From contig NZ_BAFK01000003.1 of NCBI RefSeq assembly GCF_000296695.1, positions 1 through 64,000 of the forward strand: a stretch of 64,000 bases of DNA. Direction: 5' to 3'. Shown here one piece after another: positions 1 to 64,000 of this stretch; positions within the stretch are counted from its first letter, which is position 1; each line of letters opens with the position of its first letter. The notes under the pieces were generated by a model. That model ran no database searches and was not told where the DNA came from. It saw only the letters and a list, made by a program, of their open reading frames with translations. The translations under genes and the position numbers were made by a program. This DNA comes from Rheinheimera nanhaiensis E407-8. GTDB taxonomy: Bacteria > Pseudomonadota > Gammaproteobacteria > Enterobacterales > Alteromonadaceae.

Positions 1-1324
1 AGCTGTTTCGAAATTAGTTGCAGCAAAGAGCGGGTAGCTAAAGCATTCAAGCTGCGCCAGCAGTTCGTTCACCACTTGTCGTTCGTGGTGCATGTTTAGC
101 CGCTCCCGGCTGGTAAGCAGGCTGTCAACTTCATCCAGTAACAACATCTGGTTATTGCGATGCGCTTGCTGAAAGACCCGTGCGATTTGTTTCTCTGAGC
201 CACCGACATATTTACTCAGCACATCCGAGCTTAATACCCGCTTTAGTTCACGCTTATGTTGCTCGGCCAAGTGATGCGCCAGCGCCGTTTTACCGGTGCC
301 AGGTGGGCCACTAATCAATACCCGTATCGGCGCGTTATTCGCAACAGCATGGTTTATCTGCTTGAGCACCGCGCCGGACTGTTTGATGTTCAGCAGTGAC
401 ATATCAAACGCCAGCTCTGCCTGATAGCGCATACTGTCATCCCACAAGTCACAGGCCGTCAGGCTGTTTTCTATCACATCCTCTATTACACCTTGCGCCA
501 TACTACGCTTAACACCAAGCGTTCTGGCAACATGGGATGCGTTGGCTAACAGTGCCGGTGTCAGGTTCGGGGTTTTACTCAGCTGAACATGAAACTCACT
601 GCTGATGCCTAAGCCTTTAAACTCCGCACGGCTCATTTTCTCAAGCACTTCGTCTTTCGGTGCATTAACCGGCATCACCAATTTAAAGCGGCGAATATAG
701 CTGTGCTCTAGCTGGTCAACGTGATTGGTTATCCAGATAGTCGGCACCGCGTTTTGCTCTAACAGTCGATGCACAGACTCCTTGGAGTAATGCGTATCAG
801 CGCTGTAAAACAGGCTTTCACATTCATCGACCAGTAACATCATGCCACTGCCGCTCATTAAGCTTTGCAGCATGGTGATGTACTGAATACGTTGGGTGTC
901 TGAGCTTTTCGCACCAAACTCGTTAGATAAAAAGCCTTCTTCCATTCGCACGTTACGCGCTTCATAAAGGGGTACTGACAGGCTTTGCGCCAGCACTTTC
1001 GCCAGTGCCGTTTTACCGCTACCGGCTTCGCCATAGAGTAGAATATTCACGCCAGTAAGCTGCTGGCTCATTGCTTCAGCCAGATAACCTTGCAACAGGG
1101 CGACATCGACATAACCAAAATCTTCAGCCTTTAATGGTGTTTCGATGCTTGGGCAAAGTAGATGGCGTAGTAACTGCGCTTTGTTATCAATCCGCTCAGT
1201 TGTCAACACATACAGTATGCTGGCCGGTATCGTGATGTCCTGCAGTTCATTCAAATACCGGTCTACCAGTATCACGCCGTTTTGCTGCAACACCGATAAG
1301 CTGTGCGAGACATCGTTAGTGCTT
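1..1324 (-). CDS. AAA family ATPase with two AAA modules, partial at both ends
   Basis: The minus-strand reading frame is open from about 1392 down to base 1 and continues past the left edge. It encodes two AAA modules. The first has a Walker A reading GEAGSGKT (about 1000-1025) and a Walker B reading LLVDECES (about 820-845). The second has GPPGTGKT (about 290-315) and LLLDEVDS (about 130-155). The layout matches the roughly 700-residue stand-alone AAA ATPases common in gammaproteobacteria, whose substrate is unknown to me. No ATG precedes the first conserved segment. The frame simply reads on into the tRNA-Leu fragment at 1325-1374, so the N-terminal part appears to be missing. I end the feature at that junction. 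It is most likely a truncated gene, although a GTG or TTG restart cannot be excluded. Confidence 0.8.
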
Positions 1325-1374
1325 AATCCACCGTTGGCGACAACGTGCCGGTTCGAGTCCGGCCCTAGGCACCA
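1325..1374 (+). repeat. 3' fragment of a tRNA-Leu gene (integration att-site scar)
   Basis: The segment starts in the anticodon loop (AA, 1325-1326) and continues through the anticodon 3' arm TCCAC (1327-1331) and a long variable arm CGTTG/CAACG with a GCGA loop (1332-1345). The T arm GCCGG-TTCGAGT-CCGGC (1347-1363), the acceptor 3' strand CCTAGGC (1364-1370), A and encoded CCA (1372-1374) follow. The long variable arm and overall sequence match class II tRNA-Leu, probably the CAA isoacceptor. The 5' half of the tRNA is absent, so this is not a functional gene. Anticodon-loop-to-CCA is the segment usually duplicated by tyrosine recombinases. With the tRNA pointing right, the integrated element should lie to the left. 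Confidence 0.85.
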
Positions 1375-1671
1375 AAATAAATAACATATTCTTTATTTTT
1401 CCCCTTCTGTAACCTCAAATTCTTTTTAGAATTTACACGCTTTCCCATATTAAATAATCGTGTCAAATAAAACCTGGTATTTGTAATAGGTAATTACTTC
1501 CAATCAGACATGAGCTAACAAGTATTTATAATTAATTCGTCGTTATAATGTGTTACCGATCCTGTGGAAATCCATAACAGATTTTAGAATTGACTTCCTA
1601 ACCCGTATAACTTGAACATTCCGAATAAAAACTATACCTTAAGATAAATATTAAACACGGAGGTTTCGAAG
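1375..1671. other. AT-rich intergenic segment with left copy of a ~30-bp repeat
   Basis: No gene is visible. The base composition is clearly more AT-rich than the core genes of the window. Bases 1488-1516 resemble bases 5470-5500 (see repeat entries). The segment ends in a good Shine-Dalgarno, GGAGG near 1659-1663, for the lipoprotein gene. Confidence 0.6.
1488..1516 (+). repeat. Left copy of an imperfect direct repeat bracketing the AT-rich block
   Basis: AGGTAATTACTTCCAAT followed by CAGACATGAGCT. It matches 5470-5500 at 16 of the first 17 bases and again in the terminal ATGAGCT, with a 2-base length difference between. The two copies lie about 4 kb apart in direct orientation and bracket the block of orphan genes. 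Whether they are mobile-element ends is unknown. Confidence 0.45.
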
Positions 1672-2163
1672 GTGAAATATCTTTCATTTTTATTTCAATG
1701 CGTATTTTTCTTATCAGGCTGCGCAGTCTCAGTCCCCGGTCTAACTTCAGGTACGGAGATACCGTTGGAGTTAAAAGGCTATAAAACTGGACAAGAGTTT
1801 AAAGAGTGCCCAAACAAAGTTGTTCAAGAGAGATTTGGACGCGTTTTACTCTGTTCGATTGATATTGACTCTATTGGTGATGTTGAAGTTAAAAGTGCAT
1901 CTATTACCGCATTAGATAACTACATAGTGATGGTTCGTTTTGAGCTTTCACAAACTACTGGTTTTTCCCAAAAGGGATTATTAAACGCACTGTCACAAAA
2001 GTTTGGACCTCCGGCTAGAGGGGGAAAACCCAAAACACATATATGGACAAATAAGTCGGATACTCTTTATCTTGAAGAGATACAAGGTAGGCTAACGCTA
2101 CACAGCAGCAAACTTTCTGAAGCTCAGAGAGAGTTAAGCGATAAACGAGTTTCAGATCTTTGA
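1672..2163 (+). CDS. Putative lipoprotein of unknown function
   Basis: A 163-residue protein starting at GTG, with the Shine-Dalgarno GGAGG 8 bases upstream. The N-terminus is a lipoprotein signal: MKYLSF, a hydrophobic stretch, then lipobox LSGC with the acylated Cys at residue 17. I do not recognise the mature part. It contains Cys46 and Cys61 in a possible disulfide and a basic patch. It is probably attached to the inner or outer membrane facing the periplasm. It stands alone in AT-rich accessory DNA beside the tRNA-Leu scar, so it is likely to be horizontally acquired. Confidence 0.7.
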   Translation: MKYLSFLFQCVFFLSGCAVSVPGLTSGTEIPLELKGYKTGQEFKECPNKVVQERFGRVLLCSIDIDSIGDVEVKSASITALDNYIVMVRFELSQTTGFSQKGLLNALSQKFGPPARGGKPKTHIWTNKSDTLYLEEIQGRLTLHSSKLSEAQRELSDKRVSDL

Positions 2164-2449
2164 ACTTGTTAATTTAGCAATGTTTAACTTTTGCTTTCCC
2201 TCGATCCAATCGTGTAAAAGTCAAAATTCGAATACAAGACGTATTCGGCCAGCAGCATTCAAGAAAGTTCTGGATAACGGCATTACCATCCGTGGTGGCC
2301 TTGAAATGCAACCCGTCCTTCGGTCAGATACTTGCCGAGCTGCGGGGAGAGAAATTGCCAAGCAGTATGGAATTTAAAAAGGGATTGCACCCGACCGTCG
2401 ATTCCTCTGGCGGCTAAATTCGGCGTTAATCAAACAAGGAAGCTCTGAG

Positions 2450-2935
2450 ATGAGAGATAGACTTTGGTATTACCTACAAAACTCTAAGTTTAAAGCAGGC
2501 TATCTTTGTGAGCTTTCCAAAACAGCATCAACTTGCGGAAACATCTATTCATTTATTTTAGCTCTTGGTTCTGCTGGCAGTGTTGCCGCTTGGGCAATTT
2601 GGAATGAATTCCCTTATGTTTGGGCAAGCATTGTTGGCATTTCACAAATTTTGCATGTAGCAAAACCCCATATTCCATTTTTAAAAAATGACAAGGAATA
2701 TATAGAGCTATGCTTTAAGTATGAGTTTCTATATTTGAAATATGAAAAGCTTTGGTGTAGATATGAAAAAGGTACTGAAGACGAGAATTTTTTAGAAACA
2801 GAGTTTTATGAATTGCGTGATATCGAAGTCAACTTCCTTAACAATGTCAGACACGTACATGTACCAAATTTCAAGAGACTAATCGAAAAGGTAAGTCAGG
2901 AAGTTGAAAAAGAACTTAGTCGGACTTTTTGCTAG
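2450..2935 (+). CDS. Small two-TM (SLATT-like) membrane protein
   Basis: 161 residues, with AAGGA upstream of the ATG. Two hydrophobic segments (about residues 30-50 and 54-72, containing GSAGSVAAWAIW and YVWASIVGISQI) are separated by a short turn. A predicted helical, charged C-terminal half of about 90 residues follows. This architecture, two TM helices near the N-terminus followed by a long cytosolic helix, resembles SLATT-type effector proteins of bacterial conflict systems, but I see no decisive motif. A proline-rich micro-ORF starts 9 bases after its stop, suggesting a two-gene unit. Low GC and the accessory setting support transfer. The function is not established. Confidence 0.65.
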   Translation: MRDRLWYYLQNSKFKAGYLCELSKTASTCGNIYSFILALGSAGSVAAWAIWNEFPYVWASIVGISQILHVAKPHIPFLKNDKEYIELCFKYEFLYLKYEKLWCRYEKGTEDENFLETEFYELRDIEVNFLNNVRHVHVPNFKRLIEKVSQEVEKELSRTFC

Positions 2936-2944
2936 AGGTAATAT

Positions 2945-3094
2945 ATGAGCAATGGAGATACAACACCAAATAGGCCAAATCGCCCGCCGGCTGACAGACC
3001 GACTCCAATACCGCGGCCTGACCGGCCAATACCTAATACAAATGTTCCAAATAATCCGAAACCGCCACCGGCTCCTCCACGGAGAGGGGGATAA
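2945..3094 (+). CDS. 49-residue proline-rich protein
   Basis: This ORF runs from ATG at 2945 to TAA at 3092-3094. An AGAGGT Shine-Dalgarno-like stretch lies at 2934-2939, over the end of the preceding gene. The product is built of Pro, Arg and Asn (for example RPNRPPADRP and PKPPPAPPRRGG) with no hydrophobic segment, so it is probably disordered and cationic. Its tight coupling to the 2-TM gene at 2450-2935 and the absence of another promoter-sized gap suggest co-expression. A possible role is partner or regulator of the membrane protein. This is inference only. Confidence 0.5.
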   Translation: MSNGDTTPNRPNRPPADRPTPIPRPDRPIPNTNVPNNPKPPPAPPRRGG

Positions 3095-3202
3095 ATGTCT
3101 TAATAGGCTAGTCAGTAACAGCCACTGAGTAAACTGGAGCTCATCCTCTGCGCTCTAATTTGCCGAAAATGCGGGCGTTGTGTGCTAAATGGAGATACGT
3201 AA

Positions 3203-3532
3203 ATGTTCAATAATCAAAAACATGGGTTTTGTTCTGAGTTTTACACTGTAAAGAAAACGATTGAAGTAGTTGTTCCAATTCAGGGAGCAGATGAGCGCAT
3301 TCGCATTGATGCGCTCGAAGACGGGCAAACTGGGAAATTCTCAACCAAAGCATATATCGAAGAGAGTTTAACTATCCAGCCTACCTACCCGCAGAGCAAT
3401 GGAGCTTTTAGTCGGAAACCGCAAGATTACAGAATCTGGGTGGATTATAATTTGCCGTGGACTAATCGTGACACCGTCGATGATGCATTGAACCAAGCCC
3501 TTGGATTCTTGAAGGAAAAGTGTTCACCTTAA
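3203..3532 (+). CDS. Hypothetical small protein (109 aa)
   Basis: The start codon is preceded by GGAG at a good distance. I recognise no family. The sequence is soluble and mixed alpha/beta in character, without signal peptide or TM segment. Several tyrosine/tryptophan-rich stretches (YRIWVDYNLPW) suggest a compact globular domain. It belongs to a run of same-strand small orphan genes (2450, 2945, 3203, 3646) separated by 100-bp spacers that carry hairpins, reminiscent of gene cassettes. Confidence 0.6.
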   Translation: MFNNQKHGFCSEFYTVKKTIEVVVPIQGADERIRIDALEDGQTGKFSTKAYIEESLTIQPTYPQSNGAFSRKPQDYRIWVDYNLPWTNRDTVDDALNQALGFLKEKCSP

Positions 3533-3561
3533 ATGAGGTGTACACATGACAAACACATTAT

Positions 3562-3627
3562 GTCGCCCACAAAAAGCGTGGGCTGGGACGGCCGAAACGT
3601 TCCAGCCGCCCCATATGATGGGCATTA
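3562..3627 (+). repeat. Imperfect long hairpin upstream of a small ORF (attC-like?)
   Basis: Inner stem GGCTGGGACG (3581-3590) pairs with CGTTCCAGCC (3598-3607), with one G-T pair and the 7-base loop GCCGAAA. Outer arms GCCCA (3565-3569) and TGGGC (3619-3623) can pair outside it, flanked by ATTATG and ATTAT. A competing stem GCCCAC/GTGGGC (3565-3570/3578-3583) is also possible. There is no T-run, so it is not a standard terminator. The form resembles an integron attC hairpin, but the canonical 3' core GTTRRRY is absent (GGGCATTAT instead). Confidence 0.35.
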
Positions 3628-3645
3628 TATTTTAAAGGAGAAAAC

Positions 3646-3861
3646 ATGAAATTTTCCGTTGTTAAAGTAACCCCCTTTGATGGAGCTGACTTTTTCTGGG
3701 CAACTGTCTCGATAAAGGAAGAAGAAAAGGATGAACTTGGGACATACAAATCGTGTGAGGTTCAAGTTTCGTTTAAAAAGCAGGATTTAAAGATGTCTGA
3801 AATTGAGCAACTTGCCATAAAGAAAGCAAAATCATTTATCGCTTCAGCACTGGAAACGTAA
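3646..3861 (+). CDS. Hypothetical small protein (71 aa)
   Basis: A strong Shine-Dalgarno, AAAGGAG, lies 6 bases before the ATG. The product is a short lysine/glutamate-rich protein with alternating strands in the first 45 residues and a terminal helix (residues 48-71). There is no signal peptide or TM segment and no recognised family. It directly follows the imperfect hairpin at 3562-3627. Its small size and orphan status fit the cassette-like character of the block. Confidence 0.6.
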   Translation: MKFSVVKVTPFDGADFFWATVSIKEEEKDELGTYKSCEVQVSFKKQDLKMSEIEQLAIKKAKSFIASALET

Positions 3862-3950
3862 AGGCGCATTCTGCGGCTAGATAAAATCTATAGTGGTAGT
3901 GGAGTGGTGCTCTGGGGGCATTGAATTAAATGAATGATTGGTTAGGTCAT

Positions 3951-3981
3951 ATATGCTTGCTATATGAGCTAGCAAGCATAT
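3951..3981. repeat. Perfect 12-bp inverted repeat, 7-base loop
   Basis: ATATGCTTGCTA (3951-3962) is the exact reverse complement of TAGCAAGCATAT (3970-3981), with the loop TATGAGC. It sits between the end of the 3646 gene and the end of the convergent XRE gene. The absence of a T-run on either strand argues against a strong intrinsic terminator. Other possibilities are a regulator operator or a recombination site. Confidence 0.7.
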
Positions 3982-3996
3982 TCCATGAAAGCAAAA

Positions 3997-4185
3997 TTAC
4001 AGTTTATTGATTTGATTTATGGCTGAACGATAATCAATACCCAGCCACTGACAGAGTTCTAAAAGCTCCAGAATATCCAGCCCCCGAATACCCTGCTCAA
4101 TCTTACCGAAATAACTATGCGGCTTGCCGCTGATATTACTGATGTCTCTCATAGTCAGGCCTTTGGCTTCGTGCTGTTCGCGCAA
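3997..4185 (-). CDS. XRE-type helix-turn-helix fragment
   Basis: 62 residues from a TTG codon. It contains a nearly complete XRE/Cro-CI HTH: LTMRDISNISG for the first helices, then PHSYFGKIEQG for the recognition helix and the following helices. The conserved sequence continues upstream of the TTG (ALNELALGNW), then meets a stop in this frame, while the neighbouring frame continues with a plausible protein. The gene is therefore probably the 3' part of a frameshifted regulator rather than an intact 62-residue protein. Confidence 0.5.
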   Translation of the reverse strand: MREQHEAKGLTMRDISNISGKPHSYFGKIEQGIRGLDILELLELCQWLGIDYRSAINQINKL

Positions 4186-4408
4186 CCAGTTGCCTAGTGC
4201 TAACTCGTTTAGGGCTGCCGTTTAAATCTGACTTGCTGCGTTTGGTGATGTACTTGGCAATTAGCTCACCTCTACTTCGAATACATTCATGTCCAGCCAA
4301 TGAGTTAGAAAGCTCTTTTCCTAACTTGGATAGATTTGCATGGCCGTTTCGATCGGCAAGCTGCCGATAATGTATTAAAATTGACTCGCCAATGTTATTT
4401 GAAAGCGA
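4139..4408 (-). pseudogene. 5' remnant of the frameshifted XRE gene or of an upstream gene
   Basis: The minus frame is open for about 90 codons but has no ATG or GTG start. It reads, for example, NLSKLGKELSNSLAGHE and then ELIAKYITKRSKSDLNGSPK near 4205-4265. Around 4200-4215 the coding sense appears to pass from this frame (ending SPKRV) to the HTH frame (NELALGNW), consistent with a one-base frameshift. The right end overlaps the stop of the secreted-protein gene at 4375, which suggests that insertion of that gene removed the original start. I do not recognise the N-terminal family. Confidence 0.4.
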
Positions 4409-5250
4409 TCATCAAAATAATCGTTGTTGTCAAATGGCGCTAACCACTTTGCAGAGATTGAGAGCTGACCATTTATAGCGAACTTAAGCTCAAGCTCTCC
4501 GGATAATATTGACTTGTCGAATTTAACTGGGTTGCCGTCCACATCTGTGACTGGTGTAAAGAGTAGCGTTGGATCATCGATATTGGCGTGTGAGTAGACA
4601 AGTTTTGCTGAAGCAGAAACATATCCTTGTTCTGAACTAGTGGCGGCATCAAGTACAGGAAAAAGTACTGAGGCCCCTAACCTGAGTGTTTGGCCAAATG
4701 CTGTTTCAGTCTTTCCGTTCGTGTCTTCAAAGTTTTTAAGGCTGAAGGTTATGTCTCCGCCAAAAGAACAGTGTCCTACATCTGACTTTTCTAAGAATGC
4801 ACAAGGTTCTGGTCCATTACTTTGATAAACCCAGAGCAATGGAAATTTAATAGCTATACCTGACTCAGGATCGAGCATGCTCAATTCATTTTTGTCTTGG
4901 TTTGAGCTATCCGAATCATCATTCGCGGTAGTGGTGACATAAAGCTGAAATGGTAATTTATAGTTTCCACCAAACCAAAGATTGTAATTAACGGCATTAA
5001 ATTTAATAGTTTGAGCATCTCCGCTTTGTGATACGGCCAAGCTGCCAAAAAGACTATCTGTATCAGCAAAGGAAAAAAATCTGAATTGCCTGTTAACATT
5101 TTCCCCGCCATCAAAAAGCACTACCAGATCTTTGTTAGCGTCATCTTTTATCACAGTTGTTGATTTGTAGACGCTTGAGGCTGGATCTGAAGCGAGAGCG
5201 TTTAATGATATGCAGACGATAGCTGTAGCCGAAAATAGACGATTTTTCAT
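4375..5250 (-). CDS. Secreted protein, possible outer-membrane beta-barrel
   Basis: 291 residues with a Sec signal peptide (MKNRLFSATAIVCISLNALA, cleavage near residue 20-21). The mature part is rich in alternating hydrophobic/polar stretches and Asp-rich turns (DDSDSSNQDK). It ends in ITLASQF, a C-terminal phenylalanine pattern typical of beta-barrel proteins recognised by the BAM complex. Two cysteines around residues 150-160 may form a disulfide. I recognise no family. It is the only large gene in the accessory block and is transcribed leftward on its own. Confidence 0.65.
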   Translation of the reverse strand: MKNRLFSATAIVCISLNALASDPASSVYKSTTVIKDDANKDLVVLFDGGENVNRQFRFFSFADTDSLFGSLAVSQSGDAQTIKFNAVNYNLWFGGNYKLPFQLYVTTTANDDSDSSNQDKNELSMLDPESGIAIKFPLLWVYQSNGPEPCAFLEKSDVGHCSFGGDITFSLKNFEDTNGKTETAFGQTLRLGASVLFPVLDAATSSEQGYVSASAKLVYSHANIDDPTLLFTPVTDVDGNPVKFDKSILSGELELKFAINGQLSISAKWLAPFDNNDYFDDRFQITLASQF

Positions 5251-5817
5251 TGTGGTTTCCTTGTGTCATTTTTCAGTCATTTATTGACAGAACTGATGCT
5301 TTCACTTCATTCAATACTGCAAATTAAATTTTACATCAGTAGTACGTTTAGCATTTTTAATTTACTAGACTGATTTTATATAGAGCACAAAAAATAAACA
5401 TTCAAGAGGTTGCTGAAAACAAAAAAAACAATATTCCATTGACATTGTTAGTATTTTCTACTTCGTTTGAGGTAATTATTTCCAATTGGAGGTATGAGCT
5501 GGTGATAATAGTACCCGTTTTATGCTCAAATCCTGGTTAGAAATTATTAAAGCAGAACAGAATTAACCTGCTTAACTGCCTTTCGTTCTTTGCATCGGAG
5601 CAGTGCCGGGCGGGGTACGCTAGGGGGAATAACCAGAATAGAATTCGTATCATGTTTTAATCAAAACGATGACCTAATCGGTATTGCTAAAATTCTGCCA
5701 AACGCTTGTCGATCTTCGCCCTCACCATCCGACTAACTAATGTGAATTAATCACTGCTACCTTTACTGCAGCATCAACTGGCTGTGGCAGGGTATTGCCA
5801 ACTTAAGGAGAAAAGCG
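5251..5817. other. 567-bp intergenic region at the right edge of the AT-rich block
   Basis: No ORF with coding character is visible on either strand. The left part is AT-rich like the accessory block. From about 5580 the composition changes to that of the core genes. The right copy of the imperfect direct repeat lies at 5470-5500. A clear Shine-Dalgarno, AAGGAG, for the VOC gene lies close to the right end. Confidence 0.6.
5470..5500 (+). repeat. Right copy of the imperfect direct repeat
   Basis: AGGTAATTATTTCCAAT followed by TGGAGGTATGAGCT. It is matched with 1488-1516 as described there. Its position close to the shift from AT-rich to core composition supports the idea that it marks the right boundary of an inserted block. 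Confidence 0.45.
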
Positions 5818-6213
5818 ATGAAATTTAACCCGGTAGTGCACTTTGAAATTTACGTAGAAAATATGCAGCGCGCCAAAGCGTTTTATCAGGCGTTGTTTGA
5901 TATCAAGCTGGAACACATGCCGTCACCCACGCCTGAGGTTGAGATGGAGATGTGGTTCTTTCCAATGGATAAAGAAAACGGCATGAATTATTACGGTGCC
6001 GGTGGCAGCCTGGTCAAAATGACCGGTTTTACTCCTGGCGGTGGTGGCACGCTGGTGTATTTTGGCTGCGAGGATTGTGCAGTACAGGCTGAGCGTGCAG
6101 TAGCCAATGGCGGCAGTATACAGCAGGCGAAAATGTCGATTGGTGAGCATGGTTTTTGCTCTGTGGTGCGGGATTCTGAGGGCAATTTAATCGGCCTGCA
6201 TTCGATGGCCTAA
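5818..6213 (+). CDS. VOC (glyoxalase/bleomycin-resistance fold) family protein
   Basis: 131 residues, with AAGGAG 7 bases before the ATG. It has the two beta-alpha-beta-beta-beta modules of the vicinal oxygen chelate fold: HFEIYVENMQRAKAFYQ at the start, a central GGGGTLVYF, and the typical end VVRDSEGNLIGLHS. Possible metal ligands are His9, Glu of the second half and the final His. The family covers lyases, dioxygenases and antibiotic-binding proteins, and nothing here identifies a substrate. It is the first gene with core-like composition to the right of the accessory block. Confidence 0.85.
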   Translation: MKFNPVVHFEIYVENMQRAKAFYQALFDIKLEHMPSPTPEVEMEMWFFPMDKENGMNYYGAGGSLVKMTGFTPGGGGTLVYFGCEDCAVQAERAVANGGSIQQAKMSIGEHGFCSVVRDSEGNLIGLHSMA

Positions 6214-6272
6214 TTTGGAAGGGGCACTGTTTTGTGGTGCCCCGGCTCGATTTGCTATACGTTTTTCTCTCT

Positions 6273-6364
6273 TGCGTGGCGTTAAACAGTTATCAGTTGG
6301 TCAAACTGCGTCTAAAAATGTGTTAGATATTTTTGCAGAAGTGGAGCAAAGCGTTAATGGCTGA
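6273..6364 (+). pseudogene. C-terminal remnant of a type II antitoxin gene
   Basis: The frame reads RGVKQLSVGQTASKNVLDIF, then AEVEQSVNG and a TGA stop at 6362-6364. It has no start codon with a Shine-Dalgarno. Its last codons overlap the ATG of a ParE-like toxin start (AATGGCTGA), the gene arrangement normal for antitoxin-toxin pairs. The upstream part is lost. The antitoxin family is inferred mainly from the partner. Confidence 0.4.
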
Positions 6365-6407
6365 GTATCAGCTTTCTCCGCTTGCTGAGGCTGATGTTCA
6401 GGAAATA
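6357..6407 (+). pseudogene. N-terminal remnant of a ParE/RelE-family toxin
   Basis: From ATG at 6357 the frame reads MAEYQLSPLAEADVQEI, the standard opening of ParE-type toxins. Similarity stops at about 6407, just before the stop codon of the convergent LysR gene. The remaining toxin, about 80 residues, is missing. Together with the antitoxin tail this is a decayed toxin-antitoxin locus. Confidence 0.55.
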
Positions 6408-6416
6408 AGAGCATTA

Positions 6417-7325
6417 CTAACTTTGCTCCTTCACCGCATGACTACGCTTAATCTGCTTAATCATCGCCTGTGCCAGTGGCGTATTGGCGTGCTGCTTTGA
6501 CGTAATCAGCATCAGCGGAATTTGATAAGAATACTTTGCCGGTAAAATGGCTTTAAACAGGCCTTTATCCACCCAGTAACTGGCGTAGTGCTCGGGCAGG
6601 TAACCGATAAACTTACCGGTTAAAATCAGGTGGGCTATACCTTCATCGTGGTAGGCAATGGCGCTGTTGGGGTAATGCAAACCATCGTTACGCCGCTCTT
6701 TATCGCGCAGGTAGTTACTGGTAATGACCTCGGCGCGGCTGAGTAATCGGCTGATATCCTGCTCAGTGCAGTCAAACAGCGGGTGGCCGGCGGCGCAGTA
6801 CAGATAATTGGTTTCATAGTGCAGCGGGGTGTAATCCAGGCCGCGGATCTGATGGCGGCTTACGCCAATGCCCAATAAAGAGCGGCCATTGGCGACGGCG
6901 GTTTCTACTTCTCGCGCTTCACACACGTATAAATCAAACTGAATGTTATCGCTTTTGTCTTTTAGCGCGGCAATGGCCTGCGCCACTTTGCAGTGCGGAT
7001 CGCTAACTAGCGTGTCGATAATAGCAATACTGACCCGGCCTGACAGCTGCTGTTTAGAGCCGGCAATAGTATTGGCAAAGGCTTCGCATTGCTGCAGTAA
7101 TTCTAATGAGGCCTGATAAGTAATGCGGCCAGGCTCGGTGAGTTCAAAACCGCTGCGGCCCCGCTTACACAGCTTTACGCCTAAACGGATTTCTAAGTCA
7201 GATAAATGCGCGCTAATCGTAGAGCGGCCAATATTCAGCCGCGACTCGGCCGCCGACAAGCCGCCGCACTCGACAATAGTGACGAACACTCTAAGCAATC
7301 TAAGGTCGACATCTTGTACTTGCAT
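6417..7325 (-). CDS. LysR-family transcriptional regulator, divergent from hutH
   Basis: 302 residues. The N-terminal winged HTH (about residues 6-65: LRLLRVFVTIVECGGLSAAE, then GRSTISAHLSDLE) is followed by a periplasmic-binding-type effector domain (about 90-295). Divergent orientation, with about 118 bp to hutH, suggests that it controls the histidine-degradation operon and its own gene. Most gammaproteobacterial hut operons use the GntR-type HutC repressor instead, and none is seen here. The effector is unknown. Urocanate or histidine would be the natural guess. Confidence 0.85.
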   Translation of the reverse strand: MQVQDVDLRLLRVFVTIVECGGLSAAESRLNIGRSTISAHLSDLEIRLGVKLCKRGRSGFELTEPGRITYQASLELLQQCEAFANTIAGSKQQLSGRVSIAIIDTLVSDPHCKVAQAIAALKDKSDNIQFDLYVCEAREVETAVANGRSLLGIGVSRHQIRGLDYTPLHYETNYLYCAAGHPLFDCTEQDISRLLSRAEVITSNYLRDKERRNDGLHYPNSAIAYHDEGIAHLILTGKFIGYLPEHYASYWVDKGLFKAILPAKYSYQIPLMLITSKQHANTPLAQAMIKQIKRSHAVKEQS

Positions 7326-7443
7326 GGGGGCAGCTCTTTAGTTCGATATAGTCGGAATAAGTTACGATTATTATGTATTTATAAAACTACCTGCGCAAGT
7401 TAGCATGGCTCTAATCAAGATCTGCAGAATTTAGGAGCACAAC

Positions 7444-8949
7444 ATGACATTTCGTTATGGTATAGACCGGATGGATGTAGATATCGTCAACGGTATCGCT
7501 GATGGCAGCATTAAGGCAGAGCTGTGCGCCGAAGCCATTACCAGAATTAATCAAAGCCGCAACAACGTTGAGGTAATGGCCGCGTCTGATAAGGCCATTT
7601 ACGGCATTAACACCGGTTTTGGCCCGCTGTGCGATACGCAAATTTCGCCGGCCCAAACCGCGCTACTGCAAAAAAATCTGCTGATTACCCATGCCGTGGG
7701 GGTAGGCGAGCCGATTGCCAAAGCCATTTCAAAGTTAATGCTGATCACCAAGGTGCATGCGCTAAGCCAGGGCTATTCGGGGGTGCGGTTAGAAGTGGTT
7801 GAGCGCATGCTAAAGTTTATTGAGCTGGACCTGATTCCGGTGGTGCCGGAGCAGGGCTCAGTGGGCGCCTCTGGCGATTTGGCGCCGCTGTCGCACTTAT
7901 TTTTACCGCTGATTGGTGAAGGCGAGTTCTGGTACGGCAATGGCAGTATCAGTGCAGCCGAAGCCTTAGCGCAACATGGTTTAGCGCCGCTGGAGCTGCA
8001 GGCCAAAGAGGGCCTTGGGTTAATTAACGGCACTCAGTTTATTTTATCGCATGCTATTACGGCGCTGACCAAGATGCGCTACCTGCTGGATTTAGCCGAT
8101 GTGGCCGGTGCCATGAGTATTGAAGGTATGCAGGGCAGTGGCTCGCCGTTTCGTGCTGAGCTGCATCAGATCCGCGCTTTTGCCGGCAATGTTGAAGTGG
8201 CCGCCCGTATGCGGCGCTTGTTTAAAGATTCAGAAAATATGGCCTCGCATACCGGTTGCGCCCGGGTGCAGGACCCTTACTCGCTGCGCTGCATTCCGCA
8301 GGTACACGGCGCGTCGCGTAATGCTTACTACCATTTAAAAGAGCTGGCCGAAATTGAAATGAATTCGGTCACCGATAACCCTATCGTGATAAGCAGTGAA
8401 GAAGCCATTTCCGGCGGTGGCTTTCATGGTCAGCCACTGGCAATGGTGCTGGATTACGCCTCTATTGCGGCGGCGGAGCTGGGTAATATCTCTGACCGGC
8501 GCTGCTATCTATTATTGGAAGGTTTACACGGTTTGCCGCGTTTGCTAACCAAAGCCGGTGGTTTAAATTCCGGCATGATGATCCCGCAATATGTCACGGC
8601 GGCGCTGGTTACTGAAAACAAGTCCTTGTGCTTCCCGCCCTCGGCCGACAGTGTGCCAACTTCTATGGGGCAGGAAGATCATGTGTCGATGGGCAGTATC
8701 TCTGGCCGTCAGTTAAACCAGATCCTGGGCAATTTGGAAAAAATCCTCGCGATAGAGCTGATGTACGCGGCGCAAGCGATTGAGTTTCGCCGGCCGAATA
8801 AATGCTCAGATATCATTGAGCAAAATTTTGCGCTTATTCGCAGCAAAGTGGCGAAGCTGGAAGAAGATCGCTTATTAAAGCCAGATATCGATGCGATGAT
8901 TGCGCTGGTAAAAAGCCAGGCCTTTAGCGTTAGCTTTGCGCTGAATTAA
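7444..8949 (+). CDS. hutH: Histidine ammonia-lyase
   Basis: 501 residues, with TAGGAG before the ATG. The enzyme deaminates L-histidine to trans-urocanate, the first step of histidine degradation, in the cytoplasm. The Ala-Ser-Gly triad that cyclises to the MIO cofactor is at 142-144 in GSVGASGDLAPLSH. The catalytic-loop Tyr is at residue 53 in YGINTGFG. Other family marks are EGLGLINGTQ and the SVTDNPIV segment. Length is normal for the family (about 500). It is followed after 12 bases by hutU, so the two are one operon. The sequence style is close to the HutH type found next to long urocanases. A related aromatic ammonia-lyase activity cannot be excluded, but the hutU context favours histidine. 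Confidence 0.93.
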   Translation: MTFRYGIDRMDVDIVNGIADGSIKAELCAEAITRINQSRNNVEVMAASDKAIYGINTGFGPLCDTQISPAQTALLQKNLLITHAVGVGEPIAKAISKLMLITKVHALSQGYSGVRLEVVERMLKFIELDLIPVVPEQGSVGASGDLAPLSHLFLPLIGEGEFWYGNGSISAAEALAQHGLAPLELQAKEGLGLINGTQFILSHAITALTKMRYLLDLADVAGAMSIEGMQGSGSPFRAELHQIRAFAGNVEVAARMRRLFKDSENMASHTGCARVQDPYSLRCIPQVHGASRNAYYHLKELAEIEMNSVTDNPIVISSEEAISGGGFHGQPLAMVLDYASIAAAELGNISDRRCYLLLEGLHGLPRLLTKAGGLNSGMMIPQYVTAALVTENKSLCFPPSADSVPTSMGQEDHVSMGSISGRQLNQILGNLEKILAIELMYAAQAIEFRRPNKCSDIIEQNFALIRSKVAKLEEDRLLKPDIDAMIALVKSQAFSVSFALN

Positions 8950-8961
8950 GAGGATAACAAC

Positions 8962-10962
8962 ATGACTTTTCAACAGCAGATTAAGCAAGGTATCCCAGCC
9001 GAGTTACCTGCGGCCAAGCCATACCCGGCGGATGCCAACCGGGCGCCGAAGCGCAAAGACATTTTAACTAAAGCCGAAAAACAACTGGCGCTGCGTAATG
9101 CGCTGCGCTATTTCCCCAAAGCCTGGCACAGCGAACTGGCGCCAGAGTTTGCCAAAGAGCTAAATGATTATGGCCGTATTTATATGTACCGCTTTAAGCC
9201 GGACTACGAGCTAAAAGCACGGCCAATTACTGAATACCCGGCTAACTGCCAACAGGCCGCAGCTATTATGCTGATGATCGACAACAACCTCGATCCGGCG
9301 GTGGCGCAGCACCCACAAGAGCTGATTACCTATGGTGGTAATGGCGCGGTATTTCAAAACTGGGCGCAGTACCGCTTAACCATGCAGTACTTAAGCGAGA
9401 TGGAAAGTGATCAAACATTGCATATGTACTCTGGTCATCCAATGGGGTTATTCCCATCGTCGGTAGAAGCACCCAGGGTGGTGGTGACCAACGGTATGAT
9501 GATCCCGAACTACTCGAAGCCGGATGACTGGGAGCGTTTTAATGCGTTAGGTGTAACCCAGTATGGCCAGATGACCGCCGGCTCTTACATGTATATTGGC
9601 CCGCAGGGCATAGTGCATGGCACCACGATCACGGTGATGAACGCCTTTCGTAAAGTGCTGCAAAAGGGCGAAAGTGCGAAGGGTAAAATCTTCCTCACCG
9701 CCGGTTTAGGCGGTATGAGCGGCGCTCAGCCTAAAGCCGGTAATATCGCCGGCTGTATTACTGTCTGTGCTGAGGTTAACCCAAAGGCGGCCACTAAACG
9801 CCATCAGCAGGGCTGGGTTGATGAGTTAATCGATAACATGGACGCGCTGATTGCCCGGGTAAAACAGGCGCAGGCGAGCGAAGAAGTGGTGTCGATAGCC
9901 TATATCGGTAATGTGGTTGATGTCTGGGAAAGCTTCTATCAAAGTGACATTTTCGTGCATCTGGGCTCAGATCAAACCTCGCTGCATAACCCCTGGTCGG
10001 GCGGTTATTACCCGGTCGGTATCAGCTACGATGAAGCGAATCGCTTAATTCGTGACGAGCCTGAGCTGTTTAAAGCCAAAGTGCAGGCGACATTAAAACG
10101 CCATGCTGATGCGGTGAATAAGCACACAGCAAAAGGCACTTACTTCTTTGACTACGGTAACGCCTTTTTACTGGAAGCCTCGCGCGCCGGCGGCGCAGTG
10201 ATGGCCGACAATGGTATCGACTTTAAATACCCGTCTTATGTGCAGGATATATTAGGCCCAATGTGTTTTGACTACGGCTTTGGCCCGTTCCGTTGGGTGT
10301 GCACATCAGGCAAGCCGGAAGACTTGGATAAAACCGACGCTATAGCCGCCCAGGTGCTTGAGCGCATTATGGTAGAGGCGCCTGAGGAAATTCAGCAGCA
10401 AATGCAGGATAACATCACCTGGATCAAAGATGCCAAGCAGAACAAGCTGGTGGTAGGCTCGCAGGCGCGGATTTTATATGCTGATGCGCAAGGAAGGATG
10501 GAAATTGCCGCTGCCTTTAATGCCGCCATTGCCCGTGGCGAGATTGGCCCGGTAGTGCTGGGGCGCGATCATCACGATGTCAGCGGTACTGACTCACCAT
10601 TTCGTGAAACCTCGAACATTTACGATGGCAGCCGTTTTACCGCTGATATGGCCATTCATAATGTGATTGGTGACAGCTTCCGCGGTGCCACCTGGGTGTC
10701 TATTCATAATGGTGGCGGCGTTGGCTGGGGCGAAGTGATCAACGGTGGCTTTGGCCTGCTGCTGGATGGCACTAGCGATGCCGAGCGGCGGTTAAAATCG
10801 ATGTTGCTGTTCGATGTTAACAACGGTATCGCGCGGCGCAGCTGGGCCCGCAACGCCGAGGCCGATTTTGCCATTAAACGCGAAATGGCCAGAACACCGA
10901 AGTTAAAAGTCACGCTGGCCAATCGGGTTGATGATGAAATAATTGCCGGGCTGGCGTTGTAA
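8962..10962 (+). CDS. hutU: Urocanate hydratase, long (animal-type) form
   Basis: 666 residues. It converts urocanate to 4-imidazolone-5-propionate using tightly bound NAD+. The usual bacterial HutU is about 555 residues. This protein has an extra N-terminal region of about 100 residues (KQLALRNALRYFP, IYMYRF) and other insertions that I associate with vertebrate UROC1-type enzymes. Conserved blocks include YGGNGAVFQNWAQ, YGQMTAGS, SGTDSPFRETSNIYDG and GGGVGWGEVINGG. It lies 12 bases after hutH. hutI and hutG or hutF, needed for the next steps, are not in this window. Confidence 0.93.
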   Translation: MTFQQQIKQGIPAELPAAKPYPADANRAPKRKDILTKAEKQLALRNALRYFPKAWHSELAPEFAKELNDYGRIYMYRFKPDYELKARPITEYPANCQQAAAIMLMIDNNLDPAVAQHPQELITYGGNGAVFQNWAQYRLTMQYLSEMESDQTLHMYSGHPMGLFPSSVEAPRVVVTNGMMIPNYSKPDDWERFNALGVTQYGQMTAGSYMYIGPQGIVHGTTITVMNAFRKVLQKGESAKGKIFLTAGLGGMSGAQPKAGNIAGCITVCAEVNPKAATKRHQQGWVDELIDNMDALIARVKQAQASEEVVSIAYIGNVVDVWESFYQSDIFVHLGSDQTSLHNPWSGGYYPVGISYDEANRLIRDEPELFKAKVQATLKRHADAVNKHTAKGTYFFDYGNAFLLEASRAGGAVMADNGIDFKYPSYVQDILGPMCFDYGFGPFRWVCTSGKPEDLDKTDAIAAQVLERIMVEAPEEIQQQMQDNITWIKDAKQNKLVVGSQARILYADAQGRMEIAAAFNAAIARGEIGPVVLGRDHHDVSGTDSPFRETSNIYDGSRFTADMAIHNVIGDSFRGATWVSIHNGGGVGWGEVINGGFGLLLDGTSDAERRLKSMLLFDVNNGIARRSWARNAEADFAIKREMARTPKLKVTLANRVDDEIIAGLAL

Positions 10963-11018
10963 CTGCATTGCGGTGTGGATTATCAACTAAACTGATTAAA
11001 ATTTTATCAGGATGATTG

Positions 11019-12326
11019 ATGATGAAACGCCGCGACTTTCTTACTCATACTTCATTGTTAGTTGGCAGCAGCCTGCTGCCGGTATCTGCTCTGTTGCATG
11101 CCGGCACTGAGCCGGCGTCAGCAACAGCACTGGCAAAAGCCGACTGGCGGGCACTGCGACAGCAGTTTGCCTTAACATATGACTATATCCACCTTGCCAC
11201 GTTTTTGCTGGCATCACATCCCAAACCGGTAGCCGATGCGATAGCGCGCCACCGTAAAGCCTTTGATGAAAATCCGGCCGATTACTGGCACGAGCACTTT
11301 ATGACCATAGATCAGCAAATAGCTGCGGCGGCGGCTGATTATATGGGCGGCGAAGCCTGGCAAATTGCGCTGACCGACAGCACGACTATGGGCCTGGCAC
11401 TGGTATATAGCGGGCTTAAGTTAAGGCCCGGCGATGAAATACTGCAAACGGTGTATGATCATTACTCAACGGATTTATCGTTACAGCTAAGGGCAGACAG
11501 AACAGGCGCTAAAGTGCGGCAGGTGGCGCTATACGATGAGCCGGCATTGGTGTCTGTTGATGAGGTGCTAGGCAAACTTAAAGCAGCTATTAAACCTGCC
11601 ACTAAGGTTGTGGCGGTAACCTGGGTGCATTCCTGTAACGGCGTTAAGCTGCCAATCCGCGCTATGGCGCAGCTGTTGGCAGAGCAAAATAAACAGCGTG
11701 ATGAAGCCGACCAGATCATTTTTTGTGTTGACGGTGTGCATGGCTTTGGCATTGAAAACGTTGATGTATCAACACTGGGCTGTGATTTCTTTATTGCCGG
11801 TGCCCACAAATGGCTGTTCGGCCCGCGCGGTACCGGGGTGATCTGGGGCAGTAAACGCGGCTGGGATCACTGCCATGCCGTTATTCCAAGCTTTAGCCGC
11901 TCATACGATGTTTGGCTCGGCGGCAGCACTCAGGAGCAAGTGCCGGTTGGCGAGCATATGACACCCGGAGGTTTTCACTCGTTTGAACATCGCTGGGCCT
12001 TGCCGGAAGCGTTCAAGCTGCATTTACAGCTGGGCAAAGCAGAGGTGCAAGCGCGTATTCATCAGTTAAATAGTCAAACCAAACAAGGCTTACAACAAAT
12101 CAAAGGTGTTAAGCTACATACGCCGATGTCGGCGGAACTGTCATCCGGGATGGTGTGTTTCGACTATAAGCAAATGGCACCGGACGAGGTGGTAAAAGCG
12201 ATGCACAGCAAAGGCATTATTATCAGCAGTACACCCTATCGCAAATCATACGCCCGCTTTGCGCCCAGTTTAATTAATAGCGAGCAGGAAATTGACCGCT
12301 CACTGGCAGCCTTGGTATCGGTATAA
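11019..12326 (+). CDS. Tat-exported class V (PLP) aminotransferase
   Basis: 435 residues from ATG 11019, with AGGA 6 bases upstream. An in-frame TTG lies at 11016 and a second ATG at 11022. The twin-arginine signal (MKRRDFLTHTSLLVGSS, cleavage near ALLHAG) predicts export of the folded holoenzyme to the periplasm. The body is a fold-type I aminotransferase of class V, similar to isopenicillin-N epimerase-like proteins. The PLP-binding Asp is in FCVDGVHGFG and the Schiff-base Lys in GAHKWLFGPRGTG. It follows hutU by about 55 bp on the same strand and may be co-transcribed, but a role in histidine degradation is unproven. The substrate is unknown. Confidence 0.8.
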   Translation: MMKRRDFLTHTSLLVGSSLLPVSALLHAGTEPASATALAKADWRALRQQFALTYDYIHLATFLLASHPKPVADAIARHRKAFDENPADYWHEHFMTIDQQIAAAAADYMGGEAWQIALTDSTTMGLALVYSGLKLRPGDEILQTVYDHYSTDLSLQLRADRTGAKVRQVALYDEPALVSVDEVLGKLKAAIKPATKVVAVTWVHSCNGVKLPIRAMAQLLAEQNKQRDEADQIIFCVDGVHGFGIENVDVSTLGCDFFIAGAHKWLFGPRGTGVIWGSKRGWDHCHAVIPSFSRSYDVWLGGSTQEQVPVGEHMTPGGFHSFEHRWALPEAFKLHLQLGKAEVQARIHQLNSQTKQGLQQIKGVKLHTPMSAELSSGMVCFDYKQMAPDEVVKAMHSKGIIISSTPYRKSYARFAPSLINSEQEIDRSLAALVSV

Positions 12327-12332
12327 CCCGCT

Positions 12333-12926
12333 TTACTCGACATAAAACTCTTTGCCAAGCGCCGCCTTTTCCGCGGCGCTTTTTGCTGCACAGCTGGTAT
12401 ACAGCTGCTCCAGGATCTGCATATCGGCCATATTTTGCCGTTTCAGTGCCACAGCCTGTTCGGCCAGCGGCAGTAAGTTCGGCGCCGGCTCCTCGCCTTT
12501 TAACTGAAACAGTACGGTCGCTGCAGCGGTACTGCCCGAATCGTTCATCGCATGTAGTACACTTTCACTGACATCGCCGCATACAGTGCGAGGCACCGGC
12601 CAGGGGTCATCAACGATATCTGCCTCCAGCTCAGCAGTGCTGAATGTTTTACACAGTGCCGCAACCTCATTACTAATTTGCTGCTCGGTTTTGCCCTGCT
12701 GCCAGCCCTGATAAGCCAGCGCAATCAGTTTAGCGCCGGCGCTATCTTGTAAACGACCGAGACGCTCTTTGGTCATATTCAGCGGATGGCCCAGCTGCAG
12801 CCAGATCTGGCTGCCATGCACTGCGCTGGGTACCTCAATACTGCATTGATCAAATTCGGCCAATACCGTTAACGGGCAGCACAGCAAGGGCAGCCAATAC
12901 AGGTTACGCAGGGCAAAGCGGGGCAT
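12333..12926 (-). CDS. Secreted protein of unknown function
   Basis: The likely start is the second methionine (MPRFALRNLYWLPL), because it begins a Sec signal peptide (cleavage after TVLA). The longer frame from 12989 has no signal at its start. The mature protein is about 175 residues and helical. It has cysteines at regular places (FDQCSIE, AALCKTF, RTVCGDV, YTSCAAK), likely in two disulfides, which fits the periplasm. I recognise no family. It converges on the aminotransferase gene with a 6-bp gap. Confidence 0.65.
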   Translation of the reverse strand: MPRFALRNLYWLPLLCCPLTVLAEFDQCSIEVPSAVHGSQIWLQLGHPLNMTKERLGRLQDSAGAKLIALAYQGWQQGKTEQQISNEVAALCKTFSTAELEADIVDDPWPVPRTVCGDVSESVLHAMNDSGSTAAATVLFQLKGEEPAPNLLPLAEQAVALKRQNMADMQILEQLYTSCAAKSAAEKAALGKEFYVE

Positions 12927-13106
12927 AGTAAACAATCCTTCAGCAATATCAGTGTATGCCAGTGTTAGCGATAACGTTGAAATTGGCAATATGCATTGTT
13001 AATTAGTTGTTTTGTTAAGATGCAACTGCCAGTACAAACGCCACTTTACTTAATATATGTTTTATATATAATTCGTATATTCATCGGCCCGGCAGCGGAG
13101 TAAACC

Positions 13107-13325
13107 TTGGGTATTGTGAAAATTGCAGATGAGCTGCATGAAGAAATTCGTAAAGCCAGCGGCGCTATGTCGCGCTCTATTAATGCCCAGGCCGAATTCT
13201 GGCTAAAAATGGGTATGCTGGCCGAGCTGTACCCAACACATAATTATCAGCAGTTGGTGCAGATGCTGCTGCAGCAAGCCGATGTGAAACTGGCCGGAGG
13301 TGGCGATGAGCGGCGTTCAGCTTAA
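13107..13325 (+). CDS. ParD-like family protein
   Basis: 72 residues, starting at TTG (MGIVKIADELHEEI). GGAG lies about 7 bases upstream, and family members also begin MGIVKI. The fold is a ribbon-helix-helix-like N-terminal half with the conserved SRSINAQAEFWLK. No ParE-type toxin is adjacent. The next gene, overlapping by 20 bases, encodes a methionine aminopeptidase. The same pairing occurs in other gammaproteobacteria as far as I recall, so this is more likely a regulator or partner of that enzyme than a true antitoxin. Confidence 0.75.
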   Translation: MGIVKIADELHEEIRKASGAMSRSINAQAEFWLKMGMLAELYPTHNYQQLVQMLLQQADVKLAGGGDERRSA

Positions 13326-14091
13326 AACTGCTGAAGAGCTGGCGCTGCAACGCGAGGCTGGCCGTTTACTGGCACAGGTGTTTGCTATGCTGGACGATAA
13401 AATAGTGGCCGGTATGTCGACCTTGCAGATTAACGAGCTGGCCGAGCATTATATTGTCGATGAATTGCAGGCGCGGCCAGCCAGTAAAGGTCAGTATGGT
13501 TTTGCCTATGTGCTCAATACCTCGGTTAACGACGTGGTATGTCACGGCGTGCCATCCGCTACCCAGCTGCTAAAAGAGGGCGATATTGTTAATGTCGATA
13601 TCACATTGGAAAAACACGGCTTTATTGCCGATTCCAGCAAGATGTATGGCATAGGTGAGCTAAGCTTAGCGGCACGGCAATTGGTAGATGACTGTTACAG
13701 CGCACTGTGGTTGGGTATTAAGGCGGTAAAACCCGGTGCCCGGCTCGGTGATATTGGCTTTGCCATTGAGCAGTTTGCCCGCAGTAAAGGTTACAGTGTG
13801 GTGCGTGAATATTGCGGCCATGGTATTGGCCGGGACATGCACGAAGCGCCGCAGGTGCTGCATTATGGCGCCGCCGGCACCGGCATGCTGCTTAAACCCG
13901 GCATGGTATTTACCATAGAGCCGATGCTGAACCAGGGCAGTGCGAAAGTAAAAACCAAAAAAGATGGCTGGACAGTCGTCACCCGCGATAAAAAGTTGTC
14001 AGCGCAGTGGGAGCATACAGTGGCAGTCACCGAAACCGGCGTTGACGTACTGACCCTGCGACCGGAAGAACAAGCAATACTGATGCGCTGA
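13306..14091 (+). CDS. map: Type I methionine aminopeptidase
   Basis: About 261 residues from ATG 13306, preceded by GGAGG at 13296-13300. An in-frame GTG at 13300 is a weaker start choice. It removes the initiator Met from nascent proteins. The pita-bread fold ligands are visible: His in VCHGVP, Asp in VNVDITLEKHGF and IADSSKM, His in GHGIG, and Glu in FTIEPM and the final WEHTVAV. The second metal ligand region reads DSSKMYG instead of the common DTS. The overlap with the ParD-like gene indicates translational coupling. A second, housekeeping map near rpsB would be expected elsewhere in the genome. Confidence 0.9.
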   Translation: MSGVQLKTAEELALQREAGRLLAQVFAMLDDKIVAGMSTLQINELAEHYIVDELQARPASKGQYGFAYVLNTSVNDVVCHGVPSATQLLKEGDIVNVDITLEKHGFIADSSKMYGIGELSLAARQLVDDCYSALWLGIKAVKPGARLGDIGFAIEQFARSKGYSVVREYCGHGIGRDMHEAPQVLHYGAAGTGMLLKPGMVFTIEPMLNQGSAKVKTKKDGWTVVTRDKKLSAQWEHTVAVTETGVDVLTLRPEEQAILMR

Positions 14092-14128
14092 CTCGGCACC
14101 AATACTGCGCACGTCGCTTGGTTATCCA

Positions 14129-15019
14129 TCAATAGTTACGGGAAAGAACGCTAATATCACGTTTAGGTGGGTTGCCGAACATGCGAGCATATTCACGACT
14201 GAATTGTGATGGGCTTTCGTAACCTACCTGGTATGCAGTACTGGCCGCGTCCTGACGCTCAGTGATCATAATTTTTCGTGCCTCAAGCAGCCTAAAACGT
14301 TTTTGGTACTGCAAAGGCGTCATGGCCGTCACTGATTTGAAGTGAGTATAAAATGAGGAAATACTCATCCCCACTTGAGTGGCAAGTTCTTCAATATTAA
14401 TTCTATTTTTGAAGTCTGTTTTAAGAATTTTTAGCGCCGCTGAAATACGTTGCATATTGCTGCCAATGTGAGTCATTGCCGAAATTTGCGCTCCGTACTC
14501 ACCGTTTATTAGCCGGTAATAGATCTCACGTTTGATGATAGGGGCCAAAACGCTGATATCCCGTTGCGTCTCTAGCAAGCGGACGAGTCTGAGCACGCTA
14601 TCTGCAAGCAAGTCATCAACACGACCAATAAAAATACCGGCATAACTCGATTTAGCAGCGTCTTTGGCGCAATTGACCTGTATGGCTAACTCCGTTAATT
14701 CATGTATATCGAGTTCAAGCTGCAAGCATAAGTACGGCTTTTCCTCTGTGGCATCAAAAATCTGTCCTACTACCGGCAAATCTACAGATGCAACTAAGTA
14801 CTCAGACGGCTGATACTGAAAAATTTCATTTTCCAGTAAGATCCGCTTTTTGCCCTGTACGATAATACACAAAGATGGGCAATAAACGCTGGGTAAGTTG
14901 TCATTAACAGCATTGAATTTTATGCAATTTAAGCCGGCGATAGCGGTAGGATGAACACCATTGCCTGCGGTGAATTTATCAATTAATTCAGCAATTTCAT
15001 TGCATTGGCTATCTTTCAA
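14129..15019 (-). CDS. AraC-family transcriptional regulator
   Basis: 296 residues. The N-terminal half (residues about 20-170: SLCIIVQGKK, YLVASVDLPVVG) is the AraC_N (PF06719-like) cupin domain. The C-terminal 100 residues hold the two AraC HTH motifs (INIEELATQVGMSISSFYTHFK and the second ending FGNPPKRD). It is divergent from the SDR gene at 15193, with about 170 bp between, and probably controls it. This AraC type is commonly found divergent from short-chain dehydrogenases or aldo-keto reductases. Confidence 0.88.
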   Translation of the reverse strand: MKDSQCNEIAELIDKFTAGNGVHPTAIAGLNCIKFNAVNDNLPSVYCPSLCIIVQGKKRILLENEIFQYQPSEYLVASVDLPVVGQIFDATEEKPYLCLQLELDIHELTELAIQVNCAKDAAKSSYAGIFIGRVDDLLADSVLRLVRLLETQRDISVLAPIIKREIYYRLINGEYGAQISAMTHIGSNMQRISAALKILKTDFKNRINIEELATQVGMSISSFYTHFKSVTAMTPLQYQKRFRLLEARKIMITERQDAASTAYQVGYESPSQFSREYARMFGNPPKRDISVLSRNY

Positions 15020-15192
15020 TTTTTGGTAACCCCGCCAATCTACTGAAGCTAATTATAAGCCTGGTTATATTGCCACTCTAGCATATTGTAGAAATAGGCA
15101 ATTTTCTTGTAGCTCTCTGCATCCAAAGTACATGGTTAAATCCTTAATATTCAGATTGTCGATTGGACAAATCCTGAAATGAGGACAACAAA

Positions 15193-15936
15193 ATGCAGAA
15201 CGTGCAAAACAAAGTGGTACTGATCACAGGAGCTAGCAGTGGCATTGGCGAAGCAACAGCACGACTTTTAGCAAAGCATGGTGCTAAGGTGATGCTGGGT
15301 GCCCGAAGAACAGAACGTCTTGAATCCATAGTGCAGGATATCAGGCGGGCAGGTGGGCAAGCGGCCTACCAAAAGTTAGATGTTGTCGATGCCGACCAGG
15401 TTAAGGCCTTTGTACATTTTGCCCAAGATACTTTTGGCCAGGTTGACGTGTTATTCAATAATGCCGGCATCATGCCTTTATCACCGATGAATGCGCTAAA
15501 AACGGATGAATGGAATCGCATTATTGACATCAACATTAAAGGCGTACTGAACGGCATAGGCGCAGTGTTACCCATTATGGAGCAACAAGGGCGTGGGCAG
15601 ATAATCAATACTGCATCGACCGGTGCTTATGCCGTCGGCCCCTCTTGTGGGGTGTATTGTGCCAGTAAATACGCAGTATGGGCGATTAGTGAAGGCTTAC
15701 GTCAGGAATCTAACCGCATTCGTGTCACCGTGCTGTCTCCGGGGGTAACCACTACCGAGCTTGGACATGACATTACTGATAAAGCGGCGGCAGAACTTGT
15801 TGGCCAGCTTCGTACGATGTCATTGAACGTAGCGTCGGTCGCAAACGCTGTGCTATACGCAATTTCACAACCTGACGATGTGGAAACAAGCGAAATTGTT
15901 ATTCGTTCCGCGTCAAGTTTTGGTCATGCCTTCTAG
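15193..15936 (+). CDS. Short-chain dehydrogenase/reductase
   Basis: 247 residues, classical SDR. The Rossmann glycine motif is TGASSGIG (residues 13-20), NNAG is near residue 90, and the catalytic Ser, Tyr and Lys are in STGAYAV and YCASKYA. The NADP preference suggested by the basic GARRTER after beta-2 is an inference. It shares the intergenic region with the AraC regulator, with a GAGGACAAC Shine-Dalgarno. The substrate is not predictable. Relatives act on small aldehydes, ketones or serine-like hydroxy acids (YdfG type). Confidence 0.88.
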   Translation: MQNVQNKVVLITGASSGIGEATARLLAKHGAKVMLGARRTERLESIVQDIRRAGGQAAYQKLDVVDADQVKAFVHFAQDTFGQVDVLFNNAGIMPLSPMNALKTDEWNRIIDINIKGVLNGIGAVLPIMEQQGRGQIINTASTGAYAVGPSCGVYCASKYAVWAISEGLRQESNRIRVTVLSPGVTTTELGHDITDKAAAELVGQLRTMSLNVASVANAVLYAISQPDDVETSEIVIRSASSFGHAF

Positions 15937-16111
15937 CCAAAATGACAGCTAATCACTAGCAGCGCGACGCTTGATTTGAATGCTTACGACGCCGTTATGG
16001 TGATTGATATATAACGGAACCTTTCAGCTGTTTACCAGAGGGCTTCAGTGCGAAGCCCGTTTCACTCGGTGCTGTTGGCATCAGGACAGCTTGGCAGTTT
16101 ACCGGATAGCA

Positions 16112-16140
16112 CCCGGGCAAAATTGCGCATTTCGCCCGGG
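16112..16140. repeat. Hairpin upstream of the SMP-30 gene
   Basis: CCCGGGC (16112-16118) pairs perfectly with GCCCGGG (16134-16140) across a 15-base loop. No T-run follows, so it is at best a weak terminator for the SDR gene. It may instead be an operator in front of the next gene. Confidence 0.4.
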
Positions 16141-16179
16141 GCTTACTCATGCTAGCCTGTAAGGTATTCAATACCTGTG

Positions 16180-17190
16180 ATGAAAACTATTATGCGTGTC
16201 ATGGTGTTACTACCTATTTTACTGACCAGCCTGGCCCTATCAGCCAATACACTGCCTGGGCAACCGGTATTCAGTGTTAAGCCTGCGATGCAGCAGGTGG
16301 TGGCGAGCGATGCTAAGCTGGAAGTGCTGGCAGAGGGCTTTAGCTGGTCTGAAGGGCCTATCGCTGAGCCGGATACCGGCGATATTCTGTTCTCCGATGT
16401 ACCAGATAATAAAGTCTATCGCTGGAATGAAACCCAGGGGTTAACCGTCTATCTGCAACCGTCTGGCTATACCGGTTTGCACCCGCAAAATAACCGCGGG
16501 CAGGGCGCTAATGGGCTGATATTTAATCAGAAAAATCAGTTAGTGCTGGCGCAGCACGGCGATCGCCGCTTAGCGCTGTTTAATGGCTTCGACAATGGCG
16601 CGCCGCAGTATCAAACTCTGGTTACCGCCTTTAACGGCAAGTTGCTCAATAGCCCGAATGATGTGGTGCAGCATAGCAGCGGAGCCTATTACTTTACCGA
16701 CCCGCCTTATGGCTTAACCGGTGGCGACAGCTCGGCCGAAAAGCAGCTTAGCGTCAATGGTGTATACCGGCTGGATGGCGCAGGCAAACTCAGTTTGCTG
16801 CTTGATAACTTAACCCGGCCTAACGGCCTGGCGTTTTCGCCGGACGAAAAATGGCTGTATGTAGCAAATTCCGACAAAAACGCCGCCCAGTGGTGGCGCT
16901 ATGCGGTAAAGGCTGATGGCAGTTTGGGTAAGGGCGGGCTGTTTTTTGATGCCACTGCGCAGGCGCAGCAGCAAAACGGCTTACCCGATGGTTTAAAAGT
17001 GCTGCCATCCGGCATCTTGCTGGCCACCGGCCCCGGTGGCGTTTGGGTGTTATCGCCCGATGGAGAACATTTAGGTACGATACAAACGGGGGTATCGGCA
17101 GCCAATGTGGCGCTAAGTAGCGACAACAGCTGGCTGTATATTACTGCCAGCAATTATCTGCTGCGGATTAAATTGGCTGTCGCTGAGTAA
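16180..17190 (+). CDS. Secreted SMP-30/gluconolactonase-family protein
   Basis: About 336 residues from ATG 16180 (an in-frame GTG precedes it). A Sec signal peptide (MKTIMRVMVLLPILLTSLALSANT) is followed by a six-bladed beta-propeller. Family landmarks are EGFSWSEGPI with the metal-binding Glu, ANGLIFNQ, NSPNDVVQ with the metal-binding Asn, and TRPNGLAFSPDEKWLYVANS with the catalytic Asp region. It probably hydrolyses a sugar lactone or similar ester in the periplasm. The substrate is unknown. Confidence 0.85.
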   Translation: MKTIMRVMVLLPILLTSLALSANTLPGQPVFSVKPAMQQVVASDAKLEVLAEGFSWSEGPIAEPDTGDILFSDVPDNKVYRWNETQGLTVYLQPSGYTGLHPQNNRGQGANGLIFNQKNQLVLAQHGDRRLALFNGFDNGAPQYQTLVTAFNGKLLNSPNDVVQHSSGAYYFTDPPYGLTGGDSSAEKQLSVNGVYRLDGAGKLSLLLDNLTRPNGLAFSPDEKWLYVANSDKNAAQWWRYAVKADGSLGKGGLFFDATAQAQQQNGLPDGLKVLPSGILLATGPGGVWVLSPDGEHLGTIQTGVSAANVALSSDNSWLYITASNYLLRIKLAVAE

Positions 17191-17199
17191 GTAACGCGT

Positions 17200-18555
17200 T
17201 TAGCGCAGCGTAACAAATTCTTCGGCGCTGGTCGGGTGCAGCGCCACAGTGCTGTCAAAGTCTGCTTTAGTGGCACCCATTTTCATCGCTACCGCAAAGC
17301 CTTGCAGTACTTCGTCCATACCTTCGCCGATGCCGTGCAGACCCACCACTTTTTCGTTGGCGCCTGCGCACACCAGCTTAAAGCAGCTTAGCGCCCGATG
17401 CGGTGTGATGGCGTTGTACATAGCCGCAAAGTTGCTGCGGTATACTCTGACATTGCCCTCGCCGTACTGGGCGTTAGCCTCGGCCTCGGTTAAGCCGACA
17501 GTGCCAATGGGCGGGTGGCTGAACACTACGGTTGGAATAAGCGCGTAATCCATATGCGCATCAGGCAGTGCCGGGTTAAATAAGCGTTCAGCCAGCATGC
17601 GGCCGGCTTTTATCGCTACTGGCGTCAGCTGGGCCTCGCCGGTAATATCACCCACAGCATAAATGCCTTTCACATTGGTATTCTGGTACTTATCGGTGCG
17701 GATAAAGCCTTGCTTATCGGTTTGCACCCCGGCAGCGGCCAGGTTAATGGCGTCGGTTGCCGGTTCGCGGCCAATGGCCCAAATCAGGCAGTCGACGTTA
17801 CTAAATACCGTGCCGTTGCTGCAGTAAACGGTCAGTGAGCCGGCAGTGGTTTTTTCTACCCGACTCACTTCGGTATGGGTATGCAGCTGCAGTTTATCCT
17901 GCGCCAGGCGCTCAAGCAGCATATCGGTAATGTCACTGTCGAAATTACGCAGTGGCCGATCTTTGCGCACCAGCAAGTGGGTATCTGTGCCCAGCGCATG
18001 TAGCACGCCGGCAATTTCTACGGCGATATAACCAGCGCCAACCACTAAGGCTTTTTTCGGTTGTTCGGTAAGGGCGAAAAAGCCGTCCGAGTCGATGCCA
18101 TATTCACTGCCGGGAATATCCGGCCGCGTCGGCCGGCCGCCAACGGCGATGGTAATATGATCTGCCGTGATGCGCTCACCATTTACCTCTACCGTATTAG
18201 CGTCGACAAAGCGGGCAAAGCCTTCTATTAAGGTTACGCCATTGGCGGCAAAGCCGCGCTGGTAACTACCGTGAATACGCCCAATATAGGCTTCGCGGTT
18301 TTTCACCAGGGTGGCCCAATCAAACTGGTTTTGCGTGACATCAAAGCCGTAAGCCGGGCTGTATTTTAACGCCTCGGCAATATGGGCGCCGTACCACATC
18401 ACCTTTTTCGGCACACAACCGACATTGACACAGGTACCGCCGACGGCCTTGGCTTCAATAACTGCGGCTTTGGCACCACGCTGGGCGGCGCGGTTAGCAC
18501 TGGCAATACCGCCGCTACCGGCACCGATGGCAAGATAATTAAAATGACGAGACAT
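17200..18555 (-). CDS. gor: Glutathione-disulfide reductase
   Basis: 451 residues from [11 protein letters not shown]. The longer frame from 18573 adds six residues without a better Shine-Dalgarno. It is a flavoprotein that reduces oxidised glutathione with NADPH. FAD is bound by GAGSGG, and the redox-active pair Cys42/Cys47 lies in [13 protein letters not shown], the same positions as in E. coli Gor. The NADPH site is [13 protein letters not shown] with basic VRKDRPLR. The C-terminal dimer domain ends with the catalytic His-Glu [13 protein letters not shown]. It converges on the SMP-30 gene. Confidence 0.95.
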
Positions 18556-18690
18556 AAACCCCTTCCACAACAACTGCCAAACTGCTTGGCCAGAATTAGC
18601 CTTAAGCTGGTTATAAGGGGTGATAGCGGCTTTTACAAGCCCGGCGCGCTGTACGGCAGAAAAAGCCGCTGTAGCGCCGGGCTGACAGCG

Positions 18691-19266
18691 TTATAGCTTT
18701 TTCAGATCAATGGCATTGGCCAGTGCCAGCATAGTGCTTTGCGCGGCGTTATCGCCCGATACCGTGACCATAGCGCCGGCTGGCGTAACAAACTGCAGCT
18801 CTAAGCGATCACCTTCCAGCTTTTGTACTGCCTGTAAGCCCTGAATTTTAACCAGCTTGCCGCCAGACATGGCAATCATTGACGGGTTGCTTAGCATCAT
18901 CGAAAACGCCTGTAGCATCGGCGAGTCCATCATCAGCTGCATTTCAATACTCTGGTTATCATTGTAGTAGTTGCGGCTGGCGGTAATGCCGCCACCGAAC
19001 ATGGCTGAGGCGGCCACTTCGCTTTGCGCCTCTTCAGCCTGCCAGCCGGCAGGTGCTGGCGGGAATGCCTGCTTTACCTGCTCACCTTTTTCCTGCCGGA
19101 TCAGGGTGCTGGCATAATCCAGCTGGGCAATAGCTTGCGATAATTCACCTGCCTTGTAATGTTTGCTGGCGGCACTGATGGCCTCATTGATCTCGGCTTC
19201 ACTGGCGCACAGCGGCAGGCTGGCGACAAGTAAACCGCTAAACAGGTATTTTGCTAACATTTTCAT
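18691..19266 (-). CDS. Secreted protein of unknown function (191 aa)
   Basis: It has a Sec signal peptide (MKMLAKYLFSGLLVASLPLCAS). The mature part starts with a TPR-like helix (EAISAASKHYKAGELSQAIAQLDYA), then a Pro-rich linker and a beta-rich domain with repeated Met-rich segments (MQLMMDSPMLQAFSMMLSN). It is likely to be periplasmic. I recognise no named family. It lies upstream of gor on the same strand, but with a 135-bp gap, so it probably has its own transcript. Confidence 0.65.
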   Translation of the reverse strand: MKMLAKYLFSGLLVASLPLCASEAEINEAISAASKHYKAGELSQAIAQLDYASTLIRQEKGEQVKQAFPPAPAGWQAEEAQSEVAASAMFGGGITASRNYYNDNQSIEMQLMMDSPMLQAFSMMLSNPSMIAMSGGKLVKIQGLQAVQKLEGDRLELQFVTPAGAMVTVSGDNAAQSTMLALANAIDLKKL

Positions 19267-19413
19267 TTCGAGTCATTCCTTTGATTAACAAGTCGTCAGC
19301 AGTATAGCCAAGGCTGAGTGGCCTGCCAATAGCGCTCGGCAGTGGTTGACAAACGCCGGCGTAGCCCCAACATTAACCGGTATTATGTTGTTGTTAACCT
19401 TTGAAGGTCTGCT

Positions 19414-21462
19414 ATGTCTGCTACAGAAAATGTGCTGTTATCTTTTACCGGTTTACCACCGTTCTCGCAAATAACACCTCAGCAGGTAAAACCTGCGGTA
19501 GAGCAGGCGATTGCCCAGGCAAGAGCAGCAGTAGAGCGGGTAGTGGCTAGCCCCGAGGTTAGCTGGCACTGCTTGGTTGAACAGCTGGAGCAGGACGGCG
19601 AACGCTTAAGTAAGTTGTGGTCACCGGTGTCGCATATGAACTCGGTAGTCAACACGCCAGAGCTGCGAGAAGCCTATGAAAGCTGCCTGCCGCTGTTGTC
19701 GGAGTACAGCACCTGGCTGGGGCAACATGAAGGCTTGTATCAGAAGTACCAGCAGCTGGCGCAAAGTGCAGAATATAAAGATCTCACTGCAGCACAGCAA
19801 AAGGTGGTGCAAAATGCCCTGCGTGATTTTAAGTTATCCGGCATTGGCTTATCTGCCGAAAAAAAGCAGCGCTATGGCGACATTCAAAGCCGGCTGTCTG
19901 ATTTAAGCTCACAGTTTGCCAACAATACCCTGGATGCCACTCAGGCCTGGTTTAAACACATCACCGATGAGGCCGATTTAGCCGGCTTGCCGCAGGATGC
20001 CAAACTGGCGGCTGCTGAAGAGGCAAAAAGCCGAGAGCTTGAAGGCTGGGTGTTTACACTGGAGTTTCCAAGCTATATCGCTGTAATGACTTACGCCGAT
20101 AAGCGCGAACTACGGCAAGAAGTGTACAGCGCCTACTGCACGCGGGCGTCTGATCAGGGCCCGACCGCCGGCCAGTTTGACAACAGCGCCATTATTGAGG
20201 AAACCCTGGCGCTTAAGCATGAGCTGGCGCAGCTGCTGGATTTTAACAACGCCGCTGAAGAGTCGCTTGCTACCAAAATGGCCGAGTCCCCCGCGCAGGT
20301 GCTGGACTTTTTACATGACTTAGCCCGGCGCGCCAAACCGCAAGCCGAGCAGGATTTAGCCGAGCTTGCGGCCTTTGCTAACAGTGAATATGGCGCCGCC
20401 GAGCTCGCCGCCTGGGATGTGACTTACTACGCGGAAAAGCTTAAGCAGGCCAAATATTCGATATCAGACGAACAGCTGCGGCCCTATTTCCCCGAGCATA
20501 AAGTAGTCGCCGGCTTATTTACTGTGCTGAATAAACTGTTTGGCGTAACAGTAAAACTGCGTGACGGTGTTGATGTCTGGCATGCTGATGTGAAGTTTTA
20601 CGATATTTTTGCCGCTGACGGCACCCTGCGTGGCAGTTTTTACCTGGACCTTTACGCCCGGGCGAAAAAGCGTGGCGGTGCCTGGATGGATGATTGTCAG
20701 GGCCGGCGTATTTTGCCAGGTGGTAGCGTGCAAACGCCGGTAGCCTACTTAACCTGTAACTTTAATAAGCCGGTGGGCGGTAAGCCTGCGCTGTTTACTC
20801 ACGATGAAGTGGTCACCTTATTTCACGAATTTGGCCATGGTATTCACCATATGCTGACTCAGGTAGATGCGGCGGCGGTGGCTGGCATAAATGGTGTGCC
20901 CTGGGATGCGGTTGAACTACCCAGCCAGTTTTTAGAAAACTGGTGCTGGCAGAGCGAAGCGCTGGCAATCATTTCCGGCCACTATGAAACCGGTGAGGCG
21001 CTGCCGCAAGACTTACTGGCTAAAATGCTGGCGGCGAAAAACTTCCAGTCGGCAATGTTCTTAGTGCGTCAGCTTGAATTTGCGCTGTTTGATTTTCGTC
21101 TGCACGCCGAATATGACCCTTTACTGGGCGGCCGGGTGCAGCAAATGCTGGATGAAGTGCGCGCTGAAGTGTCGGTGATAATTCCACCGCGCTTTAACCG
21201 TTTTCAGCATGGCTTTAGCCATATTTTTGCCGGTGGCTATGCCGCCGGTTATTACAGCTACCTGTGGGCAGAAGTATTGTCGGCCGATGCCTTTGGTCGC
21301 TTTGAAGAAGAAGGTATTTTTAACGCCGACACCGGCCGTGATTTCCTGCGCTGGATTTTAGAGCGCGGCGGCAGCGCCGAGCCAATGGAGCTGTTTAAAG
21401 CCTTTCGTGGCCGTGAGCCGAGTAACGAAGCCTTGTTGCGGCACATGGGTATTGCTGGTTAA
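19414..21462 (+). CDS. prlC: Oligopeptidase A (M3 zinc metallopeptidase)
   Basis: 682 residues, the standard length. It is a cytoplasmic zinc endopeptidase that degrades short peptides, including cleaved signal peptides. The zinc site HEFGHGIHH is at 471-479, with the third-ligand Glu downstream in VELPSQFLENW. The C-terminal GYAAGYYSYLWAEVLSAD block is typical of M3A enzymes. It is followed by an unrelated lipoprotein gene. In many gammaproteobacteria prlC is paired with rsmJ (yhiQ), and here rsmJ lies two genes downstream, consistent with that synteny. Confidence 0.95.
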   Translation: MSATENVLLSFTGLPPFSQITPQQVKPAVEQAIAQARAAVERVVASPEVSWHCLVEQLEQDGERLSKLWSPVSHMNSVVNTPELREAYESCLPLLSEYSTWLGQHEGLYQKYQQLAQSAEYKDLTAAQQKVVQNALRDFKLSGIGLSAEKKQRYGDIQSRLSDLSSQFANNTLDATQAWFKHITDEADLAGLPQDAKLAAAEEAKSRELEGWVFTLEFPSYIAVMTYADKRELRQEVYSAYCTRASDQGPTAGQFDNSAIIEETLALKHELAQLLDFNNAAEESLATKMAESPAQVLDFLHDLARRAKPQAEQDLAELAAFANSEYGAAELAAWDVTYYAEKLKQAKYSISDEQLRPYFPEHKVVAGLFTVLNKLFGVTVKLRDGVDVWHADVKFYDIFAADGTLRGSFYLDLYARAKKRGGAWMDDCQGRRILPGGSVQTPVAYLTCNFNKPVGGKPALFTHDEVVTLFHEFGHGIHHMLTQVDAAAVAGINGVPWDAVELPSQFLENWCWQSEALAIISGHYETGEALPQDLLAKMLAAKNFQSAMFLVRQLEFALFDFRLHAEYDPLLGGRVQQMLDEVRAEVSVIIPPRFNRFQHGFSHIFAGGYAAGYYSYLWAEVLSADAFGRFEEEGIFNADTGRDFLRWILERGGSAEPMELFKAFRGREPSNEALLRHMGIAG

Positions 21463-21521
21463 CAATTCATTGCCAATTCAGCCGTGCTCTGCCAAGCTGA
21501 TGCTGAATAACAGGAGGGGTT

Positions 21522-22019
21522 ATGCAAGGTAAGACAGCGTTAGTGTTAGCCGCCAGCTTGCTGCTGGCGGCCTGCCAGCAAGGCCAGGCCAATACTGAAG
21601 GTGGCACACAGCGGGTGGCGCCAGAGCCTGTGGTGGAGCCTATCGATCCGGTTAAAGATCCGGTGGCGGCAGTTAAAGCGAGGAAACAACTGATGGCCGG
21701 TGAAGACAATATCAATGCGATGCGTGCTGAAATTATGGCGCTGATTGGCGAGGCTAAAGCGGACAACGTAGCCCAGTGCCGGGTAGTGGGCTTTGGCAGT
21801 AAGCCGTGCGGCGGGCCGTCCAGCTATATTGCCGTGTCGGTAAAAGACATAGACGAAAAGCAGATCATGGCGCTGATTGGCCAATATAATGCTGCCGTCA
21901 AAGCCGAAAACGAGCGGCTGGGGCTAATGTCAAATTGCGCGGTAGTGCCCAAGCCAGCGGTGGTGTTAAAAGACGGTGTCTGTACCTTGCAGGCGGGCGG
22001 TGAAAGCGCCGTTTATTAA
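21522..22019 (+). CDS. Putative lipoprotein (165 aa)
   Basis: A lipoprotein signal (MQGKTALVLAASLLLAACQQG) gives Cys18 as the acylation site. AGGAGGGG precedes the ATG. The mature protein starts with a Pro/Glu-rich linker and a helical region. A small domain with four cysteines follows (AQCRVVG, KPCGGPS, SNCAVV, GVCTLQ), probably two disulfides. The family is unknown. An intrinsic terminator follows the gene. Confidence 0.7.
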   Translation: MQGKTALVLAASLLLAACQQGQANTEGGTQRVAPEPVVEPIDPVKDPVAAVKARKQLMAGEDNINAMRAEIMALIGEAKADNVAQCRVVGFGSKPCGGPSSYIAVSVKDIDEKQIMALIGQYNAAVKAENERLGLMSNCAVVPKPAVVLKDGVCTLQAGGESAVY

Positions 22020-22065
22020 TAAGCCGCTGGGTAGTAATAAAGCGCCGGCTAACTAGCCTAAACCA

Positions 22066-22101
22066 CAGGGCAGCAGGTAAACTGTTGCCCTGTTCTTTTT
22101 T
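22066..22101 (+). terminator. Intrinsic terminator after the lipoprotein gene
   Basis: The stem CAGGGCAGCAG / CTGTTGCCCTG (22066-22076 / 22082-22092, one mismatch) is followed by TTCTTTTTT. It lies just upstream of the next gene on the same strand, so it separates the lipoprotein from the glycosylase-rsmJ pair. Confidence 0.75.
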
Positions 22102-22107
22102 CCGGGT

Positions 22108-22815
22108 GTGTCAGTGAGTACAGCAGAACCTTTTGAGCGAATTTACCAACGTGCCTGCGAGCGCAAAGGCGGCGCACGCGCCTTAGCCGCGCTGTTAACC
22201 CCGACTGTTAGCGATGAGCAAATCGCCCGCCTGCCGGATAATCTGCTGCTGGGCGAGCTGACCAAGAAGGTGTTTCAATCGGGCTTTGTCTGGCGTGTCG
22301 TGCGGCAAAAGTGGCCGGGTTTCTGTGAGGTGTTTTTCGATTTTGACATTGAAAAAATGCTGCTGATGAGCGATGAGATGCTCGAAGCCAAAGCGCGCGA
22401 CGAGCGTATTATCCGTAACGCCGCTAAGGTATTTACCATTCGCCACAATGCCATGATGATTGACGATATTGCCCGTGCACATGGCAGCTTTGCCCGCTTT
22501 ATTGCGCAGTGGCCCGCCAGCGATATTATTGGTTTATGGGCCTACTTAAAGCAGCATGGCGCCCGTTTAGGCGGCAATACCGGGCCTTATGCGCTGCGCG
22601 CGATTGGTAAGGACACCTTTATTTTAAGCAGCGATGTTGAGGCTTACCTAAGGGCCACCAAGGTGTTTGACGGCGGCCTGAACAGTAAGCGCAGCCTTGG
22701 CCAAATTCAGCAGCAGTTTAACCTGTGGCAGCACCAATCGGGCCGCAGCCTGACGCATATCAGCCAGATTATTGCGCTAAGCGTGGGCGAAAATGTTGTT
22801 GGGATGCAGCGTTAA
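22108..22815 (+). CDS. DNA-3-methyladenine glycosylase I family protein
   Basis: 235 residues from GTG ([22 protein letters not shown]). It belongs to the Tag family of helix-hairpin-helix DNA glycosylases, which excise alkylated adenine from DNA. Family marks are [25 protein letters not shown] and [12 protein letters not shown]. This longer variant differs from the classical 190-residue Tag and lacks its C-terminal zinc cysteines, so the exact substrate is less certain. Its stop codon overlaps the start of rsmJ (TAATG), indicating coupling. Confidence 0.8.
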
Positions 22816-23561
22816 TGACGTTCTCACTGGTAAACCACGGGGCGGCGCAGGCATATGTGGTAGCGCTGTGCCAACAATTTGGCTTAACCCTGACTGAGCG
22901 CGCCAGTGGCTGGCATTTAACCTTTGCTGATGACGCTTTGGTGCTGCGCCATAGCGACTTGCCGAAGCAAGGCGATATTCTGGTGGATTTTGCCAGCGGC
23001 GCTGCCAGTTACCGCCGTTTACACGGTGGCGGTAAAAACGAAGCCATTGCCAAAGCCTGTGGCCTGAATAAAAAGCGCGACCTCAGTGTGCTGGATGTCA
23101 CCGCCGGTTTAGGCCGCGATGCGTTTGTGTTAGCCAGTTTAGGTGCTAAGGTAACCTTGGTTGAACGTAACCCTGTGGTAGCCGCGCTGTTGCATGATGG
23201 CCTGCGCCGCGCTTTACAGCACAAAGAGCTAAACTGGCTAAATGAGCGTATGCAACTATGTTATGCCAGTGCGACTGATGCACTTGGTGCACAAGCGCCG
23301 GTTGATGTAGTGTATTTAGATCCGATGTTTCCACCGCGTGATAAAACTGCGCTGGTAAAAAAAGAAATGCGCGCTTTTCATGACGTCGTAGGCAGTGATA
23401 CTGATGCCGATGCCTTACTGGCGCCGGCGCTGCAACTGGCGCAAAAACGGGTGGTAGTCAAACGGCCGGGCTATGCCGACTTTTTAGCCCAGCAAGCACC
23501 GACCTTGTCGGTTACGGGGAAAAACAACCGCTTTGACGTTTATGTGATTGCGGCAATTTAA
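22815..23561 (+). CDS. rsmJ: 16S rRNA (guanine1516-N2)-methyltransferase
   Basis: 248 residues from ATG 22815, which overlaps the preceding TAA. An upstream extension of the frame to 22725 runs inside the glycosylase gene and is rejected. The SAM-binding motif is [19 protein letters not shown], followed by motif [20 protein letters not shown] and the catalytic-site motif [11 protein letters not shown]. The family methylates G1516 of 16S rRNA. Confidence 0.92.
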
Positions 23562-23600
23562 TGATATTTAATAAATAACCACACTCATGGGGAGAATAAA

Positions 23601-24074
23601 ATGATTAAAGTTGGCGATAAACTACCTGAGGTTAGCTTTTCACAGCTGACTAAAGAAGGCGTAATGAATCCAACCACCAGCCAAATTTTTGCCAATAAAA
23701 AGGTGGTGCTGTTTGCGGTGCCGGGCGCCTTTACACCCACTTGCTCTGCGGCGCATTTGCCTGGTTACATTACCTTGGCCGATCAAATTAAAGCCAAAGG
23801 TGTCGATGCCATCGTGTGTACTGCAGTAAACGATGCCTTTGTCATGAATGCCTGGGCAAAAAGCCAGAATGCTGAAGAGATCCTGTTTTTAGCTGACGGT
23901 GGCGCGGCGTTCCATAAAGCCATTGGCCTGACCATGGAAACCGGCGATTTTGGCGGCACCCGCTCACAGCGCTATGCAATGATCGTCGAAAACGGTGTGG
24001 TAACACTGTTAAATGTTGAAGCGCCAAAAACCTTTGAAGTCAGCAAAGCGGAAGTCATTTTAGCGGCGCTGTAA
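23601..24074 (+). CDS. Peroxiredoxin (Prx5 type)
   Basis: 157 residues. It reduces hydroperoxides with thiols. The peroxidatic Cys is in VPGAFTPTCSAAHLPGY (Cys49), preceded by the family Thr and Pro, and the active-site Arg is in GTRSQRYAMIVENG. There is no C-terminal glutaredoxin domain and no obvious resolving cysteine, so it likely works as a 1-Cys or glutathione/glutaredoxin-dependent enzyme. The nearby gor gene would supply reduced glutathione. A GGGGAG Shine-Dalgarno lies upstream. Confidence 0.9.
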   Translation: MIKVGDKLPEVSFSQLTKEGVMNPTTSQIFANKKVVLFAVPGAFTPTCSAAHLPGYITLADQIKAKGVDAIVCTAVNDAFVMNAWAKSQNAEEILFLADGGAAFHKAIGLTMETGDFGGTRSQRYAMIVENGVVTLLNVEAPKTFEVSKAEVILAAL

Positions 24075-24094
24075 GCTACAGTGTTGGCTGGCAA

Positions 24095-24658
24095 TTACAC
24101 GGCAGTTAGCGCGGTTTTAATAGAAGGCCAGACTTCATCGGCGCTGGCCTTGTCTTCTTCAGTTAAGCGCTGCCCTGAGAGCACTAGCACTTTGCGTCTA
24201 ATACCTGCCGCTTTTGCTGCTTGCATATCGGCCTTTTTGTCGCCCAGCATCAGGCTCTGAACCGGATCTATCTGATACTTTTCTATCGCTTGCAGTAACA
24301 TGCCCGGTGCCGGCTTACGGCAGTTGCACTCTGTTTGATAAGGTGGTTTAGCATTAACCGGATGATGCGGGCAAAAAAACACCTCATTAATATGGACACC
24401 TTTCAGGGCAAACTGCGCGTTCATCCAGCGCGTCAGGCTATGAAATTGCTGTTCGGTATAATAGCCGCGACCAATGCCTGATTGATTAGTGACGACAATC
24501 AGTAAATAACCTTGCTGCTGCAGGTGGCGACAGGCGTCGAACACGCCATCGATAAATTCAAACTGCTCTGCTGAGCTGACATAACCATGGTCGACATTGA
24601 TTACACCATCACGGTCTAAAAAGGCGGCTTTACGTTTTTTCGCAAAAGCGGTCGTCAT
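24095..24658 (-). CDS. gmhB: D-glycero-beta-D-manno-heptose-1,7-bisphosphate 7-phosphatase
   Basis: 187 residues, HAD superfamily. It removes the 7-phosphate during ADP-heptose synthesis for the LPS core. The catalytic FLDRDGVIN is near residues 13-21, motif II is VVTNQSGIGRG, and the zinc loop is CPHHPV... CNCRKP with Cys/His ligands. Motif IV is MLGDKKADMQAA. It is the last gene of the leftward operon gmhA-hldE-GT9-gmhB, overlapping the GT9 stop by an ATGA junction. Confidence 0.93.
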   Translation of the reverse strand: MTTAFAKKRKAAFLDRDGVINVDHGYVSSAEQFEFIDGVFDACRHLQQQGYLLIVVTNQSGIGRGYYTEQQFHSLTRWMNAQFALKGVHINEVFFCPHHPVNAKPPYQTECNCRKPAPGMLLQAIEKYQIDPVQSLMLGDKKADMQAAKAAGIRRKVLVLSGQRLTEEDKASADEVWPSIKTALTAV

Positions 24659-25728
24659 AATTGCTGCTCTGCTACGACTTTATCGAACATGGCGGTGACG
24701 GTCTCTACCGCAATTTTTTGCATAATATCGTTGCCTTTCACTCGTTTGCCCCATTTTAATTGATTTGCCGTTTTACCGTAGTGCTGCTGTAACGACTGGT
24801 GATATACCTCAACTACGTATTGGCGGAACAGGTAGGGACCTGTGCGATCGGGGTTACTGTGACCATATAAACCAATAACCGGTGTACCAACCGCTACAGC
24901 CATATGAGCCGGGCCGGTATCCGGAGCCAATATCAGGCTGGCGTGTTTTAGCAATGCCAGCAACTGTTTCAAGCTGGTTTTGCCTGTCAGATCCGTTATG
25001 GGGTGTTTTGCCTGTGCCAGTATTGCCTGGCTTAAATTGCGCTCCAATTCAGTCGGGCCGCCGCATAACACTACTGCAAACCCTTGCTCTGCGGCATAAT
25101 CGGCAACGGCGGCATAGCGTTCTGGCAGCCAGTTACGTTCGGCTTTTGAAGCTGCCGGGCTAATGATGAATATCCTGTGCCTGCCGGTTGCCGCCAGCTG
25201 TTCTTGGGCCCATCGAGCGTCAGCCTCTGCAATAGGTAGCTGCCAGGACGGCGTTTGCCCTAGGGCTTCTACTGTTACACCAATAGCTTTGGCAAACTGG
25301 CGAAAACCATCCAGCACGTGGCTACGCGGTGCGGGTTTAATGCGGTCGCGCATAAAAAGCGCATGTAGCTCTTTGGCGGTATGCCAATCGAAACCAATTT
25401 TTCTAGCGGCGTTAATACACAACGATGCCAGGTTGGCGCGAAACGCCACCTGCATATGCAGTAATACATCGAAATAATCGTGTTTAAGTGCCTGTCTTAG
25501 CTGACGGTATGCTGCCTTGCCCTGCTTTTTATCAAACACAACAAAGCGCACTCCGGGCAGCCCGGCCAGTAGCGCTGCCTCTACTTTACCTATGACCCAG
25601 GTAATTTTTGCCGCGGGGTATTGCCGCTGAATGCCCTGTACTACAGAGACGGCATTACATACATCGCCAATTGCTGACAGGCGCAAAATACAAATTGAGT
25701 TAAGTTGTGCCGGGTTTTGCTTAGCCAC
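24655..25728 (-). CDS. Glycosyltransferase family 9 (heptosyltransferase)
   Basis: 357 residues. GT9 enzymes transfer L-glycero-D-manno-heptose from ADP-heptose to Kdo or heptose of the LPS inner core. Marks are the N-terminal ICILRLSAIGDVCNAVSVVQ, a SPAASKAERNWLPERYAAVA block, and the nucleotide-binding DTGPAHMAVAVGTPVIGLYG. The context between hldE and gmhB supports this. Whether it is the first (WaaC) or second (WaaF) heptosyltransferase cannot be decided from sequence alone. Only one GT9 gene is present in the window. Confidence 0.9.
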   Translation of the reverse strand: MAKQNPAQLNSICILRLSAIGDVCNAVSVVQGIQRQYPAAKITWVIGKVEAALLAGLPGVRFVVFDKKQGKAAYRQLRQALKHDYFDVLLHMQVAFRANLASLCINAARKIGFDWHTAKELHALFMRDRIKPAPRSHVLDGFRQFAKAIGVTVEALGQTPSWQLPIAEADARWAQEQLAATGRHRIFIISPAASKAERNWLPERYAAVADYAAEQGFAVVLCGGPTELERNLSQAILAQAKHPITDLTGKTSLKQLLALLKHASLILAPDTGPAHMAVAVGTPVIGLYGHSNPDRTGPYLFRQYVVEVYHQSLQQHYGKTANQLKWGKRVKGNDIMQKIAVETVTAMFDKVVAEQQL

Positions 25729-27189
25729 TTATTGCTTTCCCTGCAAATCCTGAATTTTACTTATTACTTTGCTGGTAGAGCGGCCATCGACAAAGGTTAA
25801 TACTCGCACTTCGCCACCATTGGCGAGCACAACATCTGCTCCTACTATGGTGTCTATACTGTAATCGCCGCCTTTAACCAATACATCCGGCAAAATGGTG
25901 CTGATGAGTTTTAACGGCGTATCGTGTTCTGCAGTGTCATCACCAAAAGGCACTACCCAATCAACGCTGGCTAAACTTGCCAACACGGTTGCGCGATCTT
26001 CCAAGCTATTAATAGGGCGTTGCTCGCCTTTTAACCGACGTACTGAAGCGTCTGAATTAAGTCCAACGACTAAACGGTCGCCGAGTGCCTTAGCTTGGGC
26101 CAGGTAACGCACATGGCCAGCGTGTAAGATATCAAAGCAGCCATTGGTAAATACAATACGCTCACCGTTTTGGCGGGCAAATTGAATGTGCTGCAGTACT
26201 TTGTCAAACGGCGTTTGGTAGAAGTCGCCCTGACGAAACAAATCTTTGTTAAGTTTCGCGGCCAGCTCTTCTGGTGATACCGTGGCTGCACCCACTTTAC
26301 CTACCACTATACCCGCAGCCAAATTAGCCAACTGAGTCGCGTCTTGCAGCGACATGCCGGCGCCGAGCATGACAGCTAAAGTGGCGATAACGGTATCACC
26401 AGCGCCAGTTACATCACTCACTTCCAGTACCTGCGCTGGAAAATGATGATGTTCAGTGGCGCTGATTAAACTCATGCCCTGTTCGCTGCGCGTTAAAAGA
26501 ATGGCTGCCAGGCTATTTTGCTGCATGAGCTGTCGTGCGGAGTTGAGCATCTCGTCAACCGAGCCTGCTTTGCCGCCGGCAAGTTTAAACTCTGCCAGAT
26601 TAGGGGTAATTACATCGGCACCTGAATAAACACATAAGTCGGCTTGTTTGGGATCAACTAACACCGTTTTACCGGCGGCTTTTGCCAAAGCAATCATACC
26701 GGCAATATGTTGCAACGAGCCTTTGTTGTAATCGCTAAATACGATTACATCATAGTGGCTGAATACAGCGGCAAAGCGATCGGCCAGTAATTTCGCGTCA
26801 GCGCTGCTGAAAGTGTCTTCCTGATCCAATCGGACAATTTGCTGCTGGCGTGATACCACCCGCATTTTAGCAATAGTCGGTTTGTGCTGTTGCTGGATTA
26901 GCTCTGAATGGATTTGCTCACTGGCTAACAACTGTCGGAGAGACACACCAGCACTATCATTGCCAATAATACCCAATAGTGCCACTTTACCATCTAAGTG
27001 GGCAATATTACGTGCTACGTTAGCTGCGCCACCTGCTTTGTCCTCTATTTTACTAATCTTTACCACCGGTACCGGTGCTTCTGGGGAGATACGCTGCGAA
27101 TCGCCGTTGTAGTAACGGTCCAACATGACGTCACCGACCACCAGTACAGAGGCTGAAGATAACTTTTGCAGCAAGCTCAGTTCAATCAT
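25729..27189 (-). CDS. hldE: Bifunctional heptose-7-phosphate kinase / heptose-1-phosphate adenylyltransferase
   Basis: 486 residues from the ATG that overlaps the gmhA stop (TGATGA). The N-terminal half (about 1-320) is a PfkB/ribokinase-type sugar kinase with [11 protein letters not shown] near residue 265. The C-terminal half (from about 345) is a nucleotidyltransferase with [17 protein letters not shown]. It phosphorylates D-glycero-D-manno-heptose-7-phosphate and later adenylylates the 1-phosphate. It follows GmhA and precedes the heptosyltransferase, so the operon holds almost the full ADP-heptose pathway. hldD is not in the window. Confidence 0.95.
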
Positions 27190-27770
27190 CAATTATTTCC
27201 CACTATGGCCGCATCCAAGGCTTCACACAGCCAGTGGCCGATAAACATATGTACTTCTTGAATACGGGCGGTCTCGTCGTTCTTGACGATAATGGGCAGT
27301 TTGGCAATATCTTTTACCAGGCCACCGTCACGGCCGGTTAGTGCCACAGTGTAAGCACCAAGCTCATTGGCTGCCTGTAACGCCAGGTTAATATTCGGGC
27401 TTTTGCCAGAGGTCGTCAGGCCAATCACTACATCCTGTGGCCGCACCAGACCACGCACCTGACGTTCAAATACGCTGTCAAAATGGTAGTCATTAGCGTG
27501 GGCGGTGAGAATCGAGGTATCAGTAGTTAAGGCGATTGACGCCAGCGGGCCTCGTTCTGCTTTGTAACGCACCATAAACTCGGCAGCTAGATGTTGGCTG
27601 TCCGCGGCACTGCCGCCATTACCCATCCATACTACTTTGCCTCCTTGTGCAAGGCATTGTTTTACAGCCTCTAATAATTGCATGGCTTGCTCTTGGTGGG
27701 CTTCTACTGCAGCAAAAGCATTGCGGTGGCGTTGTAGGCTATCCAGAAAACTTTGCGTTAAATTGGGCAT
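27189..27770 (-). CDS. gmhA: Phosphoheptose isomerase (SIS domain)
   Basis: 193 residues. It converts sedoheptulose-7-phosphate to D-glycero-D-manno-heptose-7-phosphate, the first step to ADP-heptose. The SIS fold shows [34 protein letters not shown] and TTSGKSPN. The catalytic residues typical of GmhA (Glu in the HLAAEF region, His in [12 protein letters not shown]) are present, and the latter separates it from DiaA-type proteins. It is the first gene of the leftward LPS operon. Confidence 0.93.
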
Positions 27771-27931
27771 AATAAGCTCGAATCACTGATTAAGTGAGGT
27801 TATTCTAACGGATCTTAGCTATTGCAAAAGAAGTTTTTACACCAGATTGCGCTTAGGGTAGGCTACGCCGCCTTTCATTGTGGCACAAGGTTATCCCCGG
27901 ATAAGGCCGGTGTGATTATAGAGGAGTTTTT

Positions 27932-28864
27932 ATGGCGATTAGCGCCGTTTTGCCCCTGAAAGCCAGTGGCAGTTATGATGTCAACGACTTAAAGCGGGCA
28001 CACATTCTTTTTACGTCGCTCAGCACTTTTTTGCCGGCGGGGTTGATTAGCGAATTGTTTGTTGTCGTGCCCGGGTATGAAGTGGAATTGGTCAAACATG
28101 AATATGCCTGTTGGCAAGGGTTAAATATAATCGTCATTTCTGAAGACGAGTTGCTGCCTGAGCTGAAAAAATACCCTAAGATGCGCGGCTGGCGCAAGCA
28201 ACAATTGGTAAAAATAGCGATTGCAAATAAAGTGTCTAATAAGTTCTATCTGACACTGGATGCCGATGTGGTCTGCTTAAAACCGTTAACAGAATCATTG
28301 TTACTACCCGACGGTAAGGCGTTGTTGCAGTATGAGCCAAGGGCACAGCATCCGAAATGGTGGCGCTCGTCAGCCAGACTTTTAGGCGTCAATGCGAATA
28401 TTGGACCGAAAGGGGTCGGTATGACAGTGACACCGGCATTAATGGCAAAAGCGATAAGCCAGCAGTTGATGCAGGATTTAACACAAAAAAACAGACAGTT
28501 AACTTGGGCTGACAGGTTGTGCTCATTACACAACCCTACAGACCCACGCAACTGGTGGCTGGGCCGTTACCTGCAGCTAAAGTGGACCGAATATTCGCTA
28601 TATTATCTGTGTGCGCTAAAGCATCAGTTGTTAGAGCCGTTTCATGTGATTGCAGGCACCAGTACAGTGCCGCAGCTCATGTTGATACACGACTCTCACC
28701 CCTATGAGCAGTGGCAGGTGGCTGATAGCTTTGCAGCCGAGAATCCGGGGTTATTCTGCGTAGTGGGCAGTAAAACACGCTTACCACCAAAGCAGGTGTT
28801 CGAGCGATTGTCGGTATTTATTCAGCGACAACCTGATGCCGGAGTTCTGGCGCTGTTCGATTAA
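27932..28864 (+). CDS. DUF6492 family protein (glycosyltransferase-like)
   Basis: 310 residues. It has a GT-A-like beginning (MAISAVLPLKASGSYDVNDLKRA) and the DxD-like LDADVVCLKP, near residue 110, that would bind metal and a sugar nucleotide. The family is best known as DUF6492, a group of putative sugar transferases in polysaccharide loci. The position between the heptose operon and core transferases suggests LPS core or O-chain assembly. The donor is unknown. There are no TM segments. Confidence 0.75.
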   Translation: MAISAVLPLKASGSYDVNDLKRAHILFTSLSTFLPAGLISELFVVVPGYEVELVKHEYACWQGLNIIVISEDELLPELKKYPKMRGWRKQQLVKIAIANKVSNKFYLTLDADVVCLKPLTESLLLPDGKALLQYEPRAQHPKWWRSSARLLGVNANIGPKGVGMTVTPALMAKAISQQLMQDLTQKNRQLTWADRLCSLHNPTDPRNWWLGRYLQLKWTEYSLYYLCALKHQLLEPFHVIAGTSTVPQLMLIHDSHPYEQWQVADSFAAENPGLFCVVGSKTRLPPKQVFERLSVFIQRQPDAGVLALFD

Positions 28865-28908
28865 GGCGTCAATGAAGCAGCGTAGTGTGATACTTGGACA
28901 ACATAACC

Positions 28909-29685
28909 ATGAGAACGAGAAAAATTTCCTGTTTTGTGATTGCCTGTAATGAAGAAGATCGGATAGAGCGTTGTTTGCAATCGCTCTCTGGTTGGGTTGA
29001 TCAGTTAATCGTCTTGGATTCAGGCAGCAAAGATAATACGGTCGCGATAGCGCAACGGTATGCGGATAAGGTTTATCAAACAGACTGGCCGGGTTTTGGT
29101 CCCCAACGTAATCGCGCTTTAACCTGGTGTGAACATGATTGGGTATTAAACATCGATGCTGATGAAGTCATGACAGATGCCCTTAAAGCAGAAATTGACG
29201 CTGTCTTGTCTGAACCGGAATTGCAGGAAAACTTATTTAAAATGCCTTGGCATACCTACTTTTTTGGTAAGTTGCTAAAACATGGCCGTTATTCCTCGCC
29301 GCAAGGTAAATTGTTTTTAAAGACGGGTGTAAGCTTTAAAAATCGCCAGGTGCATGAAACGCTGCTTATTCCAAATGAGAAAAGTCGTACGCTTAAGTCT
29401 GCAATTATTCACCATAGTTGGCGCAGTTATCATCATGCACAGGAAAAACACCTGAAATATGCCTGTTTACTGGCTGAAGAAAAGTATGCCAAAGGAAAAA
29501 GGAGTAGCGTGGCGTTTGCAGTGCTACGTTTTTTTACCGACTTCTTGCAGCAATATTTGTTGCATCTTGGTTTTTTAGACGGGTGGAGAGGCTTTTTGAT
29601 GGCCATTATTTTGGGGCAATACGGTTTTAATAAATACGCTGCCCTGGTTACTTTACAGGCTGAGCATAAGGCAAAACAGCAATGA
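28909..29685 (+). CDS. Glycosyltransferase family 2, WaaE/KdtX-like
   Basis: 258 residues from ATG 28909; a TTG at 28894 would add five residues. It is a GT-A enzyme: FVIACNEEDRIERCLQSL, VLDSGSKDNTVAIA, and the DxD region NIDADEVMT. The relative WaaE adds beta-1,4-glucose to heptose I of the LPS inner core. It overlaps the next gene by 4 bases (ATGA), and the three genes 28909-31480 form a translationally coupled operon. Their base composition is more AT-rich than the flanks, as is usual for polysaccharide loci. Confidence 0.85.
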   Translation: MRTRKISCFVIACNEEDRIERCLQSLSGWVDQLIVLDSGSKDNTVAIAQRYADKVYQTDWPGFGPQRNRALTWCEHDWVLNIDADEVMTDALKAEIDAVLSEPELQENLFKMPWHTYFFGKLLKHGRYSSPQGKLFLKTGVSFKNRQVHETLLIPNEKSRTLKSAIIHHSWRSYHHAQEKHLKYACLLAEEKYAKGKRSSVAFAVLRFFTDFLQQYLLHLGFLDGWRGFLMAIILGQYGFNKYAALVTLQAEHKAKQQ

Positions 29686-30494
29686 CAAAGTCTGCAGAAA
29701 AATTACCTATAAGTGCCTTTCTGGTGACATGTAATGAAGCTGCGCACATAGCCGATGTTTTGGATGCTTTGCAGGACTTTGCCGAAATTATTCTGGTTGA
29801 TTCGGGCAGTACAGATGGCACTCAGGAAATAGCCAGGGCAAAAGGTGCTAAAGTAGTTCATCAGGACTGGCTGGGATTTGCTAAGCAAAAAAACTTTGCC
29901 ATGTCATTGTGCCAGTATGATTGGGTAATTAATGTTGATGGCGACGAAATACTCTCACCTGAGGTGATAACACATATTCGAAAAGTGTACGAACAGAGCG
30001 AAGACATTGCCATGCGCTTGTACTTTGAGGATGTTTTTTGGGGCGAGCCCATGTCGCCGTATTCAGGCAAACGTTCTATAGTGCGCGTGTTCCGGCGAAG
30101 TCAGGCGCAGTACCCGCTTGATCGAAAAGTTCATGAAAATCTGGTGCTGGCAAAAGGGGTATCGACTGTCAAAGTGCAGGGGCTGGTTACGCATTTTGGT
30201 TACGGAACCACAGAGTTACTGATGCAAAAAAAGAACAAGTACTCTTCGCTCAAAGCGCTTGAAAAGTTTGAAAAAAGTAAAAAACCATCTCTGATTAAAC
30301 TCTGTTTTATTTTCCCTCTCACCTTTGTCAAATCCTATGTTCTGCAAAGAATGTTTCTGTCAGGTAAGCGGGGGCTTGTGCACGCACATATTGAAGCAAT
30401 GTACGCTTTTCTAAAAGAGGCAAAATTGTTTGAATACCACCAACTTGCCAGTAAACAGCGCGTCGATTCTCTGCAGAAAGGGCGATTAAAATGA
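29682..30494 (+). CDS. Glycosyltransferase family 2, WaaE/KdtX-like (second copy)
   Basis: 270 residues, same family as the preceding protein: FLVTCNEAAHIADVLDAL, VDSGSTDGTQEIA, NVDGDEILS. The two are diverged and probably add different residues to the LPS core. The C-terminal membrane-associated stretch (LIKLCFIFPLTFVKSYVLQRMFL) is typical of the family. It overlaps both neighbours by 4 bases. Confidence 0.85.
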   Translation: MTKSAEKLPISAFLVTCNEAAHIADVLDALQDFAEIILVDSGSTDGTQEIARAKGAKVVHQDWLGFAKQKNFAMSLCQYDWVINVDGDEILSPEVITHIRKVYEQSEDIAMRLYFEDVFWGEPMSPYSGKRSIVRVFRRSQAQYPLDRKVHENLVLAKGVSTVKVQGLVTHFGYGTTELLMQKKNKYSSLKALEKFEKSKKPSLIKLCFIFPLTFVKSYVLQRMFLSGKRGLVHAHIEAMYAFLKEAKLFEYHQLASKQRVDSLQKGRLK

Positions 30495-31480
30495 GAATTT
30501 TGCATGTGTTGCAAAGTAAATTGTCTTTGCCAGCCCGAGATTATGGTGGGACTGAGCGTATTGTTTGGGGCTTATTAACAGCTCAAGAGGCGGCCGGTCA
30601 CGAGGTACGTTTGTTGTGGGGAGATGCTCCAGACTTACCAAAGAATGCCACTCGCTTTGATACGACAAAGTCTATGCGTGAGCAAATAGGCGACTGGCCT
30701 GATATAGTACATTTTCACCAACCGTTTGATAGTCAATTAGACGTACCTTATATTAGTACTGAACATGGTAACGCAGAATATGCCCGTAGTTATGGCCAAA
30801 ACACTGTGTTTTTGAGCGCACGCCATGCTACCAATCACAACGCTGAATGTTTTGTATACAATGGTCTAGACTGGTCAGAGTATGGGCAACCTCATTTAGG
30901 TAAACCACAGAACTATTTCCATTTTCTGGGAAAGGCCAAATGGCCTATAAAAAACTTGAGTGGGGCGGTGGCTGTTTCTAAACAAGCTGGTGTCAAGCTG
31001 CATGTGTTAGGGGGGGCTCGATTTAGTCTCAGTAGTAGAGGTTTTTATTTTCATCCTGATCTACATTTACGTTTTAACGGTATGGTCGGTGGTCAACTTA
31101 AAAACCAGTTGGTGCGCAACTCTAGTGGGCTGTTGTTCCCGGTTCGTTGGCACGAGCCTTTTGGTCTCGCCGTTATTGAATCTTTATATTTGGGGGCTCC
31201 TGTTTTTGCAACCCCGTATGGTGCAATTCCAGAAATCATCACTCAGCCAGAACTTGGCTTTCTATCGTCAAGTTACAGTGAGCTTGCATTAGCTATGCAA
31301 GACGGCACCAAGTATGATCGCGAAGCGTGTCATCATTACGCTAAAACCCGATTTAATAACCTGACGATGGCTGCGGCATATCAGCAGTGCTACCTAAAAG
31401 TCATTAGTGGTGGTGTGTTGAATAGCAAGAAGCCATACGCGGAGCATAGCTGGCATGAGCTGTTACCTGTTACTAAGTGA
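30491..31480 (+). CDS. Glycosyltransferase, GT4 (group 1) type
   Basis: 329 residues, GT-B fold. The N-terminal MRILHVLQSK and GGTERIVWGLL form the acceptor half. The C-terminal domain holds LLFPVRWHEPFGLAVIESLYLGAPVFA, with the E-x7-E nucleotide-sugar motif of GT4 enzymes. It probably adds a hexose to the LPS core. It is the last gene of the coupled trio, with 35 bp to the WaaA-KdkA gene, so co-transcription is likely. Confidence 0.85.
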   Translation: MRILHVLQSKLSLPARDYGGTERIVWGLLTAQEAAGHEVRLLWGDAPDLPKNATRFDTTKSMREQIGDWPDIVHFHQPFDSQLDVPYISTEHGNAEYARSYGQNTVFLSARHATNHNAECFVYNGLDWSEYGQPHLGKPQNYFHFLGKAKWPIKNLSGAVAVSKQAGVKLHVLGGARFSLSSRGFYFHPDLHLRFNGMVGGQLKNQLVRNSSGLLFPVRWHEPFGLAVIESLYLGAPVFATPYGAIPEIITQPELGFLSSSYSELALAMQDGTKYDREACHHYAKTRFNNLTMAAAYQQCYLKVISGGVLNSKKPYAEHSWHELLPVTK

Positions 31481-31515
31481 TGGGGCTGACGTACTTTGTT
31501 GTGTTATAGACACCC

Positions 31516-33510
31516 ATGATTAAATTATTGTATTCAGCAGTGTTGCTGCTACTCACGCCTGTGTCGCTGTTATATTTCTTGCTGCGCTCACGTAAAGACC
31601 CGGCTTACCGTCAGCGCCTTAGTGAGCGGCTGGCATTGCAACGAGTGCCCAAACAGGCTGTGGGTGGCATAGTGGTGCATGCGGTGTCAGTGGGCGAAGT
31701 GGTGGCCGCTACGCCGCTGATCAAGGCCTTGCAGCAGCAATACCCAGAGCTGACCTTAACGGTCACCTGCACCACACCAACCGGTTCCAGCCGCATCATT
31801 AACAGCTTTGGCGCTAGTATGCATCACTGCTATTTGCCGCTGGATACACCTGGCGCAGTGCGCCGCTTTCTCAGTAAATTACAGCCGCAGGCGGTTATTT
31901 TGCTGGAAACCGAGCTGTGGCCGAATTTATTGCAGCAGTGCCGCCAGGCGCTGATCCCCACGGTGGTGGTCAATGCCCGTTTATCAGCCCGTTCGGCTAA
32001 AGGCTACCGCCGCTGGTACGGTTTTAGCCGGCTGGCGCTTGATAATATCAGCCTGCTGCTGGCGCAGGATCACGCCACGGCGCGGCGCTTTAAGGCATTA
32101 GGCTGTAAGGCCGATATTCAGGTGTGCGGTAATTTAAAATACGACATGCTGCTGCCAGCGCAGCACGCTGCGCTGGTGAGTCAGTTTCAGCCACCGCTTA
32201 GTGGCCGGCAGGTATGGGTAGCCGGCAGCACGCACGCCGGCGAAGATGAGCTGTTATTACAGGCTTATCAGCAGCTTAAACCGCAGTTTCCTCAGTTGTT
32301 ACTTATTATAGTGCCGCGTCACCCGGAGCGCTTTAACACTGTGGCGCAGCTGATTAGCGAGGCGGGGCTTAGTTATCTGCGCCGCAGCGATAGCGGAACT
32401 GTTACTGCGCAACATGATGTGATGCTGGCCGACACTATGGGCGAACTTCTGGCCTGGTATCAACTGGCCGATGTGGTGTTTATCGGCGGCAGTTTAATAG
32501 AGCGCGGTGGCCATAATCCGCTGGAGGCAATGTACTTTGCTAAGCCAATTCAAAGCGGCCGCCATGTGTTTAATTTTGCCTATGCCTATCAGTGGCTGGC
32601 CGCTGAACAGGCACTAAGCTGGGTAGCGGATGTGCCCTCGCTGGTGCAAAGTACCGCCCAGCTGTTAACGGACTCTACGCTGGCTCAGCAGCAGGGTAGC
32701 AAGGCGCAGGCGTTGTATCAGCGCCACAGTGGTGCCAGTAAGCGCATGTGTCAGGCGATTGCCGCTTATCTGGGCGAGGGCATTGCCGACTTTGCGGTGG
32801 CAGCTAATGCTGAGGGCATTAGCTGGTATCAGCGCCAGGTGTTTACCGCGAGGACGCAGTTAAGTTTTGCACCACAGCACTGGCAGCAGCAACAGGCAAT
32901 TATTGGCCAGTCGCAGGGGCGCAATACCGCCTGGTTTGTCCGGCATCTACAGCACAAATTTGTACTGCGGCATTATTATCGCGGCGGCCTGATTGGCAAA
33001 CTGGTCACAGATAAATTCTGTTATCAAAGTGTACTGTACAGCAGAGCGATGCAGGAGTTTGCCCTACTGCGCCAGCTAAGACGCTATCAGCTGCCGGTAC
33101 CGCGGCCGCTGGCAGCGCATTACTACGCAAACGGCCTGTGTTATCAAAGCGATATTATGGTTGAGCTGATCCCTGGTGCCCGCGACCTGGCCACTTTGCT
33201 GGGCGCCGCTGAAGCCCTTAGCGAAGCACAGTGGCAGCAACTGGGCCGCCTGCTAGGCCGTTTTCATCAGTATGGCGTCTATCACTCCGATCTGAACTGT
33301 CACAATATTCTGCTTGATAGCGAAGGCAGATTTTGGCTGATTGATTTTGATAAATGTGCGCTGCGCCATGCGGGCAGTTGGCAGCAGGACAATCTGGCGC
33401 GCCTGCTGCGATCGCTGCAAAAAGAGCGCGGCTTACAGCCGGGCTTTGGCTGGCAGCCCGAGCACTGGCAGTGGCTGTTGGCTGGCTATCAGCAGCAATT
33501 TGGCGGCTAA
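31516..33510 (+). CDS. waaA: Kdo transferase WaaA fused to Kdo kinase KdkA
   Basis: 664 residues against about 425 for WaaA alone. Residues 1 to about 425 form a complete Kdo transferase: membrane anchor (LLYSAVLLLLTPVSLLYFLL), catalytic SVGE with Glu61, ETELWPN, and the C-terminal GGSLIERGGHNPLEA. From about 445 to the end is a KdkA-like 3-deoxy-D-manno-octulosonic acid kinase with HSDLNCHNIL (Asp592) and the metal-binding IDFDKC. The protein should therefore transfer Kdo to lipid A precursor and phosphorylate it. A single Kdo plus phosphate is the pattern in organisms that have kdkA, such as Haemophilus and Vibrio, where the genes are separate. No frameshift or stop is seen at the junction. 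Confidence 0.93.
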   Translation: MIKLLYSAVLLLLTPVSLLYFLLRSRKDPAYRQRLSERLALQRVPKQAVGGIVVHAVSVGEVVAATPLIKALQQQYPELTLTVTCTTPTGSSRIINSFGASMHHCYLPLDTPGAVRRFLSKLQPQAVILLETELWPNLLQQCRQALIPTVVVNARLSARSAKGYRRWYGFSRLALDNISLLLAQDHATARRFKALGCKADIQVCGNLKYDMLLPAQHAALVSQFQPPLSGRQVWVAGSTHAGEDELLLQAYQQLKPQFPQLLLIIVPRHPERFNTVAQLISEAGLSYLRRSDSGTVTAQHDVMLADTMGELLAWYQLADVVFIGGSLIERGGHNPLEAMYFAKPIQSGRHVFNFAYAYQWLAAEQALSWVADVPSLVQSTAQLLTDSTLAQQQGSKAQALYQRHSGASKRMCQAIAAYLGEGIADFAVAANAEGISWYQRQVFTARTQLSFAPQHWQQQQAIIGQSQGRNTAWFVRHLQHKFVLRHYYRGGLIGKLVTDKFCYQSVLYSRAMQEFALLRQLRRYQLPVPRPLAAHYYANGLCYQSDIMVELIPGARDLATLLGAAEALSEAQWQQLGRLLGRFHQYGVYHSDLNCHNILLDSEGRFWLIDFDKCALRHAGSWQQDNLARLLRSLQKERGLQPGFGWQPEHWQWLLAGYQQQFGG

Positions 33511-33630
33511 AAACGGCAATTTATCGCAGTTTTTGCGCTTTTATTCACGCTCTGTTCACCTTTTATCGTGTTTTCGTCCTTGGTGTCACCGCCGTTCTTT
33601 GATATAACATCAACTAACGGAGGGGCATCT

Positions 33631-35784
33631 ATGCGGCTAAATAGAATAATAACAAGCTTAATGCTAACCAGCTTTGTGTTGGCAGCACAGCCACAGCAGC
33701 AAATCGACGCAGCCAAGGCGGCTTATCAGCAGGGCGATTACACTAAAGCGGCTGAGCTTTGGCAGGCGCTGGCGTTGGACGGCAATACTACTGCGCAGTT
33801 TGAATTGGCTAAATTGTATTCACTGGGGCACGGGGTAGAGCAGGATGCGCTGCAAGCAGCGTACTGGCTGGAGCAGGCCGCTTCGAACAGCACGGATTTC
33901 GCCGAATCGGCGCGGGCCAGGCAGGATATAGTGCAGGGTGTCGCCGATCTGCGTGAAGCGCAAGCCGCACAGCGCAGCGAACCCGAGATACAGGCACCGG
34001 TCGATACGCCTGCCACAGCAGTGGCAACAACTGCAGCCGCTATTACGACCACAACAGCCGTTAAAGCTGCTACCCCTGTTGCGCCGGCCGCCGCTTTGGC
34101 AATAAAAGCGCCAGAGCTGCCGGTGCTGGCGGTCGCAGAGGCCAGTTTTGACGTCGGTTTGCGTGCTTTTGGCCGGCAGAATTATGTGGATGCTTATAGC
34201 CACTGGTACCCGCTGGCACAGGCCGGTGTGGTCGATGCGCAATTTAATCTAGCGGCGCTTTATGCCAATGGTCATGGTGTGGCGGTGGATGACAGCGCGG
34301 CTACCGCCTGGTTTAATGCCGCGGCCGAGCAGGGGCTGGCGCAGGCGCAGTATCAGCTGGCGCTGGCGCATGCTAATGGTAAAGGCGTGGCACAGGATGA
34401 TGCGCTGGCGGTGTACTGGTATCAAAAAGCGGCTGCGCAGCAACATGTGCTGGCGCAGTATAACCTGGGTTTTATGTATGCTAATGGCCGCGGTGTCACT
34501 CAGGATGAGGCCAGTGCGCTGCTCTGGTATGAGCGTGCAGCCAACCAGGGTGATGTTGACGCGCAGTATATTGTTGCCGGCCGTTATCAGACCGGTCGCG
34601 GTGCGCCGGTAGATATTAACAAAGCCATTGGCTGGTATCAGCGGGCGCTGGAGCAAGGCCATAGCCGGGCCGGTTTTCAGCTGGCGCAATTTTATTTAAC
34701 CGGGCAGGGCGTCAGTAAAAATGAAAACCGGGCCTTTGACTTATATAACCGCGCCGCGGCACAAGGCGTGACAGAAGCGCAGCGAGAGCTGGGCATTAGT
34801 TATTCGCTTGGGCGTGGTGTGCGGGCGAATGACAGCAAAGCGGTCGAGTTTTTACAGCTTGCTTGTGACAAGCAAGACCTTGCAGCTTGCTATCATCTGG
34901 CACTGCATATACTGGAAGGGCGCGGTATTAAAGCCGATGCGGTCAGAGGCGCTCAATTACTGCAACGGGCGGCAAACGAGGGCAACAGCGAGGCGCAGTT
35001 TCGTTTAGGTGTAATGTTAAGCCAGGGCCAGGGCGTGGCCGTGGATGAAACAGCGGCTTTTGGCTGGTTATTAAAAGCGGCAGAGCAGGGCCATGCCGAG
35101 GCGCAATATCTTACCGGGCTGCGCTTGGCGAATGGCACCGGTACCGCGCAAAATGACGCTGAAGCAGTAAAGTGGTATCGGGCTGCGGCAGAACAGGGCG
35201 TGCTGTATGCGCAGTATAATCTGGGCTTTATGTATGGTGCTGGCCGCGGCGTAGCGCAGGATGATGAACAAGCCTTGTATTGGTACACCAAGGTGGCTGA
35301 ACAAGGCGATGCCGATGCACAGTTTAATCTGGGTTTACGTTACGAGACCGGCCGTGGCGTGCGCCAGGATGATCAACAGGCCGTTGCCTGGTACCAAAAA
35401 GCGGCCGGGCAGAACCATCTGCGCGCGATAGCGCATTTGGGCTACATGTACGAGAAAGGCTATGGTGTTAGCCTGGATGAAAAACGGGCACTGGCGCTGT
35501 ACCAGCAGTCATTACCGGCCAAGGTACCGCGTGCACTAACGGCTTTGGGGCTGTTTTATAAAAACGGCCGGCTGGTAAAAGCCGACGATAAACGCGCAGT
35601 AGAGTTGTTTGCGCAAGCCGCCGAACAGGGGTACGCTAATGCGCAGTACAACTTAGGCTGGATGTATGAATATGGCCGCGGTGTAGCGAAAGATTTGGTA
35701 AAAGCACGCGATCTGTATCAGCTGGCGGCTGAGCAAAGTGAGCCGTTAGCACAGGCACAGCTTAGCCGCTTACTAAACCCCTAA
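33631..35784 (+). CDS. Secreted Sel1-repeat protein
   Basis: 717 residues from ATG 33631, chosen because it starts a signal peptide (MRLNRIITSLMLTSFVLAAQP) and has CGGAGG upstream; the frame also extends to 33568. After one TPR-like pair there is an Ala/Pro/Thr-rich linker (about residues 120-170). About fourteen consecutive Sel1 repeats of 36 residues follow (pattern AQYNLGFMYANGRGV then A-x-x-WY-x-x-AA). Sel1 proteins are periplasmic scaffolds for protein complexes. No enzymatic domain is present. Repeats are diverged but could recombine. An intrinsic terminator follows. Confidence 0.9.
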   Translation: MRLNRIITSLMLTSFVLAAQPQQQIDAAKAAYQQGDYTKAAELWQALALDGNTTAQFELAKLYSLGHGVEQDALQAAYWLEQAASNSTDFAESARARQDIVQGVADLREAQAAQRSEPEIQAPVDTPATAVATTAAAITTTTAVKAATPVAPAAALAIKAPELPVLAVAEASFDVGLRAFGRQNYVDAYSHWYPLAQAGVVDAQFNLAALYANGHGVAVDDSAATAWFNAAAEQGLAQAQYQLALAHANGKGVAQDDALAVYWYQKAAAQQHVLAQYNLGFMYANGRGVTQDEASALLWYERAANQGDVDAQYIVAGRYQTGRGAPVDINKAIGWYQRALEQGHSRAGFQLAQFYLTGQGVSKNENRAFDLYNRAAAQGVTEAQRELGISYSLGRGVRANDSKAVEFLQLACDKQDLAACYHLALHILEGRGIKADAVRGAQLLQRAANEGNSEAQFRLGVMLSQGQGVAVDETAAFGWLLKAAEQGHAEAQYLTGLRLANGTGTAQNDAEAVKWYRAAAEQGVLYAQYNLGFMYGAGRGVAQDDEQALYWYTKVAEQGDADAQFNLGLRYETGRGVRQDDQQAVAWYQKAAGQNHLRAIAHLGYMYEKGYGVSLDEKRALALYQQSLPAKVPRALTALGLFYKNGRLVKADDKRAVELFAQAAEQGYANAQYNLGWMYEYGRGVAKDLVKARDLYQLAAEQSEPLAQAQLSRLLNP

Positions 35785-35798
35785 AGCCGATGTCGCAT

Positions 35799-35827
35799 AA
35801 AAAAGGCCAGCAAAATGCTGGCCTTTT
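35799..35827. terminator. Bidirectional intrinsic terminator
   Basis: The stem GGCCAGC / GCTGGCC (35805-35811 / 35817-35823) has a five-base loop and is flanked by AAAA on the left and TTTT on the right. It can therefore end transcription of both convergent genes, the Sel1 protein and the subtilase. Confidence 0.85.
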
Positions 35828-35842
35828 GCTCTGTACAAGCTG

Positions 35843-37936
35843 TTAAGGTTTGTATTCCGCTACCAGTGTTACACCACTAAAGGTGCTGTAGGCACGGATA
35901 CTGATATGATAAGTCGCAGCCTGCGGATTGGTGAAGGCGCAACTTTCATTGTTACCGGTTTTGTAAGGCCGGCAGTCGTAGCTGCTGGTGGTAGGCTGAG
36001 CACCACGGCGTACATATAAATCGCCATCGCCGGTGCCACCAGACATGGTGACGTTCAGTGAGCCCATACCTGCAGGCACTGTCAGGGTGTAGTGCAGCCA
36101 GTTGCCGGTTGTTGCTGTCAGGTTGGTCAGGGTGCCGCCACCGCCGGTGCTACCGCCGCCAGTTGGCGCCGTGTAATCTGCTGTCAGTGAAATGCCTGAA
36201 TAGGCACTGTAAGCATTTAACATGACATGGTAAGTACCGGCCTGTGGTGTGGCAAAGCTGCAGCTTTCAGTGTTACCGGTACGGTATGGCCGGCAGTCGT
36301 AACTTGAGCTGGTCGGCGCGCTGCCAAATTTCACATACATGTCAGCATCACCGCTACCACCTGCCATGTTAAAGGTCAGGTTAGTGGCGCCGGCTGGTAC
36401 GGTAATAGTATAAAAGGTGTTGCTGCCAGTACTGCCCGACAGATTGGTTTTGGTCACGCCTTTTTCCAGCACATTGGTGCCTGGTGTGCCGCCACCGCCT
36501 GAACCCATGGCATTGAGTACAGCGGCATTGGCATCAACAATACCGGTACCACAGCCGCTACAGGCAGCCGGGAAGCTGCGGGCAGTGGATTTTAAGATCT
36601 GCTCAATCTCATCGGGTGTCGCTGAAGGTTTCACCTGTTTGATGAGCGCTGCGACGCCAGCCACATGTGGTGCAGCCATCGACGTACCCTGGCTGTAACC
36701 ATAGCTGTCACTGCCTGGTGTAGTAGTGCCGGTGTTGTAAGTCGATAACACGCCATTAGGATCATTGGCTGAGTTCATCGCACCGCCTGGTGCGGCAACG
36801 TCAATTGAAGTGCCGTAGTTTGAATAGTAAGCACGGCCACCATTACGGCCAGTTGAGGCTACGTTGACTACGCCAGCACAGTTACCTGGGTTGTAGTTAT
36901 TAGCATTGTCATTGTCATTACCGGCAGCAATCACCACCACAGCGCCGTTATTGCGGGCAATATTGATGGCATTTTGCGTAGTAGATGAACAAGCACCGCC
37001 GCCGCCGAGGCTCATGTTAATTACATCAGCCGGGTTAGCATTTGCCGGTACGCCTGATACCGTGCCGCCAGCAGCCCAGATAATGCCGTCGGCGATATCA
37101 GAGGTGTAACCGCCGCATTTACCCAGTACCCGCACCGGTACAATTTTGGCGTTGTAAGCCACACCAGCCACACCGTTATTGTTATTGGTAACTGCAGCAA
37201 TGGTGCCTGCTACATGGGTACCGTGCCAGCTGGAGCCCTGGAATGATGGCGGGTAACCGTTGCCACATTCACCGGCATCGGTCCAATCGCCCGGGTCACG
37301 GGCATCGCTGTCGCGGCCATTACCATCGTTACCGACAAAGCTGTCAGAGATCATGTCATAGCCTGGCAGAATGTTGGCATTTAAATCGGCGTGTGGCCGG
37401 TAACCGGTATCCAGCACGGCAACCACTACGCCCTGGCCGGTGGCGTTATCCCAGGCGGCGGGTGCACGTAAACCGCCGGTGGCTTCGTAATAATGCCACT
37501 GGCTGCTGTACTGGGTGTCGTTTGGCGTGGCGGTGGCGCGTAGCATCACGTCTTCTTCTACGCGTTCAACTTCGTCATCCTGCGCTAATAGCTCCAGCAT
37601 GCGCTGGGTCTCTTTTTTCGACAGCTTACGCTCAGCGCGGAATACGGCGTGCTTGTCTAAACCTAAACCGCGGACAAAACGCATGTTCTCACCGGCACGG
37701 CTGCTAAAACGCTGGGCTTTTTCTGCCATACGCTGCGCCTTAATTTGTTGGCCTACGCTTTGTGGCAGCGCGCTGCTAATGTCCGCACCAGCAGTTTCTT
37801 TATATTTAATGATAAAACGCGTTGCCGGGCCGTCAGCATGCTCAGCATTGTCATTTGCCATTACCTGGGTTGTAAAAACAGCTGCAGGCAGGCATAGCGC
37901 CGCCAATGCCGTTAAGCGAAAAGAGGAGTGTTTCAT
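35843..37936 (-). CDS. Extracellular subtilisin-like serine peptidase (S8) with two PPC domains
   Basis: 697 residues. Signal peptide (1-27), I9 inhibitor propeptide (about 38-132), catalytic domain with Asp176 (AVLDTGY), His238 (WHGTHVAG) and Ser419 (GTSMAAPHVAG), and the oxyanion Asn in IAAGN. Two pre-peptidase C-terminal (PPC) domains follow at about 495-590 and 605-697, joined by a Gly-rich linker. They are usually removed during maturation or used for substrate binding. Four or more cysteines suggest disulfides. It is probably exported by the type II system as a scavenging protease. Confidence 0.93.
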   Translation of the reverse strand: MKHSSFRLTALAALCLPAAVFTTQVMANDNAEHADGPATRFIIKYKETAGADISSALPQSVGQQIKAQRMAEKAQRFSSRAGENMRFVRGLGLDKHAVFRAERKLSKKETQRMLELLAQDDEVERVEEDVMLRATATPNDTQYSSQWHYYEATGGLRAPAAWDNATGQGVVVAVLDTGYRPHADLNANILPGYDMISDSFVGNDGNGRDSDARDPGDWTDAGECGNGYPPSFQGSSWHGTHVAGTIAAVTNNNNGVAGVAYNAKIVPVRVLGKCGGYTSDIADGIIWAAGGTVSGVPANANPADVINMSLGGGGACSSTTQNAINIARNNGAVVVIAAGNDNDNANNYNPGNCAGVVNVASTGRNGGRAYYSNYGTSIDVAAPGGAMNSANDPNGVLSTYNTGTTTPGSDSYGYSQGTSMAAPHVAGVAALIKQVKPSATPDEIEQILKSTARSFPAACSGCGTGIVDANAAVLNAMGSGGGGTPGTNVLEKGVTKTNLSGSTGSNTFYTITVPAGATNLTFNMAGGSGDADMYVKFGSAPTSSSYDCRPYRTGNTESCSFATPQAGTYHVMLNAYSAYSGISLTADYTAPTGGGSTGGGGTLTNLTATTGNWLHYTLTVPAGMGSLNVTMSGGTGDGDLYVRRGAQPTTSSYDCRPYKTGNNESCAFTNPQAATYHISIRAYSTFSGVTLVAEYKP

Positions 37937-38325
37937 AGTGATTACTTACCTGGAGTTATGATTATTTATTGTTGTACACAGCCTGTCTGGATGGCTGCTG
38001 CACGATTTTTAACCTGTTGTGCAGACCTTGTAAACCCGCGGCAAAAATGCCGTTTTTCGTTAGCAGGAACTAATGTAAACCGCCGTTCCGGAAAAAGGGC
38101 TGTTTGCAGAAAAGGCGCTTTATCAAATTGTCATCTGCCCTTGATGGCGGTTGACATGTGTTACATTTGGCAACAAGTGTAATTTATTGTAAATAAGAAT
38201 AAGATATTCCAAAAAGAAATATATGAAGTTTCTCCCAAGGTAAGGCTTAGGCGGCAACAGCATTGCATGCGCCTGCCCACTACAGGACAATAGCGCCTTT
38301 AACAGCAACAGGCAGGCGACAGGTA
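37937..38325. other. 389-bp divergent intergenic region
   Basis: No gene is visible. It carries an inverted repeat at 38161-38182 (separate entry) and a small G+C stem CGGCA/TGCCG followed by TTTTT at 38039-38057. The stem might be an attenuator-like structure but is short. Promoters for both the subtilase and the YhiN-like gene must lie here. I could not assign them with confidence. Confidence 0.5.
38161..38182. promoter_or_regulatory. Inverted repeat, possible operator
   Basis: TTACATTTG (38161-38169) and CAAGTGTAA (38174-38182) are inverted copies with one mismatch around a 4-base spacer. The size and symmetry fit a dimeric repressor or activator site between the subtilase and the YhiN-like gene. 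The binding protein is unknown. Confidence 0.35.
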
Positions 38326-39507
38326 ATGCAGCAGTGGGATGTAATAGTAATAGGTGCTGGCGCGGCCGGGCTAATGTGCGCCATTGAGGCCGGTAAGCGC
38401 GGCCGCAAGGTGCTGGTGCTGGATAACGGCAAGCGGGTAGGCCGTAAAATCTTAATGTCCGGCGGTGGCCGCTGTAACTTTACCAATATGTATGCCGGGC
38501 CGGAAAACTTCCTGTCGCAAAACAAGCACTTTTGTAAATCAGCGCTTAGCCGCTACACCCAATGGGATTTTATTGCCCTGGTGCAAAAGCACGGTATTGC
38601 TTACCACGAGAAAACCCTGGGCCAGCTGTTTTGTGACGATAGCGCCAAAGACATTGTCGATATGCTGCTGACCGAGGCCAGGGCCGCTAATGTGCAGATT
38701 GCGCTGCAGCAAAACATCACCGCGGTTAGCTTTGCTGATGGCCAGTACACGCTTACCACGCCAGAGCTAAGCCGGCAGTGCCACAGTTTAGTGGTGGCCA
38801 GTGGCGGCTTAAGTTTGCCTAATTTGGGCGCTACGGCCTTTGGTTTTCAGTTAGCCGAGCAGTTTGGCTTAAAGGTGCTGCCGCTGCGTGCTGCGCTGGT
38901 GCCATTAACCTGGCAACCAAATGATAAAGCCGTGTTTGAGGAGATCAGCGGTGTATCATTGCCGGTAACCGCCGAAGCTAATGGCACCGTTTTCCCGGAA
39001 GATATGTTGTTCACCCACCGTGGCTTGAGCGGGCCGGCGATACTGCAAATATCCAGCTACTGGCAGCCAGGTGATGAGGTGACAGTGAATATGTCGCCGC
39101 AAACAGATATTACTGAGTATCTGCAAACTCAGCAGCAGGCGCATCCTGATCAGGAGCTTAAAACCGCATTGGCGAAGTTACTGCCAAAACGTTTGGTAGA
39201 AAAGCTGATTGAGATTAACGCGTTACATAATCAACCATTAAAAGCACTGCACAGCAAAAGCATCAGCCAGATTGCTGCTACGTTGCACAGCTATATTTTT
39301 AAACCGAATGGCACCGAAGGCTACCGCACTGCTGAGGTAACCATCGGCGGTGTCGATACCGATTATCTATCGTCAAAAACCATGGAAGCGAAACACCAGC
39401 CGGGCTTATATTTTATCGGCGAAGTAGTTGACGTGACTGGTTGGCTCGGCGGCTATAACTTCCAGTGGGCCTGGGCCAGTGGTTGGGTAGCAGGGCAGTA
39501 TTGTTGA
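38326..39507 (+). CDS. NAD(P)/FAD-dependent oxidoreductase, YhiN/HI0933 family
   Basis: 393 residues from ATG 38326 (MQQWDVIVIGAGAAG). An upstream extension of the frame has no dinucleotide-fold relation and is rejected. The FAD-binding GAGAAGLMCAIEAGKRG is followed by the family signature KILMSGGGRCNFTN, and the C-terminal GEVVDVTGWLGGYNFQWAWASG is characteristic. The biochemical role of the family is not established. It is a conserved single gene. Confidence 0.9.
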   Translation: MQQWDVIVIGAGAAGLMCAIEAGKRGRKVLVLDNGKRVGRKILMSGGGRCNFTNMYAGPENFLSQNKHFCKSALSRYTQWDFIALVQKHGIAYHEKTLGQLFCDDSAKDIVDMLLTEARAANVQIALQQNITAVSFADGQYTLTTPELSRQCHSLVVASGGLSLPNLGATAFGFQLAEQFGLKVLPLRAALVPLTWQPNDKAVFEEISGVSLPVTAEANGTVFPEDMLFTHRGLSGPAILQISSYWQPGDEVTVNMSPQTDITEYLQTQQQAHPDQELKTALAKLLPKRLVEKLIEINALHNQPLKALHSKSISQIAATLHSYIFKPNGTEGYRTAEVTIGGVDTDYLSSKTMEAKHQPGLYFIGEVVDVTGWLGGYNFQWAWASGWVAGQYC

Positions 39508-39688
39508 ATGACAAGACTTAATTGCAGCAAACAGATTATGAATTGTGCGAACAGATTTCGATAAGGCGAGAGTGTACCGAGTCCAGTGGACTTACCACAG
39601 CAGGGAGTCAGCGTTGGTTAATGATCCGCTCTATGTTAGATAACGTGTACAATTTCGCTATTTCGCCGGGATATGAAAGAGGTTGTGA

Positions 39689-40225
39689 GTGATCTTGCAT
39701 TGCACCAAAAAGCTGTATACAAAGCTGCCAGCTAACACCACAGCACCTGCACCAACAAGCATTGGCTTACAGGCAAAGTGGTTAAACTGGCATGCTAACC
39801 TCATCACGATCCAACGCAGACAATGTGTTATCGCCGTGCATGACGCCACGCGTTACGCCGTGTTTATTCCCTGTTTAACCAAGCCAGACTTCGCCAAGCT
39901 ACAATGGCATTTTGAAGATGTGTTTATAAACAGCTTGCTTAAAAGCGGTTTGCCACACGAGCTGGTCGAAACTGCCACGCAGCATTTGGCAGCGTTACAG
40001 TTCGACACTGAATGTAACCGCTCGGTGCAGGGAACAATGAACCAAATTTCACAAGACATTGATTACGGCCTTGGTTACACCAACACTGCCGTATCAGATA
40101 TTAACCCATACCGTTACAGCGCCGAGTTAAGCCACAGGCCATGTACCATAAAAGGGCTAACAGACTACCAATGGCCAGATAAAGCCATGGCGGAATTACT
40201 ATCTAACTTACAAAACAAAGGTTAA
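39689..40225 (+). CDS. DUF6933 domain protein
   Basis: 178 residues from GTG (MILHCTKKLYTKLP). The conserved opening ILHCTKKL, WLNWHANLITIQRRQCVI and the helical C-terminal half ending in a second short conserved block fit DUF6933, a family of unknown function. It converges on darG with a 3-bp gap. It may belong to the same defence neighbourhood, although this is speculative. Confidence 0.7.
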   Translation: MILHCTKKLYTKLPANTTAPAPTSIGLQAKWLNWHANLITIQRRQCVIAVHDATRYAVFIPCLTKPDFAKLQWHFEDVFINSLLKSGLPHELVETATQHLAALQFDTECNRSVQGTMNQISQDIDYGLGYTNTAVSDINPYRYSAELSHRPCTIKGLTDYQWPDKAMAELLSNLQNKG

Positions 40226-40228
40226 CGC

Positions 40229-41263
40229 TCAAACCCACTCTAATCGATGTAACTGCTGCCATGCTGCTTCAACATGATTTGCTTGCATCAGCTGGCTTTT
40301 ACGCAGGTTCCATGACTGAATTTTCTGCAGTGCTTGCTGTGCATCTGCCGCCCCTTCCTGTTTCGCTACCCAGTGCACACTGGCGAGTAGCTCCATGCCA
40401 AACGGTGACTGAAAGCCGTCAATCAGTTGTGCCACCCGCTCAACTCTGGTTTGTAGCTCTGGGTTGGCTTGCGCCAGAAAAGCCTTAGCTGCTGTTAGCG
40501 CAAGCGGATCTGGGGTAATAGCGGATTCAACCACGCCATCCCCGACGCCGTGAATATAATGGCCGTCCATACGATCCAATACATGGCGCAATTGGTCGGC
40601 GTAAGGGCCAAATTTATGTTTTTGGTAGCTGAGTTTTAAATCTTCGCCGGCTTCTTGCAGAAAGTACGCGAGTTTTTGTACTTCAAGTTTGGACAAGCCA
40701 TAACTTAGCGCTTCGTAGCACTCTAACAACGTCAGAATAGCAGCTCTGCCGGCAGTCATTTTGGGGGCCGCGGTGTTTACTTCTAATTGTGCGGTGGCTG
40801 CAGTGTCAGACGGTTCGAATAAGCGTACTGTAACCTCAGGTAAACTCGCGAAATATTGCTCGATAACCGGGCGTACGTCACTCCAGCTAAGGCCGCCATT
40901 ACCACAACCTAACGGTGGCATCGCAATAGAGCGAATATCCAAATTTTTGATTTGCTGTACTAAATCTTGTAGGCCAGCTGCAATATCTTTCAGGTTAGAA
41001 GTATTGCGCCAATGATCCTTGGTGGGAAAATTGATGATATAACGCGGTGTGGCTAAAGCACCCAGATCAAAAATAAACATTTTACCAAGACGGATTTCTC
41101 CTGCTTTACAGGCTGTAGCGTAGGCTCTGAAATTAGCCGGCCATTTTTTCTTAAACTGCAGCGCTATGCCTTTGCCCATCACGCCTACACAGTTTACTGT
41201 GTTGACTATGGCATCAACATCTTGCTGTTTAAGTAAATCACCTGTACTTGACGCTATGGTCAC
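40229..41263 (-). CDS. darG: DarG-type antitoxin: macro-domain DNA ADP-ribosylglycohydrolase
   Basis: 344 residues. The N-terminal macro domain (about 1-155) has the ligand loop VNTVNCVGVMGKGIALQFKKKWP and the second glycine loop MPPLGCGNGGLSW. It should remove ADP-ribose from thymidine in DNA and so undo DarT damage. The C-terminal domain (about 175-340) has a helical DUF4065/KilA-like fold (LSKLEVQKLAYFLQEAG, KHKFGPYAD) thought to bind and block the toxin. The gene is 25 bp downstream of darT on the same strand, the normal order. Confidence 0.88.
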   Translation of the reverse strand: MTIASSTGDLLKQQDVDAIVNTVNCVGVMGKGIALQFKKKWPANFRAYATACKAGEIRLGKMFIFDLGALATPRYIINFPTKDHWRNTSNLKDIAAGLQDLVQQIKNLDIRSIAMPPLGCGNGGLSWSDVRPVIEQYFASLPEVTVRLFEPSDTAATAQLEVNTAAPKMTAGRAAILTLLECYEALSYGLSKLEVQKLAYFLQEAGEDLKLSYQKHKFGPYADQLRHVLDRMDGHYIHGVGDGVVESAITPDPLALTAAKAFLAQANPELQTRVERVAQLIDGFQSPFGMELLASVHWVAKQEGAADAQQALQKIQSWNLRKSQLMQANHVEAAWQQLHRLEWV

Positions 41264-41288
41264 TGCTGTTCTCCGTTACATCCTGATA

Positions 41289-41972
41289 TCACTGGCCGGT
41301 AAAGTACCAGTCTGGCATTACCGCTACCGGTAAGTTTAACCCAAATTGGCTTATTAAAGCCCGAACTTGTTCGGCTTTGGTGTCATTGATAACACCTAAA
41401 CGGGTAAACCATGCCAAAGGTACTTGATGCTTTACTAAAAACTCGGCCTGTCGTTTCTCCAGCCGGTCGGTATATTTGGCTGGCTCTGGTTTGTCACTAA
41501 AATACTTACAAAAACCATCAAGTTGTGGTGGTTCGGTTAGCAATTGCCAGTCAATCACATCTTTTAGTTGATGCGGATCAGTGTAAGCCTGACTGTATAC
41601 CTTAGTGGCATTGCGATCAAAAAACACAAAGTCTTGGGTATGCTGCACTACAACACGAACCAGCAGTTCGAAATGCACTATATCATCTTGCCTGTAGCTG
41701 CAGCCGGCTACCTTGCCGCCATGAATTGCCATTAGCATGGGTGAGCGCGGCGCGAAATAAAAAGGAACATAGTCATGGATCCTGCCACCCGGAGGGTCGA
41801 TCACCGCTTTGGCAGACCTGATGCCCTGAGCACCGGCATGAGCAATACTCTGATAATTAATACCCGCTGCCTGTGACTGTTGTTTGCATAATAAAGCGCC
41901 TTGCTGAAATATCGCAGGTAAATTATCTATCGCTGTGATGTGGAATAAACGCACGGGTATAGGCATGGACAT
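41289..41972 (-). CDS. darT: DarT-type toxin: DNA ADP-ribosyltransferase (DUF4433)
   Basis: 227 residues from ATG 41972; ATG 41966 and TTG 41987 are alternatives. DarT uses NAD+ to ADP-ribosylate thymidine bases in single-stranded DNA and blocks replication; it also acts in phage defence. The marks are RLFHITAIDNLPAIF, the strongly conserved HDYVPFYFAPRSPML, and the catalytic glutamate region KRQAEFLVKHQVPL near residue 175. It forms a toxin-antitoxin operon with the downstream darG. There is no nearby integrase, so the module sits between core genes. Confidence 0.9.
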   Translation of the reverse strand: MSMPIPVRLFHITAIDNLPAIFQQGALLCKQQSQAAGINYQSIAHAGAQGIRSAKAVIDPPGGRIHDYVPFYFAPRSPMLMAIHGGKVAGCSYRQDDIVHFELLVRVVVQHTQDFVFFDRNATKVYSQAYTDPHQLKDVIDWQLLTEPPQLDGFCKYFSDKPEPAKYTDRLEKRQAEFLVKHQVPLAWFTRLGVINDTKAEQVRALISQFGLNLPVAVMPDWYFTGQ

Positions 41973-42143
41973 CGTTAATTTACTCAAGTTGTGCAGGTGT
42001 TTTAAAGTTAAGCGCTTTTTTCACAGAGTAACGTAATTAAAAGATATCGAAAACGCTATTCGCACGAAATCAGAATTAGCGGCATAATCCATCACCAAAG
42101 CGAAGTTATAGCAATTAAAGTAAACCACGTAATAATCAAACTC

Positions 42144-42452
42144 ATGAAAAAACTCTCCAAAGTACAGCTTAAACAACAGGCGGCTGTGTTAGATGCAGTA
42201 ACGATGCTGGAGCAACAGGCGTTGGCTGATGTGCCCGGCGTGGTGCAGGCCTGGTTTAGCCTGGAATATGAAGCCTTTCCCGGCTCGTTACTGGTGCGGC
42301 TGCAGTTTGCGGAGCAAGCTATGCTGGATGACGCCCAGCCGCAGCTGCTGGCCTGGCAAAAACGCCTTAGCGGCTTATTGCTAAAAAAGGGTGTGGTGTT
42401 AAAAGATATGCGTAAACATTTGGTGTTTACCCTAAACAGCCCTGATGATTAG
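42144..42452 (+). CDS. Hypothetical cytoplasmic protein (102 aa)
   Basis: No family recognised with certainty. Residues 3-35 form a helix (KVQLKQQAAVLDAVTMLEQQA). A central beta segment (AWFSLEYEAFPGSLLVRLQF) and a second helix-strand unit follow. The style resembles small conserved proteins of Shewanella and relatives that are sometimes mislabelled Fis-type regulators. It has no HTH that I can see. It precedes the DUF4862 gene by 27 bp and may be co-transcribed. Confidence 0.6.
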   Translation: MKKLSKVQLKQQAAVLDAVTMLEQQALADVPGVVQAWFSLEYEAFPGSLLVRLQFAEQAMLDDAQPQLLAWQKRLSGLLLKKGVVLKDMRKHLVFTLNSPDD

Positions 42453-42479
42453 CGCTGATAACAATAGGTTGCTTAAACC

Positions 42480-43454
42480 ATGATGAAATACACTGTTGGC
42501 GCTTATGCTGCCTCACCAAACCAAAGTCACTGGGAGCCGGCGCTTGAAACTGCATTTTATGCTGCGCTGAAAACGCTACCTAACCTTAAAGGGCTGGAGC
42601 ATCCGTTTTTAGGCCGCTTACACCCGCACGACGATAACTGGTTTTTAGCCAATATCGACCCACAGTGGGATTATGTGTTTACCTGCATCCCCGGCATTAT
42701 GACTGCGCTGTCGCAAAACGAGCAGTTTGGTTTAGCCGCATTGGATGAAAGTGGCCGCCAGGTGGCGCTGGCTTTTATGCAGCAAGCCTGTGCCGCTATT
42801 GGCAAGCTTAATGCCTATTTAGGCCGAAAGGCGGTAAGCGCGATTCAAATTCAAACCGCGCCGGCGCGTCATAACGCCGCCTCGTCGGCTGCGGCGCTAA
42901 AGACGTCGCTGCAAACCATGCTGCAGTGGGACTGGCAGGGGGCGCGTATTCTGATCGAACATTGCGATGCCTATGTGCCCGGCCATGCACCATCAAAAGG
43001 CTTTTTAGCGCTGAGCGATGAGCTTGAAGTATTAACGGAATTAAACCGGCAGTTGCCGGCACAGCAGCCGCTTGGCATGGTGATTAACTGGGGCCGCTCG
43101 GTCTTTGAAACCCGCCATGTTGATGGGGCGCTTGAGCATATACAGCAGGCAAAAGCCGCCGGGCTGTTAGCTGGCCTGATGTTCTCTGGCGTGTCAGATA
43201 GGGACTCTGAATTTGGTGCTTGGCGTGACAGCCATCAGCCACCGCAGCAAAGTGCGTTAATGCCGCTGGGTGAACCAGGCAGTTGGTTGACCGAGCAGGC
43301 GATGCATGCGTGCCTGGCGGCATCTGATGCGGCAAGTTTAGCCGTGCTGGGGGCGAAAATTGGTATCCGGCCCGCCAGCGCCGGTATTGACCAGCGCCTG
43401 GCTACGATTAGCCAGACGCTGGCAATGCTGGATAGATTTTTCACTCCTAGTTAG
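42480..43454 (+). CDS. DUF4862 family protein
   Basis: 324 residues. The sequence has the look of a TIM-barrel sugar-phosphate isomerase/epimerase relative: YTVGAYAASP start, GLEHPFLGRLHP, ILIEHCDAYVPGHAP, VINWGRSVFETR, and GLMFSGVSDRDSEFG with charged barrel-end residues. I associate it with DUF4862, which has no assigned reaction. The last 8 bases overlap the end of the convergent S9 peptidase gene. Confidence 0.75.
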   Translation: MMKYTVGAYAASPNQSHWEPALETAFYAALKTLPNLKGLEHPFLGRLHPHDDNWFLANIDPQWDYVFTCIPGIMTALSQNEQFGLAALDESGRQVALAFMQQACAAIGKLNAYLGRKAVSAIQIQTAPARHNAASSAAALKTSLQTMLQWDWQGARILIEHCDAYVPGHAPSKGFLALSDELEVLTELNRQLPAQQPLGMVINWGRSVFETRHVDGALEHIQQAKAAGLLAGLMFSGVSDRDSEFGAWRDSHQPPQQSALMPLGEPGSWLTEQAMHACLAASDAASLAVLGAKIGIRPASAGIDQRLATISQTLAMLDRFFTPS

Positions 43455-45540
43455 ACGGCGTGCGGTATTTCTCAAACCAGGCCAGCATGTATTCGACCTT
43501 TTCAATCATGCGGCTGGGTTTGTTTGATATGCCATGCGGTGTGTTCGGAATTCGTACCAGCGCGGTGTCGATACGGCGCAGCTTCAGCGCCTGATAAAAC
43601 TGCTCTGACTCTGAAATGGGCGTACGCCTGTCGTCCTCACCGGTAATTAAAATGGTTGGGGTGGTGACATTAGCCACCAGGCTCAGCGGCGAGCGCTGCC
43701 AGTAATGCTCGACATGCTCCCAGGGCACGCCGGGGAACTGATGAAAGGTCTGGTAAGTGTAGGTATCGCCGGTCATCACTTTACTGAGCCAGTTAATAAT
43801 AGGTTTTACTACCGCCGCTGCTTTAAAGCGGTCGGTTAAGCCTATGGCATAAGCACTGGCGATGCCGCCGGCCGAGCCGCCGCCGATAAAGAGGTTATTT
43901 TCGTCAATAAAGCCCAGCTTTAGCATGGCGTCAACGCCGCTGTTATGATCGGCAAAGTCTTCCGGAGAGCTGTATTTATTGTGTAGCAGCATGGCAAAGC
44001 GTTCGCCGTAAGAGGAGCTGCCGCGGTGGTTGTTGTAAAACACCACATAGCCTTCTTTGGCGTAGCGCTGCATTTCGACGCTCCAGTGCGGGCCATAAGC
44101 TAAATGCGGGCCGCCATGAATTTCCAGCAGCAGTGGGTATTTTTTCGTCGGGTCAAAATCAGGCGGCGTCAGGTACCAGCCCTGGATCTCTTCACCGTCA
44201 AAGGATGATTTGTACCTAATGTCATGCACCTGCGCCAGGGTTTTATGGCCGAGTAAATCCTCGTTCAGCGCCGTCAGCACCCTGCTTTTACCGCTTTGCA
44301 GCACAGCGACCTCACTGGGGCGCACGCTGGTGCCGTGGGTGTAGGCAATGACACCCTTGTCTGACACACTGTAGCTGCCGCTTAAATAGGGTTGTGGCTG
44401 GCTGACGCCACCTAAGCTGGCGGTGAGCTCAGTGAGCTTGCCGTTTAGGCTCAGGCTGGCCAGTTTGCGCTGGCCGCGGTCATCAAATTGCACCACCAGG
44501 CTGTTATTGTTTAACCAGTTGGGGTTATCAATACTGCGATCAAAGTCGGCGGCGACATCGCGGATCTGTTTATTACTCAGGTTCAGCACTTTTAGCTTAC
44601 TGTTGCTGTAAGGCACCAGCGCATTGCTTTGCCACAAAAACGCCAGTTGTTTGCCATCGGGTGAAAACACCGCTGCCGACTCATCGCCCGGCAGGCTGGT
44701 TAGCTCGGTAAGCTCGCCACTTTGCAATGACAGTTGGTACAGGTTGGCATCGCGCGGCTGATATTCCCACTCCGGGTGTAAATTGGCGGCAAACACCAGC
44801 GCACGGCTATCCGGCGTAAAGGTGAGATCGCTGCCGTAATTAAAATCGCCCTGGGTTAACTGACGCGCGCTGCCGCCGGTGGCCGGTAGCACAAACACCT
44901 GACGAAACTGTGGTTTTAAAAAGCCCTGGCCATCGGCCTGATAGCGCACCCGATCGTACACAGTGGCACTTTCTGACCACTTAGCGCCGGCAGGCTTTTT
45001 CACCCGTTTCACTTTTTGCTGCATTTCGGCCGGGGACGCCGGCATATTCATGGTGAAGGCCAGCTGTTGGCCGTCGGGTGACCACACCAGATTGGCCGGG
45101 CTGTGTTGCAAGTTAGATAATTTAGCGCTGCGGTTTTGTGCCAACCAGTGCAGGTGAATTTGCCGCGAGCCACTGCTGTCACTGATAAACGTCAACTGGC
45201 GGCCATCGGGTGACCAGCGCGGCGAGCTGTAGTTAAACTGATCGGCAAACAGCGGGCTTTGCTGGCCGCTTTTCACATCCAGCAGCCACAGGCTTTGGCG
45301 GGTACTGTCAGTCATAATGTCGTTGCTGGCACGCACATAAACAATTTTGCTGCCATCGGGTGAAATTTGTACATCGCTGGCATATTCCAGCGCAAAAATA
45401 TCTTCAGCTTCAAAGTAGCGGCTGGCAGCGGGCTCACTGGCAGCGGCTTGACTGGCTGCACGTTCACTGGCAAACAGGGGCGCGCCGGCCACGCCCAGGA
45501 GCAGGGCCGCGGCCAGTGCGGTATGACGAAAAAACAACAT
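43447..45540 (-). CDS. S9-family prolyl oligopeptidase (secreted)
   Basis: 697 residues. A signal peptide (MLFFRHTALAAALLLGVAGAPLFA) is followed by a beta-propeller with several TolB-like/WD40-like blades (SPDGSKIVYVR, WSPDGRQLTFIS, WSPDGQQLAFT, SPDGKQLAFLW). A C-terminal alpha/beta-hydrolase domain (about 440-690) has the nucleophile Ser in GGGSAGGIA, Asp in GEDDRRTP and His in NTPHGIS. It resembles dipeptidyl-peptidase V / acylaminoacyl-peptidase enzymes acting on peptides in the periplasm. A strong inverted repeat lies just upstream of the start. Confidence 0.9.
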   Translation of the reverse strand: MLFFRHTALAAALLLGVAGAPLFASERAASQAAASEPAASRYFEAEDIFALEYASDVQISPDGSKIVYVRASNDIMTDSTRQSLWLLDVKSGQQSPLFADQFNYSSPRWSPDGRQLTFISDSSGSRQIHLHWLAQNRSAKLSNLQHSPANLVWSPDGQQLAFTMNMPASPAEMQQKVKRVKKPAGAKWSESATVYDRVRYQADGQGFLKPQFRQVFVLPATGGSARQLTQGDFNYGSDLTFTPDSRALVFAANLHPEWEYQPRDANLYQLSLQSGELTELTSLPGDESAAVFSPDGKQLAFLWQSNALVPYSNSKLKVLNLSNKQIRDVAADFDRSIDNPNWLNNNSLVVQFDDRGQRKLASLSLNGKLTELTASLGGVSQPQPYLSGSYSVSDKGVIAYTHGTSVRPSEVAVLQSGKSRVLTALNEDLLGHKTLAQVHDIRYKSSFDGEEIQGWYLTPPDFDPTKKYPLLLEIHGGPHLAYGPHWSVEMQRYAKEGYVVFYNNHRGSSSYGERFAMLLHNKYSSPEDFADHNSGVDAMLKLGFIDENNLFIGGGSAGGIASAYAIGLTDRFKAAAVVKPIINWLSKVMTGDTYTYQTFHQFPGVPWEHVEHYWQRSPLSLVANVTTPTILITGEDDRRTPISESEQFYQALKLRRIDTALVRIPNTPHGISNKPSRMIEKVEYMLAWFEKYRTPSN

Positions 45541-45550
45541 AAAGACCTCA

Positions 45551-45586
45551 GTTCAGGGTAGGTGATATGGCTAAACTACCCTGAAC
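45551..45586. promoter_or_regulatory. Perfect 11-bp inverted repeat next to the S9 peptidase start
   Basis: GTTCAGGGTAG (45551-45561) and CTACCCTGAAC (45576-45586) are exact inverted copies with a 14-base spacer. The near arm lies 10 bases from the peptidase start codon, covering the expected ribosome-binding zone of the mRNA. It could be an operator or an mRNA hairpin that masks translation. Confidence 0.55.
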
Positions 45587-45603
45587 GGTGCTAAGGCTCA
45601 AAC

Positions 45604-45624
45604 CCGGCAGCGGCAAACTGCCGG
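45604..45624 (-). terminator. Hairpin after the CBS gene, probable terminator
   Basis: CCGGCAG / CTGCCGG stem (45604-45610 / 45618-45624) with loop CGGCAAA, lying downstream of the leftward CBS gene and followed on that strand by GTTTG. It has a short T content, so termination strength is uncertain. Confidence 0.4.
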
Positions 45625-45652
45625 ATTGGAGCGTTATACCACCGCAATGCGC

Positions 45653-46213
45653 TTAAGCGCTGATGCTGTCGAAGATATGTAAAAAGGTCGGAGCCTGGCT
45701 AATCTGCAGTGGCAGTTTTAACCGGCGGGCAATGTCCTGTGCGCTGATGACGCCGCGGATCTGGTGGTTATCGCGGTCGATAACCACACAATGTTGCTCA
45801 CCGCTGGATTGCAGGGTGTTAACCACGTCGGCAATGGTGCAGTGCTTAAGTTGCTGGTAAGCCAGGGCTTTAATGCGTTCGCGTGGCCGCATCACATCGG
45901 CAACTGTTATATCATTGCGCGGGCTGCCAAAGGCGACCTGGCGCATTAAGGCCTGCTCAGACAGTTGCTCTATCGCCAGCAGCCCCACCAGTTCACCTTG
46001 ATGGTCTACCACCAGTTTCAGCCGGCTGTGCTCTTGTTGCATCATCTGCAGTGCGGCACTGGCCTTGCTGCCGGCGCTGATGGTATTAGGTTCGGTGTGC
46101 TGAAAGTCGGTAACCACCTGCAGTGCCGGTGAGGTTAACCGGGTGCCGTCAAAGTCGGCTGGTTGAACTAAATGATCAATGGCTTCAACGGTATACAATG
46201 CTAATGTTTTCAT
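45653..46213 (-). CDS. CBS-domain protein
   Basis: 186 residues. Two tandem CBS motifs are visible at about residues 40-95 (TISAGSKASAALQMMQQEHS, KLVVDHQGELVGLLA) and 100-170 (HCTIADVVNTLQSSGEQHCVV, IRGVISAQDIARRL). CBS pairs bind adenine nucleotides and regulate enzymes or channels; no partner domain is fused here. The bd-oxidase operon lies upstream, which hints at a redox or energy sensing role, but this is only position. Confidence 0.8.
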   Translation of the reverse strand: MKTLALYTVEAIDHLVQPADFDGTRLTSPALQVVTDFQHTEPNTISAGSKASAALQMMQQEHSRLKLVVDHQGELVGLLAIEQLSEQALMRQVAFGSPRNDITVADVMRPRERIKALAYQQLKHCTIADVVNTLQSSGEQHCVVIDRDNHQIRGVISAQDIARRLKLPLQISQAPTFLHIFDSISA

Positions 46214-46300
46214 ATGCTAATCCTTAACCACCGGTACGCAGAGGCCATACCGGCTTAATATTAATAAACGAAACAGCGGTGCTGTAAGTAGATAAACAGG

Positions 46301-46612
46301 TTAAGCGATAGCAGGTGGTGCGCGTGGCTGAATGTGGCTATAGGGTGATGCCGCCGTGTTACGTGTTTCAGGAGCCACCACCATAGCAGCCAGGGCTGGC
46401 ACAAATGGCGTGGCGCTGCGTTTCAGGCTATCTTGCGGCTCGTCACTGTTCTCGGTTTCAATATTGAACTGATGACAGTAACTGACGGGGGTAACGGCAT
46501 AAAACTGGGTGTCGGCTAATGGCGATAGGCGGCTGTCGTGCACAGCAAAAGCCTGTGGCGTGCACCACAGATTTAAAAACAGCAGTAAGGCAAAACTACT
46601 TAGCCAGCGCAT
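46301..46612 (-). CDS. Small secreted protein of unknown function (103 aa)
   Basis: A signal peptide (MRWLSSFALLLFLNLWCTPQAFA) is followed by a short mature part with one Cys and His-rich features (SYCHQFNIETEN). The tail is Pro-rich (HIQPRAPP). It could be a metal-related periplasmic protein, but no family is recognised. It is a plausible gene, without further support. Confidence 0.45.
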   Translation of the reverse strand: MRWLSSFALLLFLNLWCTPQAFAVHDSRLSPLADTQFYAVTPVSYCHQFNIETENSDEPQDSLKRSATPFVPALAAMVVAPETRNTAASPYSHIQPRAPPAIA

Positions 46613-46750
46613 ACACCCTCGTTGCTACCTATGCAGTGGTAGCGACATCACACGCTGTAATACTGAGCCGGTTAAATGCATTTCGCAAGCTTTGGCAGAA
46701 AAAATAACCGGCCATTGCGACCAACCGCCGGTTTCTATCGCCCAGCCGGC

Positions 46751-46870
46751 TTATAAATACTGTAATAGCTGTTTTAGCAGCCAGGCCAGCAGGCTAAGCA
46801 GGCCAATGCCGGCCAGATAATACAGCGCAAACCAGGCCAGGCGCGGTAACCTGGTGGACGTGTCTGCCAT
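46751..46870 (-). CDS. DUF2474/CydX-like small subunit of the bd oxidase
   Basis: 39 residues from an ATG that overlaps the stop codon of cydB (TACTAATGG), with GAGG upstream. The sequence has one TM helix (LAWFALYYLAGIGLLSLLAWLLKQLL) preceded by a short basic N-terminus. Proteins of this size and position (DUF2474 or CydX/CydH) stabilise the heme groups of bd oxidases. The overlap means translation is coupled to the B subunit. Confidence 0.8.
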   Translation of the reverse strand: MADTSTRLPRLAWFALYYLAGIGLLSLLAWLLKQLLQYL

Positions 46871-47913
46871 TAGTAGCCCTCCTCAAAGTCTTCTACCTTA
46901 CCGCGAAAGATATGGTAGCCCCACAGCGTATAGGCCAGGATCAGCGGTAAAAAGATCACAATACCCGGCAACATAAACCGCAGGCTGCTGTCTGGTGCTG
47001 CAGCCTGGCCAAAACTGAGTTGGGGCGGCAGTAAATAAGGGAATAAGCCCACCACCAAACCGGCAAAGGCCAGTAAAAACAGCGCTGCGGCCAACCAGAA
47101 TGGCCGGCTTTCATGGCGCGGATTAATGTTGGCTGTCGCCGCAAACTGCCGCTGCACCCGGCCGAGGTCACGAAACAATAACCGTGCGGCCAGCACCGCC
47201 AATAAGGGGAGCAACATTAACAGCAGGCTATGCCAGCCACCAAACCAGCGGCCACGCACCGCCGGCTGAGTGAATAAGGTCCACAGGCTTACCAGCAGCA
47301 TCGCCAGCATGACAAACAGCAGCAAACGCTGGCCATAGCGCGCCGCCTTTTGCTGAATATCGCCCCGGCTTTTCATCGTCAGGTAAGTACAGCCCAGCAA
47401 GGCATAACCGGCCATCACCGCCAGGCCGGTAAACACACTAAAGGGGCTAAGCCAGGGCAGGCCGGCTAAACTCTGGCTGCTATATTCGATGCCTTGCACC
47501 ACGGCGCCCAGCATCAGGCCCTGACAAAATGCCGCAACGCTGGAGCCCATGGCAAAGGCGCGGTTCCACCAGATTTTTGAGCGCAGTGATTTAAAGCGGT
47601 ACTCAAAGGCAACGCCGCGGAAAATCAGCCCGATGAGCATCAGCATAATGGGCAGATACAGCAGCGACGCCAAACTGGCATAGGCCAGCGGGAAGGCGCC
47701 GAATAATATCACGCCGCCAAATACCAGCCAGGTTTCGTTACCATCCCACACATGCGAGATAGAGCGCATTAAGTGGTCGTGTTCGGCATCGCTGTTAAAC
47801 CAGGGGTACAAAATGCCAATCCCCAGGTCAAAGCCATCGAGCAATACATACATTAAGATGGCAAACCCCAGCAGCAGAAAATAAAACAGCGGTAGGCTCA
47901 ATTGCAGTTCCAT
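46870..47913 (-). CDS. cioB: Cytochrome bd / cyanide-insensitive quinol oxidase subunit II
   Basis: 347 residues with about nine TM helices. It starts with an N-terminal LPLFYFLLLGFAILMYVLLDGFDLGIGILYP and contains the conserved WDGNETWLVFGG, the signature of subunit II. The subunit scaffolds the oxygen-reducing subunit I. The ATG overlaps the subunit I stop (TGATG). It is followed by the 39-residue small subunit. The symbol cioB rather than cydB is given because of the partner's features. Confidence 0.93.
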   Translation of the reverse strand: MELQLSLPLFYFLLLGFAILMYVLLDGFDLGIGILYPWFNSDAEHDHLMRSISHVWDGNETWLVFGGVILFGAFPLAYASLASLLYLPIMLMLIGLIFRGVAFEYRFKSLRSKIWWNRAFAMGSSVAAFCQGLMLGAVVQGIEYSSQSLAGLPWLSPFSVFTGLAVMAGYALLGCTYLTMKSRGDIQQKAARYGQRLLLFVMLAMLLVSLWTLFTQPAVRGRWFGGWHSLLLMLLPLLAVLAARLLFRDLGRVQRQFAATANINPRHESRPFWLAAALFLLAFAGLVVGLFPYLLPPQLSFGQAAAPDSSLRFMLPGIVIFLPLILAYTLWGYHIFRGKVEDFEEGY

Positions 47914-49319
47914 CAGTGTTGCTCCTGTGTGGGTTTAAGCTGTTTGGCCAGTGCCACCGCATAACCGGACGCCTTAACGCCAATTAATTGTTGCTGCAGC
48001 TGGCCGATAGACGGTGGCCCTTTGCGGATAAGCTTGCGCATAAAGTACAGGTAAACGCCAAACAGCACGCTGTAAGCCAGCACAAACAGTGTCAGGGAGA
48101 ACAGCACCCGCTCGGCCGGCAGTGGCGAGACTACATCAATAGTGCGTACCAGCCCCTGTACCAGCCAGGGCTGGCGGCCTACTTCTACCACATACCAGCC
48201 GGCCAGTACCGCAATAATGCCGCTGGGTGCCAGATAACTGCAGGCTGTCAAAAACCCATTGCTTTGATACAGCCGGCCGCGCCAGCGCAAATACGTGCCC
48301 ACTACGGCAACCAGGATCATCATAAGGCCAATACCCACCATAATCCGAAACGAGTAGAACACCACTGCCACGTTAGGGCGATCTTCTGCGGGCACGGCTT
48401 TAAGGCCCATCAGCTCACCATTGGCGTCGTGGGTTAAGATCAGGCTGGCCAGCTTGGGAATGCCAATTTCAAACCGGTTTTGCTCGGCTTGCTGGTAAGG
48501 TATAGCAAACAGCAGCAGCGGCGCAGCGGCTTCGCGCTCTGGCCAAATACCCTCCATCGCGGCCAGTTTCACTGGCTGATGCTCTTTTACATTCAGCCCG
48601 TGCAAATCGCCAACAAAGGCTTGTAAGGGGGTCAGGATTAACGCCAGCCACAAGGTCATCGACAGCCCTTTGCGGGCCATGGCTTTATGTTCGCTGTGTT
48701 TAAGCTGCCAGGCGCTGGTTGCCAGTACGACAAAGGTGGCGGTAATAAAAGCCGCCAGCAACATATGGCTAAAACGATAGGGCATCGAAGGGTTAAAAAT
48801 TACCTGCCACCAGCTGTCTACCTGAAATACACCGTCGACAATGATGTGCCCGGCTGGGGTGTGCATCCAGGAGTTAGCCGCGATAATCCAGAAAGCGGAA
48901 ATCCAGGTGCCGATCGCGACGACCAGGGTAGCGAAGAAGTGCAGTTTTGGCCCAACCCGTTGCCAGCCAAACAGCATAATGCCTAAAAAGCCGGCTTCGA
49001 GAAAAAACGCCGTCAGCACTTCGTAGGCCATCAGCGGGCCCAGCACCGCCCCGGTAAGGCGGGAAAACTCCGAAAAATTAGTGCCAAATTCGTATGACAA
49101 CACTATGCCCGACACCACGCCCATACCAAAGGTAATGGCAAAGGGCTTAATCCAGAATTTTGCCAGCTGCAGGTACACCGGGTTAGCGGTTTTTAGCCAT
49201 AGCCCTTCCCAAATGGCAATCAGCGTGGCCAGGCCAATAGTGATCGACGGAAAGATAATGTGAAAACTGACCGTAAAGGCAAACTGTAAACGGGACAGTA
49301 GCGCGGTATCCAGTTCCAT
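47913..49319 (-). CDS. cioA: Cytochrome bd / cyanide-insensitive quinol oxidase subunit I
   Basis: 468 residues from ATG 49319 ([20 protein letters not shown]). The longer frame to 49376 overlaps the upstream micro-ORF and is rejected. It binds hemes b558, b595 and d and oxidises quinol while reducing O2. The heme ligands are in [13 protein letters not shown] (His), the MGVVSG region, and [16 protein letters not shown]. The Q-loop, between about residues 240 and 310, is short, as in Pseudomonas CioA rather than E. coli CydA. This suggests low cyanide sensitivity. It lies downstream of a sigma54 promoter and a 34-residue ORF. Confidence 0.93.
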
Positions 49320-49320
49320 A

Positions 49321-49425
49321 TTACCCCCGGCGCTGTTGCAGGTAACGCCAGGCAGCAGGCGCCAGCGCGACGGCAACTAATAAGGTTAAACTCAATATAT
49401 CGCTGATTAAAATACTGCTGTTCAT
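49321..49425 (-). CDS. 34-residue single-TM protein at the head of the bd-oxidase operon
   Basis: ATG 49425 to TAA 49321-49323, one base before the cioA start. The sequence MNSSILISDILSLTLLVAVA then LAPAAWRYLQQRRG gives one TM helix and a positively charged C-terminus, so the N-terminus is probably outside. Nothing in the standard operon has this place. It may be a leader peptide whose translation opens the cioA start, or an additional small subunit. The GGGGG run before the cioA ATG lies within its last codons. Confidence 0.55.
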   Translation of the reverse strand: MNSSILISDILSLTLLVAVALAPAAWRYLQQRRG

Positions 49426-49466
49426 CTGATGACCCCGGTTGACAGGCGCTTCGCCTACTATAGCAA

Positions 49467-49482
49467 AGCAAAATACTTACCA
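49467..49482 (-). promoter_or_regulatory. Sigma54 (-24/-12) promoter of the bd-oxidase operon
   Basis: On the minus strand the sequence is TGGTAAGTATTTTGCT. It fits the consensus TGGYAYRN4TTGCW at all but one position, with correct GG-to-GC spacing. The predicted transcript start near 49457 is about 32 bases before the first ORF. The neighbouring response regulator is a sigma54 activator. Confidence 0.75.
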
Positions 49483-49544
49483 CTTTATAAGGTGAGTATT
49501 AACCTTTGATTTATATTGCTTTTTCTATTTAGCTTGCGTTGTGT

Positions 49545-49559
49545 GTAAACCGGGTTTAC
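49545..49559. promoter_or_regulatory. Palindromic activator site 1
   Basis: GTAAACCGGGTTTAC, arms GTAAAC/GTTTAC around CGG. It lies about 95 bp upstream of the predicted cio transcript start, normal distance for an enhancer of a sigma54 activator. It is likely bound by the adjacent response regulator. Confidence 0.65.
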
Positions 49560-49579
49560 GATCTGCAGCCGTTCATGTT

Positions 49580-49594
49580 GTAAACGAGGTTTAC
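49580..49594. promoter_or_regulatory. Palindromic activator site 2
   Basis: GTAAACGAGGTTTAC within TGTAAACGAGGTTTACA. Same arms as site 1, centres 35 bp apart. It ends one base before the GTG start of the kinase gene, so binding here could also repress the kinase-regulator operon. Confidence 0.65.
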
Positions 49595-49595
49595 A

Positions 49596-51446
49596 GTGTC
49601 GCTCAGTTTCGCCTTTGAGATCAGCATGTGGCTGACCAGTGCTTGCGCGGTATTGCTGGCCGGCTGGTTACTTTTGCAGGGCCAGCGCCAGGCGGCAATG
49701 CCAGCGTTGGCGGGCTTTGCCGCCATGATGGCGCTATGGTGTAGCGGCCACATTGCTATTTTGCACCAGCTGCCACAACTGGGCGTGGCACTGGTATTGG
49801 CCAACCCGTTAATGCCGATGTTTTTTCTGCATTTTGCGCTGCAATTTACCGCCCGGCACCAACCGCGCTGGCTGTTGCCGCTGTTATACAGCCTAACTTT
49901 GCTGGTGATGCTGGTCAGCTGGCTGGCCCCCGGCGGGGCCGTTAAGCAAACCGCTGGCTTTGACGGTTTCTTTGTCTTCACCGGCGTTGGCTGGTTTAAC
50001 CTGCTGTATACGGTGGTACTGGGCATCGCCGCGCATGCGGTGCTTTGGCAAGGCTGGCGTCAGCACAGCGGTAATAAGCGCCGCTCTATCGTGGCGATGT
50101 TTCTGGCCGGTGGCTGGGGCTTGTTACTGGCTACCAGCTTTGTGTTTCCGTCGCTTGGCCTTAGCTGGTACCCCTATCCGATGTTGCTGCTGCCCAGTTA
50201 CTTATTGCTGTTAGTCTACGGCGTGGTGCGCTATCAGGTGCTGGCGATTAATGCCTTTGCCAACAAGGCGCTGCTATGGCTGGCGATGTTGCTGTTAGTG
50301 CTGGCGCTGATGGCGCTGTTAAGTGCCTTGCTGGGGCAACTGGGGATGCAGGCTTTGGCGGCGGTGCCGGCCAGTCAGTTGTGGTTATATTCGGCGCTGG
50401 TATTGCTGTTGTCGGCGGCAGGCTACCGGCCGCTGGCTACCTTGGCGCGCCGGCTAATTTATCCGGGGCTGACACTGAGTGAAAGCTTGCTGGCGCAGTG
50501 GCGCTCACGCCTGCAGCAGTGTACTGACTGGCAGCAACTTAGCAGCCTGGCCAGCCAGCTGCTGTCCGAGCAGTTAAGGCAACAGGTGACAGTGACATTG
50601 CCGCTAGCAGGGCGCAGCAGCACTACGCTGAATATCTGTTGCCAGCGGGATAATAACGGCTGGCACTACGAGCTGCAGGGCTGGGATGACGTCACGCCCG
50701 GTTACCGGTTGCAGGGCGAAATTTTTGCCCAGTTGCTACTGGCCAGCTGTAACAGCTTAGAGCAGTCATTACAGCTGGCAACGGCTGAGCGCAAACGGCT
50801 GGATCAACAGCACCTGGTCGAGCTCGGGGCGTTATCGGCGGCTATGGCGCATGAGCTGCGTAACCCGCTGAATATTATTGCTATGGCATCTGCTTCAACG
50901 TCAGCTGAGGTGCGGGGCCATATTCAGCAGCAGCTAAAGCGCGCCGACCGGCTGATTGCCGATCTGTTAAGTTACTCCGGACAGTTACAGCTACATTGCA
51001 CTGACGTTGCGGTTAAAGCGCTGGTATACAGTGTGATAAGCCAGCAAGACTGGCATGGTGTGGCCTGCCGTGTTGAGCTGCCGGACGATCTCAGTGTCTA
51101 TGCCGACAGTTATCGCCTGCAGCAGGTGCTGATTAATTTGCTGGATAATGCCCTGGCGTTTTGCCGCAATCAGCCCGGTGCTGAAATTTGCCTGCAAAGC
51201 CGCCGCCAACAGCACAAAGTGTGGCTGTATGTGCACAACAATGGCCCGGCCATTGACGCTGCGCAGCAGGCCAGCCTGTTTCAGCCTTTTGTCAGTAAAC
51301 GTGCCGGTGGCAGCGGCCTGGGCCTGGCCATAGTGCGGCGCATTATGCAGGCGCATGGCGGCGAGGTAAAACACCGCACTGATCTGGGCTGGCCGGTCAG
51401 CTTTGAGCTGGAATTTAACTCACCACAGGAAGCCAAACATGACTAA
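49596..51446 (+). CDS. Membrane sensor histidine kinase
   Basis: 616 residues from GTG. Residues 1 to about 290 hold seven or eight TM helices, an intramembrane sensing module as in PrsK-like and other 7TM kinases. A linker follows, then HisKA with His419 in AAMAHELRNPLNII, and HATPase_c with INLLDNALAF and the G-box GSGLGLAIV. There is no PAS or periplasmic domain, so the signal is probably the membrane or quinone state. It overlaps the sigma54 regulator gene by 8 bases and is divergent from the cio operon. Confidence 0.88.
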   Translation: MSLSFAFEISMWLTSACAVLLAGWLLLQGQRQAAMPALAGFAAMMALWCSGHIAILHQLPQLGVALVLANPLMPMFFLHFALQFTARHQPRWLLPLLYSLTLLVMLVSWLAPGGAVKQTAGFDGFFVFTGVGWFNLLYTVVLGIAAHAVLWQGWRQHSGNKRRSIVAMFLAGGWGLLLATSFVFPSLGLSWYPYPMLLLPSYLLLLVYGVVRYQVLAINAFANKALLWLAMLLLVLALMALLSALLGQLGMQALAAVPASQLWLYSALVLLLSAAGYRPLATLARRLIYPGLTLSESLLAQWRSRLQQCTDWQQLSSLASQLLSEQLRQQVTVTLPLAGRSSTTLNICCQRDNNGWHYELQGWDDVTPGYRLQGEIFAQLLLASCNSLEQSLQLATAERKRLDQQHLVELGALSAAMAHELRNPLNIIAMASASTSAEVRGHIQQQLKRADRLIADLLSYSGQLQLHCTDVAVKALVYSVISQQDWHGVACRVELPDDLSVYADSYRLQQVLINLLDNALAFCRNQPGAEICLQSRRQQHKVWLYVHNNGPAIDAAQQASLFQPFVSKRAGGSGLGLAIVRRIMQAHGGEVKHRTDLGWPVSFELEFNSPQEAKHD

Positions 51447-52800
51447 TGGCCGTATTTTACTGGTCGATGATGAACCGGCCTTTCGCCAGTTGGCGCAAAG
51501 CTGGTTACAAAACAGTGGCTATCAGGTGCAGACTGCCGCCGATTTAGCGGCTGCCCGGGCACAGCTAACCGGCTTTGATGCTGATTTAATTTTGCTGGAT
51601 TTATCACTGCCACCACAATTTGACCCCCAGCATACGCTGGCCGCGCTGGCCGACTTTAGCAGCCGGCCGGTGATTATTTTAACCGGCCATGCCGAGCGAC
51701 AACTGGCGCTGGATGCCATCGCGCAGGGCGCCTGGGATTTTATTGCCAAACCGGTCGACCCGGACTTACTGGCGGTGGTGATCAAACGGGCGCTGAATAA
51801 GCATCAACTGGACACTGAGCTTAAACAGTTAAAAGCGTCCAGCCTCGATGGTTTAAACCGGTTGATTGGCGCTTCAGCGCCGATGGAAGCGATGCGTACG
51901 CTAATTCAGCGTATTGCACCGACCGATGTCCGGGTATTGGTCACGGGCCCGTCCGGTACCGGTAAAGAAGTGGTGTCCAAAGCACTGCATCAGCTTAGCC
52001 GCCGGGCAGACAAGCCGTTTATCTCAGTGCATTGTGGCGCCATCCCGGCCGATCTGCTGGAAAGCGAGTTGTTTGGTTATGTCAAAGGTGCTTTTACCGG
52101 TGCCGACAAAGACCGGCCGGGGCTGTTAAAGCTGGCCGATGGTGGCACCTTGTTTCTGGATGAAATAGGCGAAATGCCACTGCCGATGCAGGTAAAGCTG
52201 CTGCGGGTGTTACAGGAAGGCACTTTCTTTGCCGTTGGCGGGCGCGAGCAGCAAAGAATTGATGTGCGGCTGATTTCGGCTACCAATGCCAACTTGCCGC
52301 AGCTGGTAAAACAAGGCCAGTTCCGTGAAGATTTATACTACCGCATCAAAGGTATTACGCTGGAGACGGTGGCGCTCAGCGAGCGGCGCCAGGATATTCC
52401 GCTGTTGTTACAGCATTTTCTCGAGCTGCACAGCAAACAGCAGGGCCAGCGCTTGCAACTGGACAGCACAGCGCTGAGCTGGTTTTTGCAGCGTGACTGG
52501 CCGGGTAATATCCGCGAGCTGAAAAATACCCTGGAAAGCGTGGCTGCCGTAGCCCAGGATGGCGTGATCAGCATGGCTGATATCAGCCTGTTGCATCCAC
52601 AAGACAGTGAGCAGCCGGCGGCGGCTGCGCTGCCCGCTAATGGCTTATTACTGGATGACGCTGTACAACGGCTTGAAATACGCTTGATTAAACAGGCACT
52701 TGCACAAACTGAAGGCAATAAGAGCCAGGCAGCACGGCTGCTGGGGCTGTCGCGGCAGGGCTTACTGAAGAAAATTGACCGCTACCGGCTTAGCGTCTAA
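51439..52800 (+). CDS. Sigma54-dependent response regulator
   Basis: 453 residues from ATG 51439 (MTNGRILLVDDEPAF); an earlier ATG-free extension within the kinase gene is rejected. Receiver domain with phosphorylatable Asp54, AAA+ domain with Walker A GPSGTGKE (170-177), the sigma54-contacting GAFTGA (217-222), and Walker B LFLDEIGEMP. A Fis-type HTH follows at the C-terminus (GNKSQAARLLGLSRQGLLKK). NtrC family. It should be phosphorylated by the upstream kinase and activate the sigma54 promoter of the cio operon. Confidence 0.93.
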   Translation: MTNGRILLVDDEPAFRQLAQSWLQNSGYQVQTAADLAAARAQLTGFDADLILLDLSLPPQFDPQHTLAALADFSSRPVIILTGHAERQLALDAIAQGAWDFIAKPVDPDLLAVVIKRALNKHQLDTELKQLKASSLDGLNRLIGASAPMEAMRTLIQRIAPTDVRVLVTGPSGTGKEVVSKALHQLSRRADKPFISVHCGAIPADLLESELFGYVKGAFTGADKDRPGLLKLADGGTLFLDEIGEMPLPMQVKLLRVLQEGTFFAVGGREQQRIDVRLISATNANLPQLVKQGQFREDLYYRIKGITLETVALSERRQDIPLLLQHFLELHSKQQGQRLQLDSTALSWFLQRDWPGNIRELKNTLESVAAVAQDGVISMADISLLHPQDSEQPAAAALPANGLLLDDAVQRLEIRLIKQALAQTEGNKSQAARLLGLSRQGLLKKIDRYRLSV

Positions 52801-52828
52801 GGTAGTGGCAAATAAACGGAGAACACAG

Positions 52829-53848
52829 ATGAAAGCAGTAGGTTATCAGCAATCGTTACCGGCAACCGATGCAAACGCCTTAGTGGATATAGAGCTGCCA
52901 GAGCCGCAAGCAGCTGGTCACGATATTCTGGTAAAAGTAGCAGCCGTGTCGGTCAACCCGGTAGACACGAAAATACGTAAGCGGGTGAGCGCCGAGCCCG
53001 GCCAATACAAAGTACTGGGCTGGGATGCGGCCGGCGAAGTGGTGGCTGTGGGTGACGAAGTAAGCTTATTTAAACTGGGTGATAAGGTGTATTATGCCGG
53101 CTCGTTGACCCGCCCCGGCAGCAACAGCGAATCCCAGTTGGTTGACGAGCGTCTGGTCGCGCTGATGCCGGCAAACCTCAGTTTTGCCCAGGCAGCCGCT
53201 TTGCCATTAACGGCTATTACCGCCTGGGAGTTGCTGTTCGACCGGCTGGAAATACAGCAAGCCAGTTTAAAGCACCCGCACCCGGTACTGCTGATTACCG
53301 GCGCCGGCGGCGGGGTCGGTTCAATACTGGTGCAGCTGGCCCGGCAGTTAACCACTGCCACCATTATTGGCACGGCATCGCGGCCAGAAACCAAACAGTG
53401 GGTCAGTGAGCTGGGTGCTCACTATGTGCTGGATCACAGCCAGCCGTTGTTACCCCAGTTAAAGGCATTGGATCTCAGCTGTGTCAGCCATGTCGCCAGC
53501 TTAACCCACACCGAGCAGCATTATGCCGAATTAGTGCAGCTGTTAGCGCCACAGGGCAAACTGGCGCTGATTGACGATCCGGCCGGAGGCATCGACATTA
53601 TGCCGCTAAAACAAAAGAGTATTTCGTTGCATTGGGAATTTATGTTTACCCGCGCCATGTTTACCACGCCGGACATGATCGCGCAGCACCAGCTGTTAAC
53701 CGACTTAAGCCGGTTAATTCAGCAAGGCCAGGTAAAAACCACGCTAAAACAGACACCCGGTAAGATAAACGCGGCTAATTTACGTCAGGCGCATCAACTG
53801 CTGGAAAGCGGTAAAGCCATCGGTAAGCTGGTGCTGGAAGGCTGGTAA
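52829..53848 (+). CDS. Zinc-type alcohol dehydrogenase / quinone-reductase family protein
   Basis: 339 residues from ATG 52829 (MKAVGYQQSLP), with GGAG upstream. Medium-chain dehydrogenase fold with an NAD(P)H-binding GAGGGVGSILVQLA near residue 155. The zinc ligands of true alcohol dehydrogenases are not evident, and GWDAAGEV replaces the usual catalytic GHE motif. It therefore belongs with the zinc-less quinone oxidoreductases. The start follows the regulator gene by 28 bp and may share its transcript. Confidence 0.85.
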   Translation: MKAVGYQQSLPATDANALVDIELPEPQAAGHDILVKVAAVSVNPVDTKIRKRVSAEPGQYKVLGWDAAGEVVAVGDEVSLFKLGDKVYYAGSLTRPGSNSESQLVDERLVALMPANLSFAQAAALPLTAITAWELLFDRLEIQQASLKHPHPVLLITGAGGGVGSILVQLARQLTTATIIGTASRPETKQWVSELGAHYVLDHSQPLLPQLKALDLSCVSHVASLTHTEQHYAELVQLLAPQGKLALIDDPAGGIDIMPLKQKSISLHWEFMFTRAMFTTPDMIAQHQLLTDLSRLIQQGQVKTTLKQTPGKINAANLRQAHQLLESGKAIGKLVLEGW

Positions 53849-53862
53849 GCCTGGGGCTCAAA

Positions 53863-53888
53863 ACGCCGGCGCGTTGCCACGCCGGCGT
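53863..53888. terminator. Hairpin between convergent genes
   Basis: ACGCCGGCG / CGCCGGCGT (53863-53871 / 53880-53888), 9-bp perfect stem with an 8-base loop. AAA on the left and GTTT on the right. It lies between the quinone-reductase-like gene and the YkgJ gene and probably ends both transcripts. Confidence 0.6.
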
Positions 53889-53894
53889 GTTTCA

Positions 53895-54500
53895 TCAGGC
53901 AATTTGCTGATCGTCATTCATACCGCTGTACCAGGCTTTAAACAGCACTTTTTCCAGCGCCTGGCGCAAGGCTTCGTTAATGGGTAAATGCTGTTTACCC
54001 AGTTCATAATCCAGCTCGTTCACCAGCTCTTTGGCTTTAAGCATCATCGGCGGCGGATCGGATTCCAGCGCAATCAGGCTGTCCTGATAAGCGGCCGGTT
54101 TGTCGGCTTTAATCACCTTGCACAACGATAAAGCGGTTTTACCCTGTTTGTCGCGATAGCCTGCCGCGCCAAATAAACGGCAAATGCTTGGCCGCTGCTG
54201 ATACACACTGCACTGGCCCTGTTTGCCGTCAAACGACAGCTTCTGGTAAAAAAAACAGCCCGCAGGCTCTGTTAACTCTTCGAGTTGTGTCAGTGTTTGT
54301 TCTGCTTTACCTTGATCGAACAAGTGTAATGCCAGCGGTAACATCTCCAGCACCGTCGCTTCTATCGTCGGTTGCAAACAGCATTCACCACAACCAGAGC
54401 GGCAGCCAAGGCCACGCTGTTGCTGATACGCCGAGAATGTTTCCGCTATTTCGCCATACACAGCCTCAACACGACGCGATAATTCACGCAGCCGTTGCAT
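53895..54500 (-). CDS. YkgJ-family cysteine-cluster protein
   Basis: 201 residues. The N-terminal cysteine motif CRSGCGECCLQP (about residues 32-43) and later cysteines (PAGCFFYQ, GQCSVYQQRPSICRLFG) match the zinc- or iron-binding CxxxCxxCC...C pattern of the YkgJ (UPF0153) family. The function is unknown, and the protein is soluble. Confidence 0.85.
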   Translation of the reverse strand: MQRLRELSRRVEAVYGEIAETFSAYQQQRGLGCRSGCGECCLQPTIEATVLEMLPLALHLFDQGKAEQTLTQLEELTEPAGCFFYQKLSFDGKQGQCSVYQQRPSICRLFGAAGYRDKQGKTALSLCKVIKADKPAAYQDSLIALESDPPPMMLKAKELVNELDYELGKQHLPINEALRQALEKVLFKAWYSGMNDDQQIA

Positions 54501-54618
54501 AAAGACTCCGAACGAAATAACTAAAAATAAGGGTTGCCTGTTAAGGAGCGACGAAATATCGCCCTCGCATTGTACAAAGTTGCTTAAGATCTCAGCAATA
54601 GGGCCGGTTAAATATATT

Positions 54619-57480
54619 TTACCCCAGTAAAGTGTTTAGCGGTTGCGGCCGGCTGATGGCATAGCCTTGTACATAGTCGATACCAAGCAGTTTTAATGCC
54701 TGTTCAATCTCAACGGTTTCGACATACTCAGCAATAGTCAGCATATTCATCGCGCGTGCCACCTCGTGGATAGACTTCACAATGGCCTTGTCGTAAGGAT
54801 CGTCCAGTAAATCACGCACAAAGTGGCCGTCAATTTTGACAAAGTCGGCCGGGAAGTGCTTCAGATAACCATAAGATGAAAAGCCACTGCCAAAATCGTC
54901 CAATGCCATTTTGCAGCCCTGGGCGCGGAAGTGCTCAATAAAGGCCAGGGTGTTTTGCAAATTGACAATGGCGACACTTTCGGTAATTTCAAAGCAAATG
55001 CGTGTAAAAGGCACCTGATACTGCACAAATAGCTGTTGAACATCGTCTTTGAAGCTCGGGTCGAGTAACGAACTGCCAGACAGGTTAATGCTGCACAATT
55101 CCAGTTGCTGCAAATGCTGTGGATACTGCTGTAGCCAGCGGAAATACTGTTTTATCACCCAGCGGTCTATTTGCGGCATCAGGCCATAGCGCTCGGCAGA
55201 GCTTAAAAAACTGGCCGGCGTAATAAGCTGGTTGCTCTCTGCCTGCAAGCGTAGCAGCAGCTCGTAACAATAACCGCCATCGCCACTGTTAAGTGCTTTA
55301 ATGGGCTGCTGAAACAGCACAAATTTATCGTCCTGCACCGCCTGGCGCAACTGACTTACCCAGTGCAGTTCAGCCTGGTGGCGCTGGGTATCTTCATCAT
55401 GTTCATCAAACAGCTGGATGCGGTTACGGCCTTTTTCTTTGGCTATGGCGCAGGCGGCATCGGCTTTTTTCAGTACGCTATCAGCGCTGCTGTCGTCACG
55501 GCTGATTTCGGCAATACCTATGCTAATACTGATGGTATGGACACTGTCCTGCCAGATAAAGCGGAACTCGCGCATGGCATCGAGCAGGCGGTAGGCCAGC
55601 GAAAACGCCTCATTAGCGTTTTTGCCCGCCAGCAGAATGCCAAACTCGTCGCTGTCGAGCCTTGCCAGCGGGCCGTTGTGATGGGCGGTACGTTTTAGCA
55701 GCTCGGCCAGTTGTTTTAGTAAGGCGTCGCCGGCACTGTGGCTGCAACCATTATTGATCAGCTTAAACTGGTCAACATCGATATAGAGCACGCAGCCTTT
55801 GTCATCACCGCTTTGCTCGCACAAGGCTTGTAACTGTTTATCAAAATAGTAGCGGTTATACAGCGCCGTTAACGCATCATGATTAGCCAGATAGGCCAGT
55901 TGCTCATGAGCCAGCTTTTGTTCGGTAATATCAATTACCGAACCGTGTACAAAAGCCGGCCTTTGGTTATCCGACGCGGCCAGGCGCACCGACATTAAGG
56001 CCCAGAATGGGCTGTTATCGCCGCGCAGGCCCCGTATTTCAAAGCTTTTACTGCTGCCTTGCTCCAGCTGCTTGAGCATATACTGCCGCTCGGCCGGATC
56101 GGCATAAAAGCGGGCCATGCCGGTACCGGCGATAGCCTGTTTTAGCTGCTCCAGACTGGCGTAGCCTAAGATTTTCAGCAGCGCCTGGTTGGCATTGATC
56201 AGGCGGCCATCCAGGGTGGTGGTAAACATGCCTTCAACCGCGTTATGGAAGATCTCTTTGTACTGCTGCTCCGTTGCTGTCGGGCGGTTGCTGTCCAGCA
56301 CCGGTTGAAACTTGTACAGCGTAAAGCTGGTTAACGCCAGGCTTAACAGCACCAGCGAAAATAAAATATAAGCCCAGTTGATACCGCCGTGCAGATAACC
56401 GGCCTGGTTTAACGTCAGTAGCAGCGCGCTTATCAGGGTAAGCACACAGGCCCAGATAAAGCTTTTCGCCTGGGCGGCGCCCGTCAGGCTTACCCGCAGC
56501 GCCAGCAAAAGGTTACTGCCCAGGACCCAGCTGATGGCAATAAACAACAGCTGCAACCTGAACTGGCCGCTGGCAAACAACGGGCTAAACAGCAGCAATA
56601 AGGCGCTAAAACTGCTGATCTGGCTGCAGCGGTACCACCAGCTGCCCGTCAGGTTTGTCAGACCGAAGCGCATAAATAAGTTCAGGCACAGTAAACTGGT
56701 GCCAACGGCGATATACAAAATAGATTGGTTAATCTCTGGGTAATCCGGCCACAGCAGCGCAAACGCCATACCATTTAAAATGGCCACGACCAGAGCAAAA
56801 CTGGCGAAAAAGCCGCAATAATACAAATAATGTACTTGCTGCTGCCGGGCGAACAGCATCAGGTTATACAGCGCCAGTACAATTAAAATTCCTTGTAACA
56901 CGCCATCGAGCAGCGCCTGTTGCTGCTTGGCTGCCATAAAGTGCCCGTGTTGCCACAGCAGCACTTCTGAGGGCACAACAGCGGCGTCCTGTACCTTAAT
57001 AAAAATGTCGGTTTCGCTGGCCGGTGTCAGGTTTAACGGCACGGCATAACTGCGATAGGGCAGCGCCCGTTCGCTGTAGGGGTAGGCATTGCCACTGCGG
57101 CTCAGCAGGCGAATATCCTGGTTTTGCCGGTCTACCTGATAAATTTCAATTTTATCGGCCAGCGGAAAATCATACTCCAGGATGCTTTTCAGTGTGCGGT
57201 TACTGGTATTGCTCAAACGGGCGAATAACCACACCGCCTGATGCTCCTGAAACAGCACTTTTTGCTGTTTGCTTAGTAAGCTAAAGCTATGATGGTATGC
57301 CGGATCGGCCAGTAGTTCGTCTAGCGTCAGCGTGGATGGTGTCGCCAGGTAGTAAAGTTGCTGTAATTGCTGGCGCGCGCTTTGCGGTTCGGCAACGCTG
57401 TTGGTTTGCGCATGAAACGCCTGTAGCGTCAGGCTGTATAACCAGCAGCATAACAACAGCGGATAAACGGCAAACTTCAC
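54619..57480 (-). CDS. 7TM-DISM / PAS / GGDEF / EAL cyclic-di-GMP protein
   Basis: 953 residues. Signal peptide, then a periplasmic DISMED2-type domain (about 40-175), seven TM helices (about 185-390), PAS (about 400-525), GGDEF (about 530-690) and EAL (about 705-945). The GGDEF signature reads LDSDEF, which is degenerate, so diguanylate cyclase activity is doubtful. The EAL part has YELLLRL, CSINLSGSSLL, CFEITES and ALDDFGSGFSSYGYLK, as in active phosphodiesterases. It probably hydrolyses c-di-GMP in response to a periplasmic ligand. Confidence 0.9.
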   Translation of the reverse strand: MKFAVYPLLLCCWLYSLTLQAFHAQTNSVAEPQSARQQLQQLYYLATPSTLTLDELLADPAYHHSFSLLSKQQKVLFQEHQAVWLFARLSNTSNRTLKSILEYDFPLADKIEIYQVDRQNQDIRLLSRSGNAYPYSERALPYRSYAVPLNLTPASETDIFIKVQDAAVVPSEVLLWQHGHFMAAKQQQALLDGVLQGILIVLALYNLMLFARQQQVHYLYYCGFFASFALVVAILNGMAFALLWPDYPEINQSILYIAVGTSLLCLNLFMRFGLTNLTGSWWYRCSQISSFSALLLLFSPLFASGQFRLQLLFIAISWVLGSNLLLALRVSLTGAAQAKSFIWACVLTLISALLLTLNQAGYLHGGINWAYILFSLVLLSLALTSFTLYKFQPVLDSNRPTATEQQYKEIFHNAVEGMFTTTLDGRLINANQALLKILGYASLEQLKQAIAGTGMARFYADPAERQYMLKQLEQGSSKSFEIRGLRGDNSPFWALMSVRLAASDNQRPAFVHGSVIDITEQKLAHEQLAYLANHDALTALYNRYYFDKQLQALCEQSGDDKGCVLYIDVDQFKLINNGCSHSAGDALLKQLAELLKRTAHHNGPLARLDSDEFGILLAGKNANEAFSLAYRLLDAMREFRFIWQDSVHTISISIGIAEISRDDSSADSVLKKADAACAIAKEKGRNRIQLFDEHDEDTQRHQAELHWVSQLRQAVQDDKFVLFQQPIKALNSGDGGYCYELLLRLQAESNQLITPASFLSSAERYGLMPQIDRWVIKQYFRWLQQYPQHLQQLELCSINLSGSSLLDPSFKDDVQQLFVQYQVPFTRICFEITESVAIVNLQNTLAFIEHFRAQGCKMALDDFGSGFSSYGYLKHFPADFVKIDGHFVRDLLDDPYDKAIVKSIHEVARAMNMLTIAEYVETVEIEQALKLLGIDYVQGYAISRPQPLNTLLG

Positions 57481-57668
57481 TGCTAATACTCCTTGTTGGC
57501 CTGGGCGATGTTAATAAATTTGGCGCTAAACAGTAACATACCGCAGCTGACAGTGTCAGCAGAAAAACCTGTCTGCTCGCCAATACATCGTGCAGGGCGG
57601 GGCTTTTTTCTCTGCTGTGCATGGTGTACCTTAGTTTTAATTTAACAAAACAATAAAAAGGTGCCCTG

Positions 57669-57974
57669 ATGAAACACATGCTATTGATGACAGTAATGTT
57701 ATTAGGCTCTGCTGGCGTGGCTGCTGCCGATATCGACGCCGGCAAAGCCAAAGCCGCAGTGTGCGCCGCCTGCCATGGCGCTAATGGTATTTCGGTGATC
57801 CCTGATTATCCCAATCTGGCTGGCCAGAAAGTACGCTATCTGGAAGCGTCGATTAAGGCCTATCGGGATGGTGAGCGGAAAAACCCGATTATGTCACCGA
57901 TGGCCTCGGGCTTAAGCGATGCAGATATTGCTAATATTGCGGCGTTTTATGCCAGTTTACCCGCCGGCGGCTGA
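57669..57974 (+). CDS. Small periplasmic c-type cytochrome
   Basis: 101 residues: signal peptide ([20 protein letters not shown]), heme motif CAACHG, and distal Met ligand in [23 protein letters not shown]. This is the class I cytochrome c5/c553 type and carries electrons between dehydrogenases and oxidases. The last 18 bases overlap the end of the convergent recQ gene. It lies about 190 bp from the GGDEF-EAL gene in the divergent direction. Confidence 0.9.
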
Positions 57975-59771
57975 TGATGCGTCTGCCGCCAGATAATCAG
58001 CTATCTCATCTAAAAAGTCGGCGCCATAGCGCGCCAGCTTGGTTTGGCCCACACCCGATACTGCCAGTAAGCTGGCTTTGTCCGTAGGTAACTGCTGACA
58101 CATATCAATCAGGCTGGCATCACTAAAGACGACAAAAGGCGGCACATCATCACGCTCGGCAATGCGCTTACGCAGCGCCTTTAAGCGGGCAAATAACAGC
58201 CGGTCGTACTTTTGCACCGCACGTCGCTCTGGCTCGCGTTTCACGCTTTGCAAACGCGGCACCGCCAGCATCAGTTCGGTTTCGCCGCGCAGTACCGGCC
58301 TTGCCGCCGGCTGTAGCTTTAGCACCGAATGGGCGGTAATATCCTGCTGCAGTAAACCAAAGTGAATAAGCTGGCGCAAAATGCTCAGCCAGTAGTCGTG
58401 GCTTAAGTCTTTACCCAGGCCCCAGGTCGATAGCTTATCATGGCCAAGTTCAGTAATTTTCTGGCTGTGGCCGCCGCGTAGCACCTCAATCACATGGTGC
58501 ATGCCAAAGCTCTGCCCCACGCGGTACACGCAGGACAGCGCTTTTTGCGCCAGTTCGGTAGCATTAAACTGCTGTGGCGGCTGCAGACAAATATCGCAGT
58601 TGCCGCAACGGGTTTGGCGCGCCTCACCAAAATAATTCAGTAGCACCTGACGGCGACAGGTTTGTGCTTCAGCAAAGGCCGCCATCGCCAAAAAGCGCTG
58701 CCAGGTGACTTCGGCCCGTTGCTGGTTTTCTTCATTGTCGAGCCAGCGCTTCATCCGGCCAATATCGGCCGGATCAAACAGCAGCATGGCTTCGGCGGGC
58801 ACGCCATCGCGCCCGGCACGGCCGGTTTCCTGGTAATACGCCTCGATGGTGCGGGGTAACTCAAAGTGCACCACAAAGCGGATATTGGATTTATTCACCC
58901 CCATGCCAAAGGCGACGGTGGCAACAATCAGTTGGTAATCGTCGCGTTTAAAGGCGTCCTGCACCTGATTACGCTCGTCGCTGCTAAGGCCGGCATGGTA
59001 AGCGGCCGCGTTAAAGCCGCGCTGTTTTAACTGCTCGGTCAGCTCATCTACCTTGCGCCGCGAGCTGCAGTACACTATGCCACTGGCACCGTCTTGTTGC
59101 TGCAGGTAGCTTATCAGCTGCTCGGTGGGGCGGAATTTTTCCTGCACTGTGTAGCGAATGTTAGGCCGGTCAAAGCTACCTAAATGCACATAGGGTTGCT
59201 GCAGGTTTAGTTGCTGCAAAATGTCCTGCCGTGTCGCGCTATCGGCGGTGGCTGTCAACGCCATCACCGGCACGCTGGCAAAACGCTGCTTTAACAGCGC
59301 CAGCGCCATATAGTCGGGGCGAAAATCATGGCCCCATTGTGAAATACAGTGCGCTTCGTCTATAGCGAACAAACTGACGCCAACATCCTGCAGCCGGTCT
59401 AAAAACTGCGGCTGTAGCAGGCGCTCTGGCGCCACATATAGCAGTTTTAAAGTGCCCTGGCGCAGGCGGGCAAACACCTGCAGCACCTGCTCACGGCTTA
59501 GGCTGCTGTTGACAAACTCGGCAGCGATACCATTAGCTTTGAGCGCATCGACCTGATCTTTCATCAGCGACATCAATGGCGATACCACTATGGTCACCTG
59601 TGGCAGTAATAACGCCGGTAACTGATAACACAGCGATTTACCACCACCGGTCGGCATCAACACAAAGCTGTCCTGGCCGGCCAAAGCGGCTTCAATTACC
59701 GCGTGCTGGCCACTGCGAAATTCGCTGTAACCGAAATGCTGTTTTAATAAGGGTAATAAATCGGCGTGCAC
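57957..59771 (-). CDS. recQ: ATP-dependent DNA helicase RecQ
   Basis: 604 residues, close to E. coli length. Superfamily 2 helicase: Walker A TGGGKS (41-46), DEAH in [18 protein letters not shown], motif [11 protein letters not shown], and zinc-binding cysteines ([19 protein letters not shown]). A winged helix follows, then a C-terminal HRDC domain ([17 protein letters not shown]). It unwinds 3'-tailed DNA in recombination repair. Confidence 0.95.
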
Positions 59772-59950
59772 GTTAAACCAACAGTTACTTACAATCAGCC
59801 GCCATTCTAAAGCCTTAATGGCATAGCCGGAACCGTTAATTGGCCTGTTATTTTCAAACGCCGGGCCGGTTAGCTGTTTTTTGCCGATAAAGCCGCTGCG
59901 CTAAGTGCCTGTAGCCACGTATAATAGCTACTCTTTCGCCGGAGTACCTT

Positions 59951-60865
59951 ATGCCATTAAGCCGTGAACAAAAACTGGGTGGGTTATTTGCTGCCAGTGC
60001 CTACAGCCTGTGGGGGCTGGCCCCGCTGTACTTTAAGCAAATTGACTTTATTCCCGCCAGTGAGATTTTGATCCACCGGATTGTCTGGTCTTTTGTGCTG
60101 TTATTGCTGGTGTTGTTGCTATTAAAGCAAGGCGCTAAAGTGATGGCGGTACTGCGCCAGCCGAAGATGCTGGGTTGGTTATTGCTATCGGCAGTGCTGT
60201 TAGGCGGCAACTGGGGGCTGTTTATCTGGGCGGTAAACAACCAGCATATGCTGGATGCCAGTTTAGGTTACTACATTAACCCACTGCTGAATGTGCTGCT
60301 GGGTATGCTGTTTTTGGGTGAGCGGTTGCGCCGCCTGCAATGGACAGCAGTAATACTGGCCACCAGCGGCGTGCTGATCCAGCTTATTACCTTTGGCTCG
60401 TTGCCCTGGATAGCGCTGACGCTGGCGGGCTCCTTTGCCATCTACGGCCTGATGCGCAAAAAACTTAACGTCGATGCGATTAGCGGTTTGTTTATCGAAT
60501 CTTTGCTGCTGTTGCCGCTGGCGCTATGGTACTGGCACAGTTATGCCGATAGCAGCGCAGTGAACCTGCTGCATAACAGTGCCACGCTTAATAGCTACTT
60601 ACTAGCCGCGGGGTTGGTTACTACCGTGCCACTGCTGTGTTTTATTGCCGGTGCCCGCAGGTTACAGCTGTCGACTATGGGCTTTTTTCAGTATATAGGC
60701 CCAAGCTGCATGTTTGTGTTTGGCGTCTGGTTATACCATGAACCTTTTGCTGCTGAGCGGCTGGTGACCTTTGGCCTTATTTGGTTGGCGCTGTTGCTTT
60801 ATACCGCCGATGCCTGGCGACATAACCGCAGGCAGGCGCTGCAAAATCGCGGCAAAATAGCGTAA
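59951..60865 (+). CDS. rarD: EamA-family transporter RarD
   Basis: 304 residues with ten predicted TM helices in two repeats. The typical opening GGLFAASAYSLWGLAPLYFK and INPLLNVLLGMLFLGERLRR identify the RarD subgroup of the drug/metabolite transporter family. Substrate unknown; chloramphenicol sensitivity is a trait linked to the E. coli family name. Confidence 0.88.
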   Translation: MPLSREQKLGGLFAASAYSLWGLAPLYFKQIDFIPASEILIHRIVWSFVLLLLVLLLLKQGAKVMAVLRQPKMLGWLLLSAVLLGGNWGLFIWAVNNQHMLDASLGYYINPLLNVLLGMLFLGERLRRLQWTAVILATSGVLIQLITFGSLPWIALTLAGSFAIYGLMRKKLNVDAISGLFIESLLLLPLALWYWHSYADSSAVNLLHNSATLNSYLLAAGLVTTVPLLCFIAGARRLQLSTMGFFQYIGPSCMFVFGVWLYHEPFAAERLVTFGLIWLALLLYTADAWRHNRRQALQNRGKIA

Positions 60866-60897
60866 GCTGGTGGGCGGCTAACAACAGGAGACAGAAG

Positions 60898-61575
60898 ATG
60901 GCAGGCAGCCTGGACCTGATTGCAGTACTGTGGTTTTTCGGTTTGTGGATTGGTTACACCCTCTTTGCCAAACGGCGGGCGAAGGCGGTCAGTTGTTTGT
61001 CGTTTGAGCTCAGGCGCAAACGCAATGACTGGATGCAAAAGATGCTGCTGCGCGATAACAAAATGGCCGATGTCGGGCTTATTTCGACCTTAGAGCGCAA
61101 CGTGACCTTCTTTGCTTCCAGCACCTTGCTGATCCTGGCCGGTTTACTGACGGCGATGGCCTCGGCGGAAAAACTCAGCCTGATGTTATCTAACCTGGTG
61201 CCCTGGGCCAGTTACAGCGAGGGCGCGGTACAGCTAAAACTGTTGCTGCTGGTGTTTATCTTCGTGTTTGCTTTTTTCCAGTTTACCTGGTCGTTGCGTC
61301 AGTATGGCTTTTGCGGCGTATTAATTGGCGCCGCGCCGGATGGCCGCGGCATGACCAACGATGAGCAGCTGCTGTACGCTAACCGCGCTTCTAAAGTGAT
61401 TGATCAGGCCGGTCACTCGTTTAACTATGGCCTGCGCTCAATATATTTCTCTTTATCGGCACTAACCTGGTTTATCGACCCGCTACTGTTTATGGTGGCG
61501 TCGGTGGTGGTGATGCTGGTAATGAAGCAGCGCGAATTTCACTCTAAGGTGCTAAAGGCGCTGCAGGAGTGTTAA
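60898..61575 (+). CDS. DUF599 membrane protein
   Basis: 225 residues with about four TM helices: residues 5-22, 82-103, 122-142 and 180-205. The conserved RNDWMQKMLLRDNKMADVGLIST and the central TLLILAGLLTAM fit DUF599. It lies 32 bp after rarD, so may be co-transcribed, with GGAGAC before the ATG. Function unknown. Confidence 0.85.
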   Translation: MAGSLDLIAVLWFFGLWIGYTLFAKRRAKAVSCLSFELRRKRNDWMQKMLLRDNKMADVGLISTLERNVTFFASSTLLILAGLLTAMASAEKLSLMLSNLVPWASYSEGAVQLKLLLLVFIFVFAFFQFTWSLRQYGFCGVLIGAAPDGRGMTNDEQLLYANRASKVIDQAGHSFNYGLRSIYFSLSALTWFIDPLLFMVASVVVMLVMKQREFHSKVLKALQEC

Positions 61576-61613
61576 GCCTGTGCCGCTTAGGCAGATGCTA
61601 AGCGGCAACTTGG

Positions 61614-62189
61614 TTAGTTTTGGCGGATTTCAAACGCCTGCACGACGCGGGCGACGCCTTCGACGTGGCGGGCGATATCAACGGCTTTTTGTGCTTCCTG
61701 CGCACTGACAATACCCATTAAAAACACTTCAGCGTTCTCGGTCACCACCTTAATGTTCAGGCCGCTAACTTGTTCGTCGGCTAACAGCTGAGTTTTAACT
61801 TTGGTGGAGATCCAGCCGTCACGGGTGCGGGTAGTCATGCCGGTGTTATTACCCAGCCTTATCTGGTTTTGCACATCGCGCACACCATCTATGCCGCGCA
61901 CCAGCTGCTGCGCCTGCTGGCGGATTTGCTCGGTGCGGGTTTGGCCGGTTAACAGCACCACACCGTTATAGCTGGTGATATTAATGTTGCTGCCCTCGGC
62001 TGTTAAGGGGTTGTCGGCCAGCGCGCGCTGTGCTTTTAGCACCACGTTTTTATCGTCTATCTGGGCACCCAGGGTGCGCCTGTCGTTGGCAGAGGTGACG
62101 GCCGTTGCGCCACCGGCCACTACGGCGGCAGCGCAGCCTTGTAATAAGGCCAGCATGACACAGGCACCGATAAGCTTTAGCGTATTCAT
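61614..62189 (-). CDS. dolP: BON-domain outer-membrane lipoprotein DolP (YraP)
   Basis: 191 residues. Lipoprotein signal with lipobox LLQGC (Cys19) followed by two BON domains (about 45-110 and 125-190; VVLLTGQTRTEQIRQQ and VFLMGIVSAQEAQKA). DolP supports outer-membrane integrity and BAM activity. It is the last gene of lpoA-yraN-diaA-dolP, overlapping the diaA stop by an ATGA junction. Confidence 0.93.
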   Translation of the reverse strand: MNTLKLIGACVMLALLQGCAAAVVAGGATAVTSANDRRTLGAQIDDKNVVLKAQRALADNPLTAEGSNINITSYNGVVLLTGQTRTEQIRQQAQQLVRGIDGVRDVQNQIRLGNNTGMTTRTRDGWISTKVKTQLLADEQVSGLNIKVVTENAEVFLMGIVSAQEAQKAVDIARHVEGVARVVQAFEIRQN

Positions 62190-62767
62190 AAATCTCCTTG
62201 TTGTGGAAACAACGTCATATCAATCAGTTCGCACAAGGTGTGCAATAAAAAGGTGTAACATTCAAAAATGCGTGCCCGCCGGTGTGCCGGTACTTTTAGT
62301 TCAACGTCCTGCTGGTTCAGTAAGCCCGACAGCTCACCGCTGCCATCTACGGTGAGCGCAATAATTTTCATATCGTTGGTCAGTGCTGCTTCGACTGCTT
62401 TTATCAGGCTGGGTTCACTGCCACTGCTGGAGACTACCAGTAACACGTCCTGGCTTTGGCCCAGCGCCTTAATTTGCCGTGCCAGATAGTCTTGCTGATG
62501 ACTATGCTGCAGGCTGTTATTCTGGTTACACAGGGCCAGCGCCGGCAAGCAGGGCCGCTCGGTTTCAAACTGGTCTAGCAACAGCTGACAAAAATGGCTG
62601 GCCAGCGCACTGGTAGCCCCTTCGCCAACGCAAATCACTTTGCCGCCGCTAACCAGGTTATTCACAATCACAAAGGCGGCGTTTTCCAGCGGGCCAGACA
62701 GGCTTTCACCTGCGGCGATCATGGTTTGAATATTTTCACTAAAAAGCTGACGAATATGCTCTTGCAT
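62186..62767 (-). CDS. diaA: DnaA initiator-associating protein DiaA (SIS domain)
   Basis: 193 residues. SIS fold with VICVGEGATSALASHFCQLLL and VVSSSGSEPSLIKAVEAAL. It resembles GmhA but lacks its catalytic residues. DiaA tetramers bind DnaA and promote timely replication initiation. The neighbours yraN and dolP confirm the assignment over a second phosphoheptose isomerase. Confidence 0.9.
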   Translation of the reverse strand: MQEHIRQLFSENIQTMIAAGESLSGPLENAAFVIVNNLVSGGKVICVGEGATSALASHFCQLLLDQFETERPCLPALALCNQNNSLQHSHQQDYLARQIKALGQSQDVLLVVSSSGSEPSLIKAVEAALTNDMKIIALTVDGSGELSGLLNQQDVELKVPAHRRARIFECYTFLLHTLCELIDMTLFPQQGDL

Positions 62768-62803
62768 CAGGCTGTCCTGCGTAAGCGGGTTAGTATGGCC
62801 AGT

Positions 62804-63151
62804 TTACTGGCCAATGGCATTTTTAACCCAGTGATACTGAAACGGCGGCTGCCCCTCTATCGCCAGCACATCCAGCCGGCACGGCTGATCTGACAACCGG
62901 TGTTGCTGCAGATACCAGCGGCTGGCCCGCAGCAACTTTTGCTGCTTGCTGTAAGTGACTGCCGCCATGGCCCCACCAAAGGCGGCACTGGCGCGGTATT
63001 TTACCTCGACAAACACCAGGGTGTCGCCCTCGCGCATAATAAGGTCTATTTCACCGGCTTTACACTGAAAATTGCTGCTAATTAACCGCAGGCCCTGCTG
63101 TTGCAGGTAGTCGGCAGCCAGCTGCTCATAGTGTTGGCCTAAGTTGTTCAT
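62804..63151 (-). CDS. yraN: YraN (UPF0102) endonuclease-like protein
   Basis: 115 residues with the restriction-endonuclease-like fold: GEIDLIMREGDTLVFVEVKYR gives the acidic-x-x-E-x-K catalytic pattern. The family may act in recombination or DNA processing, but its activity is not firmly established. It is conserved between lpoA and diaA. Confidence 0.93.
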   Translation of the reverse strand: MNNLGQHYEQLAADYLQQQGLRLISSNFQCKAGEIDLIMREGDTLVFVEVKYRASAAFGGAMAAVTYSKQQKLLRASRWYLQQHRLSDQPCRLDVLAIEGQPPFQYHWVKNAIGQ

Positions 63152-63171
63152 AATGACTTATTCATTTTCGC

Positions 63172-64000
63172 TTAGGGTTCCTGCAATGGAATTAAGCGGT
63201 TATTGCGATAGGCTGCCCAGCTGAGCTGCCGTACCAGGCTACCGCTGGCATCCAGTTGTAGCCGGCCGGTCAGGCCATAAAACACGGTAGCCGGCAGTTG
63301 CTGCTGCTGGCGCAGGCTGCCCACCAGATTGTAAGCATCCACGCCCATGGCGAATAAGCGCTGCAGGGTTTCATCCTGCTCGGCAAACAGCTGCTGATAT
63401 TGCTCACGTAGCGCCCGACTATTTTGCTCGGCCAGCATCCACGGCATTTCGGTAAAGGTTAAACCGTTTAAGTCGCGTAAATCGGTGCTGTCCAGGCTGG
63501 TACTGTGGCTGCGTGAGCTGGCATACAGCGGCAACCGCGGTGCTGTCTGGCTTACCGATACATCGACAAAGGGCTTAAACAAACGGGTTTGTACCGGATC
63601 GGCCAGCAGATAAATAGCGTCTATATCCAGCCGGCTATGCGGGTCGGCTTCCAGTTTGTCCGGGATCAGGTTATTTAGCTGTTTGATCCGCTCACGGCTT
63701 TTATCGGTTTCCAGCAACTGGCTGATTAACTGCTCAAGCTCGGCCTTATTGCCAAACTGATGCAGCTCAGGTGCGCTATGCCCCAGAGCTTGCCAGTGCG
63801 CGGCAAAACGCTGCTGCATACGCAGCGCAATATTGGTGTTGGTGCTAATCACTACCGGGCGCTGATAATTTTTTTGCGCAAATAGCTGGGCCATTTGGGC
63901 GGCTTCATCTTCCATGCTAAGGGCAAAATAAAATTGCTCGGCTTTGGCTGGCACGGCTGGCTCTTTACTGTTTAAAAACAGTGTTGGCCAGCGCCAGTTG
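63172..64000 (-). CDS. lpoA: Penicillin-binding protein activator LpoA, C-terminal part
   Basis: The minus frame is open to the right edge of the window, so the N-terminus lies outside; about 276 residues are visible. It has the periplasmic-binding-like C-terminal domain: VVISTNTNIALRMQQRF, RLDIDAIYLLADPVQTRLFKPFVD and LPLYASSRSHS. LpoA is an outer-membrane lipoprotein that stimulates PBP1A from the outside of the peptidoglycan. A GTG at 63952-63954 is internal and not a start. Confidence 0.93.
   Translation of the reverse strand, partial: NWRWPTLFLNSKEPAVPAKAEQFYFALSMEDEAAQMAQLFAQKNYQRPVVISTNTNIALRMQQRFAAHWQALGHSAPELHQFGNKAELEQLISQLLETDKSRERIKQLNNLIPDKLEADPHSRLDIDAIYLLADPVQTRLFKPFVDVSVSQTAPRLPLYASSRSHSTSLDSTDLRDLNGLTFTEMPWMLAEQNSRALREQYQQLFAEQDETLQRLFAMGVDAYNLVGSLRQQQQLPATVFYGLTGRLQLDASGSLVRQLSWAAYRNNRLIPLQEP

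Follow-up and report, generated by a model that had tools for sequence, protein, structure and literature searches.

The window analysed here (the whole 64,000-nucleotide stretch) is contained in a 4.0 Mb Rheinheimera-like assembly and carries a cioAB operon on the minus strand, with a sensor kinase/response regulator gene pair divergent from it on the plus strand (Table 1). The two oxidase genes encode CydA- and CydB-type subunits, and the Q-loop of CioA lacks about 60 residues in comparison with E. coli bd-II CydA (7ose), which places the enzyme among the CIO-type bd oxidases. The label 'cyanide-insensitive' is attributed to it by homology only.

Table 1. Genes and predicted regulatory features of the cio locus (coordinates in the window).
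Feature	Position	Strand	Characteristics
CydX-like small ORF, 39 aa	46751..46870	-	One hydrophobic stretch; overlaps the end of cioB; translated
cioB, bd oxidase subunit II	46870..47913	-	PF02322 308.5 bits; TIGR00203 145.8 (cut-off 117.3)
cioA, 468-aa bd oxidase subunit I with short Q-loop	47913..49319	-	PF01654 554.8 bits
Small ORF, 34 codons, MNSSILISDILSLTLLVAVALAPAAWRYLQQRRG	49321..49425	-	One hydrophobic stretch; first gene after the predicted promoter
Predicted -24/-12 (sigma54) element, TGGTAAGTATTTTGCT	49467..49482	-	GG-N10-GC; differs from TGGYRYRNNNNTTGCW at one position
Overlapping IHF-like site (TTAACCTTTGATT, 1 mismatch) and degenerate FNR/Anr box (TTGATTTATATTGC, 3 mismatches)	49499..49519		Conserved block
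Palindrome 1, putative upstream activating site, GTAAACCGGGTTTAC	49545..49559		Exact GTAAAC-N3-GTTTAC
Palindrome 2, putative upstream activating site, GTAAACGAGGTTTAC	49580..49594		Exact GTAAAC-N3-GTTTAC
Sensor histidine kinase, 616 aa	49596..51446	+	PF16927 33.3 bits (cut-off 28.6), PF00512, PF02518
NtrC-family response regulator, 453 aa	51439..52800	+	PF00072 78.5, PF00158 233.8, PF25601, PF02954 46.4 bits

Two small ORFs flank cioAB. Each of the 31 listed loci (near-duplicates included) has a small ORF beginning at the end of cioB, and a WF..LY motif was recognized by eye in 29 of them; the CydX-like ORF had no Pfam family over the cut-off and no NCBIfam match. The 34-codon ORF stops just ahead of the cioA ATG. 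At this position, the window and 26 of 27 other loci have a membrane-like small ORF, judged by eye from its hydrophobic stretch, which lies up to 85 nt from cioA in some Marinomonas; in the Algicola locus (L049) none was seen among the up to three ORFs listed before cioA. The 14 copies from the genus align without gaps, with 6, 13 and 0 invariant sites (of 33 each) at the three codon positions and a dN/dS of 0.19, calculated from 45 usable pairs of 91 after pairs with dS out of range or a failed calculation had been dropped. Without a match in Pfam or NCBIfam, this upstream membrane ORF is a candidate for a new accessory protein of CIO-type oxidases.

The kinase gene starts with GTG and encodes a HisKA_7TM sensor kinase, in which about nine membrane helices are predicted and the N-terminal 7TM domain is followed by HisKA and HATPase domains. 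Its gene overlaps that of the regulator by 8 nt. The regulator consists of a receiver, an AAA+ domain with GAFTGA and a Fis-type HTH whose recognition helix contains SRQGLLKK, the layout of an NtrC-family sigma54 response regulator. Based on translation and alignment, GAFTGA, Walker A and the kinase boxes are all intact. The genome also encodes rpoN (520.7 bits; cut-off 277).

Between the divergent genes, the -24/-12 element predicts a transcription start near 49457. The bare match has no significance, as 8 matches with at most one mismatch were found in the window and 18 were expected from shuffles. The palindromes, spaced by 35 bp, are the only exact copies of GTAAAC-N3-GTTTAC in the window and in the whole assembly; with up to two mismatches allowed, the window contains 8 matches against 2.4 expected. 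Palindrome 1 is separated from the -24 element by 62 nt. Only one base lies between palindrome 2 and the kinase GTG, and the core of palindrome 2 includes a ribosome-site-like GAGG, so a bound palindrome 2 would cover the ribosome-site region of the kinase gene.

It is conservation in relatives that gives the promoter and the palindromes their above-chance standing. A regulator search in 98 genomes (the window's own included) revealed a close orthologue in 17 others, 13 of the same genus and 4 outside it, at 55–87% identity. In all 17 orthologous loci, from four genera, the kinase and regulator genes are divergent from cioAB. When 14 genus members were aligned, the -24/-12 element and both palindromes stood out as islands amid more variable sequence; the palindromes were 35 bp apart in each of the 14, and both were exact in 11.

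Loci of Marinomonas, Nitrincola and Hahella were then added, giving 30 distinct intergenic regions (duplicates removed, among loci in which both the cioA and the kinase starts were found). Eighteen regions were picked by protein similarity and 12 by a scan requiring two palindromes 27–41 bp apart; for the latter, the palindromes, not the promoter, were the condition of choice. In all 30 regions the palindromes, with up to two mismatches per site, are spaced by 33–36 bp, and in 29 a GG-N10-GC element lies 54–65 nt from palindrome 1, whereas 1000 shuffled sets had it in place in 0.36 regions on average and in 3 of 30 at most; kinship among the sequences inflates all such counts. The sole exception is the Algicola locus, in which the palindromes are present and no GG-N10-GC was found at the expected place. 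The element is nearer to the consensus in some distant loci (TGGCACGACCTTTGC in L046 and L048). The main statements of the original prediction stood: a near-consensus -24/-12 element before the oxidase operon, two identical-arm palindromes at enhancer distance reaching the start of a divergent kinase gene, and a kinase gene overlapping that of an NtrC-type regulator. Conservation of the palindromes upstream of cio in relatives, which it had set as a test, was found as well.

A further conserved block, of TTGAT type, lies between the promoter and the palindromes at a nearly fixed position in the 30 regions. An IHF-like site is present in 29 regions when up to two mismatches are tolerated (shuffles: mean 4.4, maximum 12) and in 15 when no more than one is (mean 0.54, maximum 4). 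An FNR-type box with up to two mismatches was found in 15 regions (mean 0.39, most 3), the window not among them; three of these boxes are perfect. In 15 of the 30 regions the box is located 38.5–41.5 bp from palindrome 1, and in 8 of the 9 Marinomonas regions a box occurs at 104.5–109.5 bp. A bend made by IHF between an enhancer and a sigma54 promoter is textbook knowledge. The block may be IHF-like or FNR-type, and FNR would bring an oxygen input; global regulators may therefore take part in the control of cio. The original prediction had described the circuit as self-contained: its sigma54/two-component part is supported, and 'self-contained' is too strong a word given the IHF-like block and the overlapping FNR/Anr-type box.

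To place the module more widely, a pattern combining an exact palindrome with a slightly relaxed one 12–26 nt away was scanned against one genome per species (84,980 species, among which the window's own genome may be absent). The scan returned 53 places, 26 of them with the kinase gene within 1.5 kb. cioA is visible in 23 of these 26 stretches, and the other three end before the cioA position. Among the 28 places with 33–36 bp spacing, 26 adjoin the kinase gene; the remaining 27 of the 53 places mostly show different spacings (12 at 27 bp, 3 at 28, 4 at 38 and 4 at 41). As a side observation, in the three of these places that were read (L060, L063 and L074) the sites adjoin genes resembling MarR regulators, with cupin-like genes in two of them, as judged by eye. 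The module is rare, since the kinase sensor (at E 1e-10) and the double palindrome were each detected in 1 of 369 class-wide genomes, namely the window's own.

Within the genus, the regulator is encoded in 14 of 31 genomes, each of them with one or more exact palindromes at cio. Four of the 17 regulator-free genomes have one exact palindrome each, none near a cioA-like gene. The regulator-free genomes carry another cioA, and 14 of the 17 were covered with one cioA-like gene each (the best, 50–53% identity); the other three, with only a 36–38% gene, and a second copy (51–52%) in 5 of the 14 were left out. Upstream of these 14 genes there is no palindrome and no membrane-like small ORF among the ORFs listed; matches resembling -24/-12 occur in 5 of the 14, by eye inside an upstream reading frame. 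Twelve further exact palindromes were found elsewhere, spread over 8 of the 14 genomes that encode the regulator (control with the reversed pattern: 7 in 31 genomes). These may indicate a wider regulon in the relatives, which speaks against a strictly dedicated system.

Identities across the first 300 residues of the kinase (41–87%) are similar to those for the whole protein (43–80%). An alignment of 23 kinases showed invariant W48-C49-x-G51-H52, N70-P71-x-x-P74 and H147, among others. A model of residues 1–300 (pLDDT 79.5) resembles GPCR-like bundles, a likeness of little informative value. A signal from the membrane or the respiratory chain appears plausible; our best guess, a tentative one suggested by the strong conservation of the membrane half, is that the kinase responds to reduction of the quinone pool or to a block of the main oxidase. 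It is conceivable, although we regard it as unlikely, that the kinase represents a new class of respiratory sensor, whose seven-helix domain, with the invariant motifs of its membrane half, directly reads a redox or ligand state of the membrane (quinol or a heme) and, via sigma54 looping, drives an oxidase operon in which an undescribed small membrane subunit is also encoded, upstream of cioA.

The best NCBIfam model for the regulator is PrsR (396.4 bits), followed by NtrC (388.3). Its assignment to PrsR (TIGR02915) was rejected, the score being below the equivalog cut-off of 502.6. A tree built from 86 regulators places the 28 cio-linked sequences in a single clade (100/100), separate from 43 PrsR or PrsR-like rows (30 over the cut-off, the rest included by similarity), with the cautions that 2 of the 15 outgroup rows are wrong-frame ORFs, that the bootstrap is unsettled and that the cio clade joins a long-branched outgroup; grouping of the regulator with PrsR was thus not observed. 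The recognition helices also differ, [ST]RQGL[LI]KK in the cio-linked regulators versus [ST]RPT[LMI]Y in PrsR. The genome has a true PrsR of its own (691 bits, over the cut-off), which adjoins a 674-aa membrane kinase that is PrsK-like by look. PrsR boxes are described as 17 nt ending in TTTACA and followed, after a spacer of 62.8 nt (SD 10.6), by -24/-12 (Haft 2006, PMC1569441). The window shows the same arrangement: palindrome 2 reads TGTAAACGAGGTTTACA, with this end, palindrome 1 ends in TTTACG, and the spacer of 62 nt lies between palindrome 1 and the -24 element.

The locus contains, in a fixed order, the divergent gene pairs, two palindromes and a -24/-12 element, with a geometry that is conserved among relatives. 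Phylogenetic footprinting strongly supports their reading as a sigma54/two-component system, and we consider it very probable that the dedicated sensor–regulator pair controls the CIO-type bd oxidase operon. We suggest the following pathway. The 7TM kinase would sense the state of the membrane or the respiratory chain and phosphorylate the regulator. The phosphorylated regulator would bind both palindromes, the DNA would bend at the IHF-like block, and the AAA+ GAFTGA domain would open sigma54 polymerase at the -24/-12 element. The resulting transcript would cover the 34-codon ORF, cioA, cioB and the CydX-like ORF. Since palindrome 2 covers the ribosome-site region of the kinase gene, binding there probably also lets the regulator restrain its own expression. 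An oxygen input may come from FNR/Anr in relatives. A sensor and a regulator thus appear to be wired via a sigma54 promoter, kept in several mostly marine genera, to one job, the induction of a backup oxidase and two tiny membrane proteins. sigma54 promoters are silent without an activator, and such wiring, if the reading is true, would make a tight switch for the backup oxidase. To our knowledge, the induction of bd oxidases has been little studied in the host genera, and the conserved geometry of palindromes, -24/-12 element and regulator offers a genetic handle for finding the signal of the 7TM kinase.

Other explanations deserve consideration. With an FNR/Anr-type box in half of the regions, a sigma70 promoter is conceivable, and cioAB could be mainly under such a promoter together with FNR/Anr, while the kinase and the regulator tune little or control other genes. 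The two recurrent positions of the box agree with this possibility. Nevertheless, we find it improbable, as the box of the window is degenerate, conservation of the -24/-12 element extends to more regions than that of the FNR-type box, and exact sites for the regulator occur nowhere else in the window's genome. The palindromes could also be an operator for autoregulation of the kinase and regulator genes only, with cio as a bystander. The closeness of palindrome 2 to the kinase start codon, together with the GAGG it holds, fits this, and in about half of the regions an FNR-type box is positioned where class II activation of a kinase promoter could take place. What makes this highly improbable is that an NtrC-type activator needs a -24/-12 target and that the conserved element, at its narrow range of distances from palindrome 1, is directed at cio.

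Finally, the boxes might be bound by the true PrsR of the genome, the PEP-CTERM regulator, instead of the adjacent regulator. The genome does encode this protein, and the length, end and spacer of its boxes are those seen at cio. Against this stand the different recognition helices and a PEP-CTERM gene of the same genome (L163), which has TGTCAGATTACTTTACA, not the palindrome, before a -24/-12 match. Moreover, the regulator-free genus genomes encode relatives of 40–44% identity, presumably including PrsR, and are palindrome-free at the 14 cioA-like genes. We therefore give binding by PrsR hardly any weight and retain the adjacent regulator as the protein that very probably acts at the palindromes.

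As for known systems, the parts of the proposed circuit are known, and as far as we have looked, their wiring to a bd oxidase is without precedent in the open-access literature among the matches listed, in line with the view that the arrangement is not a standard one. Sigma54 two-component control of a bd oxidase was not found there, and the available parts of the reports on Cupriavidus necator cydA2B2 (PMC10164946), on Acinetobacter FisR (PMC7315123) and of PMC5322542, PMC11049912, PMC9850573, PMC11742914, PMC10256816, PMC3244429 and PMC6825135 contain no such case. FisR of a sulfide operon (PMC7315123) and NitA of the nit1C cluster (PMC11049912) share with the window a sigma54 activator gene divergent from the adjoining target operon; in the portions available, they are not described as kinase partners and their targets are not bd oxidases. 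RoxS/RoxR with Anr in Pseudomonas aeruginosa and Burkholderia cenocepacia resemble it in another respect, the control of a CIO-type oxidase by a two-component system and an oxygen regulator, according to the accessible part of PMC11742914. The regulator of the window differs in carrying a sigma54 AAA+ domain, and it adjoins cio; a RoxR-type regulator of cio was rejected because of this domain. RoxR is not known to have an AAA+ domain or to depend on sigma54.

A close likeness is to PrsK/PrsR (TIGR02916/TIGR02915): a membrane kinase and an NtrC-type regulator in tandem, and an enhancer-box layout with a spacer near 63 nt before -24/-12 (PMC1569441). The targets appear to differ, since PrsR, expected beside PEP-CTERM or exopolysaccharide genes, acts on PEP-CTERM genes, whereas the operon adjoining the window's pair is cioAB, which encodes a bd oxidase. 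On this comparison, the regulator appears to work like PrsR and to be distinct from it.

Across the whole genome of R. nanhaiensis E407-8, a search with cioA detected just one gene for bd oxidase subunit I. A bd-I-like gene (35–37%) was additionally present in 12 of the 13 other regulator-bearing genomes of the genus.

Exact GTAAAC-N3-GTTTAC palindromes were also found away from cio, at twelve more sites in eight regulator-bearing relatives (genomes G015, G013, G027, G030, G009, G014, G024 and G029). These sites may be chance occurrences or belong to a wider regulon. The window itself carries a palindrome with one mismatch inside another ORF, which is probably a chance match.

Double GTAAAC-N3-GTTTAC-type sites, spaced by 27–28 bp, were observed in Acidobacteria (loci L052, L059, L061, L063, L066, L074, L081, L085, L091, L093, L094, L097 and L098). 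At L063 and L074 they are flanked by a MarR-regulator-like gene and cupin genes; here, the same half-sites are put to unrelated use. In one Legionella metagenome genome, the double palindrome occurs on three contigs (L057, L065 and L087) at a spacing of 41 bp, perhaps as a repeat family.

In Marinomonas (L058, L067, L070, L072, L076, L080, L089 and L099), an FNR-type box lies 104.5–109.5 bp from palindrome 1, near the predicted sigma54 start, at a position differing from that in other genera. It might have a repressing role there.

Coordinates of additional features in the window
Feature	Position	Strand	Sequence
Small ORF	49321-49425	-	
Near-palindrome	53984-53998		GTAAATGCTGTTTAC
ORF containing the near-palindrome	53895-54500		

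Immediately upstream of cioA lies a conserved small ORF encoding a single helix, copies of which also precede cioA in L033–L048, L058, L062, L067, L068, L070, L072, L084, L089, L099 and L100. Its product looks like a candidate undescribed accessory protein of CIO-type oxidases.
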